Shown in pieces: positions 1-64,000 of a stretch of 64,000 bases of DNA. The position numbers and the translations under genes are program-made. Under the pieces are notes generated by a model. The model made no database searches, was not told the origin of the DNA, and saw only the letters and a program-made list of their open reading frames with translations. Position 1 is the first letter of the stretch. Every line of letters begins with the position of its first letter. The stretch is from Gammaproteobacteria bacterium (GTDB lineage: Bacteria > Pseudomonadota > Gammaproteobacteria > Eutrophobiales > Eutrophobiaceae): contig JACPSH010000025.1 of the NCBI GenBank assembly GCA_016193395.1, positions 1 to 64,000 of the forward strand, written 5' to 3'.

Positions 1-450
1 ATCAGCAAGACTCCCGGGCGGACCCAACAGATCAATTTCTTCGGGTTGGCGGACAACCATCGGCTCGTGGACCTTCCCGGATACGGTTACGCGAGCGTGC
101 CGGAAGCGAAGCGGAAGCTTTGGGGGAAAACCGTCTCCGGCTACATGAAGTCGCGCGAATCACTGCGCGGTGTAGTCATCGTCATGGATGCGCGACATCC
201 CATGACCGAACTGGATCTGCAGATGCTCGAGTGGAGCGCGGCGACAGGGAAACCCGTCCACGTCCTGCTGAACAAGTCGGACAAGCTCTCGACGAAGGCA
301 GCGCGGCTGGCTCTGCGGCAGGCCGGTCGGGAGCCGGCGCTGGCCGGCGCCGGCGTACAGCTCTTTTCGGCTGCCGACGGCCGGGGCGTTCGCGAACTGC
401 GCGCGGTCCTCGATCAGTGGCTCTCCGGGAAGCATCCATCCGGAAAGTAG
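1..450 (+). CDS. engB: Ribosome biogenesis GTP-binding protein EngB/YsxC/YihA (5' truncated by window edge)
   Basis: Frame is open from base 1 (ISKTPGRTQQINFFGLADNHRLVDLPGYGYA...); G3 DLPGYG and G4 LLNKSDKLS motifs typical of the EngB family. Confidence 0.93.
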   Translation: MSKTPGRTQQINFFGLADNHRLVDLPGYGYASVPEAKRKLWGKTVSGYMKSRESLRGVVIVMDARHPMTELDLQMLEWSAATGKPVHVLLNKSDKLSTKAARLALRQAGREPALAGAGVQLFSAADGRGVRELRAVLDQWLSGKHPSGK

Positions 451-1056
451 CCGTCAGGCCGGGGAAATGCCTGGGGAAAAAAGAATGGCCCCGGTTTACA
501 AGGGGAGGGAGGGCTACCGGGGCCTAATTCACCCGGTAGGGGTAACCGGGCTATCGATTCCGCTCAATCATGGAGCGGGAATTCATTGTTGTATCTGACC
601 CACAAAGGCTCCAAATGTTCCCTTGACCGCGGTTTCCCGGCGCTGTGCTTATGCACAATTCCTCGGGGCTTGGGGCGGACCAAAACACATGCGGTACCGG
701 AGATCGGCTACAAGCCGCAGACACACATGTAACCTATTGAAATAGCTGAAAGTTATTCGACTGCTTAAAATTTAACAGATTTGTCATCATTCCCGGCGCC
801 ATGCAGACCTCAGCCCCATTTCCCTATGTCATCCACAAAGTTATCCACGATAAATGTGGATAAAGAACGATCCTGAATTTTCGCAATAACTTACGTCCGG
901 GTATTTGCAACTACCCTCATGTGGCGAGGACAGGACGGATGCGAAATGGGGCGCCGATCGCCGTGCCAAGGCTGGCCCGTGGCGAGCCCGCCCCTCTCCG
1001 GCATCAGCAGGAGATCCTTGCCGCCGGTGACCGCGTGGGTGGCCCATCCGTGGATA
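451..1056. promoter_or_regulatory. Long noncoding gap between convergent genes with DnaA-box-like cluster and AT-rich stretch (candidate)
   Basis: TTATGCACA at 649-657, TCATCCACA at 829-837, TTATCCACG at 841-849, TGTGGATAA (reverse of TTATCCACA) at 855-863; AT-rich 729-790. No convincing ORF. Confidence 0.4.
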
Positions 1057-1986
1057 TCAACGGATGCGCGGCGGCGCCCGCAGCACCGTCAGGTCCAGTG
1101 GATGGCGGATGCGCATGCGCAACTGCCCGCGCGTCCGGTAGATGCGGCCCCGTGCCTGCACGGGACGCCCGACCTCGCCGGCAAGATCCCGGCCCTCGAA
1201 ATTTCGTTGATCCCCGCGCTCGATGCGCAGCGCGAAACGGGGGCCCATCTCCAACCACAAGGATGAGCGGCTTTCGCCGATGCGCGTCAGCCTGCCGTAA
1301 ACCACCCGGTAACCCCTTGCATCCCGTTCGAGGTTCTCTACCGCGACGGGCTGGTAGCGCGGGAGAGCCCAGAGACCGCGGCGGGCCTCCTGCGCGCGGA
1401 TGGTCGCCGCGTGGTAGCAATGCACCAGGCGCAGGTTGGGTGGGACGATCAGCGGCGTGGCCAGGCCCTCCTCCAGAAGACGCGACTGCACGAGGGTGCC
1501 GTCGTCGAGCAACAGGTGCGCAAGCACCCGTCCATAGCGATCGCGCGCCTCGGCATCCGGCACCAGCCGCACCGTTTGTTCCGGTCCGAGCAGCGAGCTC
1601 ATGAAGGCGCGCGCCTCAAGCGCGCCGGGCTCGGACGGCGCGCCGCCGTGCCCCAACTCGGGCGTATCGATCCCGATGAGACGCACGTGCGTGGAATCGA
1701 CAAGGATCACGGTGTCACCGTCAATGACCGCAACGATCCGCGCCGGAGAGCCGGGCTCCGTGATCGCGCACTCGGGGCCGGCCCAGGCAAAGCGGCCGAC
1801 ATGAAGGATGAGGAGCGTGAAGATCCCGGCCAGGACAGGACGGGATCGGAGGAAACCTGCCCCTCCCGGCGGAGGGACGAGGCTATTGCATTCCGTATTT
1901 GCGGCGGAAGCGATCGACACGTCCCGCCGTGTCCACGATCTTCTGCTTGCCCGTGTAGAAGGGATGGCACTGGGCGCACACTTCAA
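1057..1986 (-). CDS. Thermonuclease/SNase-like nuclease, probably secreted; true start unresolved and likely downstream of the listed ATG
   Basis: SNase motifs [46 protein letters not shown]; hydrophobic segment before the domain. The listed ATG lies inside rpmE, so the annotated start is doubtful. Confidence 0.8.
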
Positions 1987-2086
1987 TGTGCAGTTCCTTG
2001 CTGTGCGTGGAGCGGGTCTTGAACGTATTCCCGCAACTGCAGGTCACGCTGATCTCGGCGTACTCGGGATGGATGTCTTGCTTCAT
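1883..2086 (-). CDS. rpmE: 50S ribosomal protein L31 (zinc-type, CxC...CxxC)
   Basis: [27 protein letters not shown]...[32 protein letters not shown]; classic L31. Confidence 0.96.
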
Positions 2087-2193
2087 GGCTTGAATCCCAG
2101 CGGGGAGACGCGTCCCTGAGAGGCGCGGATCCGGTGCATAAAGGCGCTGGAGTGTATGGCAATCTCTCCGGACTTGCAAACCCGGTCCGTTCT

Positions 2194-2964
2194 TCAAATG
2201 TCGAATTCGGCAATCACCGGCGCATGGTCCGAAGGCCGTTCCCAAGCGCGTGGCAACCGGTCGATGCGGCAGGCGCGGCAGCGCGGAGCGAGTTCCGGAC
2301 CCGCCAGGATATGATCGATGCGCAGGCCGAGGTTGCGCCGGAAACCCGCGGCCCTGTAATCCCACCACGTGAAGCTCTCCTCCGGCTGGGGAAACAGCCT
2401 GAAGCAGTCCTTGAGTCCGTTCGCGATCAGCTTGCGGAACTCCGCGCGTTCCAGCTCGCTGAACAGTACCTGGCCTTTCCACAGTTCCGGGTCATGCACG
2501 TCGGCCTCCTCGGGCGCGATGTTCAGGTCCCCGAGGATGATTAATTTCGCGTCGGTCCTGAGCAGATCGCGCACATATTGCTGTAAGTGGTTCAGCCACT
2601 CGAGTTTGTACGCGTACTTGTCGGAGCCCACCTCGGAACCGTTCGGGACATAAAGATTGAGAACCGGGATCCCCGCGATGCCGGCTTTCAGGATGCGCCG
2701 TTGCTCGTCGGGATACGACGGAATCGCCCGCACGATGTCGCAGGCGGGCGCGCGGCTGATGAGGGCAACGCCGTTGTAGGTCTTCTGTCCAGACACCGCC
2801 GCGCTGTAGCCCAAGTCGGAGAAGGGCGCATGGGGGAAGTCCGCATCAATGAGCTTGGTTTCCTGCATGGCCAGCACATCGGGGCGCTCAGCTTCCAGCC
2901 ACTCGAGTACCTGCGGCAGCCGAACGCGAAGGGAATTGACGTTCCAGGTGGCGATCTTGAACAT
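2194..2964 (-). CDS. xthA: Exodeoxyribonuclease III
   Basis: [16 protein letters not shown]...QETKL...[16 protein letters not shown]...DHILAGPEL...SDHAPV; ExoIII/AP-endonuclease motifs. Confidence 0.95.
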
Positions 2965-3001
2965 CGGTGCGCTGGCCGGCCCGACGGCGGCCGGGGCGTT
3001 T

Positions 3002-3772
3002 TCAGACGCGGAATCCGCCGTGCCGGCGCCGGTTGAGGTAGTCCATCAGGTAGATGCCGCCGAGCCATCCCGCGATGAGGGCCACCGCCAGACCCGTGGC
3101 GAGATTGCCCCATGGCAGCGTGACTCCCGCGGCCGCCGGCGCGCCCGGATCCGCGGCGGCTCCCACCGCGCCGTCTCCGGCGCCGTCTGCGAGCATCACC
3201 TCGAGTCTCTTCTTTTCCGACTCAAGTTCCTGAATGCGCCCGTACAGTGAGGCATTGTCATTGTTCACGCCCAGCCGCTTCTTCAATTCCGCAAGCTGCG
3301 CCTCCAGCTCGCCTGAATTCAAGCGTTCCCGCTTCAGCTGCTGTTCGAGGTCCTCATATTGTTTTCGCAAGGTTTCGTAGCGCTGCGATTCCATCACTGG
3401 CGCGGGACGGCCCGCGGACAAGGTGGCAATCTGCTGTTGCGCCTCGGCGAGCCGGCGCTCGAGGACGTCGCCATGCTCGAGCGCTTCCTTCAGCTGCCCG
3501 GAGGGCGTGGGCGTATCCGTGCTCAGATAGCTGCTGTCAATCCATCCGGACGCGCCATCGGGATCGCGCACGAACGACAACGAGTCCTCGCGCTTGATGA
3601 TCTCGAGCACCGTGCCGGTGGACACCAGCTTGGTGATGGGGCTGTCGAGGGATTTCTCTTCATGCAGTCCCGTCCTGATCTGGGCGGTGACGTAGGCGGT
3701 TTCCGCGGCCGACGGACTGATCGCCCCAAGCGCCAGCGCCGGCACGAGCAGCACCATGGCAAGGCGCTTCAT
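3002..3772 (-). CDS. SH3-domain protein with coiled coil and C-terminal TM (YgiM/TIGR04211-like)
   Basis: Signal peptide, bacterial SH3 domain (AYVTAQIRTGLHEEKSLDSPITKLVSTGTVLEI), coiled coil, C-terminal TM helix. Confidence 0.8.
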   Translation of the reverse strand: MKRLAMVLLVPALALGAISPSAAETAYVTAQIRTGLHEEKSLDSPITKLVSTGTVLEIIKREDSLSFVRDPDGASGWIDSSYLSTDTPTPSGQLKEALEHGDVLERRLAEAQQQIATLSAGRPAPVMESQRYETLRKQYEDLEQQLKRERLNSGELEAQLAELKKRLGVNNDNASLYGRIQELESEKKRLEVMLADGAGDGAVGAAADPGAPAAAGVTLPWGNLATGLAVALIAGWLGGIYLMDYLNRRRHGGFRV

Positions 3773-5841
3773 GAATGAACTCCCGAATTAGGCCGGCTGA
3801 TCCCCGAGTGACGCAGGAGCGGTTCAATGCTGGGTGGCCGTCCCCGGAACTCGATAAACAAATCCATGGGATCGCGCGACCCCCCCTGTTCCAATATGGA
3901 CCGCATAAATTGCCTGCCGGTGTTTTCGTCCAAGATACCGTTTTCCTCAAACTTGGAAAAGGCATCCGCGGACAGCACTTCGGCCCATTTGTAGCCGTAA
4001 TACCCGGCTGCATATCCCCCGGCGAAGATATGTCCGAAACTGTGGGGGAAGCGGTTGAACGCGGGCGGGAACACAACGGCGACTTCCCCGCGCACTTCGT
4101 CGAGCAGCGCCTGCAGGTCGGCAAGGTCGGCGCCGCGTTGCTCGTCGTGCAGACGGAAATCGAACAACGCAAATTCGATCTGCCGCACCATCTGCATCCC
4201 GGATTGAAAATGCCGCGCGCCGCGCATCTTCTCCAGCAACGGCTGCGGCAGGGGTGCGCGGGTCTGATAGTGGCGCGCAATCAGATCCAGCGATTCGCGC
4301 TCCCAGCACCAGTTCTCCATGAACTGGCTCGGCAGTTCCACGGCGTCCCATGGGACGCCGTTGATCCCGGCGACGGGCGGGTGGTCCACGCGCGTGAGCA
4401 TGTGGTGCAGGCCGTGGCCGAATTCGTGAAACAGCGTGACGACTTCATCATGGGCGAGCAATGCGGGTTCATCGCCAACCGGCGGGGTGAAATTGCAGGT
4501 GAGGTAGGCGACGGGTCGCTGCAAGCCGCCGGCATCGCGACGGCGCGAACGGCATTCGTCCATCCAGGCGCCTCCGCGTTTGTGGCGGCGCGCGTATAAA
4601 TCCAGATAGAAGCAGGCGCGCGGTTCCTCTTCCTTGCCTGCCAATTCATAGAAGTGCACGTCCGGATGCCAGACCTCTACGCCGGTCCGTTCGCGGATGT
4701 GGATGCCGTAAAGACGCCGCGCGATATCGAACAATCCCTTGAGGACTTGTTCGATCGGGAAATAGGGCCGTAACTCCTCCTGTGAAAAACCATGTCGCTG
4801 CTCGCGCAACCGCTCGGCGCAGAAAGCGATATCCCAGGCGTTCATGCTAGCGAGGTCGCAACGCTCTCTCCCGAACCGTTCCAGTTCGTTCAATTCCGCC
4901 GCGGCCACCGGTTTCGAGCGGCCGGCGAGATCGCGCAGGAATTGCAGGACCTCGACGGGTTGGCGCGCCATCTTGCGCGCCAGGGACAGGGAAGCGTAGC
5001 TCCGGAATCCCAGCAATTGCGCCTGTTCGCGGCGCAGGGCGAGGATTTGCAGCATCAGGCCGCCGTTGTCCCAGCGCCCCGCGTTCGGACCCTGATCGGA
5101 AGCCCGCGTGACATAGGCTTCGTACATCTCGCGGCGCAGCTCTCCGGATTCGGCGTATTCGAGCACCGGCAGGTAGGAGGGATACTCGAGAGTCAGGACC
5201 CAACCCGTGAGGCCGCGCTGGCGCGCGTTTTCCTTCGCGAGCGCGCGTGCAGTCGGAGGCAGCCCGCGTAATTCGTATGGATCGGTAACGTGCTTGATCC
5301 ATCCCTGTGTCGCGTCCAGCACGTTCTCTTCGAAACGCGTCTGCAATTCGGACAATTGCTGCCGGATGGATTTGAATCGTTCGCGCGGCCCGGCCGCAAG
5401 TTCGATCCCGGACAGCCTGAAGTCGCGCAGCGCATTGTCGATGGTTTTCCGCTGGGCGGGCGTGAACGACGCATACTCCGGTCCGTCGGCAATGCCGCGA
5501 TAGGCGCGGTACAGGTCTTCATTCTGGCCGAGCTCGGTCGCGTAATCCGTCAATTTCGGGATGGCCGCCCAGTAGGCCGCGCGAAGCGCTTCGTTGTCTG
5601 CGACCGCGTGCAGATGATTGACGGGCGACCAGGCGCGGCTGAGGCGATCCTCATTGCGCTCGATCGGCTCGATCAGGTTGTTCCATGTGAACGGCGGTCC
5701 GGATGCAAGTCGTTCGGTGAGGGCAGCGCGGTTCTTCGCAAAGAGGATGTCCATCGCCGGTTCCACGTGTTCGGCGCGGATGCTGCCGAATGCAGGCAGC
5801 TTATCGAGGCACAGGAGCGGATTGATTTCGCGTCGGGGCAT
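3769..5841 (-). CDS. prlC: Oligopeptidase A, M3 family metallopeptidase
   Basis: HEFGHGLHH zinc motif; length 690 aa and overall M3 similarity. Confidence 0.95.
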   Translation of the reverse strand: MPRREINPLLCLDKLPAFGSIRAEHVEPAMDILFAKNRAALTERLASGPPFTWNNLIEPIERNEDRLSRAWSPVNHLHAVADNEALRAAYWAAIPKLTDYATELGQNEDLYRAYRGIADGPEYASFTPAQRKTIDNALRDFRLSGIELAAGPRERFKSIRQQLSELQTRFEENVLDATQGWIKHVTDPYELRGLPPTARALAKENARQRGLTGWVLTLEYPSYLPVLEYAESGELRREMYEAYVTRASDQGPNAGRWDNGGLMLQILALRREQAQLLGFRSYASLSLARKMARQPVEVLQFLRDLAGRSKPVAAAELNELERFGRERCDLASMNAWDIAFCAERLREQRHGFSQEELRPYFPIEQVLKGLFDIARRLYGIHIRERTGVEVWHPDVHFYELAGKEEEPRACFYLDLYARRHKRGGAWMDECRSRRRDAGGLQRPVAYLTCNFTPPVGDEPALLAHDEVVTLFHEFGHGLHHMLTRVDHPPVAGINGVPWDAVELPSQFMENWCWERESLDLIARHYQTRAPLPQPLLEKMRGARHFQSGMQMVRQIEFALFDFRLHDEQRGADLADLQALLDEVRGEVAVVFPPAFNRFPHSFGHIFAGGYAAGYYGYKWAEVLSADAFSKFEENGILDENTGRQFMRSILEQGGSRDPMDLFIEFRGRPPSIEPLLRHSGISRPNSGVHS

Positions 5842-5998
5842 CAGCGATCAGGGGGCGGTGAAAACTGGTCATGCTACGATCATCGCCTCCGGAGCACCAC
5901 AGGATCCTCCGCGGTTCCCGCGCCGCCAGGCGATTCGTCTTGGACGCACCAGGCGTCTCCATTAAGCTCCAGGTCAGATCCACAACGGTGGGGGGCGC

Positions 5999-6463
5999 AT
6001 GCAAGGCGATAAAAAAGTCGTTGCCTATCTCAACAAGGTCTTGCGCAATGAACTGACGGCGATCAACCAGTACTTTCTCCACGCCCGTATGTTTGAAAAC
6101 TGGGGCCTGAAGGCGCTCAACGAATACGAGTACAAGGAGTCCGTGGATGAAATGAAGCATGCCGACGCGCTGATCCGGCGCATCCTGTTCCTCGAGGGGT
6201 TGCCGAACCTGCAGGACATCGGCCGGTTGATGATCGGAGAGGGCCCGAAGGAGGTACTGGGCCTGGATCTGAAACTGGAGCGCCAGGCATTGCCGCTGCT
6301 GCGGGAAGCCATCGATCACTGCGAATCCGTGCAGGACTTTGTTTCCAGGGAACTGCTGGAGGACATCCTGGAAGGGGAGGAGGAACACATCGACTGGCTG
6401 GAAACGCAGTTGGGCCTGATTGAGAAGGTCGGCTTGGAGAACTACCTCCAGTCCAGGATGTAA
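5999..6463 (+). CDS. bfr: Bacterioferritin
   Basis: [36 protein letters not shown]...[12 protein letters not shown]; ferroxidase ligands conserved. Confidence 0.96.
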
Positions 6464-6517
6464 CCGCTTGATAGCAGACGGGCAGGCCACGACGGTCTGG
6501 CCGGTGGCAGACCTGTT

Positions 6518-6536
6518 GATAATGCTTCTCATTTGT
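6518..6536. promoter_or_regulatory. Fur-box-like site upstream of bfd
   Basis: GATAATGCTTCTCATTTGT, 12/19 to GATAATGATAATCATTATC by eye; 42 bp before the bfd ATG. Confidence 0.5.
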
Positions 6537-6578
6537 GTAAAGATTGTCATCAAGTCTGTTTTGGGCAGGTGGCTTCCC

Positions 6579-6809
6579 ATGTATATCTGCATGTGCCAGG
6601 CAGTGACCGAGGACGAACTGTACGCGGCCATTAAGGACGGCGCGGTCACGTTAAAGCAGCTGCGGAAGTGCCTGCAGGTTGCAAATTGTTGCGGCGGCTG
6701 CACCGAACGCGTCAAGGCCTGCGTCCGTGGCGCGCTGAAGCGGCAGGCAGAAAATGAGGCCGTTCTCATGGCACTGCTTCCGGAGCAGGCACAAGCTGCC
6801 CCCGTCTGA
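6579..6809 (+). CDS. bfd: Bacterioferritin-associated ferredoxin
   Basis: MYICMCQAVTEDELYAAIKDGAVTLKQLRKCLQVANCCGGCTERVK; BFD-like [2Fe-2S] Cys pattern CxC...CxxC. Confidence 0.93.
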   Translation: MYICMCQAVTEDELYAAIKDGAVTLKQLRKCLQVANCCGGCTERVKACVRGALKRQAENEAVLMALLPEQAQAAPV

Positions 6810-6963
6810 ACCGGAACCGCTGGTTCCGGATTCTATCCCCCATCTGGTCGGCGTCGCGCGCGGGCTGCGTGAAGTCGCCGTTTTCGGATCTGCTTTCTAC
6901 CCGCTGTCATGAAGCCATTGATGTGGCTCAGCTCCTGTACTTTTGGCTGGACTTGTGTATATA

Positions 6964-6982
6964 AATGATAATTATTATCATT
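6964..6982. promoter_or_regulatory. Fur box (strong)
   Basis: AATGATAATTATTATCATT, near-perfect palindrome matching GATAAT-type Fur hexamers; 31 bp upstream of the porin ATG. Confidence 0.8.
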
Positions 6983-7013
6983 CGCATTAAAGAAAGCCAA
7001 AGGAGAACCAGAA

Positions 7014-8229
7014 ATGCAAAATCGAATTATTAGTAAAGGGTCAGTCACAGCGGCAATATTTCTCGCTGCAATGGGTCTGTTTGGGAACGCATCGGCCGCG
7101 CAAACGCCTTCGCTGGATGAAATGTGGCGGATGGTTCAGCGAGGAGGTCGCCACACAACGCGAAAAATCGGTGCCCGGTCAGCGCACCTCGATCGGCGGC
7201 TACGGCGAACTGCACTACAACAATCTGAACGACGATGAGGATGCCATCGGCGGCGACGATTCCCTGTCGCGTGCCGATTTCCACCGCTTCATCATCTATC
7301 TCGCGCACGAATTCAACGACAGGATGCGGTTCTTCTCCGAACTCGAAGTAGAACACTCGCTCGTCGCGGGCGACGGTTCCAGCGCCGGAGAAGTGGAACT
7401 GGAGCAGGCCTGGATCGAAATGGACGTCGGGCAGCGGCACCACGCGCGCGCGGGCCTGGATATCCTGCCGATCGGGATCCTGAATGTCACACATGAGCCG
7501 AACACTTTCTACGGCGTGGAACGCAACCGGGTGGAGAGCGAGATCATCCCGTCGACATGGTGGGAAGCAGGCGTCAGCGCATACGGTGAACTCGCTCCAG
7601 GCTGGAATTACGATCTGGTCGCGCATTCCGGGCTTACCGTCGAAACGGACGGCGATGCGCCATTCCGGCCCCGCGAGGGCCGTCTCAAGGTGTCCCAGGC
7701 TGACGATCAGGACATCGCCTTTACCGGGCGGTTGTGGTACACGGGCCTGCCCGGTCTCGAAGTCGGTGTCTCCGGCCAGTACCAGGCGGATATGACGGGC
7801 ACGGCGGATGATGTGGATATCGATGCCACACTGTTCGAAGGCCATGTCGACTGGAAGCATGCCAGCGGTTTTGGATTGCGGGCGATTTACGCACGCTGGG
7901 AAATCGGCTCCGACAATGGAATCGATCCGGGGACCGTGAACGCAGATACGCTGGAAGGATGGTACGTGGAACCGGCATATCGGTTCCGGCTGCCGGCCCG
8001 ATTCTGGGGCGAGGCCGGAATATTTGCCCGCTACAGCCAATGGGATGAACGCAACCGTCTGGCGGTACCCGCGAACCGTTATGTAGAATTCGAGCAGGCC
8101 GTCATTGGATTCAACTGGTGGCCGCATCCCAACCTGGTGTTCAAATTCGACGCGCAATGGGAGGATGCGGACGCCGAAGTCGATCAACTGCTCGACGGCT
8201 TCAACCTGGGAGTGGGGTATCAGTTCTAG
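7014..8229 (+). CDS. Outer-membrane porin-like beta-barrel protein, apparently split by a frameshift near 7130-7150
   Basis: Signal peptide MQNRIISKGSVTAAIFLAAMGLFGNASAAQTPSLDEMWRMVQ is in the frame of 7014; the barrel (RTSIGGYGELHYNNLNDDEDAIGGDDSLSRADFHRFIIYLAHEF...LLDGFNLGVGYQF) is in the frame of 7081-8229. Confidence 0.7.
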
Positions 8230-8305
8230 CCGCAAAGCCTTCACGCGAAGCCGTGAAACTGCCGGAGGCAGCATCATCGCGCCGTGCCCGCCATGCGGGA
8301 CGCAG

Positions 8306-8839
8306 ATGAAGCCCGGCTTTCGCCGCCTGTTGTGCGGTTGTCTGCTGCTCGTCCTCGTGGCGCCGGCCCGCGCGCAGGGGATTTACCAGACCCCTGAGGC
8401 GTTCCTCGACGAGGTATTCGGCGGCGCCCCGCCTGCGCCGCGCAAGATGTGGATCAAGGCGGAACTGGCCGACTCGGTACGAGCCGTGCTTGGCCACGAT
8501 CTCGGCGTGTTGCGGCTCAGCTATTGGGGCCAGTCGGGGCGTACGGTGTGGATCTTGGAGGAGATCGGCAAGGAGCAGCCGATCACGGCAGGTATCGTGG
8601 TGAACAACGGCGCGATTGAGAGTGTGCGCGTACTCGTGTTCCGCGAATCGCGCGGTTGGGAGGTGCGCCATCCCTTTTTCACGGATCAATTCAAGGGGGC
8701 GAGGCTCGTGGACGGGGATCGGCTCGACCGCGGCATCGACGGGATCTCGGGCGCCACGCTGTCGGTCGGGGCGCTGACCCGGCTCGCGCGGCTCGCGCTG
8801 CTGCTCCATGCATATAGCACGGGCGCGTTGCCCGGATGA
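8306..8839 (+). CDS. Exported FMN-binding-domain protein
   Basis: Signal peptide MKPGFRRLLCGCLLLVLVAPARA; C-terminal DGISGATLSVGALTR matches the FMN-binding (RnfG/NqrC-like) SGAT signature. Confidence 0.82.
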   Translation: MKPGFRRLLCGCLLLVLVAPARAQGIYQTPEAFLDEVFGGAPPAPRKMWIKAELADSVRAVLGHDLGVLRLSYWGQSGRTVWILEEIGKEQPITAGIVVNNGAIESVRVLVFRESRGWEVRHPFFTDQFKGARLVDGDRLDRGIDGISGATLSVGALTRLARLALLLHAYSTGALPG

Positions 8840-9600
8840 AACTGTCCGTCTGGCAACGATGGCATCGCGTGGCCGGGATCGTCATTGCCGTGTTTGTGCT
8901 GCTGCTTTGCGTCACCGGATTCATGTTGAACCACACTGATGCGCTGGCCTTGCGGGACCGCAACCTTGCATCCGAGTGGCTGCTTGACTGGTATGGTATC
9001 GAGCCGCGGACGGCGCCGGTTGCCTTTGCCGCGGGCAGCCACTGGGTTACGCGCATCGGGGAACGGGTCTACCTGGATCGCCGCGAGATCGCGGATTCCG
9101 CGATGGCGCTTGTTGGTGCCGTCAGCTACCAGGACGAAATCGTGGCCGCCGTGGACAGTCGCCTGATGATCCTGGCGAACACGGGCGAGACGATCGAGAT
9201 CCTGGACGGCGCGACGGGCGTGCCTGCCGGAATACGGGCCATCGGCACCGGACCCGGTGGGCGGATCGTAATTGACGCGGCCCACGGGAAATATTCCGCT
9301 GAACTGGATGCATCGGCCTGGAACGAAGGGAAATTCGCGGATGCCGTCTGGGCCGCGCCGGGACAGCCGCCCGAGGATCTGATCGCCGATCTGCTCGAAG
9401 CATATCGTGGCAGGGGCCTGTCTCTGGAACGCGTCCTGTTCGATCTGCACAGCGGCAGGTTCTTCGGATCGATCGGCGTCTGGATCGTGGATCTTATCGG
9501 CCTGGTTCTCATCTTTCTTACCGCGAGCGGCGTCTGGATATGGCTGCGTCGGCCCCGGGAATGGATCGACGAGGAAGAGGGCGACTCCGAAGGCAATTGA
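8836..9600 (+). CDS. PepSY-associated TM helix domain protein
   Basis: N-terminal WQRWHRVAGIVIAVFVLLLCVTGFMLNH and C-terminal LFDLHSGRFFGSIGVWIVDLIGLVLIFLTASGVWIW; PepSY_TM layout. Overlaps the upstream gene by 4 bp. Confidence 0.82.
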   Translation: MKLSVWQRWHRVAGIVIAVFVLLLCVTGFMLNHTDALALRDRNLASEWLLDWYGIEPRTAPVAFAAGSHWVTRIGERVYLDRREIADSAMALVGAVSYQDEIVAAVDSRLMILANTGETIEILDGATGVPAGIRAIGTGPGGRIVIDAAHGKYSAELDASAWNEGKFADAVWAAPGQPPEDLIADLLEAYRGRGLSLERVLFDLHSGRFFGSIGVWIVDLIGLVLIFLTASGVWIWLRRPREWIDEEEGDSEGN

Positions 9601-9613
9601 GGCCGTGGGACCG

Positions 9614-10672
9614 ATGCGCATGCCGCGGATACTGGTCGTCCCGGTTCTGTCGCTGCTGGCATTCCCGGCGCTCGCGGACCGACCCCCGGACGAGTCGTGG
9701 ACCTTCACGTTCCGGTTCGAAAATGACCTGTTCGCCGACACGGATCGTTTCTACACGAACGGCATCAAGCTGAACTGGGTGTCACCGGAACTGCAATGGT
9801 TCCAGGACCTCTCCTGGTTCCGAAATAACAACTGGCTGAGCCACTGGGGCAATCGACTGGTGGAAATGCTGCCGTTCAACGCTGATCGGGACCGCCAGCG
9901 CAACCTCTCGCTGTCCGTCGGGCAGATGATGTTCACTCCCGAAGACATCCAGAGGCGGGAATTGATCGTGGACGACCGGCCGTACGCCGGCTGGCTCTAC
10001 GGCAGCGTCGCATTCCACAGCAAGACCTACCGGCGGCTCGACACCTTTGAATTGCAGGCGGGATTGACCGGGCCATGGTCGCTGGCCGAGGAGACGCAGG
10101 ATCTTGTCCATGAACTGCGCGGGATCGAGAAGGCGAAAGGCTGGAATAACCAGATCGGCACCGAGCCGGGTTTTGCCGCCGTGTATGAATACAAGTATCG
10201 AATCGTCCCACGCCATGACTTTGCCGGGAAGTGGGGCGTGGATGCGATCACCCACTTGGGCGCCACCCTGGGCACCGTGTACACCTATGCGAATTTCGGG
10301 TTGGAGGCGCGCGCCGGCTGGAACATCCCGGCGGATTTCGGCACGGGGCTGATCCGTCCGGCGGGCGAGACCGATGCCCCGAGCGACACGCGCGATCCGC
10401 GCTACGCGAAGGATCGCCGGGAGTTCAGCGCCCACCTGTTCGCTGCCGCCAGCGGACGTCTGGTCGCGCGGGACGTGTTTCTCGACGGCAACACTTTTTC
10501 CGACAGCCATGAAGTGGACCACAGGCCCTTGGTCGGCGACCTCCTGCTGGGGGTGAGCCTGGTCTGGCGCAACTTCAAGCTGTCGTATTCCCAGGTGCTC
10601 CGCACCGAGGAATTCGAAAGGCAGCGCGGGACACAGAAATTCGGCTCGGTCAGCCTCTCCTTTACTTATTGA
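9614..10672 (+). CDS. LpxR-like outer-membrane lipid A deacylase family (DUF2219)
   Basis: Signal peptide; FRFENDLFADTDRFYTNGIKLNWVSP and DDRPYAGWLYGSVAF motifs of the LpxR family. Confidence 0.82.
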   Translation: MRMPRILVVPVLSLLAFPALADRPPDESWTFTFRFENDLFADTDRFYTNGIKLNWVSPELQWFQDLSWFRNNNWLSHWGNRLVEMLPFNADRDRQRNLSLSVGQMMFTPEDIQRRELIVDDRPYAGWLYGSVAFHSKTYRRLDTFELQAGLTGPWSLAEETQDLVHELRGIEKAKGWNNQIGTEPGFAAVYEYKYRIVPRHDFAGKWGVDAITHLGATLGTVYTYANFGLEARAGWNIPADFGTGLIRPAGETDAPSDTRDPRYAKDRREFSAHLFAAASGRLVARDVFLDGNTFSDSHEVDHRPLVGDLLLGVSLVWRNFKLSYSQVLRTEEFERQRGTQKFGSVSLSFTY

Positions 10673-11058
10673 TCGCGGAGTTCGGAGAAGTCCCTTCCGT
10701 CGAAGCGCCAGGCGCGGAAATCCGGGCTGGCGGGCAGCAGGGAGGCGATGTAATAGACGACGCCGGGGTAGAACGCCATCTCGCGATCCGCCGCGGAAGG
10801 TTCAGCGGGCGATTCCGGATGCGAATGGAAGATCCCGTGCAGTTCCTCGCCCCCATCCCGCATCCTGCGCATGGCCTCGAGTTGTGCCTCGGGGTGCATC
10901 AGGAACCGGCGCGCCGGGTCTGGCGCATCGTTGGCGACGGGGTAGTAGCTGACCGGCCTGCCGGCGATCCCCCCGACGAGTCCGCACACTTCGCGCCCTG
11001 GACTCGAGCGCGCGTGCTCAAGCATCCGCAGCCTGAGTCTTTGGGGGAGTCCGCTCAT
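10666..11058 (-). CDS. JAMM/MPN-domain (Mov34/M67) metallopeptidase
   Basis: REVCGLVGG ... GIFHSHPESPAEPSAADREMA: E...HxH(x)nSxxD JAMM motif. Confidence 0.88.
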   Translation of the reverse strand: MSGLPQRLRLRMLEHARSSPGREVCGLVGGIAGRPVSYYPVANDAPDPARRFLMHPEAQLEAMRRMRDGGEELHGIFHSHPESPAEPSAADREMAFYPGVVYYIASLLPASPDFRAWRFDGRDFSELRDQ

Positions 11059-11815
11059 CCCGCTGCGCCCGCCCGCTGCCGCAGACCGGGCAGTCAGGGT
11101 CTTTTTTCAACCGCGCCTCGCGCCACTCCATTTCCAGCAGATCGAACAGGAGTAGCCGTCCGTGCAACGTGCGCCCGATCCCCATGATCAGCTTCATGGC
11201 CTCCGCTGCCTGCAGGCTGCCGATGATGCCGAGCAGCGGGGCAATGACGCCGTTCGCCGTGCAGGTTTCATCGATCGCGGCGCGCTCGCCGTACAGGCAG
11301 CGGTAACAGGGCGATTCCGGGTTGCGCGGATCGAACACGCTGACCTGCGCCTCGAACCGTATCGCCGCGCCGGACACCAGCGGCGTGCCCGCGCGCACGC
11401 TGGCCTCGTTGACGGCGAAACGCGTCCGGAAATTGTCCGAGGCGTCCACGACCACGTCCGCCGCGCGCACGGCGGCGAGAAGTTCCTCGCCTTCCAGGGC
11501 GCGATCGATCAGCGTCAGTTGAACGTCAGGATTCAGGGCGCGCAGGTGCGCAGCCGCGGATTCGGTCTTGCGACTTCCGACGTCCCGGGTGGCGTAGAGG
11601 ATCTGGCGTTGCAGGTTGGAAAGATCGACCTTGTCATAGTCGACCAGCACGAGATGGCCCACGCCGCCGGTGGCAAGATAGATGGAGGCGGCCGAGCCGA
11701 GCCCGCCGAGCCCGATGACGAGCGCGGTGGCCTGTGCGAGACGCAGTTGCCCCCCGGCATCGATTTCGGGAAGCATGATCTGCCGGCTGTAGCGCAACAG
11801 CTGTTCGTCGTTCAT
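11018..11815 (-). CDS. moeB: ThiF/MoeB-family adenylyltransferase
   Basis: RYSRQIMLPEID..GLGGLGSAASIYLATGGVGHLVLVDYDKVDLSNLQRQ; CxxC pairs YRCLYG and CPVCG. Confidence 0.92.
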   Translation of the reverse strand: MNDEQLLRYSRQIMLPEIDAGGQLRLAQATALVIGLGGLGSAASIYLATGGVGHLVLVDYDKVDLSNLQRQILYATRDVGSRKTESAAAHLRALNPDVQLTLIDRALEGEELLAAVRAADVVVDASDNFRTRFAVNEASVRAGTPLVSGAAIRFEAQVSVFDPRNPESPCYRCLYGERAAIDETCTANGVIAPLLGIIGSLQAAEAMKLIMGIGRTLHGRLLLFDLLEMEWREARLKKDPDCPVCGSGRAQRDERTPPKTQAADA

Positions 11816-11846
11816 TGGCGTTGAGTATAGGCGATCATGAAAACAA

Positions 11847-11903
11847 GGATTCGGGGCTCGGGGTTCGGGACTCGAGTCCCTAGTCCCTAGTCCCGAGTCC
11901 CGG
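11847..11903. repeat. Heptamer array, family B (inverted arms)
   Basis: GATTCGG|GGCTCGG|GGTTCGG|GACTC then GAGTCCC|TAGTCCC|TAGTCCC|GAGTCCC. Confidence 0.85.
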
Positions 11904-12294
11904 CGTCAAGCTTACGCCATTGCTGACGCCGGGCGTCCACTGTCCTGAGGCGCCGACGCTCGTAGTACCGGGCATGGATCTCGCGCGCATGATGATGCCA
12001 GCCCCGCTGCGCATTGAGCCGATCCCGTTCATTCTGTTCCAGGAACGCGCGCATCCGGCAACGGAGGCGGCTGCCGGCGCTGAGCTGATCCGCAATGCCC
12101 GCGTTCGCCAGCGCATTCCAGATCTCGACCATGCAAAGCGAGGGGAACGGGTAGTCGATTTCCAGCATCAGGCCCCTGCACCGCACATCGGCGGGTCGAG
12201 ACAGCTTGCGAAGCGATTCGCCGGCCGCCGGCCCGGCTTCGGAGCGCAGGCGCAGGTAGATAGTACGCTGGCTGATTGCGCTTGGTTCCGTCAT
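11887..12294 (-). CDS. Hypothetical protein (135 aa), translationally coupled to prmC
   Basis: ATGA overlap with the prmC stop (12291-12294); [21 protein letters not shown]...; the stop codon lies inside a heptamer array. Confidence 0.5.
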   Translation of the reverse strand: MTEPSAISQRTIYLRLRSEAGPAAGESLRKLSRPADVRCRGLMLEIDYPFPSLCMVEIWNALANAGIADQLSAGSRLRCRMRAFLEQNERDRLNAQRGWHHHAREIHARYYERRRLRTVDARRQQWRKLDAGTRD

Positions 12295-13136
12295 TCCCAT
12301 CTTCCGCAACTTACGCGGTCCAGTCCTGCGCTGTCGCGGAGCGTTTCGACGGCGGTAAAACCGCAATGGCCAAACAGCCGCCGCACGGCGTCGCCCTGGT
12401 CCGCCCCGTGTTCGAGCACCAGGATGCCGGACGAAACCAGGTGGCGCGGCGCGGCGCCCGCGACGGCGTTGATCGCCTGCAGGCCGCCGTGTCCTCCGTC
12501 CAATGCCAGGCGCGGCTCGAAGCGGATCTCGCCCTCGGTCAGGGCGCGGTCACGGGTATCCACATAGGGTGGGTTGCAGACGATCAGGTCGAATCGCCGG
12601 TTGGCGAGGGCGGCGAACCAGTCGGACTGTGCGAGCTCGACATTGCGAACCCCGATGTGGTCCACGTTGCGTTGCGCGATACCGAGCGCCTCCGCACTGA
12701 TGTCGGAAGCGACGATGCGCCAGTCCGGACGCTCGCGCGCCAGGGCCAGCGCGATTGCCCCGCTGCCGGTCCCCAGGTCGAGCACCCGGGCCGATCTCCG
12801 ATCGCGGAGCCGCTCGAGTGCGGCTTCGACCACGGCCTCGGTCTCCGGCCGCGGGATGAGCGTATGGCGGCTGACCAGCAGCTCCAGTGACCAGAACTCC
12901 CTTCGCCCGGTCAGGTAAGCGACGGGAATGCCGTCAAGGCGCCGGCTGACCAGCGCGAAGAAGTCGCGGGCAGTGGCCTCCGCCACTTCGTGTTCACCGT
13001 GCGCATATAGCCATTCCCGACCCGTGTCGAGCAGTTCCAGGAGCAGCAATTCTCCGTCCAGGCGCGCGGATTCGAATCCCCGCAGGCTGCGTTCCGCGGC
13101 GCGTAGCAGACCCGTCACGCTGTTCAGAGGATTCAT
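12291..13136 (-). CDS. prmC: Peptide chain release factor N5-glutamine methyltransferase
   Basis: [17 protein letters not shown] and NPPYVD motifs; directly downstream of prfA. Confidence 0.95.
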
Positions 13137-14221
13137 AATTCGCCGCCGAGGGCCGCCAGCTGGTCGGCCTGGTACTCGCTGATCAGGGGTTCGACGACCG
13201 GGTCGAGATCGCCGTCCAGAAACCGGTCGAGGCTGTAGAGCGTCACATTGATTCGGTGGTCGGTGACCCGCCCCTGCGGGAAATTGTAGGTGCGGATGCG
13301 CTCCGAGCGATCGCCGCTGCCGACCAGGTTGCGGCGGGTCTCCGCGCGTTCGGCAGCCTGCTTCCCGCGCTCGGCGGCGAGCAGCCTTGCGCGCAGCACG
13401 GCCATGGCCTTGGCCCGGTTCTTGTGCTGCGAGCGCTCGTCCTGGCATTCCACGACAATGCCTGAGGGCAGGTGCGTCACGCGGATCGCGGAATCGGTCT
13501 TGTTGACGTGCTGTCCGCCCGCGCCGGAGGCGCGGAATGTGTCGATGCGCAGATCGACGGGATTGAGATCGATCTCGTCGATTTCCTCGGGCTCGGGCAG
13601 TACCGCGACGGTGCACGCCGAGGTGTGTATGCGGCCCTGCGCCTCGGTCTGCGGGACGCGCTGGACTCGGTGGACCCCTGATTCGAACTTGAGCCTTGAG
13701 AATGCGCCGCTCCCGGCGATGCGCACGACCACCTCGCGGAAACCGCGCAAATCGCTGACCGCAGAGCTGACGATCTCCGTCTTCCAGCCGCGCGAATCGG
13801 CGTATCGCGTGTACATGCGTAGCAAGTCGGCCGCGAACAGCGCCGCCTCCTCGCCGCCGGTCCCGGCCCGGATCTCAAGAAAGATGTTGCGGCTGTCGGC
13901 CGGGTCCTGCGGCAGGAGCAGACGCTTCAGTTCGCCCTCGATGCGGGCGACCGCGTGCAAGGCGTCCTTGAGTTCCACCTCCGCCAGTTCGCGCACGCCG
14001 GCATCGACGTCTTGGAGCATGTCTCGGGCGTGCGCCATCGACTGCAGGCGCCCGCGGTATTCACCGTAGCACTGGACCACAGGTCCGACTTCGGCGGCCT
14101 CCTTGCTCAGTTCGCGGAAGCGCCGGTTGTCGCGGATCACGGCCGGGTCTGCGAGCAGGCCATGGAGTTCCTGCTGCCTTTCGGCCAGTTTTTCCAGCTT
14201 GGTGATGAGGCTCTGGTTCAT
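13133..14221 (-). CDS. prfA: Peptide chain release factor 1
   Basis: [40 protein letters not shown] motif. Confidence 0.96.
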
Positions 14222-14290
14222 GTTTCGGGAGTCGCGTGAGGGATACTGCGCCGGCGTCGCGCCGGATGGGCAGACTGAAGATCCGGCCAG

Positions 14291-15571
14291 CTAGCTGCCC
14301 CGCCGGGGCGGGGGCGGCATATCGGGCAGGCTATACAGCTCGCGCGCGGCCTTGAGGAGCTCTTCGCGGCCGCGTGTTCCGGCGTTGCGCAACTGGGTGC
14401 TCGGGGTGTGCATCAACTTGTTGGTCAGGACGCGCGTGATGTCCTGGAGCACGAGCGCCGGATCTTCCCCGCGGGCAAGCCTGCGCCGGGCCGCATCCAG
14501 CACTTCCTGGCGGACGCCCTCCGCGCGATCGCGCATCGCGCGGATGGTCGACACCGCGTCGCGCGCGTTCATCCACTCCATGAAATTCACGACCTGGCTG
14601 TCGATGATTTCCTCCGCCTGAATCGCCGCCTCGCGGCGGCCGCGGAGATTCTCTTCGATTATCCCCCTCAGATCATCCACGGTGTACAGGTAGACGTCGT
14701 CGAGATCCGCTACTGCGGGGTCAACGTCGCGCGGCACGGCAATATCGACGATCAGCACCGGACGGTGCCGGCGTTTGCGCAGAGCCAGTTCGATGGTCTC
14801 CCGACGCAAGACCGGCTCCGGACTACCCGTCGCCGAGATGACGATGTCGGCCTCTTCGAGATGCCCGGAAATGTCGTCAAGGGTGATCGCGTAGCCGGAA
14901 TAGTCCAGCGCCAGTCTCTGTGAGCGCTGCAGCGTGCGGTTGGCGATGATCATCCGGCTCAACCCGGTTTCCGCCAGGTGTTTCGCCGCGAGCTCGATGA
15001 TTTCTCCGGCGCCGATCAGGAGCGCGGTCCGGCCTGCGAGTTCGCCGAAAATCTGCCGCGCCAGCCGCGTCGCTGCAAATGCGATCGAAACCGGATGGCT
15101 GCCAATGGCGGTGTTACTGCGGATCTCCTTGGCGACCCTGAACGAATGCTGGAAAAGGCGGTTCAGCAACTGTCCGATGCTGCCCGCGCGCACGGCCGTC
15201 TGGTAGGCGCTCTTCAGCTGTCCCAGCACCTGCGGCTCGCCGAGCACCATGGAATCGAGACCGCTCGCCACACGCAGGACGTGTTTCACAGCCCCGGCGT
15301 CGGGATGGGCGTAAAGATATTGACTCAACTCGGCGGTGCCGAGCCCGTGGAAGTCCGAAAACCAGCGTATCGGCCGCTCGGGATCCGGATCGTCCAGGGA
15401 GCAGTAGATCTCCGTGCGGTTGCAGGTGGAGAGGATGGCCGCTTCCTGCACGCCCGCGTGTCCAATGAGATCGGCAAGCGCTCCAGGGAGCGTATCGCCC
15501 GCAAAAGTGACACGTTCGCGCACCGCGAGCGGGGCCGTGTTGTGGTTCAGTCCGAATGCCAGAAGCGTCAT
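14291..15571 (-). CDS. hemA: Glutamyl-tRNA reductase
   Basis: MTLLAFGLNHNTAPLAVRERVTF...ILSTCNRTEIYC...GEPQVLGQLKSAYQ. Confidence 0.96.
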   Translation of the reverse strand: MTLLAFGLNHNTAPLAVRERVTFAGDTLPGALADLIGHAGVQEAAILSTCNRTEIYCSLDDPDPERPIRWFSDFHGLGTAELSQYLYAHPDAGAVKHVLRVASGLDSMVLGEPQVLGQLKSAYQTAVRAGSIGQLLNRLFQHSFRVAKEIRSNTAIGSHPVSIAFAATRLARQIFGELAGRTALLIGAGEIIELAAKHLAETGLSRMIIANRTLQRSQRLALDYSGYAITLDDISGHLEEADIVISATGSPEPVLRRETIELALRKRRHRPVLIVDIAVPRDVDPAVADLDDVYLYTVDDLRGIIEENLRGRREAAIQAEEIIDSQVVNFMEWMNARDAVSTIRAMRDRAEGVRQEVLDAARRRLARGEDPALVLQDITRVLTNKLMHTPSTQLRNAGTRGREELLKAARELYSLPDMPPPPRRGS

Positions 15572-15791
15572 ATCGTTCTTGTGTTCGCCAGACGTCAAAT
15601 TGTGCGCGTCGCTGCGCCCCGATACAAGTTCAAAACATTTGAAATTCAAGCTGTTGCGCATGAACCAGCGGGCTGTGTGCGGATGCCCTGCAGACGCCGT
15701 GCCCGCCCTAGGCGCCGCACCTCCCCGGGCAGTTCGGAACTACAGCCGGGGCACCCTGTCCTTTATCACAAATTATCGCTATCGTTGCGTC

Positions 15792-17564
15792 ATGGATACA
15801 AATTCCCCACAGCTCAATGCGTTGATGCGGCTGGTGTTGCCGTTTTCCGCGCTGATCCTGGCGACGGCCTGTGCACCCGTGCCGCCCCGCGATGCGCCGG
15901 CGGAGGCGGCCGGCCCCGACACGATGAGCACGCCGCTGGTTATCGAGGACGAGCGGCCGGAACCGGTCCGGCCGAAGATCGAACTGACCGAGGACATCCT
16001 CTACAAGCTGCTGGTCGCGGAATTCGCCGGGCAGGAAGGACAGCTCGGTCTCGCGGTCGGCAATTACCTGGAACTCGCGCGCTCGACGCGCGACCCCAAG
16101 GTGGTCGAGCGGGCGACGCGCATCGCCGTGTATGCGCGCGACGTCGTGGCCGCGACAGAAGCCGCGCAGCTGTGGGTGGAACTGGACCCACACAATCCGG
16201 ATCCGCACCAGGTGCTGGCCGTCATGTCGCTGCGCGACGGCGATTCCGAGCGGGCGATGGAACACCTGCAGAACATCCTCGACCATTCACGCGGCGATCT
16301 GGATCAGAAGCTCCTGATGATCGCGAGCCTGCTCAGCCGCGAGCAGGACAAGGAGCTGGTCCTCAGCCTGATGGAACGGCTCGTAGGCACGCGCGGCGAC
16401 GACCCCGAAGCCCTGTACGCGCTGGCGCATGTCACCGCGCGTCTGGGAGAACTCGATCGATCCGAGGAACTGCTCAGGAAGACGCTCGATCTCGATCCGG
16501 ATAATGACAACGCCGGGTTGAGCTACATCACCATCCTGCAACGGCAGGAGCGCACGAACGATGCGCTGACATGGCTGGAAGGGGCACTGTCGCGGCGCAA
16601 GGACAATGATTTTAATTTGCGCATCGCCTATGCGCGGTTGTTGACGGACGTGAAGCGCTTCGACGAAGCGCGCCGTCAATTCGAGATCCTCGCAGAGGCC
16701 GCACCCAACAATACCGATGTCCTGTACGCGCTCGGGCTGCTGAACCTCCAGGGCAACCGCCTGGAGGCGGCGGAGTCCAATTTTCAGGGCCTTGCCGAGA
16801 CGGAGGAACACGGCGATGACGCGAGGTACTATCTCGGTCGCATTGCCGAGGAGCACAAGAACTACGATCGCGCCAGCGTATGGTACGAGGGTGTGCAGCA
16901 GGGCGAGAATTATTTCGACGCGCAGGTCCGGATCGGGTTGCTGATGGCAAAACAGGGACGCATCGAGGACGCGCGAGCGCACCTGAAGTCGGTGCGCTCG
17001 CAGGGGGAGAAGGAACGCGCCATCCTGACCCAGGCAGAGGGGGAGCTGCTGACCGAGCAGGATCGCTATGGCGAGGCCATGGCGGTCTTTGACGAGGCGT
17101 TAAGCCGCGGGTACAACGCCGACCTGCTGTACGCGCGGGCCATGCTGGCCGAGAAGATGGATCGGCTGGACATCCTGGAAAGCGATCTGCGCGAAATCCT
17201 GACGGAGGAACCCGAGCACGCGCAGGCGCTCAATGCGCTGGGATACACGCTCGCGGATCGGACCGACCGGTACCAGGAAGCTTACGAGCTCATCAAGCGC
17301 GCGTTGGAACTCAACCCCGGCGATTTCTACATCCTCGACAGCATGGGCTGGGTCCTCTACCGTCTCGGCAGGCTGGACGAGGCGGCAGACTACCTGCGCC
17401 GCGCGATCGCGCTGCGTCCCGATCCCGAGATCGCGGCCCATCTTGGGGAGGTGCTGTGGGTCCGGGGAGATCGCGATGCCGCCCGCCAAATATGGGACAC
17501 CGCGTTGAAGGCCACCCCCGACGACGCCATCCTTCGGGACGTGATCAAGCGATTCAACCCCTGA
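15792..17564 (+). CDS. Tetratricopeptide repeat lipoprotein
   Basis: Lipobox-like LILATACAP; many TPR motifs. Divergent from hemA, upstream of lolB. Confidence 0.85.
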   Translation: MDTNSPQLNALMRLVLPFSALILATACAPVPPRDAPAEAAGPDTMSTPLVIEDERPEPVRPKIELTEDILYKLLVAEFAGQEGQLGLAVGNYLELARSTRDPKVVERATRIAVYARDVVAATEAAQLWVELDPHNPDPHQVLAVMSLRDGDSERAMEHLQNILDHSRGDLDQKLLMIASLLSREQDKELVLSLMERLVGTRGDDPEALYALAHVTARLGELDRSEELLRKTLDLDPDNDNAGLSYITILQRQERTNDALTWLEGALSRRKDNDFNLRIAYARLLTDVKRFDEARRQFEILAEAAPNNTDVLYALGLLNLQGNRLEAAESNFQGLAETEEHGDDARYYLGRIAEEHKNYDRASVWYEGVQQGENYFDAQVRIGLLMAKQGRIEDARAHLKSVRSQGEKERAILTQAEGELLTEQDRYGEAMAVFDEALSRGYNADLLYARAMLAEKMDRLDILESDLREILTEEPEHAQALNALGYTLADRTDRYQEAYELIKRALELNPGDFYILDSMGWVLYRLGRLDEAADYLRRAIALRPDPEIAAHLGEVLWVRGDRDAARQIWDTALKATPDDAILRDVIKRFNP

Positions 17565-17640
17565 CAGGCCAGTGCAAAACTCGTTTTGCATCAACCTGTA
17601 AAGGGCCCGCGTCGGCTGATCTGTCCGAGTCAATCCCGGC

Positions 17641-18303
17641 ATGACGCACCGCACTGTCCAGGGTCCGGGGCGTAGCGCCGAACAGGCGCAAACGTTCCGC
17701 AAACTCCCGCGATATCTGGCGATTTTCTATTGCGCCCTGTCCGTCGCCGGCTGCGCGGTGCAGCCGCCGGGCCCGGTCGCGGACCGCGCGGCGGTCTGGC
17801 AGGCGCGCAGCGCGCGGCTGGCGGGGGTCACGCACTGGATCCTGAAGGGCAGGATCGCCGTGCAGCTCGAACGCGAAGGCTGGACCGCGACTTTGCACTG
17901 GGAGCAGCGTCCGGACAATTACGTGCTGCGGGTCAGCGCGCCGCTCGGGCGCGGCACCTTCGAATTGACCGGGACCCCGGACGGCGTGACGCTGCAGACC
18001 TCCGACAACCGGTTGTACCATGCCGATCAGCCCGAATCGCTCCTACAGCAGACTCTGGGCTGGCAGCTTCCGGTCTCCGGGCTTTATTACTGGGTCCGCG
18101 GCATGCCGGATCCGGGCTCCAGGTTCGATGTGCTCGATCTCGACGATCAGGGGCGTATCAACGACCTGATCCAGGACGGCTGGCAGGTGAATTACGAGCG
18201 CTACCGGCTGGCCGGGGACCTGGAGTTGCCGGGGAAGATCACGCTGGAGAACGAACGGCTCAGGGTGCGTCTCGTGATCAGCGACTGGATCCTGTCCTCG
18301 TGA
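17641..18303 (+). CDS. lolB: Outer membrane lipoprotein LolB
   Basis: Lipobox SVAGCAV; WILKGRIAVQ...GWTATLHWEQ; upstream of ispE. Confidence 0.9.
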   Translation: MTHRTVQGPGRSAEQAQTFRKLPRYLAIFYCALSVAGCAVQPPGPVADRAAVWQARSARLAGVTHWILKGRIAVQLEREGWTATLHWEQRPDNYVLRVSAPLGRGTFELTGTPDGVTLQTSDNRLYHADQPESLLQQTLGWQLPVSGLYYWVRGMPDPGSRFDVLDLDDQGRINDLIQDGWQVNYERYRLAGDLELPGKITLENERLRVRLVISDWILSS

Positions 18304-19142
18304 CGGAATCGTTTTGGCCGGCGCCGGCGAAGATCAACCTGTTTCTGCACGTCACGGGCAGGCGGCCTGACGGTTATCACTTGCTGCAGACCGTCTTCCA
18401 GTTCCTCGATCTCGAGGACCGGTTGGAATTCGGCCCGCGCGCGGACGATCTGATCGTGCGCCACACGGACAACGATGCCGTGCCTGCCGGAGACGACCTT
18501 GCGATTCGCGCGGCACATGCCCTGCGCGCGGCGGCCGGGAACACGCCGGGCGTCGATATCCGGATCAGCAAACGCATACCGATGGGCGGCGGGCTCGGGG
18601 GCGGCAGTTCGGACGCGGCCACAACGCTGGCCGCACTCAACAGCCTGTGGAATCTGGGGTTCGACGCCGCGGAACTGGGACGGATCGGTCTCAAACTGGG
18701 CGCGGACGTGCCCGTATTCCTGTTCGGACGGGCGGCATGGGCCGAGGGCGTCGGCGAAATACTAGAGCCGGTGGCGGTTCCCGAGGACTGGTACCTGATC
18801 GTGCACCCTGGCTGCGCGGTTTCCACGGCCAAAGTGTTCGATCATCCTGATTTGACACGTCATACCCCTGCAATCACAATACGCGCCTTTCTGGAGGGGG
18901 CCGGGTCGAACGACTGCGAGGCAGTTGTCCGGAAGTTGTACCCGCAGGTCGCCTCCGCCATCGATTGGCTGCGGGAACGCGGTGATGCGCGCATGACCGG
19001 CACCGGTTCCTGCGTCTTCCTGCGCTCGCGGTCGGAGAGCGAGGTTCGGGCGGTGCTAAAGGCGCTGCCGCCGCAATGGACCGGTTTAGTGGCGCGCGGC
19101 CTGAACCGATCACCTCTGCTGGAACGCATGGCACGCGGTTGA
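18300..19142 (+). CDS. ispE: 4-diphosphocytidyl-2-C-methyl-D-erythritol kinase
   Basis: GTG start; WPAPAKINLFLHVTGRRPDGYHLLQTVFQFLD and PMGGGLGGGSSDAATTL GHMP motif. Confidence 0.95.
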   Translation: MTESFWPAPAKINLFLHVTGRRPDGYHLLQTVFQFLDLEDRLEFGPRADDLIVRHTDNDAVPAGDDLAIRAAHALRAAAGNTPGVDIRISKRIPMGGGLGGGSSDAATTLAALNSLWNLGFDAAELGRIGLKLGADVPVFLFGRAAWAEGVGEILEPVAVPEDWYLIVHPGCAVSTAKVFDHPDLTRHTPAITIRAFLEGAGSNDCEAVVRKLYPQVASAIDWLRERGDARMTGTGSCVFLRSRSESEVRAVLKALPPQWTGLVARGLNRSPLLERMARG

Positions 19143-19198
19143 ATGGGGCGGGCGCGACGCCGGCGCGATCGGCGGCGGGCCACGGGATTGCGAAAGTT

Positions 19199-19273
19199 TG
19201 GGGTGTAGCCAAGTGGCAAGGCACGGGACTTTGACTCCCGCATTCCCAGGTTCGAATCCTGGCACCCCAGCCA
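19199..19273 (+). tRNA. tRNA-Gln (anticodon TTG), CCA encoded
   Basis: TGGGGTG-TA-GCCAAGTGGCAAGGC-A-CGGGA-CTTTGAC-TCCCG-CATTC-CCAGG-TTCGAAT-CCTGG-CACCCCA-GCCA cloverleaf. Confidence 0.95.
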
Positions 19274-19304
19274 GAAATTTGGCTTGCGGCAACGGACGGG
19301 ACCC

Positions 19305-20258
19305 ATGGCGCTGACCCATCTGACGTTGTTCACCGGCAATTCCAATCCGGCCCTGGCGTCGGAGATTGCCGGCTATCTGAACCTCCCGCTCGGCAAGGTC
19401 ACCGTCGACCGGTTCAGCGACGGCGAGGTGATGGTCGAAGTGGCCGAGAACGTGCGCGGGCGCGAAGTGGTCGTGATCCAGTCGCTGTGCATGCCGGTCA
19501 ACGACAACCTGATGGAATTGCTGGTGCTCGCGGACGCCGCCCGGCGGGCCTCCGCGACGCGCGTGACGGCAGTGATCCCCTACATGGGCTATGCGCGCCA
19601 GGACCGGCGCCCGCGTTCGGCGCGCGTGCCGATCACGGCCAAGGTGGTGGCCAGCATGATCGGCGCCGTGGGCGTCGATCGGGTTCTGACCGTGGATCTG
19701 CACGCGGATCAGATCCAGGGCTTCTTCGACATGCCGCTGGACAATGTTTATGCCTCGCCCGTGCTGCTGGGCGACGTATGGAAGCACAAGTACAGGAACC
19801 AGGTCGTCGTATCACCGGACGTGGGCGGCGTGGTGCGCGCGCGGGCGCTGGCGAAACGGCTGGACGACACCGATCTCGCGATTATCGACAAACGGCGGCC
19901 GCACCCGAACGAGTCCGAGGTCATGAACATCATCGGGGACGTCAACGGCCGCACCGCGGTGATCATCGACGACCTGGTGGACACGGCCGGGACGTTGTGC
20001 AACGCGGCCGCGGCCCTGAAAGAGGCCGGCGCGACGCGCGTGGTCGCCTATTGCACGCACCCGGTGCTTTCGGGCAGCGCCGTCCGCAACATCAGCAGTT
20101 CGGTGCTGGACGAACTGGTGGTGACGGACACGATCCCGCTGCGGGAAGACGCCCGGACCTGCCCGCGCATCCGCCAGTTGAGCGTGGCGGCGATGCTCGC
20201 CGAGAGCGTACGCAGGGTTTCGGAAGGAGAGTCTTTGAGTTCGATGTTTGTAGATTAG
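19305..20258 (+). CDS. prs: Ribose-phosphate pyrophosphokinase
   Basis: [17 protein letters not shown]...[11 protein letters not shown]...[17 protein letters not shown]-binding loop. Confidence 0.97.
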
Positions 20259-20259
20259 T

Positions 20260-20325
20260 AAAAAGTGAAAAGTTAAAAGTACAAAGAGGAAATTCTTTTC
20301 ACTTTAAACTTTACACTTTGCACTC
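20260..20325. repeat. Heptamer array, family A (inverted arms), begins at the prs stop
   Basis: AAAAGTG|AAAAGTT|AAAAGTA|CAAAGAG|GAAATT|CTTTTCA|CTTTAAA|CTTTACA|CTTTGCA|CTCC. Confidence 0.9.
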
Positions 20326-20380
20326 CGCTTGGTCGCGGGCGGAGCGCGAAATTCAACTTCGACAGTTAAGGAGTGCAATC

Positions 20381-21145
20381 ATGCAGCAGTTTGAAATCAA
20401 CGCGGAACTGCGCGGAGATGTGGGGAAGGGTGCGAGCCGCCGCCTGCGTCGTCTTGGCCGTGTTCCGGGAATCGTCTACGGCACCTCGCAGGAGACCACG
20501 CCGATCGTGATCGCCCATGATGAGCTGGCGAACCAGCTCCAGCACGAGGCGTTCGCATCGCACGTGTTGACCATCCACATTGGTGGAAAGAGCGAGAAGG
20601 TCGTGCTGAAAGATCTTCAGAGGCATCCTTTCCGACCGACGATCGTGCATGTGGATTTTCTGCGCATCGACGAGAACAAGGAATTCACCATGCGCGTTCC
20701 GATCCACTTCATCAACGAGGATAAGTGCGTCGGCGTCCGCCTTGAGGGCGGGGCGATCAGCCACGTCATGACCGAGGTCGAGGTGTCATGCCTGCCGCGT
20801 CACCTGCCGGAGTTCATCGAGGTCGATTTGGCGGAGATGAAGGTCGGCGACACCGTCCACCTGGGCGAGCTGAAACTGCCCGAAGGCGTGTCGATCTACA
20901 CCCTCAGGCACGGCGGGGATCCGAGCAGGCCGGTGGTCAATGTCCACATCCCGCGCGCGATCGAGATTGAGGAAGAGGTCTCGGCGGAAGGCGCGGTCCC
21001 CGAGGAAGCCGCCGTGGCTGCCTTGCCGGAGGGCGAGCAGCCGGCGGCCGAGGTCGCGGCACCGGAGGCGAAGGAGGACACGGAAGTCAAGGAAAAAAAG
21101 GAATCGAAGGAGAAGAAGCAATCGAAGGAGAAGAAGAAGGACTGA
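20381..21145 (+). CDS. rplY: 50S ribosomal protein L25/Ctc with Lys/Glu-rich C-terminal tail
   Basis: MQQFEINAELRGDVGKGASRRLRRLGRVPGIVYG...; tail KEKKESKEKKQSKEKKKD. Confidence 0.95.
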   Translation: MQQFEINAELRGDVGKGASRRLRRLGRVPGIVYGTSQETTPIVIAHDELANQLQHEAFASHVLTIHIGGKSEKVVLKDLQRHPFRPTIVHVDFLRIDENKEFTMRVPIHFINEDKCVGVRLEGGAISHVMTEVEVSCLPRHLPEFIEVDLAEMKVGDTVHLGELKLPEGVSIYTLRHGGDPSRPVVNVHIPRAIEIEEEVSAEGAVPEEAAVAALPEGEQPAAEVAAPEAKEDTEVKEKKESKEKKQSKEKKKD

Positions 21146-21166
21146 TCGGGCCCCGGTGGATGCCTG

Positions 21167-21745
21167 GTGCCTGTGGCGCTGCAACTCGTAATCGGGCTCG
21201 GCAATCCCGGCCCCCGCTATGCCGAAACCCGGCACAATGCCGGGTTTTGGTTTATCGAGCGCCTCGCCGCGATCCAGGCCGTGAACTTCTCCAGGGAGTC
21301 GAAGTTCCAGGGCGAGGTCGCACGCCTGCGCGGTGCCGGGTTCGACTGTTGGCTGCTCAAACCGGGCACCTTCATGAACGACAGTGGCGGCCCGGTGCAG
21401 TCATTCATGCAGTATTACAACGTGCCGCCGGAGCAGGCCCTGATCGCCCACGACGAGGTGGATTTCGCCCCCGGGACCGCGCGCCTCAAGCGGGCCGGCG
21501 GCCACGGCGGCCATAACGGCCTGCGCGACATCATCGAACGCGCCGGAAGCAGCGAATTCCAGCGGCTGCGGCTCGGGGTCGGGCACCCTGGCGACCGGGA
21601 TGCGGTGGTTTCCTACGTCCTCAACCGGCCCACATCGGCGGAGCGGGAACTCATCGACGCCGCGATCGGCCGCGCGCTGGAGGTCATGCCGCTCGTCCTG
21701 GCAGGTGAACTCGAGAAGGCGATGACGGAACTGCATGGGTTTTAA
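21167..21745 (+). CDS. pth: Peptidyl-tRNA hydrolase
   Basis: [22 protein letters not shown]...[13 protein letters not shown]...[11 protein letters not shown]. Confidence 0.97.
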
Positions 21746-22826
21746 TTGCGGTATCGTCGGGCTGCCCAACGTCGGCAAGTCCACCCTGTTCAACGCCCTG
21801 ACCAGCTCAAAGATCGCGGCGGAGAACTACCCGTTCTGCACCATCGATCCCAACGTCGGCGTCGTCGCGGTCCCGGATCCGCGCCTGGATCAGCTCGCCT
21901 CGATCGTCAAGCCGAAGAGCGTCGTTCCCGCACACATTGAATTTGTCGACATCGCCGGTCTCGTCGAGGGAGCCTCCGAGGGCGAGGGACTCGGCAACCA
22001 GTTTCTCGCCCATATCCGCGAAACCGACGCCATCGCCCAGGTCGTGCGCTGTTTCCGGAATGACAATGTCACGCACGTCGTTGACCGGCTCGATCCGATT
22101 GCCGACATCGACGTGGTTAACATGGAGCTGTGCCTGGCTGATCAGGAGACGCTGGAGCGCGCGTTGCAGAAGGCTGTCAAGCTGGCGAAGATCGGGGAGA
22201 AGGAGGCGCGGGCGCGCGCCGCCCTGCTGGAGCGCGTGGCCGCGCAGGTGAACGACGGGCGCCCGGTGCGGACGCTCGGGCTTGCAACGGAGGAATTGGA
22301 ACAGTTGCAGGATTTGCACCTGCTGACTGCCAAGCCCGCCCTGTACATCGCCAATGTCGGCGAACACGATCTGCAGGACAGCCCGTTGCTGAAGGCGGTG
22401 CGCGATGCCGCCGACAAGGAAGGATCGGAAGTCACCCCGGTGTGCGCGGCCATCGAGGCCGAGATCGCGCAACTGGACGCCGCGGACCGCCAGGAGTTCC
22501 TGCAAGCGCACGGACTCGAGGAACCCGGCCTGAACCGCATCATCCGCGCCGGCTACCGCCTGCTCGGTCTGCAGACCTTTTTCACCGCCGGACCCAAGGA
22601 GGTGCGCGCCTGGACCCTGCCCGTGGGCGCGACCGCGCTGCGCGCCGCCGGCACGATTCACACGGATTTCGAGCGCGGGTTCATTCGCGCCGAGGTCGTC
22701 AAGTTCGCCGACTACCTGGCAGGCGGAGGCGAACAGGGGGCGAAGGAAGCAGGGAAGTGGCGCCTGGAAGGCAGGGACTACGTGGTGCAGGATGGCGATG
22801 TAATATTGTTCCGCTTCGCCGTCTGA
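21735..22826 (+). CDS. ychF: Redox-regulated ATPase YchF
   Basis: [23 protein letters not shown]...[29 protein letters not shown]. Confidence 0.97.
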
Positions 22827-22838
22827 TTCCGAGGGTTT

Positions 22839-22903
22839 ACGAGGCACGAAGCACGAGGAACGCTTAAGTTAAGTGCCTCGTTCCTCGTGCCTGGTTCCTC
22901 GTG
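22839..22903. repeat. Heptamer array, family C (inverted arms)
   Basis: ACGAGGC|ACGAAGC|ACGAGGA|ACGCTTA AGTTAAGT GCCTCGT|TCCTCGT|GCCTGGT|TCCTCGT. Confidence 0.88.
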
Positions 22904-22918
22904 AAAGAGGATCAATAC

Positions 22919-23563
22919 ATGCAGCACCTTCAGCTACGTAAGGAAATCATCCACACCGCCCGATCGTTCATGCCGCTGGGCCTGGGCGTGGGGACCGCGG
23001 GGAACGTAAGCGGCCGCGTGCGCGACGGGTTTCTGATCACGCCCTCCGGCGTGGCCTACGGCCGCCTGCGGCCCGCGCACCTGGTCCTCATGGCCGGTTC
23101 GGGCGCCGTGCGCGGCGGCGCGCTCAAGCCTTCCAGTGAATGGCGCTTCCATCGGGACATCTACGCCGCGCGGCCGGAAGTGCGCGCCATCGTGCACGTG
23201 CATTCGCCTTTTGCCACCGCGATCGCCTGCACGCGCAGGGGGATCCCGGCCTTCCACTATATGGTCGCGGTGGCAGGCGGCGATTCCATCCGTTGCGCGC
23301 CGTATGCCACTTTCGGCACGCAGGCGCTGTCGAGCCGTGCCGTGCGCGCGCTCCGGCAACGTTCCTCCTGCCTGCTGGCCAACCACGGCCAGATCGCGCT
23401 CGGGGAAGACCTGCCATCGGCCCTGAAGGTCGCGCTCGAAGTGGAGGAACTGGCAAAGCAGTACTGGCTCGCTAACTTGTTTGCCAAGCCGGTCACGCTC
23501 GGCCGGCGCGAGATGAGGAAAATTGTCGGCAAATTCCGGAATTACGGGAGACAGGGGGTTTAA
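22919..23563 (+). CDS. Class II aldolase/adducin family protein
   Basis: GTAGNVSGRV...LKPSSEWRFHRDIYAARPEVRAIVHVHSPFATAIAC. Start ATG 22919 (or GTG 22901 inside the heptamer array). Confidence 0.88.
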   Translation: MQHLQLRKEIIHTARSFMPLGLGVGTAGNVSGRVRDGFLITPSGVAYGRLRPAHLVLMAGSGAVRGGALKPSSEWRFHRDIYAARPEVRAIVHVHSPFATAIACTRRGIPAFHYMVAVAGGDSIRCAPYATFGTQALSSRAVRALRQRSSCLLANHGQIALGEDLPSALKVALEVEELAKQYWLANLFAKPVTLGRREMRKIVGKFRNYGRQGV

Positions 23564-23564
23564 C

Positions 23565-24179
23565 ATGCGCGCGCGCACAGACACCGTTCAGATATTCATG
23601 CGTTCACGCAAAGCACCGACACACCTGTTTGCACTGACGGTTATGGCGTGTTGGCTCTGCGCCTGTGCGCTGAGTCCGCAGACTGTCCGCATCAATCCGG
23701 TCCTGGACGTGTCGCAGTTGGCGTCGCGGGGACAGGGCACGACGATCGCGCTGAACGTGATCGATGCCAGGGCAGGCAAGACCGTGGGTTACCGGGGCGG
23801 CGTCTATGCGACGGCGAGCATCTCGACGGACGCGGGCATGGCTGCAGCTGTCCGCACAGAAATCGCCCGCGCGTTCGGGCAGCTCGGATACCGCGTCGTG
23901 GAGCCCGGCGCGGATGCGGGCATTGCACTCGAGGTGGAGATCGCCGAGCTGGGCTACGCCGTGACGGAGGACCGGGTCACACGCACCGTTGCGACCGTGG
24001 CCGCGGTGCGTGCTCGCGCCACTTCGGGATCCATCACCCGCACCGGGGATTACCGTGACCGGCGCACGAAGGAGGTCCTCAAGGCGCCCTCGGAGTCGGA
24101 GAACGAGGCGCTGCTGAACGACGTGCTGTCCGCGTCGCTGCAGCGCCTGGTCGCCGACCCGGACCTGTTGAAATTCTAA
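23565..24179 (+). CDS. YajG-family lipoprotein
   Basis: Lipobox WLCACAL; SPQTVRINPVLDV...ALNVIDARAGKTVGYRGG. Confidence 0.75.
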   Translation: MRARTDTVQIFMRSRKAPTHLFALTVMACWLCACALSPQTVRINPVLDVSQLASRGQGTTIALNVIDARAGKTVGYRGGVYATASISTDAGMAAAVRTEIARAFGQLGYRVVEPGADAGIALEVEIAELGYAVTEDRVTRTVATVAAVRARATSGSITRTGDYRDRRTKEVLKAPSESENEALLNDVLSASLQRLVADPDLLKF

Positions 24180-24205
24180 CCAGCAGGTTTTCTTCCTTAC
24201 ACGTC

Positions 24206-24233
24206 ATCCCGGACCGCGAAGCGGGTCCGGGAT
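24206..24233. terminator. Hairpin between convergent genes, putative bidirectional terminator
   Basis: ATCCCGGACC gcgaagcg GGTCCGGGAT, 10-bp perfect stem. Confidence 0.55.
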
Positions 24234-24249
24234 CCAGTTCCGCAATAAA

Positions 24250-25131
24250 TCACTTCCCCCCGCCCGCGCCTTTGTACGCCGTCACCTTCCCGTCCATCAT
24301 GAGCGGGATGACCAACATGTCGCTCGCCTGGATGAAGTCGAAGTCGGCGGTGCCCATCTTGATCTCGAGCAGCGTCGCCACCTCGCCGGTTCCCTTGACA
24401 ACAAGGATCTTCCCCGCGGGCCAGTCGCTCAGGTAGTAGCTTCCGCCCGGTCCCGGTTCGACCGCGTCGATCACGCCGATGGTGCCCCCGCCGGTGACGT
24501 TCGATATCATCTTGTCCGCCATGGAAACGGCGAGAAACTGGCCCGGCCGCTTGGTCTGGAAGTCGCCCAATGTCCCGACCAGGATGCGCTCCTTCTCGAT
24601 CAGCAGTCCATTCGGGGAATCCAGCGCCGGGTCTTCCAACCAGATCTCAAGTTTCCCCTTCAGCAGGCGGTAGATGCGGTTGGCGCCCGTGTCGGAAACG
24701 TAGATCGCCCCATCCAGCCCCGCCGCGACGTCATTCATGAACTTCGCATCGGTGACGGGGTAACGGTTGGCGATCGCAGCGGTCTTCGTGTCGATCTCGA
24801 TGATCGTGTCGATGTCTGCGGTGTAGAGCTTGGCGGCGACGACGGCGAGTCCCTTCGGCGCGTTCAGCCCCTTCAGCCACTCCAGCGCCAGCACCTGTCC
24901 GTCCATCGATACCTTCGAGATGAAACCGTTTCCGTCCCTGGCGGCCGGGTCGCCGTTCACGTTCGACACGTACAGCACGTTTTCGGCGGGGTCGTGGACG
25001 ACGGACTCCGGGTTGGCGAACCCGGCGGCTTCCCAGAGCGGACTGAAACCCGCGCCTTCCGCCTGCGCGCCCGCGGTGAACAGAAAGAGCAACGCGCCCA
25101 CCCACGAGTTCGTGCGGCCATTCTTGTTCAT
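24250..25131 (-). CDS. Exported SMP-30/NHL-like beta-propeller protein
   Basis: Signal peptide; repeated blades e.g. GLDGAIYVSDTGANRIYRL, SPNGLLIEKERILVGTLG. Confidence 0.75.
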   Translation of the reverse strand: MNKNGRTNSWVGALLFLFTAGAQAEGAGFSPLWEAAGFANPESVVHDPAENVLYVSNVNGDPAARDGNGFISKVSMDGQVLALEWLKGLNAPKGLAVVAAKLYTADIDTIIEIDTKTAAIANRYPVTDAKFMNDVAAGLDGAIYVSDTGANRIYRLLKGKLEIWLEDPALDSPNGLLIEKERILVGTLGDFQTKRPGQFLAVSMADKMISNVTGGGTIGVIDAVEPGPGGSYYLSDWPAGKILVVKGTGEVATLLEIKMGTADFDFIQASDMLVIPLMMDGKVTAYKGAGGGK

Positions 25132-25493
25132 GTACTGCTCCTGGCAAGTTGATGGATGATGAATTCGTAAAGGTCGTGCTCGAGCTTGCGCGCGACGTCC
25201 TCGAACAGCGCGCGCAGTTCCGCGGAATCGAATTCGGTGCTGGCCGAGAGCACCGGCGTGCTTTTCATGTGAAAGACACGTCCCTCCCCATCGTCCACGG
25301 CGTGGTGGGAGAGGCCGCCGTCCCGACTCCACGTGAGCGCCTGTTCGCCCGGCCCCTTGTTGTAGCAAATCTGGAACTGGATGACCTCGTCCTCTCCTCC
25401 GTACCAGACGTAAAGATCCAGTTGCGGGCTTTCAAACCACCGCCGCCGCGGCTCGCCGATGGGCTGTTTCGCCGTATGTACTTCCTTCAACAC
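25128..25493 (-). CDS. Hypothetical protein (121 aa)
   Basis: Intact ORF overlapping the next gene by 4 bp; no family recognised. Confidence 0.6.
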   Translation of the reverse strand: MLKEVHTAKQPIGEPRRRWFESPQLDLYVWYGGEDEVIQFQICYNKGPGEQALTWSRDGGLSHHAVDDGEGRVFHMKSTPVLSASTEFDSAELRALFEDVARKLEHDLYEFIIHQLARSST

Positions 25494-25548
25494 GCCGACA
25501 CCTCTGCTTTCCTAGCAGAACAATTAAAGGGCCAGGAGTCAATTGCAA

Positions 25549-26376
25549 TCAAGTCCCCTCCGGCTCCGGTCCGTGGAGGAACAGTTCCCTGAGCTTCGCG
25601 CCCGGATCGGGGGCGCGCATCAAGGTCTCGCCGACCAGGAAGGCATTGACCCCGTGCCTGCGCATAAGGGCGACGTCCTCGCGGGAGCGGATCCCACTCT
25701 CGGTGACGACCGTGCGGTCCGGGAAGACATCGACCAGCAGGTTCAGCGTGTTGTTCAGGTCGGTCTCGAAGGTGCGCAGATCGCGGTTGTTCATGCCGAT
25801 AAGTGGCGTGCGCAGCATGAGCGCCCGTTCCAGCTCGGTGCGATCGTGTACTTCCACGAGCACGTCGACCCCGGCGTCAGCCGCCGCCGTCGCAAGTTCG
25901 CGCAGCGCGGGATCCGAAAGCGCCGTGACGATCAGGAGCACGCAGTCCGCCCCCAGCGCCCGCGCCTCGTATACCTGCCAGGGATCGAGGGTGAAGTCCT
26001 TGCGCAGGACCGGCAATCCGGCGGCGCGCTTTGCCTCCACGAGGTCCTGATCGCGGCCCTCGAAGAATGGTTCGTCCGTGAGCACCGACAGGCAGGTCGC
26101 TCCGCCTTGACAGCAGGACTCGGCGAGCCTGCGCGGGTCGTAATCCGGGCGGATGAGGCCGCGACTGGGCGAGGCTTTTTTCAGCTCCGCGATCACGGCC
26201 GGCCTGCCCGCCTCGATTTCCCGCCGCACTGCGGCAAAGAATCCCGCGGGCGCGGGGGCCGAGAGCGCGCGGCGTTTCATCTCCGCAAACGGCGTTGCGG
26301 CCTTGCGCTCCGCCACTTCCTCGCGCTTGCGGACGAGAATGCGCTCGAGGATGTCGGCCTTCGCTGCGATCGCCAT
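25549..26376 (-). CDS. trpC: Indole-3-glycerol phosphate synthase
   Basis: [21 protein letters not shown]...[24 protein letters not shown]...[11 protein letters not shown]...SGI. Confidence 0.96.
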
Positions 26377-26384
26377 GCCAGGTC

Positions 26385-27420
<1,036 letters not shown>

Positions 27421-27437
<17 letters not shown>

Positions 27438-27996
27438 GGAAATTCTTGAGCAGTTCGTGACCGCAGGAGGTGAGGATAGACTCCGGGTGGAACTGCACGC
27501 CGAAGACCGGAAGCTCCTTGTGCTGCAATCCCATGATTTCCTCCTCCTCGTCCTTGGTCCATGCGGTCACGCTCAGGCATTGCGGCAGCGTTTCGCGCTC
27601 GACGACCAGCGAATGGTAGCGCGTCGCCGTGAAGGGGCTGGCGACGCCGCGGAACAGGTCCGAATCGTCGTGCAGGATCTGGGAGGTCTTGCCGTGCATG
27701 ATGCGCTTGGCATGCACAACCCGGCCGCCGAACACCTGGCCGATGCTCTGGTGCCCGAGGCACACGCCCAGGATTGGCATCTTGCCCGCAAAGCGCTCGA
27801 TGAGCGGCATGGAGATCCCCGCCTGGTCCGGGGTGCACGGCCCCGGTGAGATCACGATGCGCTCGGGCACGCGTTCCTCGATCTGCTCTAGCGAGATCTG
27901 ATCGTTGCGGAACACGCGCACGTCCTGCCCCAACTCGCCCAGGTACTGCACCAGGTTATAGGTGAAGGAGTCGTAGTTGTCGATCATCAGCAGCAT
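27421..27996 (-). CDS. trpG: Anthranilate synthase component II (glutamine amidotransferase)
   Basis: [23 protein letters not shown]...[17 protein letters not shown]...[11 protein letters not shown]. Confidence 0.95.
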
Positions 27997-28090
27997 GGAT
28001 TATGGACCGCAGAAAACCGGAACCTATTAACAAGTCCCAGACTCGTTGTGATCAGAATGAAGACTATAGACCATATTCTGCCAACTGCGC

Positions 28091-29572
<1,482 letters not shown>

Positions 29573-29573
29573 G

Positions 29574-29698
29574 CTAAAAGTGAAAAGTAGAAAGTGGAAA
29601 GTGGAAAGGGAAGAAAAAGAATTCTATGCAGAGGACACCGGTAGGCAACGGTCTTTCTTTCAACTTTTCACTTGTTACTTTTCACTGCTTTTTTGAGT
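29574..29698. repeat. Heptamer array, family A (two arms); right arm encodes the Rpe C-terminus
   Basis: AAAAGTG|AAAAGTA|GAAAGTG|GAAAGTG|GAAAGGG ... GAATTCT ... TTTCAAC|TTTTCAC|TTGTTAC|TTTTCAC. Confidence 0.88.
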
Positions 29699-30351
29699 TC
29701 ATCCCGCATGGCCCTGATTGTCCCTGCATAGTTCTTGCTGCCGAAAATTGAGGATCCCGCGACGAAGGTATCCGCGCCCGCCTCGGCGATCTCGCGGATG
29801 TTGTCCACCTTGACCCCACCGTCGATCTCGAGGCGGATGTCGCGGCCGCTCTCCGCAATCAACCGGCGCGCTTCGCGGAGTTTCGCCTCCGCCATCGGTA
29901 TGAAGGATTGTCCAGGGAAGCCCGGGTTGACGGACATGATGAGAACGATGTCAACCTTGTCGATCACGTAGGGCAGGCAATTGAGCGGCGTCGCCGGGTT
30001 GAAAACGAGCCCCGGACTGCAGCCGCAGTCGCGGATGAGCTGCAGCGTGCGATCGACGTGTTCGCTCGCCTCTGGATGGAAGGTGATGTAGGTCGCCCCG
30101 GCCTCCGCGAAGTCCGGAACGAGCATGTCCACCGGTTTGACCATGAGGTGTACATCCAGCGGCAGCCGGATGCCGTGGGAGCGCAGCGCCTTGACGACGA
30201 TCGGGCCGAAGGTCAGGTTCGGGACATAATGGTTGTCCATGACGTCGACATGGACCAGGTCGGCTCCGGCAGCGACGACCGCGTCCACTTCCTCTCCCAG
30301 TCGGGCCATGTTGGCGGAGAGGATGGAAGGTGCAATGTGGAAATCGGGCAT
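29668..30351 (-). CDS. rpe: Ribulose-phosphate 3-epimerase
   Basis: [50 protein letters not shown]. Confidence 0.96.
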
Positions 30352-30370
30352 GGCTGGGCCTGCAAGCCGG

Positions 30371-30405
30371 GAAGTGGAAAGTGAAAAGTTAAAAGTGCAA
30401 GGGTG
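30371..30405. repeat. Heptamer array, family A (mainly one arm), upstream of rpe
   Basis: GGAAGTG|GAAAGTG|AAAAGTT|AAAAGTG|CAAGGGT. Confidence 0.75.
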
Positions 30406-30534
30406 CAGGGCTCGATGGAGTGCGCACTTTACCCGATCGGACTTGCCCGCGCCAAACACGCGGCCGGGATTGCATCGGGGCGGGAGCGGCCGCTCCGGCC
30501 CCTCAGGCACGAGTGTGTCAGAATCGAACGTGCC

Positions 30535-31428
30535 ATGCACAGGTGTCGCTTGAGAGTTGCGCTGTGCGGCGCCGGATTTGTGTGCCTGGCCGGATGGTGC
30601 ACTGCGGCCCTGCATTCCGCTCCTGCGGACTACGAAGAGACTGTTTCCGCGAAACTGGCCGAGACGCATCAGGATGAAGTGCTGCGGCTCAGGGCGGGCG
30701 CGCGGGAATTCACCGCGCTGTTCAAGCCGGCGACCACCGCAAACCAGGGCAGGGCCGTGCTGATCCTCCATGGAATGAGCGGGCATGCGGACTGGCCGGA
30801 CGTGGTCGCGCCGTTGCGCAATAGTCTTCCCGCGCAGGGTTGGGCCACGCTCTCGATCCAGTTGCCGGTGCTCCCGCCAAGCGCGCCGTGGGCGGATTAC
30901 GACACCACGCTGCGACGTGTCCCTGCCCGCATCGACAGCGCGCTTGCCTGCCTGTCCCGGCTGCGGTACGGCAAACTGGCGGTGATCGGATACGGCTACG
31001 GCGCCATGGCGGCCGCACAGTTTCTCGCGGCGCGCGGAAAGGGTTTTTCCGCTTTCGTCGGCATCAGCATGCTTGCGCCGCCATTCCTGATGCCGCGGCC
31101 GGACCTGCTGGACAGCCTGCGTCACATTTCCGTGCCGGTGCTGGATATCTACGGCAGCCGCGACCATGCGGATATACTGCGTGAAGTCGACGATCGGCGA
31201 CGGGCCGGAACGCAGGACCGTACGCGCAGCTACGAACAGTTCGCCATTGAAGGGGCGGATCACGATTACGCCGGTTACGAGCCCATGCTGATCAGCCGGA
31301 TCGCGGGATGGCTGGAGCGATCGGTACCGGGAATCGAACCACAGGATGCGCCGGCCGCGGCCGTTACCGGTACGCCAGCGGAATCCGGGAACGGAGGTGA
31401 CGACACATGCAGACCGCAAACGAATTGA
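30535..31428 (+). CDS. DUF3530-like exported alpha/beta hydrolase
   Basis: [49 protein letters not shown] elbow-like motif. Confidence 0.72.
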
Positions 31429-31793
31429 CGCCATCGCCGCAGCAGCCGGACAAGAATGCGAGAACCTGGGCGATGATCTGCCATCTGGCGGCGTTGTCCG
31501 GATTCGCCGTCCCCGTCTTTCTGTTCGGTTTCCTGCTCGGGCCGCTCGTGGTCTGGGCGATAAAGCGCGACGATTCGCCGTTCATCGATGATCAGGGCAA
31601 GGAAGTGATGAACTTCCAGTTGACCATGATGATTGCCTTCTTCTTCTCGTTCATGCTGATGTTCATCCTCGTCGGCTTCCTGCTGGTCGCCATCCTCTGT
31701 CTCTACGAGTTCGTGATGATCCTCATTGCGGCGATCAAGGCAAACGAGGGCGTGCAGTACCGTTATCCGCTTACTATCCGCTTCATCAAGTAA
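31407..31793 (+). CDS. DUF4870-like small membrane protein
   Basis: [16 protein letters not shown]...[30 protein letters not shown]. Confidence 0.85.
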
Positions 31794-31837
31794 CCCGCCG
31801 GGCGCACGCTCCCGCTCCTCATACAACAGGAGTCACC

Positions 31838-33826
31838 ATGCAGAACACGGCGAACCTTCCCCAGCTCTCGGTAAAGGCCGTACTGCTCGGGGTTATCCTT
31901 GCCATCATCATGGCAGGGGCTAATGCCTACCTCGCCCTGTTCGCAGGACAAACCGTCTCGGCCTCCATCCCCGCCTCGGTGATCTCGATGGCCGTGCTGC
32001 GGTTGCTGGGCGGCTCCAACATTCTTGAGAACAACGTCGTACAGAATGCCGCGTCCGCGGGCGAGTCGGTGGCCGCTGGCGCCGTGTTCACCTTCCCGGC
32101 GCTGGTGCTGCTCGGTTTCTGGCAGAGCTTCGACTACGGCTGGGTGCTGGCGCTCGCCGGCGTTGGCGGCGTGCTCGGCGTGCTGTTCACCATCCCGCTG
32201 CGCCGCTCGCTGATCCTCGAGGAGAAACTCGTATTCCCCGAAGGCACGGCGACCGCGGAGGTGCTCAAGGTCGGCGCGAGCGGGCAGGGGATCCGCGCGC
32301 TCGGATTCGCAGCGCTGGCCGGCGCGATAGTGAAATTCAGCGAGACCGGCCTGCACCTGTGGGACGAGGCGGTCGCCTGGGGCCGCTACGTGGGCACGCA
32401 GACCGTCGCCTACGTCGGCTGCAATATCTCCCCGGCGCTGCTGGCCGTGGGCTACATCGTCGGCATCAACATCGCGGCGCTGGTGTTCACCGGCGGCGTG
32501 ATCGCCTGGTTCATGGCCATGCCGATCTTCACGACCTGGTTCATGGACAGCAATCCGCAGATAGCAGCGATGGCCGCCAGCGGCGCCTCCGCGGTCGATC
32601 TCGGCGGCGCGATCTGGTCAAAGGAGATCCGCTACCTCGGCGTCGGGGCGATGCTGGTCGGCGCCATCTGGGCGCTGATCTCGATGCGCCGATCGATCCT
32701 CTCCGGCATCCGCAGCGGACTCATGCAGTACCGCGGCGCTACGCTGGCGACCGCGAACGTGCCCGAGACCGACAAGGACATGCCGATGAAGTGGGTCGGC
32801 AGCGCGATCCTGGTGCTGGTCGTCCCGATCTTCTTCCTCTACCAATACATCACCGGTTCCCTGCGCATCAGCGTGCCCATGACGATCATCATGGTCGTGA
32901 CCGGGTTCCTGTTCTCCTCGGTGGCGGGCTATATGGCCGGGCTGGTCGGCTCTTCGAACAACCCGCTGTCCGGCGTTACGATCGCCACCGTGCTCTTCAC
33001 CTCGCTGGTTCTGGTCGGGCTGATGGGGAGCGGCAACGCGGCGGGACCCGCCGCCGCGATCATGGTGGGCGCGGTTGTGTGCTGCGCAGCGGCTATCGCC
33101 GGAGACAACCTGCAGGATTTGAAGGCCGGCCAACTGGTCGGCGCGACACCGTGGAAGCTGCAGTTGATGCAGAGCATCGGCGCCGTATCCGGCGTGCTCG
33201 TCATGGCGCCGGTGCTCAATCTGCTGAATACCGCCTACGGCATCGGCGTCGTCACACCTGAGCATCCGAATCCGCTCACCGCTCCGCAGGCCACGCTGAT
33301 GGCGGCGGTCGCGCAGGGCGTGTTCCACGGCGACCTGCCCTGGGTGATGGTGAGCTGCGGGGCGGTGATCGGCGTGATCATCATCGTCGTCGATCAGATC
33401 GCGCTGGCGCGAAAGTGGCCCTGGCGCGCGCCGGTGCTCGCGGTCGCCGTCGGAATCTACCTGCCGCTGGAACTGTCGACCGCGATTTTCATCGGCGGCC
33501 TGGTCGCCTGGTTCGCCGGACGGTTCACGCGCCGGAGCGAGCCGGGGATCGGCATCAAGGTCGTCGAGGATCGGCTGCGCACCGGCATGCTGTTCGCGGC
33601 CGGGCTGATCACCGGGGAAGCCCTGCTCGGCATCCTGCTGGCGATCCCGATCGTGCTCAGCGGTCGGGTGGACGTGGTCGCCGTCCAACGGTTTTGGCCG
33701 GGGGTGGACCCCGGGGTCTTGGGCGCGTGGCCCGGCGTCGTCGTGATGGCGGGACTGGTCTATGCGCTCTATCGCGTCGCGACGAATGCAGCAAGGGGAC
33801 GCGCCGCACAAACTGCCTCAAGCTGA
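31838..33826 (+). CDS. OPT family oligopeptide transporter
   Basis: 662 aa polytopic; SIPASVISMAVLRLLGGSNILENNVVQNAASAGESVAAGAVFTFPAL characteristic of OPT. Confidence 0.93.
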   Translation: MQNTANLPQLSVKAVLLGVILAIIMAGANAYLALFAGQTVSASIPASVISMAVLRLLGGSNILENNVVQNAASAGESVAAGAVFTFPALVLLGFWQSFDYGWVLALAGVGGVLGVLFTIPLRRSLILEEKLVFPEGTATAEVLKVGASGQGIRALGFAALAGAIVKFSETGLHLWDEAVAWGRYVGTQTVAYVGCNISPALLAVGYIVGINIAALVFTGGVIAWFMAMPIFTTWFMDSNPQIAAMAASGASAVDLGGAIWSKEIRYLGVGAMLVGAIWALISMRRSILSGIRSGLMQYRGATLATANVPETDKDMPMKWVGSAILVLVVPIFFLYQYITGSLRISVPMTIIMVVTGFLFSSVAGYMAGLVGSSNNPLSGVTIATVLFTSLVLVGLMGSGNAAGPAAAIMVGAVVCCAAAIAGDNLQDLKAGQLVGATPWKLQLMQSIGAVSGVLVMAPVLNLLNTAYGIGVVTPEHPNPLTAPQATLMAAVAQGVFHGDLPWVMVSCGAVIGVIIIVVDQIALARKWPWRAPVLAVAVGIYLPLELSTAIFIGGLVAWFAGRFTRRSEPGIGIKVVEDRLRTGMLFAAGLITGEALLGILLAIPIVLSGRVDVVAVQRFWPGVDPGVLGAWPGVVVMAGLVYALYRVATNAARGRAAQTASS

Positions 33827-33836
33827 TCAGCCAACC

Positions 33837-34985
33837 ATGGCGCAGGACAGCAGTACGTTAAGACAGGTTTACTTCGTTGTCGGAGTGATCCTTGTCCTGG
33901 TGCTGCTCAATGAGCGCTTCGGCGACACGTCAAAGATCAGCGATTTCTGGAATCAGGCATTTCAGGAACGGGAGCCGGAAACCTCGCCCGGCACATCACC
34001 CCCTGCGCCTGCCGCGGCGCTCCGAACGGTCAAGTCCGTCGAACCTGCCTTGCCAGCCCAGCCTCCAGAGACCGTGGCGGAACCCCCGGCGGTATCCCCG
34101 GCGGCACCCCGGATGGAAGAGCCTTTCGGCATACCGGTCGACGTTTACAGAATCCAGCGCTTCGGTCCAGTACCGAAAAACGTCGATCCTGCCGGTCAAC
34201 AGCAGTTCCGCGATCACTTCGCGGCCAAACTCAGGAATCCGGACTATATCGCCCGGAATAACAGGAAAGGAATTCCAACCGATTTCCAGGACTATCCCGA
34301 AGAGGCGCTCATCAAGCAGGACCGGGCCCGTGTTGCGGCAAAGATGGAAGCGCCGAAAAATACCACGCCGGTGGACATTCCAATCCTATCTGGCAAGTCA
34401 CCCGTGATCGATGGATTTGTCGACCCGAATGAGTGGGGAGAGGCCATTGTCCTGCCCGCCGGCGGAGCCGATATCCGAACGCGCATCTACCTGGTCGCGG
34501 ACGGCAAGCGGCTTTATCTGGCCTGTACCGCGCCGGACGACACGACTGAAACGGGCTTCGATCAATTCCGGTTTTATTTCCACCTGAACATCACCCCGGA
34601 ACTGGTCAACGAACGCATCCATGTTGGCGGAAGAGGGGGGGCGATGGCGCTGCGTCAAACCGGAGTTCGCTGGACCGGCCCTCCAGCCGCGAATGAGGAC
34701 GAGCGATGGAAAAGCTACCCCATCAGCGACTGGGTCATCTACAAGCACCACGAGGGGGGCAGCGCCATTCATGAATACCGGCACTACGAAGCCTCGCTCG
34801 ATCTGGAGGAAATCGGCCTCCATGCCGGAGTTCCTTTTCCGGCGAGGTTTGAAGTGGAAACGGATCCCACATTGGATCAGGACGGGAACTTCAAGCAGCG
34901 TAACGAACTCGGTAACCTGGGCTCCGATGACAAGCCGATTTGGTTCCTGTTAGCACGCCGGCAAAAGACGGCAAGCATTCCTTAG
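33837..34985 (+). CDS. Uncharacterised membrane-anchored protein with CBM9-like C-terminal domain
   Basis: N-terminal TM, Pro/Ala-rich linker, C-terminal PVIDGFVDPNEWGEAIVL...RIYLVADGKRLYLACTAPD resembling family-9 CBM-like domains. Confidence 0.6.
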   Translation: MAQDSSTLRQVYFVVGVILVLVLLNERFGDTSKISDFWNQAFQEREPETSPGTSPPAPAAALRTVKSVEPALPAQPPETVAEPPAVSPAAPRMEEPFGIPVDVYRIQRFGPVPKNVDPAGQQQFRDHFAAKLRNPDYIARNNRKGIPTDFQDYPEEALIKQDRARVAAKMEAPKNTTPVDIPILSGKSPVIDGFVDPNEWGEAIVLPAGGADIRTRIYLVADGKRLYLACTAPDDTTETGFDQFRFYFHLNITPELVNERIHVGGRGGAMALRQTGVRWTGPPAANEDERWKSYPISDWVIYKHHEGGSAIHEYRHYEASLDLEEIGLHAGVPFPARFEVETDPTLDQDGNFKQRNELGNLGSDDKPIWFLLARRQKTASIP

Positions 34986-35013
34986 CCATTGCACAAATCG
35001 GGCGGCAACGCGC

Positions 35014-35859
35014 ATGAGTAGCGTCCAAGGTGCACAGCGGAAAGGCAGGAGAATCGAACGCGGCTGGCGTTTGACGGCGATCCGGACGTCGCGCACTTTC
35101 GTGTGGAAACTGCTGCTGGCGTCAATCGGCCTCGGTGCCGGTGGATGGGTGTCCGTGGCGGGCGCGGGTGAGAAGGTCGTGGATCTCACCCATGCACTCC
35201 ATGCAGGCATGGCCTACTGGCCGGGCGGCGTGCCATTCGGAATGGAACGCCTGGTGGATTACGACAGGGGCTACCGCCTGCACCGGTTCACGATGGGCGA
35301 GAACACGGGGACGCACGTGGATGCGCCGTCGCATTTCATCCCGCAGGGCAGGGATATCGACGATCTCGAACCAAGCCAGCTGGTTGCGCCGCTGGTTGTC
35401 ATTGGCGTAGAGGCGCGGTCGCGCGCGAACCCGGACTACAGGTTGAGTGCGGCGGACATCGATGCCTGGGAAATGGAACACGGGGAAATCCCGCCGGGCT
35501 GTTTCGTTGCGCTCAATACCGGCTGGCATCGCAAGTTCGATGACCCGAAAAGCTACCTCAACCAGGATGCGCGGGACGTGATGCATTTCCCCGGCTACTC
35601 GGTGGAGGCCGCGAAGATCCTGCTCAAGCGCGATGTGGCCGGAATCGGCATCGACACGCTCAGCATCGACCCCGGCGACAGCCAGGATTTCGCCGCGCAC
35701 AAGGTCGTGCTCGGCGCGGGTCGATACATGGTGGAGAACCTCGCCAACCTGGACGTCCTGCCCGCGACGGGCGCCACGATCATTGTCGGTGTATTGCCAG
35801 TGCGAGGCGGTTCACAGGCCCAGGCCCGCGTGCTGGCGCTGATCGGGAAGGCAGAATAA
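35014..35859 (+). CDS. Exported cyclase-family protein (KynB-type fold)
   Basis: VVDLTHALHAGMAYWPGG...GENTGTHVDAPSHFI; HxGTHxDxPxH metal motif. Confidence 0.88.
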   Translation: MSSVQGAQRKGRRIERGWRLTAIRTSRTFVWKLLLASIGLGAGGWVSVAGAGEKVVDLTHALHAGMAYWPGGVPFGMERLVDYDRGYRLHRFTMGENTGTHVDAPSHFIPQGRDIDDLEPSQLVAPLVVIGVEARSRANPDYRLSAADIDAWEMEHGEIPPGCFVALNTGWHRKFDDPKSYLNQDARDVMHFPGYSVEAAKILLKRDVAGIGIDTLSIDPGDSQDFAAHKVVLGAGRYMVENLANLDVLPATGATIIVGVLPVRGGSQAQARVLALIGKAE

Positions 35860-35918
35860 GGGGTCGGAGCGCGCCCTCCGACCCCGAATCCGACACGGTG
35901 CCTGTTTTTCCGGCCGGC

Positions 35919-36311
35919 TCAGGGCAGACCCGCGACGGGCACCAGCGGCTGTTTCCGGATCCCCGCCTTCTCTTCATGCAGCGCCGTGAGTCGCGCATTG
36001 CCGACCTGGTCGATGGCGCCTTCGAGCGCGGTCTTGTTGCAGCGCTTCCAATCCTTGACTTCCTCCAGACGGCGCAAATCCCTGTTGCCGCAAACTTGGC
36101 GCGCCGCCGTATTAAGCCGCCGATACAGCGTGACGATGCCGGCTTCCTTCGACAGATCCAGATCGGCGTAATTCACGATCACGGTGCGCGCCTTCATGTT
36201 GCGCGCGGCCGGGAGTCGATCGTCCCCCGCGACTGTACCGGCCGCGCCCAGGACTGCGGCGATGGCCGCCACGGCAATCAGCAAAAGTCTTCCAACCGGT
36301 TTGTGTTTCAT
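35919..36311 (-). CDS. UrcA family protein
   Basis: Signal peptide; RTVIVNYADLDLSKEAGIVTLYRRLNTAARQVCG. Confidence 0.85.
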   Translation of the reverse strand: MKHKPVGRLLLIAVAAIAAVLGAAGTVAGDDRLPAARNMKARTVIVNYADLDLSKEAGIVTLYRRLNTAARQVCGNRDLRRLEEVKDWKRCNKTALEGAIDQVGNARLTALHEEKAGIRKQPLVPVAGLP

Positions 36312-36445
36312 GTCGGTTCTCCTCACTTCGTCAGTGAATGCTTCAGACTGGCTCGACCCGGTCTTTACGCTGGACGATACTAACGACGGCGCCGCGAAGG
36401 CGTGATAGACAGAACTGAAAGGGAACTTTGCAAAATTGAAAAGCC

Positions 36446-37357
36446 ATGCGGCGGGATAATCCTGAAACCATGCAGCGGGATGACCTTCGATACGTTCTGG
36501 CTGTGCACCGGACCGGCACGCTTGCCGGGGCGGCGCGCTTGCTCGGCGTGAGCCACGTGACCGTATTCCGACGTATTGAAGCAATTGAGAAGACGCTGGG
36601 GGCGCGTTTGTTCGACCGCAAGCGGCAGGGATACATCGCCACGCCGGCCGCGGCGGAGATCGTGCAGCAGGCCGCGCAGATCGAGGAGCAGATCAAAGCG
36701 ATGGAATCGCGCGTCTGGAAGCACGACAGCCGGATCCACGGTATCGTGCGCATTACTTCGACGGATACTTTCAGCGCGCTGATCCTGGCGCCGCTGCTCG
36801 CGCAACTGCGCCAGCAGTGTCCGGAGATCGTCGTCGATCTGGTTATCGTCAACGGCCTGCTCAATATAGGCAAGCGCGAAGCGGACATCGCCGTGCGCGC
36901 GACCCACTCGCCTCCCGAGATGCTGGTCGGTCACCGGATCGGGCCGCTCCGGTTCGCGGTGTACGCCTCGAAATCTTTCGCCGCGCGCCACCTGCGCAAG
37001 GACAAGGACCTCTCGAAGGTACCGTGGGTCCGGCTGGACGCGAGCCTCAGCGGCGACCGGAGCATGCAATGGATCGGCGAAAGCGGCTACCAGCCGCGCA
37101 TCGCGCTGTTCTGCAATTCCTACCTGGGCCGAACCTACGCCGTGCACACCGGCGTCGGGGTCGGGGTCATGTCCTGCATCGTGGCTGCCGGGCTGCCGGG
37201 GCTGGTCCGGGTCAGCCCGCTGATCCCGGAGCTGGAGACGCAGGTCTGGATCCTCGTTCATCCGGACCTGCGGGAGGTCGCGCGCGTCGCGGCGGTCTAC
37301 GCCTTTCTGCGTACGGAGCTGGGGAAGCTGCGCGCCAGGTTCGCCGGGGAGGAGTGA
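36446..37357 (+). CDS. LysR family transcriptional regulator
   Basis: LRYVLAVHRTGTLAGAARLLGVSHVTVFRRIEAIEKTLGARLFDR N-terminal HTH; LysR-type substrate domain. Confidence 0.92.
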   Translation: MRRDNPETMQRDDLRYVLAVHRTGTLAGAARLLGVSHVTVFRRIEAIEKTLGARLFDRKRQGYIATPAAAEIVQQAAQIEEQIKAMESRVWKHDSRIHGIVRITSTDTFSALILAPLLAQLRQQCPEIVVDLVIVNGLLNIGKREADIAVRATHSPPEMLVGHRIGPLRFAVYASKSFAARHLRKDKDLSKVPWVRLDASLSGDRSMQWIGESGYQPRIALFCNSYLGRTYAVHTGVGVGVMSCIVAAGLPGLVRVSPLIPELETQVWILVHPDLREVARVAAVYAFLRTELGKLRARFAGEE

Positions 37358-37370
37358 GCGGCGAATCTAA

Positions 37371-37571
37371 GGAACCTCTGAACAAGTTCAGAGGTTCCCG
37401 CCGCACAAGGAGGTGCGGCCATTTTCCGATTGCGTAAGCGATTGGAAAATGAAGGAAAGCGAAAATCAGACTTTTCGCGCTGACCGCCAGGGATGGCGGG
37501 AATGCAGAAATGGCAGGAGCACATTTCTGCCGTGCTCTGACAAGTCCTGGACGGACTTGTTCAGAGCTTCC
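37371..37571. mobile_element. 201-bp MITE candidate, IS5-like ends, seven internal hairpins
   Basis: TIR GGAACCTCTGAACAAGT / rc of right end GGAAGCTCTGAACAAGT (16/17); CTAA at 37367-37370 and 37572-37575; no ORF. Confidence 0.8.
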
Positions 37572-37579
37572 CTAAAGAC

Positions 37580-37670
37580 GGCCGGGTCCTGTCATCGGAC
37601 CCACCTGTCCGTGCTCGCTCCGGTCCCCTCCGCTTGCGCGCGGAGCAGGTGGACCCGATGCCACCCGGCC
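37580..37670 (+). repeat. Palindromic dispersed repeat, copy a
   Basis: GGCCGGGTCCTGTCATCGGACCCACCTG...CAGGTGGACCCGATGCCACCCGGCC. Confidence 0.8.
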
Positions 37671-37703
37671 GCCTTCAGATCCGCCGTTCATGAATAATCG
37701 GGG

Positions 37704-38849
37704 CTAGACAATCATCTTCTGGAAGCGCTTCGCGGCGAACAGCAGGATGCACACCCCCATCGATGCGAGCACCAAAGCGTCGATCCAGAGCTCCGTAACG
37801 CCCGCCCCGCGCAGGATGACGCCGCGGCTGATGTCCACCATGTAGGTCGCGGGGACCACGTAGCTCAGCAGGAAGAAGATGAGCGGCATGTTCTCTCGGG
37901 GAAAGATGTAGCCGGACAGGAACAGGCTCGGCAGCATGATCATCATGGAGAGCTGCATGGCCTCCGGGTGCGAATTCGCCTTGGTCGAAATGAGGATGCC
38001 GAGGGTCAGGTTGACGAACAGGTAGCAGGTGGACAAGAGCGTCAGCAGGAGGGCGTCGCCATGGATGGGCACCTGGAACACGAAGCGCATGAAGACGAGC
38101 AGGGCGCAGAGCTCGGACACGCCGAGCGCGAAGTAGGGCGCGATCTTCCCCAGCATCAGCGCCAACGGCTTGACCGGCGTCACCAGAAGCTGTTCGAGCG
38201 TCCCGCGCTCCTTCTCACGCACGACGGACAGCGCCGTCAGCATGGTCGTGACGAACAGCAGCAGCACCGCCAGCATGCCGGGCAGGAAGAAGTTCGGCGA
38301 GCGCGAGGCCGGGTTGAACAGGATCTTGGGCCGCGACTCGATCGGCGCGGGCGCGTGTTCCGGCAGCAGGCGGCTCAGGGATTCGTCGAGCGCGATCTGG
38401 CTGGACACGGTGAGCGCCTGGCCGGCGACCGCGGAATCCGATCCGTCCACCAGCACCAGCACCTGCGCGCTGTCGCCGTTGACGAGATCGCGCGCGAAAT
38501 CCACCGGGATCTTGATGCCGACGCGCGCGCGGCCCGCGATCAGCTCCTCGTTCAGCTCCTCGTCGGAATGCACGAACTTGCGGATGTGAAACGTATCCGA
38601 ATTTCGGAACCGGTCGAGGAAGGCGCGGCTCTCCGAGGTGCCGGCGTCCTGCGCGCCGGCGGACTGGCTCCTGCCGCTCTGGTCGTAGACCACCGTGTGC
38701 ACCTGGCGCACGTTCGTGTCGATCGCGAATCCCAGGATGATCATCTGGAACAGCGGCACGATGAAAGAGAAGACCAGCGCCATCCGGTCGCGGACGGCGT
38801 GGAGGACCTCCTTGTAAATCATCGCCCGCAGGCCGCGGAACGCATTCAT
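37704..38849 (-). CDS. ABC-2 type transporter permease
   Basis: FNPASRSPNFFLPGMLAVLLLFVTTMLTALSVVREKERGTLEQLLVTPVKPLALMLGKIAPY. Confidence 0.93.
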   Translation of the reverse strand: MNAFRGLRAMIYKEVLHAVRDRMALVFSFIVPLFQMIILGFAIDTNVRQVHTVVYDQSGRSQSAGAQDAGTSESRAFLDRFRNSDTFHIRKFVHSDEELNEELIAGRARVGIKIPVDFARDLVNGDSAQVLVLVDGSDSAVAGQALTVSSQIALDESLSRLLPEHAPAPIESRPKILFNPASRSPNFFLPGMLAVLLLFVTTMLTALSVVREKERGTLEQLLVTPVKPLALMLGKIAPYFALGVSELCALLVFMRFVFQVPIHGDALLLTLLSTCYLFVNLTLGILISTKANSHPEAMQLSMMIMLPSLFLSGYIFPRENMPLIFFLLSYVVPATYMVDISRGVILRGAGVTELWIDALVLASMGVCILLFAAKRFQKMIV

Positions 38850-39799
38850 GCCGGGGTCTCCAATTCCTTCTGCCGGCGGTCAGTCAGCTCGACGAACACG
38901 TCCTCCAGGCTGGGCGCCAGCGACCGGATGTCCTCCACGTCGTAACCTTTCCTGCGCAGGATTTCGCCGAGCTCATTCCCGGACACCGAGTCTTCGATCA
39001 GCGCGTGGATGGAGCGGCCGAAGATGGTCGCGCTGCGCACTGCGGGGAGCGTGCGGGCCGTCCGCAGCGCCGAGGTCACGTCCTCGGTCGTGATTTCGAC
39101 GCGGTGCGTCCCCGGCGGCGTCATATCGGGCAGGTGGCGCAGGGCCGCGGGCGTGCCGTCGGCGATGAGCTTGCCGTAATAGAGGTAGGCGAGGTGGCTG
39201 CAGCGCTCGACCTCGTCCATGTAGTGGGTGGTCACGAAAAAAGTGATGCCGCGACCGGAAAGCTCGAACAACAGGTCCCATAACTGGCGGCGCGCGACGG
39301 GGTCGATGCCGGCCGTGGGTTCGTCCAGGAACAGGATGTGCGGCTCGTGCAGGAGCGCGCAGCCGAGCGCGAGCCGCTGCTTCCAGCCGCCGGAAAGCTT
39401 CCCGGCCTGGCGATTGACGTAGGGGCGGATGTTGTTCTGCTCGATGATCTCCTCGATCTTGCGCTCGAGCTTGGCGCCGCCCAGGCCGTACACCTTGCCG
39501 TAGAAGCGCAGGTTCTCGAGCACGGTGAGGTCGTCGTAGAGGCTGAACTTCTGGCTCATGTAACCGATGCGGCTGCGCACGGAGTCAGGGTCCGCGCGCA
39601 CGTCGATGCCGTCCACCCAGGCATCGCCACCGCTCAGGGGCAGGATGCCACACAGCATCTTGATGGTGACTGTCTTGCCGCTGCCGTTCGGTCCGAGGAA
39701 GCCGAAAATCTCGCCGGCCTCCACCTGGAAACTTACACCGTCCACGGCGGTGAATTCGCCGAAGCGGCGCGTAATCTTTTCCGCGCGTATGGCCGTCAT
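38846..39799 (-). CDS. ABC transporter ATP-binding protein
   Basis: GFLGPNGSGKTVTIKMLCG Walker A, LSGGWKQRLALGCAL signature, ILFLDEPTAGIDP Walker B. Confidence 0.95.
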   Translation of the reverse strand: MTAIRAEKITRRFGEFTAVDGVSFQVEAGEIFGFLGPNGSGKTVTIKMLCGILPLSGGDAWVDGIDVRADPDSVRSRIGYMSQKFSLYDDLTVLENLRFYGKVYGLGGAKLERKIEEIIEQNNIRPYVNRQAGKLSGGWKQRLALGCALLHEPHILFLDEPTAGIDPVARRQLWDLLFELSGRGITFFVTTHYMDEVERCSHLAYLYYGKLIADGTPAALRHLPDMTPPGTHRVEITTEDVTSALRTARTLPAVRSATIFGRSIHALIEDSVSGNELGEILRRKGYDVEDIRSLAPSLEDVFVELTDRRQKELETPA

Positions 39800-40881
39800 G
39801 GCGCCCGGCCAGCGGCAAAGGTCACGTCGGCGCTCATTCCGGCGCGCAGCCGGCGGTCCGGGTCCTCGACGTGCAGCTTCACGCCGATGACCTGGTGCAC
39901 GCGCTCCTCCGGGGTCTGCACGTTGCGCGGCAGGAATTCCGCCTGCTGCCGGACCTGCTCCACGTGCGCGCGGAACACGGTGCCCGGGAAGCTGTCGACT
40001 TGCAGATCGACCTGCTGCCCGGATTCGACCTCGCCGATGCGCGTCTCCGGAACGTACACGATCACGTAGAGCTGCTCGGTCTCGAGCAGCCTCGCGACCA
40101 CGGCGCCCGGTTGCACCAGGTCGCCCGGGCGCAGATCGAGGACCTCGATGACGGCGGCAGCCGGGGACCGCACCTCGCGTTCCGCCCAGCGCGCTTCGGC
40201 CTCCTTCAACGCGCCTTCCGCGCGCATCATTTCGCCGCGCGCGGCGTCGATGTCCTCGCGTCTGGATCCCGTCTCGACCCGCGTGGTCACCGCGCGGGCG
40301 GCCTCCAGCCGGGCCTGCGCGGCCGCGAGCCCCTGCTGCAGGCTGCGGACACGGGCTTCCGCGGCGCGCCAGCCGGTTTCCGCGTCATCCAGCGCCTGCT
40401 GCGAGCCGAGGTTCCTTTCGCGTAGATCGCGGGCGCGGTCGTAGTTGCGCCGCGCGTTCGCGGCCTCGACTCCGGCGCGTTCAAGATCGGCCTGCGTCTG
40501 CGCGACCTCAGCGGCGCGGAATCCGGTCTCCCTGTCGCCTCCGGTCGCCGCGCGCGCTTCCGCAATCTCCTCCGGCCGCGAGCCGCGCTCCATCTTTTCG
40601 AGATTGGCCTTCGCCAGCGCCAGGTGGCCGCGGGCCTGCATGAGCCGTCCCTCCAGTTCTTCGGAATCGAAAGTCACGAGGAGCTGTCCGGCCTCCACCC
40701 GGTCCCCTTCGTGCGCCAGGATTTCGCGCACGCGCCCGCCTTCCTTCGAGCCCACCTTGATGTTGCGCGCCTCGATGGTGCCAGAAGCGAGGAGTGGGCC
40801 ATTGTCTGACGCAAAGAACCGCCAGGCATAGACCGCCGGGATCGCGATCGCGGCGGCGATGAACAAGTAGCGTAACTTCAT
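39796..40881 (-). CDS. HlyD/MFP-type efflux periplasmic adaptor
   Basis: N-terminal TM; LASGTIEARNIKVGSKEGGRVREILAHEGDRVEAGQLLVTFDSEEL; coiled coil. Confidence 0.93.
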   Translation of the reverse strand: MKLRYLFIAAAIAIPAVYAWRFFASDNGPLLASGTIEARNIKVGSKEGGRVREILAHEGDRVEAGQLLVTFDSEELEGRLMQARGHLALAKANLEKMERGSRPEEIAEARAATGGDRETGFRAAEVAQTQADLERAGVEAANARRNYDRARDLRERNLGSQQALDDAETGWRAAEARVRSLQQGLAAAQARLEAARAVTTRVETGSRREDIDAARGEMMRAEGALKEAEARWAEREVRSPAAAVIEVLDLRPGDLVQPGAVVARLLETEQLYVIVYVPETRIGEVESGQQVDLQVDSFPGTVFRAHVEQVRQQAEFLPRNVQTPEERVHQVIGVKLHVEDPDRRLRAGMSADVTFAAGRAP

Positions 40882-41546
40882 ACGCGTTCCCGGGTCCGTG
40901 ACCGTGTACGAGGTGCGGGCGGGCGCTCCGTGCCGATCCCCTGCCAGAATGCATCCAGTGCCTGATCGATCCAGACGTCAATGTCCGCGGCCGGGTGCAG
41001 CGACCAGACAATCTGCGTGCCGAGCATGAATTGCTGCAGCATGCGCGCGAGGTCGGCGGCGGCGAGGTCGCGACGCAATTCGCCGCGGCGCTGGCCCGCG
41101 GCGATCAGGATCTGCATGTGTCCGCGCCCCTGGGGGAGCAGCCCTTCCAGCAACGGCGTCAATGTCTCGTTTCCGAGACCGACGCCGAGCATCGTCCGGA
41201 TCAGACGCTTGCTGCGCAGCCACCCGGCGGCAAGCTGGTGCACGACGCGCCGGATCTGATCGCGAAGGGGTTCGTCCGGGTCAATCGAGCCTGCGGCCGC
41301 GGCGATCCTGCCGACTTGTCTCTCGCCGAGCGCGACCAGCACGTGCTCCTTGCTGGGAAAGTAATTGAAGAAGGTACCTTTGCCGACATCGGCGGCCTGG
41401 GTAATGTCTTCCACCGTCGTGTTCGCGAAGCCGCGCTCGGCGAACAGACGTACGGCGGCATCCAGCAGGCGCTGGCCCGTCTCCTGGCGCCGGCGCTCGC
41501 GGCGCCCGGCCCGGGGGGTGAGGGCACTCGAAGTGCGGGGGGGCAT
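40878..41546 (-). CDS. TetR/AcrR family transcriptional regulator
   Basis: RLLDAAVRLFAERGFANTTVEDITQAADVGKGTFFNYFPSKEHVL HTH. Confidence 0.94.
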   Translation of the reverse strand: MPPRTSSALTPRAGRRERRRQETGQRLLDAAVRLFAERGFANTTVEDITQAADVGKGTFFNYFPSKEHVLVALGERQVGRIAAAAGSIDPDEPLRDQIRRVVHQLAAGWLRSKRLIRTMLGVGLGNETLTPLLEGLLPQGRGHMQILIAAGQRRGELRRDLAAADLARMLQQFMLGTQIVWSLHPAADIDVWIDQALDAFWQGIGTERPPAPRTRSRTRERV

Positions 41547-41550
41547 AAAT

Positions 41551-41582
41551 ATGACCTGTGGTCATTTATGACTATAGGTCAT
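41551..41582. promoter_or_regulatory. Twin palindromic operators, probably for the adjacent TetR regulator
   Basis: ATGACCTGTGGTCAT (41551-41565) and ATGACTATAGGTCAT (41568-41582), centres 17 bp apart, 4 bp before the tetR-like start codon. Confidence 0.75.
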
Positions 41583-41628
41583 AGTTGGCTCATGCGCAAG
41601 CCTGATACCGCGTCTCTTGCAAGGTCCC

Positions 41629-41760
41629 GCCGGATTCAGCTCTGGCGTGATTGCCGGGCGGGTCCTGCCATCGGGTACCGTCTTCGTGCTCGCTGTCGCT
41701 GCGCACGAAGAGCGGTGACCCGATGTCACCCGTCCGGCACGAGGCCCAACTGAATCCGGC
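41629..41760 (+). repeat. Palindromic dispersed repeat, copy b with outer 11-bp inverted arms
   Basis: Core 41654-41737 CCGGGCGGGTCCTGCCATCGGGTACCG...CGGTGACCCGATGTCACCCGTCCGG; outer arms GCCGGATTCAG (41629-41639) and CTGAATCCGGC (41750-41760). Confidence 0.8.
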
Positions 41761-41794
41761 CGGTCCGCTCTGGGCGAAGTAGTGGGTTAACGAA

Positions 41795-42871
41795 CTACTG
41801 CGGCGATCCGTGGCGGTTGAGGGCCCACTGCACGTGCTCGCGCACCAGCTCGCTCGGATGGTGGGCACGCGCCTGCAGTGCCGCGACGACGTCAGGCGAT
41901 GATGGGGCATTGCCGAGCGCAACGGCCAGGTTGCGCAGCCAGCGCTCGTAGCCAATGCGGCGGATGGCGGATCCTTCGGTGCGCTGCTGGAACTCCGCCT
42001 CGCTCCACATGAACAGATCGATCAGGCGGGCATCGTCCAATCCGTGCCGGGGAGCGAAGCCGCGCTCGGAGGTTTTCTGCGCAAAGCGGTTCCAGGGACA
42101 GACAAGCTGACAGTCATCGCAGCCGAACACGCGGTTGCCGATGAGCGGGCGGAATTCGATCGGGATCGGTCCGTGCAGTTCAATGGTGAGATAGGAAATG
42201 CAGCGGCGCGCATCGACCTGGTAGGGCGCAACGATAGCGCGGGTCGGGCAGATCTCGAGGCAGGCACTGCATGTCCCGCAATGACTCGCCCGGAACGGAT
42301 CGTCCTCGGGCAGCGGCAGATCGGTGTACAGCTCGCCGATGAAGAACCATGAGCCGGCGCGCGGGTGGATGAGATTGCTGTGTTTGCCGATCCAGCCCAG
42401 CCCGGCGTTTCGGGCGATCGCCCGCTCCAGCACCGGGGCGCTGTCGACGAAGGCGCGATACCCGAACGGGCCGGTGACCTTCTCGATTTTTCCGGCGAGC
42501 CTGCGCAGCCGCGCGCGGATCAGCTTGTGGTAATCGCGGCCCAGCGCATAGCGCGAGACGAATGCCTTGGATGGATCAGCGAGGACTGTGTCGGTGTCCG
42601 TCGCGCCCACCGGCTGGTAGTCCATTCGGCCGGAGACGATGCGGACCGTGCCGGGAACGAGGTCCGCGGGACGGCTGCGATGCGTCCCGTGCCGGGCCAT
42701 GTATGCCATTTCGCCGTGCCGGCCCTCCCTGAGCCAGTTGAGCAGGTGCGCCTCGTCGGGGCCAAGCTCGGTGCCGGTGATGCCGATCTGCTGAAAACCC
42801 AGTTCGTATCCCCAGGCCTTGATCTGCAGCGCGAGCCGCAGAAGATCGGGGAGGACGCGAGCTTCGTTCAT
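41795..42871 (-). CDS. queG: Epoxyqueuosine reductase
   Basis: HCGTCSACLEICPTRAI and GCDDCQLVCPWNRFA 4Fe-4S motifs. Confidence 0.95.
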   Translation of the reverse strand: MNEARVLPDLLRLALQIKAWGYELGFQQIGITGTELGPDEAHLLNWLREGRHGEMAYMARHGTHRSRPADLVPGTVRIVSGRMDYQPVGATDTDTVLADPSKAFVSRYALGRDYHKLIRARLRRLAGKIEKVTGPFGYRAFVDSAPVLERAIARNAGLGWIGKHSNLIHPRAGSWFFIGELYTDLPLPEDDPFRASHCGTCSACLEICPTRAIVAPYQVDARRCISYLTIELHGPIPIEFRPLIGNRVFGCDDCQLVCPWNRFAQKTSERGFAPRHGLDDARLIDLFMWSEAEFQQRTEGSAIRRIGYERWLRNLAVALGNAPSSPDVVAALQARAHHPSELVREHVQWALNRHGSPQ

Positions 42872-42874
42872 CGG

Positions 42875-42946
42875 AGTGAAAAGCGGAAAGTGAAAAGTTG
42901 AAAGAGAATTCTCCTTTTCACTTTTAACTTTACACTTTCAACTTCC
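42875..42946. repeat. Heptamer array, family A (inverted arms)
   Basis: GAGTGAA|AAGCGGA|AAGTGAA|AAGTTGA|AAGA GAATTC TCC TTTTCAC|TTTTAAC|TTTACAC|TTTCAAC|TTCC. Confidence 0.9.
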
Positions 42947-44352
42947 TACAGTGTTTCGCTTGCAAAATCGGCGAGCCGCGACCGCTCACCGCGGAGCAGC
43001 GTAACGTGTCCGCTGTGCTGCCAGTGCTTGAAGCGGTCAACCACGTAGGTCAGGCCGGACGTGGTTTCGGTGAGATACGGCGTGTCGATCTGGCCGATGT
43101 TGCCGAGGCAGGCGATCTTGCTTCCCGGTCCGGCTCGTGTGATCAATGTCTTCATCTGCTTGGAAGTCAGGTTTTGGGCCTCGTCGATAATGAGGTAGCG
43201 ATTGAGGAAAGTGCGGCCGCGCATGAAGTTGAGCGAGCGCAGCTTGATGCGTTTGTTCAGCAAATCCGCAGTGGCGGCGCGCGCCCAGTCGCCGCTGTTC
43301 TCGCCGCTGGTCAGCACCTCGAGGTTGTCGAGCAGCGCCCCCATCCACGGCGCCATCTTCTCTTCCTCCGTTCCGGGCAGAAAACCGATATCCTCGCCGA
43401 CCGGTACCGTTACGCGCGTGATGATGATCTCGCGGTAGCGCTTCGCTTCCATGGTCTGCTGCAATCCGGCGGCGAGCGCAAGCAGGGTTTTGCCGGTTCC
43501 GGCCGCACCCACCAGGGTCACGAGGTCGATATCCGGATCCATGAGCAGATTGAACGCGAAATTCTGCTCGCGGTTGCGCGCCGTGATGCTCCACACGCTG
43601 TTGCTGTCGCGTCGGTGATCGGTCGCGACGATGAGCGTCGTGCGGCCGGGCTCGATCGCATGCACGAGGGCCTCGAACCCCTCGGCCTCGGTGCTGTATA
43701 GGCACTGGTGCGGGTAGCATTCCGGCAGCGGCTTCGCCTCCAGGCCGTAAAAGGTGCGCGATTTCTCCTGCCATGAGCGCAGGTTTCGCGAGTTCTTCTC
43801 CCAGAACCCTTCGGGAAGGGCGGCGATGCCCGCGTAGAGGAGGTTCGGGTCGTCGAGGACCTTGTCGTTGTAGTAATCCTCGGTGTGGATCCCGAGTATG
43901 CGCGCCTTGATGCGCAGGTTGATGTCCTTGGAGACCAGCGTGACGACGCGGTCGGTGAAACGGTTCTGCAGAGACAGCGTCATCCCGAGAATGGTGTTGT
44001 CCACGTTGCTGCCGGGCAGGGTGGACGGGATCGGCTCGGAAAGGTGCTGCGTCTGGAGGAACAGCTTTCCGGAGGCGGGCGCTCCACCGTTGCTCAGGTC
44101 GATCTGGCAGAGTTCGAGTCCGTTCTCGATGGACGCCGAATCCCGGCCGTCGATCAGCTCGTCGATGAAGCGGCTGGCCTGGCGCGCGTTGCGCGCGACT
44201 TCCGAGGCCCCTTTTTTGCCGGCATCCAGCTCCTCGAGCACGGCCATGGGGACGAACAGGTCGTGTTCCTTGAAGCGGAACAGCGCCGCGGGATCGTGCA
44301 TGAGCACGTTCGTGTCGAGGACGAACAGGCGCCTCGCGTTGTCGGGGAGCAT
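42946..44352 (-). CDS. PIN-domain/PhoH-like ATPase
   Basis: MLPDNARRLFVLDTNVLMHDP (PIN) plus VTLVGAAGTGKTLLALAAGLQ and RYLIIDEAQNLTSKQMKTLITRAG (PhoH). Confidence 0.93.
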   Translation of the reverse strand: MLPDNARRLFVLDTNVLMHDPAALFRFKEHDLFVPMAVLEELDAGKKGASEVARNARQASRFIDELIDGRDSASIENGLELCQIDLSNGGAPASGKLFLQTQHLSEPIPSTLPGSNVDNTILGMTLSLQNRFTDRVVTLVSKDINLRIKARILGIHTEDYYNDKVLDDPNLLYAGIAALPEGFWEKNSRNLRSWQEKSRTFYGLEAKPLPECYPHQCLYSTEAEGFEALVHAIEPGRTTLIVATDHRRDSNSVWSITARNREQNFAFNLLMDPDIDLVTLVGAAGTGKTLLALAAGLQQTMEAKRYREIIITRVTVPVGEDIGFLPGTEEEKMAPWMGALLDNLEVLTSGENSGDWARAATADLLNKRIKLRSLNFMRGRTFLNRYLIIDEAQNLTSKQMKTLITRAGPGSKIACLGNIGQIDTPYLTETTSGLTYVVDRFKHWQHSGHVTLLRGERSRLADFASETL

Positions 44353-44369
44353 GGGTGGTGGCGCGGGCC

Positions 44370-44837
44370 TCAGAGCTCGGCGATGGCCTCGAGCACTTCC
44401 TGCACGTGGCCTTCGACCTTGACTTTGCGCCATTCGCGGCGCAACACGCCCTCGCCGTCAATTAGAAAGGTGCTGCGTTCGATGCCTCGCACCTTCTTGC
44501 CGTACATGTTCTTCAGCTTGATGACATCGAAAGTCCTGCACAACTCCTCGTCGACATCCGACAGCAGGCTGAAGGGGAATTTCTGTTCGCGGCAAAACCT
44601 GTCATGCGACTCGACGCTGTCCCGGGACACGCCCAGCACCACCGTGTTGAGCGCCCGGAAGCGGCGCATGTGGTCGCGGAAGTCCTGCCCTTCCAGCGTG
44701 CAGCCCGGTGTATTGTCCCTGGGGTAGAAATACAGTACGACGTTCTTTGCCCTGTAGTCCGAAAGTTTCTCGACCTTCCCGCCGCTGGCGGGCAGCGAGA
44801 ACGCCGGAACCTTTCTTCCGATCCCGATGTCACTCAT
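44370..44837 (-). CDS. bcp: Thioredoxin-dependent peroxiredoxin (Bcp/PrxQ)
   Basis: VLYFYPRDNTPGCTLEGQDFRDH. Confidence 0.94.
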   Translation of the reverse strand: MSDIGIGRKVPAFSLPASGGKVEKLSDYRAKNVVLYFYPRDNTPGCTLEGQDFRDHMRRFRALNTVVLGVSRDSVESHDRFCREQKFPFSLLSDVDEELCRTFDVIKLKNMYGKKVRGIERSTFLIDGEGVLRREWRKVKVEGHVQEVLEAIAEL

Positions 44838-44944
44838 GGGAAACGTGATGCGCGTGGAGGAGGAGCGGGCAGCGTCCCTGGCACAACCGGGTGAAAGAAA
44901 TCTGGCGTCAACGTCGTCAAGGCCGCGTGCGCTCTTGCGCCGCT

Positions 44945-45472
44945 CTACTTCACGGGCTCCATGATAGCATCCAGGTTCAGACGATCACAGAAGTCCATGA
45001 ACTCGCCGCGCAGCGCGGAGATCGAGACGTTGGTCGGGACGGCGATGGTCATGTGCAGCGAAAACATCGGGGTCTGCGTGTGCATCGCCTGGTAGGTACT
45101 GGTGTACATGTCCTGGATCTGGATATCGTTGTCGGCGATGAACTTCGCGATGTCGTGCACGACCCCGGGCCGGTCACAGCAGACCACGTCGATGGCATAG
45201 GGCATCTGGGCGGCGGCCGGCTTGCGTGCCGTGGTGCGCTTGCGGTGAATGGCCAGGCCGGTATCCTGTCCCAGCCTGGGCAGCTGGTCCTCGATCTTGG
45301 CGATTGCGTCCCAGGTGCCGGCGATCATCATGACCGCGGCGAATTCGTTGCCGAGCACCGTCATGCGGCTGTCGGTGATATTGCAGCCGCAGTCGCGCAC
45401 GGCTTTGCTGAATTGCTCGATAGCGCGCGGCGAATTCTCGCCGAGCGCGGTCAGTACCAGGTATTGCAGCAT
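44945..45472 (-). CDS. gcvR: ACT-domain protein, glycine cleavage system repressor (GcvR)-like
   Basis: Two ACT-like units; divergent from dapA, next to bcp. Confidence 0.82.
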
Positions 45473-45640
45473 GCGTGGAGGTGGGTGGGGGCGCGGCGTC
45501 CGGTGCGGAGATTGTCGGGGTTTGCACCGGCCTCCGCAAGACCCGGAGGCGCTTGTGGACCTTCGTCCGATCACCTTGTCACGCCAGCGCCGGATCAGTA
45601 CTATGGCCGCGCCGTTTTCCCGCCGATCCAAATTCAAGCC

Positions 45641-46531
45641 ATGTTCAAAGGCAGTCTCGTTGCGCTGGTTACGCCCATGAAATCCGGCGTCGGTCCGGCA
45701 ACCGAGCTGGACAACGCGGGGCTCGAACGCGTGATCGAGTTCCACATGGAAAACGGCACGGACGGCATCGTCGCGGTCGGCACGACCGGCGAATCCGCCA
45801 CGTTGAGCGAAGAGGAGCACTGCGGCGTTATATGCCGCATCATCGAAATGGTCCGCGGCCGGACCCCCGTGATCGCCGGGACCGGCGCCAATTCCACCGT
45901 CGAGGCCATCCGCCTGACCCGCTGCGCCAAGGAGGCCGGCGCGGACGCCTGCCTGCTGGTTACGCCGTATTACAACAAGCCCTCGCAGGAGGGACTGTTC
46001 CGGCATTACCAGGCCGTGGCGGAAGCCGTGGCGATCCCGCAGATTCTATATAATGTTCCGGGCCGCACGGCGTGCGACATGCTGCCGGAAACCGTGGCGC
46101 GCCTGTCGAAGGTCCGCAATATCATCGGGATCAAGGAAGCGACCGGTGACCTGGCGCGAGTCGGCCGGTTGCGGGAAACGTGCGGGGAGAATTTCATGCT
46201 GGTCAGCGGCGATGACGCGAGCGCGCGCGAATTCATGATGCGCGGGGGTGCCGGTGTCATTTCCGTGACCGCGAACGTAGCGCCGAGGGCGATGCATGAC
46301 CTGTGCGCCGCGGCGCTCGAAGGCGACGGCCAGGGCGCCGCCCGGATCGATGAGCGGCTGGCGGATCTGCACCGCACGCTGTTCCTCGAGTCGAACCCGA
46401 TACCGGTGAAATGGGCGCTGCACAGGATGAAACTGATCGAAGACGGGATCCGGCTGCCCCTGACCTGGCTGACGCCCAGGTTCGAAGCGGAATTGGAAGC
46501 CGCGATGCGCAAGGCAAACATACTTCACTAG
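45641..46531 (+). CDS. dapA: 4-hydroxy-tetrahydrodipicolinate synthase
   Basis: [14 protein letters not shown]...[19 protein letters not shown]...[11 protein letters not shown]...[13 protein letters not shown]. Confidence 0.97.
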
Positions 46532-46543
46532 GTTGATTCCCCG

Positions 46544-47638
46544 ATGCCGAGAATTTTCATATTGATGCTGGTAGCCGCGATGCTGACCGGGTGCGGGATC
46601 GTCCCAAAATTTGACGATGTCATCCCGGACAAGCGCACCGAGTACAAGAAGAGCAAGAGTTTGCCGGACCTGGAAGTACCGCCCGACCTCACTTCGGGGG
46701 CCATCAGCGATTCCATGAACATCCCGAACGAAGATCAGGCAACCCTGTCCGAGTACCAGCGCCATCGCGACGCGCCGGGGCAGACCACGGCGCCGACGGA
46801 GGCCGTCGAGCCTTCCGCGGCGGGTGAGCAATGGGTGTCGGTGCGCGCCAGCCGCTACGACGTGTGGCCGAAACTGCGGACGTATTTCCAGGATCGCGGC
46901 TACAACCTCGAGTTGGACGATACCGAGCTCGGCGTGCTCGAAACCGACTGGTCGAAACCAGTGACCGAGGACGGTAGCGTATATCGACACAAGTTCAAGG
47001 TATTCTCGGAACAGGGCGCCGATCCTGCCGTGACAGTCGTTTTCGTCTCGGACGCGCGCCAGAAGCAGGCGCTGTCGGCGGACGGCGCCATCGCGTGGGT
47101 CGATGCTCCGAAAAGCGAGATCGCCGAGAAGCAGCTTGCGGGCGAACTGAACGTTCTGCTGAATGGAAGCCGTGCCGAGTCGGTTGCGACGGCGCCGGCG
47201 CAATCAGAGCAGGACTCGTCCGCGTCGGTACTGGCGCCCGCAGCGGCCGCGGATCGCAAGACCGCGGAACTGGTCGATGCCGGCGGCGGCAAGATGTACC
47301 TCGCGATCCCCGAGGAGTTCATGCTCGCCTGGCGCGAGACCGAACTGGCCCTGCAGCGCGGCGGCTTCATGGTCGAGCAGGTGGACCAGTCCAACGGCAT
47401 CTACCACATCACATTCTTCAACCGGCCGGCCGGCGAGGAAGAGAAGAAGGGATGGATGTCGAAACTCAAGTTCTGGAAGGACGATGAGCCGGAAGGCCGG
47501 CCCTACCAGATCAACCTGACCGGCGTCGGCGACAAGACCGAGGTGGTCGTGCTGAACGCCAGCGGCGAATGGGAGACGAACGAGGACTCGGCCCGCATCC
47601 TCGCGGTGTTGCAGCATCAGTACAATACAAAAGAGTGA
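46544..47638 (+). CDS. bamC: Outer membrane protein assembly factor BamC
   Basis: Lipobox LTGCGIV; YKKSKSLPDLEVPPDLT; directly downstream of dapA. Confidence 0.9.
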   Translation: MPRIFILMLVAAMLTGCGIVPKFDDVIPDKRTEYKKSKSLPDLEVPPDLTSGAISDSMNIPNEDQATLSEYQRHRDAPGQTTAPTEAVEPSAAGEQWVSVRASRYDVWPKLRTYFQDRGYNLELDDTELGVLETDWSKPVTEDGSVYRHKFKVFSEQGADPAVTVVFVSDARQKQALSADGAIAWVDAPKSEIAEKQLAGELNVLLNGSRAESVATAPAQSEQDSSASVLAPAAAADRKTAELVDAGGGKMYLAIPEEFMLAWRETELALQRGGFMVEQVDQSNGIYHITFFNRPAGEEEKKGWMSKLKFWKDDEPEGRPYQINLTGVGDKTEVVVLNASGEWETNEDSARILAVLQHQYNTKE

Positions 47639-47724
47639 AAAGTGAAAAGTCTAAAGTGAAAAGGAGCATCAGGAGACGGGTTATCGCTTTCCCTTTTCAC
47701 TTTCCACTTTTTACTTTCTACTTC
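47631..47724. repeat. Heptamer array, family A (two arms) between convergent bamC and der
   Basis: AAGAGTG|AAAAGTG|AAAAGTC|TAAAGTG|AAAAGGA ... CCTTTTCAC|TTTCCAC|TTTTTAC|TTTCTAC|TTCC; contains both stop codons. Confidence 0.88.
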
Positions 47725-49111
47725 CTTTCCGCCGGATCATTCGGCTCCGTTTCGCCAGTTCCTTTTTTTTCCGTTCATCGCGCCTGCCCTTGTAAGGATT
47801 CTCGCCGCGCTTGAAGTCCACGATGACCGGCGTGCCCACCAGCTTCAGGCCGCGGCGCAGGCTGTTCGAAAGGTAGCGCCGGTAGGCGTTCGGCACGTGC
47901 TCGGTCTGATTGCCGTGCACGATGACGCGCACCGGCCCGTGTCCGCCGATGTGCGCGTAGCGCAGCTTGATGCGCCGGCCCTGGACCAGCGGAGGCTCGT
48001 GCGCCTGGACCGCCTGACGCAGAATTTCCGTGACCATGGACGACTTGAACGTGCGCGCCTGCGTCTCGGCAATGGCGTCGAGGATATCGAAGAGTTTCCC
48101 CACGCCGGTCCCGTGCAGCGCGGAAATATAGCGGATGCAGGCGTACTCGACGAACCCGAGCCTGCGCCGGACCTGGCCGCGCACGGTGGCGCGTTGTTCC
48201 TGCGACAGCCCGTCCCACTTGTTGAGGGCGATGATCAATGATTTCCCGCTTTCCGCGGTCAGGCCAAGGAGCGCGATGTCCTGGTCCGTCAAGCCGGCGC
48301 GCGCATCCACGACAGCGATGATCACGTCAGCCTGCTCGACGGCCTGCAGGCTCCTGGCGATACTGACCTTCTCCACGCGATCCACGACCCGGGCGCGTCG
48401 CCGCATCCCGGGCGTATCCACCAGCACGTAGCGGTGGTCGCGCCGCTCGAAGGGCACCGCGATGCTGTCACGCGTCGTGCCCGGCTCGTCGTAGATCAAC
48501 ACCCGTTCTTCACCCAGCATGCGGTTCACGAGCGTGGATTTGCCCACGTTGGGCCGGCCGATGATGCCGACGCGCGGGCCCGGCGCCGCGGCCTCCGGCG
48601 CCGCACCGGTATCAGGGAATTCGTCGAGAACGCGGCCGAGCAGCGGCGCGATGCCATTGCCGTGCTCCGCGGAAATGGCACTGGGTTCGCCGATGCCCAA
48701 TCGGTAGAAATCGGCGCAGGCCACGTCCGGATCGAGTCCTTCGGTTTTATTGACCACGAGATGCACGTGCCTGCCCGTGCGGCGCAGCGTGTCAGCCAGT
48801 TCCAAATCCTGCGCCACCGCGCCGACGCGGCCGTCCACCAGCCAGAGCACGGCGTCCGCTTCCTGCACCGCGCGCATTGCCTGATCCGAAATACGGGCCG
48901 CGAGACGCGCGTCGCCCTCGCCGCCTTCTCCCATGCCGCCCGTGTCGATCGCGATGAAGCGGCGGCGGCCGTGCTGCGCGAAGCCGTACTGCCGGTCGCG
49001 CGTGATCCCCGGCCTGTCGGCGACCAGCGCGTCGCGCGAGCGCGTGAGCCGGTTGAACAGCGTCGATTTGCCGACGTTCGGGCGGCCGAAGATGGCGAGG
49101 ATGGGAATCAA
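47711..49111 (-). CDS. der: Ribosome-associated GTPase Der (EngA)
   Basis: Two GTPase domains: [16 protein letters not shown] and [16 protein letters not shown]. Confidence 0.97.
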   Translation of the reverse strand: MIPILAIFGRPNVGKSTLFNRLTRSRDALVADRPGITRDRQYGFAQHGRRRFIAIDTGGMGEGGEGDARLAARISDQAMRAVQEADAVLWLVDGRVGAVAQDLELADTLRRTGRHVHLVVNKTEGLDPDVACADFYRLGIGEPSAISAEHGNGIAPLLGRVLDEFPDTGAAPEAAAPGPRVGIIGRPNVGKSTLVNRMLGEERVLIYDEPGTTRDSIAVPFERRDHRYVLVDTPGMRRRARVVDRVEKVSIARSLQAVEQADVIIAVVDARAGLTDQDIALLGLTAESGKSLIIALNKWDGLSQEQRATVRGQVRRRLGFVEYACIRYISALHGTGVGKLFDILDAIAETQARTFKSSMVTEILRQAVQAHEPPLVQGRRIKLRYAHIGGHGPVRVIVHGNQTEHVPNAYRRYLSNSLRRGLKLVGTPVIVDFKRGENPYKGRRDERKKKELAKRSRMIRRKGSRK

Positions 49112-50274
49112 TGATACGTATACGCCGCCAGCGTGCCGTCGCTCGCGTAGGCGTAGAGAACCTTGCCCACGACGATCGGCTTAACGATGATGCGCGCGCC
49201 GGATAATTGCGTGCGAGCGACGAAATCGCCGGTCGCCTTGTCCATCCAGTGCAGGTAGCCTTCCAGGTCGCCGACCACGACGTAATCGCCGATGGACGCC
49301 GGGCCCGTGGCCGCGCGGGCATGCAGCTTCTCCTGCCTCCAGATGACGGTGCCGGTAAAGCGGTCGAATGCCAGGACGTGGCTCTGATCGTTGCTGAGGT
49401 AGAGATAACTTTCGTCGGCCGTGAAACCGGCGTACGAGGAGATCTCGCGGTTCCAGAGGATACGACCGCTTTCGAGCTGCACCGCGGCGATCTGGCCCTG
49501 GAAGGTGGCAACGTAGATGATGCCGTCCATCAGCAGCGGCTCGGAATCGATGTCCACCATACGCTCCAGTTCGGAGCGTCCCCGCGAGGTCGCAACGCTG
49601 GTTTCCCAGATCAGGCGCCCTGTGGGCAGGTCGAGAGCCGCCAGGCGGCCGGCATCGAATCCCGCGATAACGATGCCCCCCGAAACCAGGGGCGCGCTTG
49701 TGCCGCGGAGGGTGAGCGCCGGCACGGTCCGGTCGTACGTCCACAACCGCTTACCCGTGTCTCCGGCCATGCCGAAAACCCTGCCGTCGTTGGTGCGGAC
49801 CACGACCGTGCCGTCGGCCTTGATGGGGGGAGAGAGGACTTCGCTGGATACGCGCGAACGCCAAAGCTTCTTGCCGGAATCGGCGTTCAGGGCAATCACT
49901 TCGCCTTCGCCGGTCCCGACCAGAACGACGTTTTCGCCAAATCCGGGCCCGCCAGTGATGTGCTCGTCGACATCCTCCGACCAGAGCGTCTTGCCGTTGC
50001 TGGCGTCAAGGGCCACGACTTCGCCGTCCGAATCAGCCGTGAACAGGCGTTGCCCGGCCACCGCGGGCTCGAGCTTGAGGTACTGATCATCGGTGCCGCT
50101 GCCGACGCCTTCGGACCAGAGGCGCACGACATTGAGGCGCGGGCGGAATTCAACGAGCGGCGACGGGGGCTCGGAGTTGTCCTTGCCGCCGCTGAACCAG
50201 CTCGCGACCTTTTCCGTGGTCCCGCAGCCGGCGCAGCACACTGCAAGCAGCGCGGCCAGCAGAATCTTTGTCAT
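49108..50274 (-). CDS. bamB: Outer membrane protein assembly factor BamB
   Basis: Lipobox AVCCAGCG; PQQ-type beta-propeller blades. Confidence 0.94.
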   Translation of the reverse strand: MTKILLAALLAVCCAGCGTTEKVASWFSGGKDNSEPPSPLVEFRPRLNVVRLWSEGVGSGTDDQYLKLEPAVAGQRLFTADSDGEVVALDASNGKTLWSEDVDEHITGGPGFGENVVLVGTGEGEVIALNADSGKKLWRSRVSSEVLSPPIKADGTVVVRTNDGRVFGMAGDTGKRLWTYDRTVPALTLRGTSAPLVSGGIVIAGFDAGRLAALDLPTGRLIWETSVATSRGRSELERMVDIDSEPLLMDGIIYVATFQGQIAAVQLESGRILWNREISSYAGFTADESYLYLSNDQSHVLAFDRFTGTVIWRQEKLHARAATGPASIGDYVVVGDLEGYLHWMDKATGDFVARTQLSGARIIVKPIVVGKVLYAYASDGTLAAYTYH

Positions 50275-50909
50275 GCAGGGGGCTTGGGACCCAGAACGGC
50301 CAGTTTGACTTCGAGGACATCCGTCGCGCTGCCGCTGGCGCGCGTCTGCTTCAGCGCGTTTTCGTACGCCGCGCGCGCCGCCTCGATCCTGCCGCGGGCG
50401 GCTTCGATGTCGCCGCGCAGCTCCCCGTAATCCGCCTCGTAGGCGCCTGGGGCGCCGTCTAGCAGTGCGAAGGCTTCGTCGTGCATGTCCTGTGATTCGA
50501 GTACCCGCGCCAGCCGCAGGCGGATCTCGCGTTTCAGCACCGGATCCCTGTTCTTCGCCAACGCGGTTCGCAGGTGGCCGGCCGCAGCGCCAGGATCGCC
50601 GGCATCGACCGCGAGCCTGGCGTGGATCAGCGCGGCGAATATCGCATAGGGTGTATCGGAGAAACGTCGTTGCAGATCGGCGGCGGTCTTGTCGGCCTTG
50701 TCGGTCTCTGAATTACGGACGGCGATCGCCAGTTCCTGGTAGAGCGCAGAGGCGGCTTCCCCGCGGTTCAACTCGTGGCTCTGCCACGCGCGCCAGCCAA
50801 AAACCGCCGCGAGACCGATGACTACGCCGAGTACCGCGGACTGGCCGTTCTCCTTCCACCACCCCCGCAGCGCCTCGAGCTGCTCCTCTTCCGTCCTATA
50901 GACGTCCAA
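50271..50909 (-). CDS. YfgM-family TPR membrane protein
   Basis: MDVYRTEEEQLEALRGWWKENGQSAVLGVVIGLAAVFGWRAWQ; between bamB and hisS. Confidence 0.9.
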   Translation of the reverse strand: MDVYRTEEEQLEALRGWWKENGQSAVLGVVIGLAAVFGWRAWQSHELNRGEAASALYQELAIAVRNSETDKADKTAADLQRRFSDTPYAIFAALIHARLAVDAGDPGAAAGHLRTALAKNRDPVLKREIRLRLARVLESQDMHDEAFALLDGAPGAYEADYGELRGDIEAARGRIEAARAAYENALKQTRASGSATDVLEVKLAVLGPKPPA

Positions 50910-50980
50910 TGACTTTCTCCCGATCTTTGCCTGCCGCGGGCGACTGCCCGCAGCCGCGCATTATAACGCGCGCGCCGGCT

Positions 50981-52246
50981 TCAGAATCCCAGGCTGCGCC
51001 CGAGCTCTGTGGCGGCCGCTTCCCAGGCGACTGTGCGCTGCTCCCCCTGTCCTCGCAAGGGCTTGATGGTGATCGTCTCCGCTCGCAATTCCTCCTCCCC
51101 CAGCACCAGGGCAAGCCACGCGCCGGACCTGTCGGCCTTTTTGAACTGGCTTTTCACCGTGCCTTTCCCGCAGTGGACCACGAGGCGCAATTGCGGCAAC
51201 CGGTCGCGGAGTTGTTCGGCGAGTTGCAATGCCCTGGCCTGCGCTGCCGCCTCGGCAACCACTAGGTACGCGTGGGGTTCGCCGGCCGGCGCCGGTCCGC
51301 TTCCGATCAGTTCGAGCAGTCTCTCGATCCCCAGGGCAAAGCCGATCGCCGGGGTTGGTTTGCCACCGATGGTTTCCACCAGCGTGTCATAGCGGCCGCC
51401 GGCGCACACGGCGCCCTGGGCGCCAAGTCTCGTGCTGGCCCACTCGAAGACCGTGCCACCGTAGTAATCCAGCCCGCGGACGAGGCGTGGATTGACCACG
51501 TGCAGAACGCCGATGTGGTCGAGCATGCGCCGCAGTTCCGCGAAGTGCTCGCGCGACCCTCCGTCGAGGAAGGCGTCGAGCGTGGGCGCGCCTTCGATAA
51601 TTGCCTTCAGGGCGGGGTTCTTGCTGTCGAGAATCCGCAGCGGGTTGCGCGCCAGCCGTTCGCGCTCGTCTTCGTTCAGCGCCTGCACGTACGCCTCGAA
51701 GTAGTCGACCAGCTTTCCCCGGTAGCGCTGCCGCGTCTGCGCATCGCCGAGGTTATTGATCTCCAGGCGTAGCCCGTCGATTTGGAGCTCGCGCCACAGC
51801 CGCGCCGAGAGGGCGATCAGCTCCGCGTCGATGTCCGGGCCGGGCAGCCCGAATGCTTCGGCGCCGACCTGGTGGAACTGCCGGAAGCGCGCCTTCTGCG
51901 GACGTTCGTGGCGGAACATCGGTCCGACGTACCAGAGGCGTTGCGCCACGCCCTGGAGCAGTCCGTGCTCGATCCCGGCGCGCACGCAGCCGGCGGTGCC
52001 TTCCGGCCGAAGCGTGAGTCGTTCGCCGTTGCGATCGGCGAAGGTATACATCTCCTTGGATACTATGTCCGTCAGTTTGCCGATTGTTCGCTCGAACAAT
52101 TCCGTCTTCTCGACCAGCGGAAAACGGATCTCGCGGTAGCCGTAGCTTTCCAGCACGCGTTCCGCGACGCGCTCCAGGCGGCGCCAGCCGGAAACGGCAT
52201 CCGGCAACGTGTCATGCATGCCGCGGACGGCCCTGATGGTCTCCAC
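50981..52246 (-). CDS. hisS: Histidyl-tRNA synthetase
   Basis: GTG start; [13 protein letters not shown]...[14 protein letters not shown]...[15 protein letters not shown]. Confidence 0.95.
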
Positions 52247-52385
52247 TCCAGATCTCTCCCACGCGCGAAGGCGGCATTCTAGCAGCCTGCCCGCGCCGCC
52301 GCGGAATCTGTACAGCTTCTCGCAAGTGGCGGATCGCCGGGTGTTCATTCCGCTTGATTTCGCCGGACTCGGGATCCCGTCACTC

Positions 52386-52470
52386 GGCGGGCGGGTCCTG
52401 CCATCGGGTACCGTCTTCGTGCTCGCATTCGCTGCGCGCGAAGAGCGGTGACCCGATGTCACCCGCCCGG
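52386..52470 (+). repeat. Palindromic dispersed repeat, copy c
   Basis: GGCGGGCGGGTCCTGCCATCGGGTACCGTCTTCGTGC...GCGCGCGAAGAGCGGTGACCCGATGTCACCCGCCCGG; nearly identical to copy b core. Confidence 0.8.
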
Positions 52471-52518
52471 TCAGCACCTGTGCCCGAGACCGGCTGGATA
52501 CATACGACAGAGACAAAC

Positions 52519-52609
52519 GGCCGGGTGGCACCGGGCACGCCCCTGCTCCGCGCGCAAGCGAGGGGACCGAGCGAGCACGGACAGGGGTGCCCGGTGACAG
52601 GACCCGGCC
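52519..52609 (-). repeat. Palindromic dispersed repeat, copy d (inverted relative to c)
   Basis: Reverse complement reads GGCCGGGTCCTGTCACCGGGCACCCCTGTCCGTGCTCGC...GCGCGGAGCAGGGGCGTGCCCGGTGCCACCCGGCC; aligns with copy a. Confidence 0.8.
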
Positions 52610-52703
52610 GCCGACCAATGCAAAGATGAATCCGGCCGGACTGCTCTATACGACGGACTGAGCGGAACGATTACCCGACGATCCGCACTCTGTGATTGCG
52701 GGG

Positions 52704-53585
52704 TCAGTTGCTGAGCGTGAAGCGGGCGATGCCGGAGCGGGAGTAGGGGGCGGGATCAAACGGGCGGCCGTTGAATTCCACGGCGACGCCCTGGGCGTAT
52801 CCGAGTAGCACGGAGAACGGCGCCGTGCCGCTCAAGGACAGTACCTCGCCGGCGCGCGCGAGGCTCATGAACAGCCGTTCGCCGCGGGCATCGAATACTT
52901 CCACCCAGGAGTCCGCGTTCAGGCGGAAGACGATCCGATCCGGTCCGGGCACCGCACCGACGATGGAGCCGGCCGCGGCGCCGACCGCCGCCTCCAGTTG
53001 CAATGCGGCACTCGCCTCGTTTTCGCCCGGCGGCTCCTCTGCGGGCGCCGTATAGGCGCCGCCCTGCGGATCTTGCGCGGGCGCAACCGTGTATTGAGGT
53101 TCTGTCGGCTGCCGCGCGGCGCCCGTGACGTTGTTCAGCGGCGGTTCCGCCGATTCGGTCCGCGGGGTCACGGTCTTGACCACGAAACTGCTCTGCCACC
53201 ACGCGATCAGGAGAATCACCAGGGTGAAGGTGACCAGGTAGGTAAAAACCTTTACAGGCTTATCGCTGCTGCTGGTCTGGGACGGGTGCTTGACCTCGGG
53301 GATGATCTCGGGGGGTTCGGACGGCGCATCCGAGTCGTAGAGTTCAACCAGCGCATTGGCATTCAGCTTGAGGATCTTGGCATAGCCGCGGATGTAGCCA
53401 CGCACGTACAGCGGGGCCGGCAAGCCGTCGTAACACTCGGATTCCAGGGCTTCGATGATCCGTGGATCCAGGCGCATCTGCGAGGCGATGTCCTGAACGG
53501 CGAGTTTCAGTTCCTGGCGCCGCCCTTTCAGCAGGGCGCCGAGGGAGCGGTTGACGGGCGCCGCTTGCGGAGTCGCAGAAGTCAT
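52704..53585 (-). CDS. rodZ: RodZ-like helix-turn-helix/DUF4115 membrane protein
   Basis: LGALLKGRRQELKLAVQDIASQMRLDPRIIEALESECYDGLPAPLYVRGYIRGYAKIL; TM; C-terminal domain DSWVEVFDARGERLF. Confidence 0.9.
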   Translation of the reverse strand: MTSATPQAAPVNRSLGALLKGRRQELKLAVQDIASQMRLDPRIIEALESECYDGLPAPLYVRGYIRGYAKILKLNANALVELYDSDAPSEPPEIIPEVKHPSQTSSSDKPVKVFTYLVTFTLVILLIAWWQSSFVVKTVTPRTESAEPPLNNVTGAARQPTEPQYTVAPAQDPQGGAYTAPAEEPPGENEASAALQLEAAVGAAAGSIVGAVPGPDRIVFRLNADSWVEVFDARGERLFMSLARAGEVLSLSGTAPFSVLLGYAQGVAVEFNGRPFDPAPYSRSGIARFTLSN

Positions 53586-54343
53586 TTCGCCCCGGATTCG
53601 CGCAGCATGCCCGCCTGCTCTGAATCCGGGAAAGAATTGCGGAGCAGCAACGCGTAGCTGGAAACGGCATCCTTGTCGCCGAGCTGCTGCTCAATCTGGA
53701 TCCCGAGCCACAGGCTCTCGGCGGTGTGCTTGGCGGCGACGATGTAGCGCTGCAGGTACCCGCGCGCGGGCAGATAGCGGCCCTGGGCAAAGGACAGTTG
53801 CGCCATGTTCAGCAGGGCGCCCGGGATCTTCGGGTTGCGCTCCAGCGCGCTACGAAAGAATTTCTCCGCGTCGTCGGGGCGACCGTCGCCCAGCGCGCAT
53901 GTGCCGGCATTGGCGATCGGAATTTCCGGGGTTTCATACAGCGGGTTGGCTGCCGCACGCAGGAATGTTTCCTCGGCTTCCTTCGGCTGACCCCTCTGGC
54001 AGAGGTAGCGTCCGTAATTGTTCATCGTCGCGGAATTGTTCGGATCCAGTTGCAGGGCTCTCTTGAAGCTGTGTTCTGCCCGCTGCATGTCCCCGAGCTG
54101 CTGGTAGAGCACGCCGTAGGTGTTATACGTGAGCGGGTAGGCGGGGTCGGCCCGTCGCGCCTTCTCGAGTTTTTCCAGCGCCTTGTCGTACTCGCCGCGG
54201 CGCATGTATTCGACGGCCAGGCCCAGGTTGGTCAATGCGGCCTCGTTGGTGTGCGTGGATGGTTGCAGCTCCCGCGTGGTCGCGGTGGGCGTGCAGCCTG
54301 CGAGCAGGAGGCCGAAGACAAGCAGGATTACGGAGGGTCTCAT
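53582..54343 (-). CDS. pilW: Type IV pilus biogenesis/stability protein PilW (PilF)
   Basis: Lipobox [31 protein letters not shown] TPRs; between rlmN and rodZ. Confidence 0.92.
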
Positions 54344-55431
54344 GTGTGATGCTCGAGCCTCGGCCGGCGCAGGCGCGCGGCGCGCGGAAGGACCTGGCCT
54401 ACGAGTTGTCCGCACGCGGCATCGATGTCCTCTCCTCGGGGCCGGCGCGTGATGGTGACCAACCCGGCCTCGCGCAGGATATCCCGGAATTGATCGATCG
54501 CGGGCATCGGTGATCGAGTATAGCCCGACTGGGGAAAGGCATTGAATGGGATCAGGTTGACCTTCGCCGGCAGGCCGCGCAGTAGCCTGCCGAGCTCGCG
54601 CGCCTCGGCCGGGCTGTCGTTGATCCCGGCGAGCATCACGTATTCGAATGTGATCGGCTCCCCGCCCGTGGCCTCCGCATAGCGCCTGCATGCGGCCAGC
54701 AGTTCAGCGAGCGGATAACGGCGGTTGATCGGAACGAGCAGATTGCGCAACTCGTCGGTTGGGGCATGCAGGGAAACCGCAAGGCTGACCTGGCTGGTTT
54801 CCGCCAGCCGGTCTATCCCGGGCACGACCCCGACCGTGCTCAGGGTGACGCGCTTGTGCGCCAGGCCGAAGCCGAGGTCATCGATCATGAGCGACATGGC
54901 CTGCACGACATTGTCGAAGTTCAACAGTGGTTCGCCCATTCCCATCATGACGACGTTGGAGACGATGCGCTGGCGCGATTCGAAATAGCCGAGCCGGCGG
55001 TTGACGAGCCAGAGCTGGCCGATGATCTCCGCGACGTCCAGGTTGCGGCTGAAGCCCTGCTTGCCCGTCGAACAGAAGCTGCAATCGAGCGCGCAGCCGA
55101 CCTGCGAGGAAATGCACAGGGTCCCCCTGTCCGGCTCCGGGATGAAGACGGACTCAATGGAATTCTGCGCGTCGACCCGCAGCAGCCACTTGCGCGTCCC
55201 GTCCGCGGATACCTGCTCCGAGACGATCTCGGGCAGGGCGAAGCGCGTGGTTTCCGCCAGTCTCTGCCGCAGGGGTTTGCTGATGTCGGTCATGCTCCCG
55301 AGCTCGGTGACACCCCGGTGGTACATCCACTTCAGCATCTGCGTCGCCCGGTAGGGGCGCTCGCCCGCCGCGGCAAAATACTCGCGCATGGCGGCCGGGC
55401 CGAGATCGAAAAGGTTGGTGGCGGGCTCCAT
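54340..55431 (-). CDS. rlmN: Dual-specificity rRNA/tRNA methyltransferase RlmN (radical SAM)
   Basis: [38 protein letters not shown]. Confidence 0.97.
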
Positions 55432-55437
55432 GACGAT

Positions 55438-55884
55438 TTACCGGCCTTGGACGAAGATTTCCTCGGGCTTGAAGAAAAATCCGATCTCGGCCTCGGCAGA
55501 CTCGCGGCTGTCCGATCCGTGCACGATATTCCTGTGCGTCTCCTCGTCGTCAATGCCGCGCGCAAAGTCGCATCGGATCGTGCCGGGCGCCGCCTCCTTC
55601 GGGTTTGTGGCGCCCATCAGGTCGCGGTTCTTGTGAATGGCATCGTTCCCGGTAAGCACCTGCACCATGATCGGTCCGGAGGCGATGAAGTTGATTAGGC
55701 GGTCGAAGAAAGAGCGATCCTTATGCACCGCGTAGAAACTTCGCGCCTGGTCCGGCGTCAGCCGCATCATCTTCGCCGCCGCGATAGCGAGACCGGCGCG
55801 CTCAAACCGGGAATAGATCTCCCCGATGATGCGCTTCTCAACGCCGTCGGGTTTGATGATGGAAAGCGTACTCTCGGTGGACAT
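55438..55884 (-). CDS. ndk: Nucleoside diphosphate kinase
   Basis: [31 protein letters not shown]...[21 protein letters not shown]. Confidence 0.96.
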
Positions 55885-55953
55885 CTCGAATGCTCCCCGC
55901 ATCCTGTTGTTTTGTCAGTGGTTCTGGCGCGAGATTATACGTGGTAATTCGGT

Positions 55954-56084
55954 GGCTGGGGACTGGGGGCTCGGGACTCGGGGCTCGGGCTCGGGGCTCG
56001 GGGCTCGGGACTCGGGACTCGGCCCGTCCCGAGGAGTTAAACAATGCGCTTCTCTTTCTACTTTTGACTTTTCACCTGTGACTG
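55954..56084. repeat. Heptamer arrays of family B followed by family A
   Basis: GGCTGGG|GACTGGG|GGCTCGG|GACTCGG|GGCTCGG|GCTCGG|GGCTCGG|GGCTCGG|GACTCGG|GACTCGG|CCCGTCCCGAG, then TTTCTAC|TTTTGAC|TTTTCAC|CTGTGAC. Confidence 0.9.
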
Positions 56085-56087
56085 CGT

Positions 56088-56642
56088 CTATATCATTCCG
56101 GTTTCCAGGCGCGCGGCCTCGGACATCATTTCCTGGTTCCACGGGGGATCGAAGGTGAGCTCAACGCACACGTCGCTCACATTCGGAACCTGCGCCAGCT
56201 TCGCGCGCACGTCCTGCGCGAGGTATTCGCCCATGCCGCATCCCGGCGCGGTGAGCGTCATCACGACGTCGACGCGGTTGTTGCCGTTTTCGATCGGCGT
56301 GACCTTGCATTCGTAGACCAGGCCGAGATCGACGATGTTGATCGGGATTTCCGGGTCGTAACAGGTGCGCATCTGGTCCCAGAGCAGCGATTCGTCGACG
56401 GTCCCGTTCGGGGGCACGGTTTCGGCGATGGCCGGGCCGGTCCCCCGGACCTCGAATCCCAGGGCATCGGCGTCGCACGCCGCCAGCTGCACCAGGTTGC
56501 CGTTCACGTTCACCGTGTAATTGCCGCCCAGCGCCTGCGTGATCACGACCGGCGTGCCCTTGCGGAGCGTGATGGGCGTGCCGGCCGGGATCAGGATCGC
56601 GTCGCAGTCGCGCGCAATGGAAACGGGCGGGTTGGACTGCAT
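56088..56642 (-). CDS. sufT: Fe-S maturation protein SufT (DUF59)
   Basis: PINIVDLGLVYECKV...VMTLTAPGCGMGEYLAQDVRAKL; suf context. Confidence 0.9.
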   Translation of the reverse strand: MQSNPPVSIARDCDAILIPAGTPITLRKGTPVVITQALGGNYTVNVNGNLVQLAACDADALGFEVRGTGPAIAETVPPNGTVDESLLWDQMRTCYDPEIPINIVDLGLVYECKVTPIENGNNRVDVVMTLTAPGCGMGEYLAQDVRAKLAQVPNVSDVCVELTFDPPWNQEMMSEAARLETGMI

Positions 56643-56644
56643 CG

Positions 56645-57097
56645 CTACTCCGTGGATACTGGCGCCGCGCCGCCGTGGAGGAGGGAATGCAGCGTGTGCC
56701 AGCACAGGGTGGCGCACTTGACGCGCGCGGGGTAATCGCGCACCCCGGCGAGCGCCGCGAGTTTACCAAGTGCCGCACCGCGTCCGCCGCCGTCCCTCGC
56801 GGTCACCATCTCGTGAAAGGATTCGAAAGTCTTCCTGGCTTCGCCCAGGGTTTTGCCCTTCATCGCCTCGGTCATGAGGGAAGCGGACGCGACGGAAATG
56901 GCGCAACCCGTGCCATCGAAGCGGATATCCTCTATGCGATCCCCGGCCACCTTGACGTAGAGCGTCAACCGGTCGCCGCACAGCGGGTTGAATCCTTCGA
57001 GCTTGCGATCCGCATCCGGGAGAGCCCCGAAGTTCCGGGGCCGGCGGTTGTGGTCGACGATGACTTCCTGGTAGAGATCCTTGAGATCGAACATCAA
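56645..57097 (-). CDS. sufU: SUF/NifU-like Fe-S scaffold SufU
   Basis: LYQEVIVDHNRRPRNFG...NPLCGDRLTLYVKV...GTGCAISVASASLM. Confidence 0.93.
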   Translation of the reverse strand: MMFDLKDLYQEVIVDHNRRPRNFGALPDADRKLEGFNPLCGDRLTLYVKVAGDRIEDIRFDGTGCAISVASASLMTEAMKGKTLGEARKTFESFHEMVTARDGGGRGAALGKLAALAGVRDYPARVKCATLCWHTLHSLLHGGAAPVSTE

Positions 57098-58353
57098 GAG
57101 AAGACCTTCTTTACGGCTTCCACGCCGCGTATGAGCCGGTCGACCTCGACCGGCGTGTTGTAGGCCGCGAACGATGCGCGGGCGGTGGCGGGGACCCCAA
57201 AGCGCTCCATCACGGGCATGGCGCAGTGATGCCCGGAGCGGATGGCGATCCCCTGGTGATCGAGGATGGTTCCGATGTCGTGCGGATGGATTCCCTCCAG
57301 GACGAAGGACAGGATGGCGCCTTTGTGCGCGGCGGTCCCGATCAGCCTCAGGCCCTTGATCGCGCGTGCCGCCTCGGTCGCGTAAGCCAGCAGCTCCTGT
57401 TCGTACGCTGCGATTTCGTCCAGGCCCAGGCGCTCGACATAATCGATCGCGGCGCCAAGCCCGATCCCTCCTGCAATGTGGGGTGTGCCAGCCTCGAACT
57501 TGTAGGGCAGGTCGTTGTACTCGGTACGCTCGAAGGTTACGACCTTGATCATGTCGCCGCCGCCCTGATAGGGCGGCATCTCCTCGAGCAGCGCCTCCCG
57601 GCCATAGAGCACGCCGATGCCGGTCGGCCCGTAGAGTTTGTGGCCCGAAAAGGCGTAGAAATCGCAGCCGAGGGCTTGCACGTCGACGCGCGTATGGGCG
57701 GCGGCCTGCGCGCCGTCAATGAGCGTGCGCGCGCCGCGCTGTCGGGCCAGCTCGATGATGCGATCCAGAGGATTGATGGTTCCGAGTGCGTTCGAGATGT
57801 GGCCGACCGCGACCAGTCGCGTCCTTTCGCCGAGCATCCTTTCGTATTCCTCAATGATCAGCTCGCCCGCGTCGTTGATCGGAATGACGCGGAGCCTGGC
57901 GCCGGTCTGCCCGCACAATATCTGCCAGGGCACGATGTTCGAATGGTGCTCCATGGCCGAGATGAGAATCTCGTCGCCCGCCTGCAGCCGGCTGCGGCCC
58001 CAGCTCTGCGCCACCAGGTTGATGGCCTCGGTGGTGCCGCGCACGAAAACGATTTCCTGGGCGCTGGTCGCGTTGATGAACTGCGCGGCGCGGGACCGCG
58101 CGCGCTCGTAGGCTTCGGTCGCCCTCATGCTGAGGGTATGCACTCCGCGATGGATGTTGGCGTTGTATTCCCGGTAATAACGTTCGATCTCCTCGATAAC
58201 CTGCCTAGGCTTCTGGGTGGTCGCGGCATTATCCAGATAGGCCAGCGGCATGCCGTGCACCTGTTGGGCCAGGAGGGGAAAATCCGCACGGACGCGTTCG
58301 GCGTCCAGCCCGGGGCGCGGCCGGGTGCGGTGGATGCTCCGCTCGGCGCTCAT
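57094..58353 (-). CDS. sufS: Cysteine desulfurase SufS
   Basis: YLDNAATTQKPRQVIEEIERYY...FSGHKLYGPTGIGVLYG...RSGHHCAMPVMERF. Confidence 0.96.
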   Translation of the reverse strand: MSAERSIHRTRPRPGLDAERVRADFPLLAQQVHGMPLAYLDNAATTQKPRQVIEEIERYYREYNANIHRGVHTLSMRATEAYERARSRAAQFINATSAQEIVFVRGTTEAINLVAQSWGRSRLQAGDEILISAMEHHSNIVPWQILCGQTGARLRVIPINDAGELIIEEYERMLGERTRLVAVGHISNALGTINPLDRIIELARQRGARTLIDGAQAAAHTRVDVQALGCDFYAFSGHKLYGPTGIGVLYGREALLEEMPPYQGGGDMIKVVTFERTEYNDLPYKFEAGTPHIAGGIGLGAAIDYVERLGLDEIAAYEQELLAYATEAARAIKGLRLIGTAAHKGAILSFVLEGIHPHDIGTILDHQGIAIRSGHHCAMPVMERFGVPATARASFAAYNTPVEVDRLIRGVEAVKKVFS

Positions 58354-59672
58354 TGCATGAACTCCCCGATCACGGCCGCGCCAGGAAGCGTCCGGGCGAC
58401 GCTGTGCTCGAGCCGATCGCGCACCATCCGGCACGGCATGGGACGGATGATCTCGTCGGCGAAGGCGAAGGTCAGGAGGTTGCGCGCCGTCGCTTCAGGG
58501 ATGGCGCGGGTGCGCAGGTAGAAAAGCATGTCCTCGTCAAGCCGGCCGACAGTCGCGCCATGGCCGCACTTGACGTCGTCGGCGTAGATCTCGAGTTCGG
58601 GCTTGGTATCGACTTCCGCGTTACTGGAGAGGAGCAGGTTGGCGTTCGACTGCTGCGCGTCGGTTTTCTGCGCGTTCTTGTGCACGACCACTTTGCCGTT
58701 GAACACCGCCCGCGCCCGGCCGTCCAGGATGCCACGGTAATTTTCAACGCTGCGGGTCTGCGGTTGCTCATGGTCGATGCGCGTGTGGTTATCCACGTGT
58801 TGCCGGTCGACGGCGATGTACAGGCCGTCCAGGCGTGCGTCCGCGCCCCCGGCGGCAAGCCGCACATCTACGTCATTGCGCACGAGTAATCCGCCTAGAT
58901 CGATGGAAAAGGAGTGAAAACGGCTGGCGCGCTCCTGGCGCACGGCCAGGCTGCCGACGTGGAACGCGGCCAGGCTTTCCTGCTGCACGCGGTAATACTC
59001 CAGCGCCGCGCCCGGGCCGAGTTCGATCTCCGTGACGGTGTTCATGAAGTATTCGCTGCCGGCCACCCCGGTATAGGTCTCGATGAGTGTCGCCCGGGCA
59101 TTGGCGCCCACCGTGACGAGATTGCGCGTGTAGACGGCCGCCGGCGCGTTCCCCGGCGCACAGTGGTGCAGCAGGTGGAGCGGTTTCTGAGAATCCGTTC
59201 CGGGGGCGATGTCGATCACGGCGCCGTCGGACATCAATGCCGTGTTCAACGCAACGAAGGCGCGGCCGTCGTCGGCGGCGTGCCGGCCAAGTTGCTCTGT
59301 CACGCGTGCCGGCTCCGTTCCCGCCGCTTCCGCCAGGGACCGGATGCGCGCCCCGGATGGCGCGGGGAGCGCTTCGTTACCCGCGGACAGCCGGCCGTTC
59401 ACGAACACGATTTCGTGGCAGTCCTCCGATCCGTAGCCGTGACCGGATGCGGCCGCGCTCGCCGCGGCAGCAGGGGCGAGGGATGCCGCGCGGAACCGGC
59501 GCCGCGTCAGCAGGCGGACGTCCGTGTATTTCCAGGATTCCTGGCGCGGGTTCGGCAGGCCGAGCTTGCGGTAGATCTCGATGGCGGCCCTGCGCTCCGG
59601 CGCGAGCCAGTCGAGGCGGCCGGGATCGCGCTCGAACTCTTCGAGAAATGCCTGTGCAGCGGGCTCCGTCAT
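58350..59672 (-). CDS. sufD: Fe-S cluster assembly protein SufD
   Basis: KNAQKTDAQQSNANLLLSSNAEVDTKPELEIYADDVKCGHGATVG. Confidence 0.95.
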   Translation of the reverse strand: MTEPAAQAFLEEFERDPGRLDWLAPERRAAIEIYRKLGLPNPRQESWKYTDVRLLTRRRFRAASLAPAAAASAAASGHGYGSEDCHEIVFVNGRLSAGNEALPAPSGARIRSLAEAAGTEPARVTEQLGRHAADDGRAFVALNTALMSDGAVIDIAPGTDSQKPLHLLHHCAPGNAPAAVYTRNLVTVGANARATLIETYTGVAGSEYFMNTVTEIELGPGAALEYYRVQQESLAAFHVGSLAVRQERASRFHSFSIDLGGLLVRNDVDVRLAAGGADARLDGLYIAVDRQHVDNHTRIDHEQPQTRSVENYRGILDGRARAVFNGKVVVHKNAQKTDAQQSNANLLLSSNAEVDTKPELEIYADDVKCGHGATVGRLDEDMLFYLRTRAIPEATARNLLTFAFADEIIRPMPCRMVRDRLEHSVARTLPGAAVIGEFMQ

Positions 59673-60421
59673 GCGGCGGCGGCCTCCTTCACCCAGTCGT
59701 AACCCCGCTTTTCCAGCTCGAGGGCCAGGTCCGGGCCGCCCGAGCGGAGGATCCGCCCGCCGCTCAACACGTGCACCCGGTCGGGGACGATGTAATTCAG
59801 CAGGCGCTGGTAGTGCGTAACCACCACGATGGCCCGCTCGCCGCTGCGCAGGCTGTTCACGCCTTCGGCGACAATGCGCAGGGCATCGATATCCAGCCCT
59901 GAATCCGTCTCATCCAGCAGCGCGAGGCTCGGTTCGAGCACCGCCATCTGGAAAATTTCGTTGCGTTTCTTCTCCCCGCCGGAAAAACCCTCGTTCACCG
60001 ACCGGCTCATGAGGTCTTCGCTCATTTTCAACGTCTGCATTCTCCCGCGGACCAGCGCGAGAAAATCGACGGCATCCAGTTCCTCCAGCCCGCGGTAGCG
60101 GCGGATCGCGTTGAGGGCGGCCTTAAGGAGGTAGACGTTGTTCACGCCGGGGATCTCGACCGGGTACTGGAACGCCAGGAAAACGCCCTCGCAGGCGCGG
60201 ACTTCCGGCGGAAGTTCGAGCAGGTTCCGGCCGCGGTAAAGGATTGCTCCCCGGGTGACGGTGTATCCGTCGCGGCCGGCCAGCACATTGGCGAGCGTAC
60301 TCTTGCCCGAGCCGTTCGGTCCCATGATGGCATGCACTTCGCCGGCGCGGACCTCGAGGTTGATGCCCTTGAGGATCTCCCGGCCTTCCACGGAGACGTG
60401 CAGGTTTTTGATACTGAGCAT
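59669..60421 (-). CDS. sufC: Fe-S cluster assembly ATPase SufC
   Basis: IMGPNGSGKSTLANVLAG...NEGFSGGEKKRNEIFQ...LLDETDSGLDIDAL. Confidence 0.97.
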   Translation of the reverse strand: MLSIKNLHVSVEGREILKGINLEVRAGEVHAIMGPNGSGKSTLANVLAGRDGYTVTRGAILYRGRNLLELPPEVRACEGVFLAFQYPVEIPGVNNVYLLKAALNAIRRYRGLEELDAVDFLALVRGRMQTLKMSEDLMSRSVNEGFSGGEKKRNEIFQMAVLEPSLALLDETDSGLDIDALRIVAEGVNSLRSGERAIVVVTHYQRLLNYIVPDRVHVLSGGRILRSGGPDLALELEKRGYDWVKEAAAA

Positions 60422-60448
60422 TCCTCGTCACCTTGTGGTAAACGTGTC

Positions 60449-60509
60449 CTGAGTCCCGAGTCCGGAGCCCCGGTTCGATGGGGACTCGGGGCTCGGGATA
60501 CGGGGCTCG
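60449..60509. repeat. Heptamer array, family B (inverted arms) between sufB and sufC
   Basis: CCTGAGT|CCCGAGT|CCGGAGC|CCCGGTTCGATG|GGGACTC|GGGGCTC|GGGATAC|GGGGCTC. Confidence 0.85.
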
Positions 60510-60531
60510 CAATATTCACTCGCCATGCCAA

Positions 60532-61980
60532 TCATCCGACTGCCCCCTCCAGCGTCACCGAGAGCAGCTTCTGGGCCTCCACGGCGAACTCCATCGGCAA
60601 TTTACGGAACACGTCCTTGCAGAAGCCGTTGACGATCATGTTCAGCGCGTCCTCCTCGCTGATCCCGCGCTGGCGGCAGTAGAACAACTGGTCCTCGCTG
60701 ACCTTCGAGGTGGTCGCTTCGTGCTCCACCCTGGCGCTGGCGTTCTTCGCCTCGATATAGGGGAAGGTGTGGGCGCCGCAGCAGTCGCCGATCAGCAGCG
60801 AATCGCACTGCGTGTAATTGCGCGCCTGGTCGGCGCCCGGCGCGATCTTCACGAGGCCGCGGTACGAATTCTGGCCGCGGCCAGCGGAGATGGCCTTGGA
60901 CAAGATCGTGCTGCGCGTGTTGCGCGCCAGGTGGATCATCTTGGTCCCGGTGTCCGCCTGCTGGCAGTGGTTGGTGACCGCAACCGAATAAAATTCGCCA
61001 ACCGAGTTCTCGCCACGTAGCAGACAGCTCGGGTATTTCCATGTGATGGCCGAGCCGGTCTCTACCTGGGTCCAGGAGATTTTCGAATTGGCGCCGCGGC
61101 AGTCACCACGCTTGGTGACGAAATTGTAGACGCCGCCGATGCCGTTCTCGTCGCCCGGGTACCAGTTCTGCACGGTCGAATACTTGATCTGCGCGTTATC
61201 GAGCGCGATCAGCTCCACCACGGCGGCATGCAGCTGGTTCTCGTCGCGCATCGGCGCGGTGCAGCCTTCGAGGTAGCTGACGTAGCTGCCCTCGTCCGCG
61301 ATGATCAGCGTGCGCTCGAACTGGCCCGTCTTTGCCGCATTGATGCGGAAATAGGTGGACAGCTCCATCGGGCAGCGCGTGTGCTTCGGGATGTAGCAGA
61401 AGGAGCCATCGGTAAACACCGCCGAGTTGAGCGCGGCATAGAAATTGTCCGCGGCGGGCACGACCGAGCCCAGGTACTCGCGCACGAGGTCCGGGTGCTT
61501 TTGCACGGCTTCGGAGAAGGAGCAGAAGATGACGCCGGCCTCCGCGAGCTTCTCCTTGAAGGTGGTCGCTACGGAAACACTGTCGAACACCGCATCCACC
61601 GCTACGCCGGCGAGCAGCTTCTGCTCGTGCAGCGGGATGCCGAGCTTCTCGTAGGTTTCGAGCAGTTTCGGGTCCACCTCATCGAGGCTTTTCGGGGCCT
61701 CCCGGTTCGATCGCGGCGCGGAGTAGTACGAAATGGCCTGGTAATCGATGGGTTCGTATTTGACGTGCGACCAGCGCGGTTCGTACATCTTGAGCCAGTG
61801 GCGGTAGGCCTTCAGCCGCCAGGCCAGCAGCCATCCGGGCTCGGCCTTTTTCCTGGATATGAGGCGGATGACGTCCTCGTTCAGGCCCGGCGCCACGGTA
61901 TCGCTGTCGATGTCCGTGACAAAGCCGTGCTCGTAGTCCTTGCGGACCAGGTCCTCCACTTCGTGCGAACGGCTGGACAT
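60532..61980 (-). CDS. sufB: Fe-S cluster assembly protein SufB
   Basis: [19 protein letters not shown]...[23 protein letters not shown]. Confidence 0.97.
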
Positions 61981-61999
61981 GAGAATGCTGCGGCGTCGC

Positions 62000-62347
62000 T
62001 CAGCGCGCGGCGTCCCCGGCAACGCTGAAACTTTCCCCGCAGCCGCAGGTTTCCTGCACATTCGGATTGTTGAAGCGGAAGCCGGAATTCAGGCCCTCGC
62101 GGACATAATCGAGCTCGGTGCCCGCGAGGTATTGCAGGCTATGCGCGTCCACGACCACCTGTACGCCGTTGGATTCGAAAGTCTGATCGCCCGCGTTCAC
62201 CTTCTCGGCGGCCTCGACGACGTATTGATAGCCGGAACAGCCCGTCGGTTTGACGCCGAGCCGCAGGCCCTGCGCGCCGTGCTTCGCCAGGTGATTCTTC
62301 ACGTGCGCCGCGGCGCGTTCGGTCAGAGCAATGCCGGTTTGAGACAT
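62000..62347 (-). CDS. A-type Fe-S carrier (SufA/IscA-like)
   Basis: [10 protein letters not shown]...[13 protein letters not shown]; three conserved Cys. Confidence 0.94.
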
Positions 62348-62356
62348 GGCCTCGTC

Positions 62357-62815
62357 CTACTGGAGATGCAGGTTGACGCGCACGGCGTCCTGCCGCTGCG
62401 AAACCTGGCGCACCATGCGCTGCTGGATCATGTCGGCGAGCGAGATCCCCGACAGGAAACTCGTAATGTGCAGGCTCAGGTCTTCCCACAGGTCATGCGT
62501 CAGGCAGCGCTCGTCGCCTTGGCAGTTCTTGAGCCCGCGGCAGCGGGTCGCGTCCACCGATTCGTCGACGGCGCCAATCACGTCGGCGATTGAGATCTCC
62601 GAGGCGTCGCGCCCGAGCAGGTACCCGCCGCCGGGCCCACGCGCGCTGGCGACCAGGCCGAATTTGCGCAACCTCGAGAATAACTGCTCGAGATAGGACA
62701 GCGAAATGGCCTGGCGCGAGGAAATCTCCGCCAGATTGACGGGGCCCTGTTCGCGGTGCAGGGCGAGATCAAGGATGGCCGTCACCGCGTAGCGGCCCTT
62801 GGTGGTCAGTTTCAT
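62357..62815 (-). CDS. iscR: Rrf2-family Fe-S regulator (IscR-like)
   Basis: [20 protein letters not shown]...[33 protein letters not shown]...[22 protein letters not shown]. Confidence 0.93.
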
Positions 62816-62868
62816 GTTGGCTGCTCCCCCGAACGGTCTGAAGCCGTTGGAAACCGGGTCAGCTTCAC

Positions 62869-62893
62869 ATAGCCGACTAATTCAGTCAAGTAT
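62869..62893. promoter_or_regulatory. Type-1 IscR binding site upstream of iscR-suf operon
   Basis: ATAGCCGACTAATTCAGTCAAGTAT fits ATASYYGACTRWWWYAGTCRRSTAT at every position. Confidence 0.85.
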
Positions 62894-62895
62894 TC

Positions 62896-62916
62896 TTCCT
62901 AGAAAAATACTAGGAA
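62896..62916. promoter_or_regulatory. Second palindromic site, unassigned factor
   Basis: TTCCTAG aaaaata CTAGGAA, 3 bp from the IscR site. Confidence 0.5.
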
Positions 62917-63002
62917 ATATAACACTTTGATTTATAAGTAAATAGTATAACGTAAGCGCATGCTCACATTATATCAAGGAGTCTGAGTGGACTATATGAT
63001 GA

Positions 63003-63719
63003 TCACCTCGGCTCCTCTTTCCGGGAGTCTTCTATTTTTTTCTCCAGCGCGGCGAGTTGCTGTTCCAGCGTATGCATGTGATCGAGCATGGTGTCGATCG
63101 CGTTCTGCACCGGGTCAGGCATGTCCTTTCGCTCCGCGTAGGCGTCGAAGCCGATCTTCTTCGCCATCGCTTCGCGCTGCGCCTCGCGGTCCTCGGCCTT
63201 GCGGCGCGTGACCACGTGCCCGGGCACGCCCACGACCGTCGCCCCGGCGGGCACGTCTTTGACCACCACGGCATTCGACCCGATGCGCGAGCCCTCGCCG
63301 AGGGTGATCGGGCCCAGTACCTTGGCGCCGGCCCCAATGATGACACCGCGCTCGAGCGTTGGGTGGCGCTTGCCTTTCTGCCAGGTGGTCCCGCCCAGGG
63401 TAACACCGTGATAGATCGAGCAGTCTTCAGCGATCTCGGTCGTCTCGCCGATCACGATGCCCATGCCGTGATCGATGAACAGGCGGCGCCCGATTTTCGC
63501 GCCAGGGTGGATCTCGACCCCAGTGAGAAAGCGCGCCAGATGCGAACCGAAGCGGGCCAGCAGGTTAAACCCCCCGTTCCAGAGCCGGTGGTTGATCCGG
63601 TGCGCGATGATGGCGTGCAGCCCGGGCGAGGCGAGCAGCGTTTCCAGCGTCGACCGCGCGGCCGGATCGCGCTCGAAGACGACCTGGATGTCCTCTTTCA
63701 ACCGTTCAAACATAGTCAC
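63003..63719 (-). CDS. cysE: Serine O-acetyltransferase
   Basis: [45 protein letters not shown]; left-handed beta-helix. Confidence 0.95.
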
Positions 63720-63729
63720 GTTTCCGTCA

Positions 63730-64000
63730 TCAGCCCGCTGCGTCTTTTGCCGGAGGGCGCTTGAGGGTATCGATCTGCCGTTTCAGTTTGCCGATGATAT
63801 CCTGAAGTTCATCGTGGCGGCGCCGTTCCTTGTCGACCACGTCCGCGGGCGCCCGTTCCGTGAACTTCGAATTCGCCAGTTTGGCGCTCACGCGCGCGAA
63901 TTCCTGCTCATGGGCCTGCAGGTCGCGACTGAGTCGCTTGATCTGTTCCGCAGGATCCTCGGAAACATTGAGAAAAATGAAGATTGAGCCTGCAGAGCCC
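63730..64000 (-). CDS. valS: Valyl-tRNA synthetase, C-terminal part (start outside window; not in ORF track)
   Basis: Reading the minus strand from 64000: ...[58 protein letters not shown]..., the ValRS C-terminal coiled-coil with [14 protein letters not shown]. Confidence 0.88.

Follow-up and report, generated by a model that had tools for sequence, protein, structure and literature searches.

An IS5-type MITE of Gammaproteobacteria with a conserved hairpin RNA interior and loops resembling CsrA-binding sites

Background

MITEs are usually regarded as empty passengers. The element described here is like IS5-family MITEs in its terminal inverted repeats (TIRs, starting GGAA...CTCTGAACAAG), in the 4-bp YTAR duplication of its target, in its movement without an ORF of its own and in having partners of the IS5 group, with ends that match its own, resident in relatives, but it differs from them in its interior, which is a five-hairpin RNA with compensatory changes across classes and not a decayed IS. 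REP/BIME/REPIN and BOX elements are likewise short, modular, intergenic hairpin repeats with module shuffling, comparable to that of the nested two-hairpin module (E+F) reported below. REPs are tied to RAYT transposases and are without flanking target-site duplications (TSDs), and our case departs from the REP/RAYT system in that the single Y1_Tnp gene of the genome (L091) has no E+F-like sequence in its flanks. The palindrome-associated elements (PATEs), described as IS200/IS605-derived (PMC4853749), are also MITE-like and rich in palindromes, whereas the ends here are of IS5 type with YTAR TSDs. In addition, the Thiomargarita MITEs (PMC4853749) were considered as the same element and rejected because their ends and duplications differ.

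On the RNA side, the comparable systems are the CsrA-sponge small RNAs CsrB/CsrC and RsmX/Y/Z/V/W (Rfam clan CL00106), whose hairpins carry GGA loops with ANGGAN and CAGGAUG motifs, as they do here. Unlike these RNAs, the present element is dispersed, multicopy and mobile, with TIRs and TSDs, shows no promoter in our scan, has only two GGA sites in its base form and stays below threshold in Rfam. The TwoAYGGAY RNA of Rfam consists of two hairpins with AYGGAY-type loops and is similar in this respect, but our element gives no match to it, and to our knowledge that RNA is not known as a transposable element. Both IS5-type MITEs and CsrA sponges are familiar on their own, whereas no case that combines the two turned up in the open-access literature searched or in Rfam; searches for CsrA together with MITE or REP returned nothing relevant in the open-access literature, where absence is weak evidence.

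Results

The window (the whole 64,000-nt stretch analysed, from a gammaproteobacterial draft assembly) holds the element between two convergent genes, with the following features:

36446-37357, + strand, LysR-type regulator gene upstream (identity from its translation), stop codon about 10 bp before the TSD
37367-37370, no strand, left copy of the TSD, CTAA (YTAR), from the family-wide TSD test and the empty site of another copy
37371-37571, + strand, whole MITE, 201 bp, made of a ~153-bp base element and the nested E+F module
37371-37398, + strand, hairpin A, 12 pairs, the left TIR folded on itself
37400-37419, + strand, hairpin B, 7 pairs, hexaloop AAGGAG at 37407-37412, which matches CsrA ANGGAN (consensus: PMC7652899)
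37420-37451, + strand, hairpin C, 14 pairs, loop GTAA
37454-37478, + strand, hairpin D, 7 pairs here against 12 in the intact element
about 37480-37529, + strand, nested E+F module, missing from the base element
37484-37499, + strand, hairpin E, loop AGGGAT at 37489-37494, of ANGGAN type
37504-37530, + strand, hairpin F, loop with CAGGAG, GGA at 37516-37518
37534-37567, + strand, hairpin G, the right TIR, loop TGGAC, GGA at 37549-37551
37572-37575, no strand, right copy of the TSD, CTAA, from the family-wide TSD test
37704-38849, - strand, ABC-2 type permease gene, convergent, on the other side of the element (identity from its translation)

The left end of this copy (from 37371) reads GGAACCTCTGAACAAGT and the right end, inward from 37571, reads GGAAGCTCTGAACAAGT, both following the pattern GGAA[C/G]CTCTGAACAAGT. 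A first-pass annotation made from the letters had proposed a 201-bp IS5-type MITE with CTAA on each flank and seven consecutive stem-loops, and the flanks and all seven hairpins were indeed found where it had placed them. The 209-nt stretch folds at -112.9 kcal/mol, compared to -63.1 +/- 4.5 in dinucleotide shuffles (z = -11.1), and none of 200 shuffles was equally stable. What had been overlooked is that the seven hairpins are not a single unit: five of them are the element, and E+F is a separate nested insertion. Indeed, the base element, defined from copies free of E+F (L009, L010, L012, L013 and L015-L017, 153 bp), measures 150-153 bp with the five hairpins A-B-C-D-G, and in the window copy the outer part of the right arm of hairpin D is gone at the E+F insertion. 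Note that directly 3′ of the element, at 37578-37672 of the window, a long inverted repeat (GGCCGGGTCC...CAGGTGGACCCGATGCCACCCGGCC) lies between the two convergent genes and is possibly a terminator.

The E+F block (TGACCGCC...TTTCTGC) is a module of ~50 bp with two hairpins, which sits between D and G in the window copy. A second insertion of it was found at the B/C boundary in L005-L007, while it stands free in L023, occurs in tandem in contig C55 and is also present within MITEs that belong to other families, whose ends include GCAGGCTGATGCAAAA and CAGGCTGTTGAAAAA. Both loops of the module, AGGGAT in E and CAGGAG in F, are alike in kind to the CsrA-type loops of B and G. A RAYT/REP origin of the module was rejected, given the single Y1_Tnp gene without flanking E+F. 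At least two further MITE families of the genome are likewise built as rows of consecutive hairpins, end in palindromes (GCAGGCTGATGCAAAA..., CAGGCTGTTGAAAAAC...) and include E+F as well (L105, L110, L112, L113, L114, L116 around 1300-1740, and L098).

The search for other copies was productive: the window genome holds 80 matching pieces, which give about 15 two-ended elements plus fragments. The element is multicopy and short, without a transposase ORF. For 99 copies, taken from the window genome and from other genomes, identical 4-mers were found on both flanks in 68, where shuffling predicts 12.7 and the highest of 2000 shuffles gave 24; YTAR stands on both sides of 57 of the 99, and the two copies are identical in 53 of these 57. 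In G311, the arrangement TTAA-element-TTAA lies between genes read as nadE and glnB, where the same site is uninterrupted in the sister species G204 and G057 (95% and 92% identical) and shows TTAA or CTAA just once. In a fourth genome, G781, this position is occupied by a truncated copy. The empty site of G204 and G057 directly demonstrates insertion with a 4-bp target duplication. The duplicated target in G311 takes in the stop codon, TAA, with which the gene upstream ends. More widely, the YTAR target is often the stop codon (TAA/TAG) of the neighboring gene, so that the duplication restores the stop, and about 24 gene 3′ ends abut an element at 0-1 bp (L189, L034, L041, L178, L195 and others). 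Head-to-tail MITE/IS or IS/IS pairs with one common YTAR were also seen (L227:1924-1950 and L241:1277-1300, both in G160; L254:1953-1968 in G296), which suggests repeated insertion at the border of the element itself. In one copy (L214:773-976), a foreign inverted repeat (CTGTGGGAGC...GCTCCCACA) that resembles a Pseudomonas-type REP pair lies inside the loop of hairpin D.

The expected full-length IS with the same TIRs was found in several relatives but not in the window genome, where a profile search with PF01609 and PF05598 gave no match in the draft assembly of 60 contigs; the copies of this genome may be stranded, or the IS may be absent from the draft assembly. For an IS5-family MITE, a transposase gene in its own genome is usual but not obligatory. 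IS5-group ISs (PF05598) that are flanked by YTAR duplications and whose ends match those of the MITE are L067, in G008 of the same family (1152 bp, TSD TTAG, end GGAACCTCTGAACAAGTCCC), and those of genomes G160, G127, G338, G117 and G296. At least twice, the IS and the MITE of one genome share the same deviation from the usual end sequence, namely CGCTGATTTATT in G296 (IS end GGAAACGCTGATTTATT, MITE end GGAAGCGCTGATTTATT) and CTCTGCAAAAG in G127 (IS end GGAAGCTCTGCAAAAG, MITE end GGAATCTCTGCAAAAG).

The preservation of the hairpins among copies was assessed on 67 copies in an alignment fitted to the structure, in which 95.5% of the pair cells are standard pairs. Double compensatory changes occur in 54 of the 59 pairs, a number reached by none of 500 shuffles, and the covariation score is 0.516, compared to 0.140 in shuffled alignments and ~0.07-0.11 with slid partners. 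A MAFFT-only alignment, which is independent of the structure, agreed in direction, with double changes in 30 pairs and 0/500 shuffles reaching this. Hairpins B, C and D covary even though they lie outside the TIRs. The suggestion of selection as + strand RNA was also borne out, since among non-Watson-Crick cells G-U exceeds A-C on one strand by 153 to 67 (2.3:1), and by 33 to 15 (p = 0.013) in a non-redundant set (<80% identity). The interior of the element is therefore a structured RNA under conservation, in which compensatory changes maintain five hairpins and the loops are strand-specific. The loop of hairpin D is YCRCRY in all copies, and covariation between its positions 1 and 5 (T-A or C-G) suggests one extra pair and a 3-nt loop.

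The loop of hairpin B, closed by C-G, is ANGGAN in 103 of 108 hexaloops; its first position is A in 106 of 108, positions 3-5 are nearly always GGA, and positions 2 and 6 are free, while 27 different B stems surround this constant loop. Likewise, the G loop contains GGA in 106 of 109 copies, with CAGGATG as the commonest core (51 copies). No A or D loop has GGA (0/109), TCC was not seen in the loops of a 100-copy set, GGA always lies on the strand that shows the G-U excess, and in the flanking DNA only 4 of 62 C-G-closed 6-bp hairpins have a GGA loop. The same loop motif recurs with different stems in diverged copies of another class and in subtypes with other ends. The GNRA loops pointed out by the first-pass annotation stood in part: GTAA in hairpin C is common among copies but not fixed, and the fit of the B, G and both E+F loops to the CsrA motif had been missed. 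Partial conservation is seen in the loops of A, C and D as well.

The SELEX consensus of CsrA is RUACARGGAUGU, in which GGA lies for the most part in a hexaloop that AC and GU close; the CsrB repeat is CAGGA(U/A/C)G (review: PMC7652899). Hairpin B of L012 (AUACAGGGAUGU) matches this SELEX consensus to the letter, and hairpin G matches the CsrB repeat in many copies (PMC7652899). Note that SELEX favoured short stems (PMC7652899), and that the stems of this element are longer. By this sequence match, the B (ANGGAN) and G (GGA) loops are putative CsrA/RsmA-type sites. CsrA is encoded in the window genome, and csrA was found in 68 of the 75 element-bearing genomes, compared to 316 of 369 overall; its presence was rejected as a discriminating test, as csrA is nearly universal in the class. 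The seven carriers without a csrA match are drafts and, except for G044, all have a same-family relative with csrA. A known Rfam RNA was also rejected as the identity of the element, since no model rose above threshold and the matches to RsmV (E 0.046) and RsmY (E 0.71) stayed far below their gathering scores.

With a covariance model built from 15 copies, 75 of the 369 genomes searched in the class proved to contain the element. When 399 genomes sampled across the phylum were searched, 47 contained it, mostly of another class. Searching by the exact end pattern gave Rehaibacterium terrae and a gammaproteobacterial MAG as carriers, and the base element had no match in plasmids (two queries), phages (one query) or E. 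coli (one query). Elements with the same five-hairpin plan and another right-end type (GTTGAAAAAGTCC, CAAGCAAAAAGTCC) were seen in G158 (L277, L283, L287, L292, L295) and G044 (L280, L288), where the GGA loops are mostly retained, and the five-hairpin RNA plan may thus be common to elements with different IS partners. Relative to the neighboring genes, as delimited by simple ORF calling, 16 insertions are sense, 26 antisense, 24 convergent and 23 divergent, which shows no bias. A scan of the element limited to sigma-70-like promoters found none, and a terminator scan gave only one terminator-like site, on the - strand, at chance level (0.6 expected).

Discussion

We consider it probable, with real room for doubt, that the element is a MITE which an IS5-group transposase moves in trans and whose cargo is a conserved RNA structure, two loops of it being of CsrA-binding type. 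As a non-autonomous member of the IS5 group, it would be transposed by this enzyme with duplication of YTAR, and its RNA would be made by read-through from a neighboring gene. In the window, read-through from the LysR gene would extend its transcript at the 3′ end by the GGA strand, with four hairpins of GGA type, two of which come from the nested E+F module. Such an RNA would bind CsrA dimers and might titrate CsrA as CsrB and RsmZ do, or alter the fate of the mRNA to which it is joined. Points against this reading are the random orientation to neighboring genes, the lack of a promoter-like site in our scan, stems longer than those preferred in SELEX and the sub-threshold scores of RsmV and RsmY.

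Conservation of the structure in many genomes would also be expected of host RNA genes or terminators that are not mobile, are each conserved independently and happen to resemble one another. The probability of this is negligible in our judgment, since the empty site contradicts it, as do the TSDs and the TIRs matched to resident IS elements. It is more conceivable, while still quite unlikely, that we are dealing with an ordinary MITE having no RNA function, in which some DNA-level mechanism maintains perfect palindromes, be it template switching from one arm to the other, repair of cruciforms or of ssDNA, or a constraint set by the transposase. The random orientation of the insertions and the fact that the TIRs make up hairpins A and G would agree with such a process, and arm homogenisation can mimic covariation; however, the one-strand preference for G-U over A-C is not expected from DNA, nor is the fixation of GGA, never TCC, in loops whose stems are replaced, and the covariation extends to B, C and D outside the TIRs.

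A more serious candidate, which we nevertheless hold to be unlikely, is that the structured RNA and its GGA loops are selected in an IS5-type MITE for a reason other than CsrA, for example bidirectional read-through attenuation, protection of mRNA 3′ ends or another RNA-binding protein. Indeed, all five hairpins are conserved and not merely the two with GGA, and the partial conservation of the C and D loops, together with that of A, means that CsrA leaves a part of the structure unexplained. In addition, copies occur in every gene arrangement, as expected if the element chiefly renders its insertions harmless. Against attenuation stands the single terminator-like site on the - strand, at the number expected by chance. 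We know of no other protein with an ANGGAN consensus. The fixed A-N-G-G-A-N with free N is the pattern given for CsrA in the literature (PMC7652899).

Returning to the CsrA reading, the lack of orientation bias indicates that individual insertions do not seem to be selected as 3′ UTRs. Selection would rather act on persisting lines of the element, either via the host, through RNA titration summed over the copies, or via the element itself, for example through tolerance of its insertions. More tentatively, and as a possibility that we rate below the reading of the single element, this may be a transposable family spanning classes with CsrA-binding RNA as cargo, which would seed GGA hairpins, rewire or titrate the Csr/Rsm system and gain sites through nested modules, with several MITE families of different ends having adopted such loops.

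Conclusions

This MITE keeps an RNA structure and loops with a protein-binding motif despite extensive sequence replacement, in many families and in two classes, and it is a convenient case in which to test why hairpins abound in some MITEs of bacteria. If its loops bind CsrA, the element would be a mobile source of sites for a main global regulator of these bacteria and would provide a concrete route by which transposition leads to changed post-transcriptional networks.
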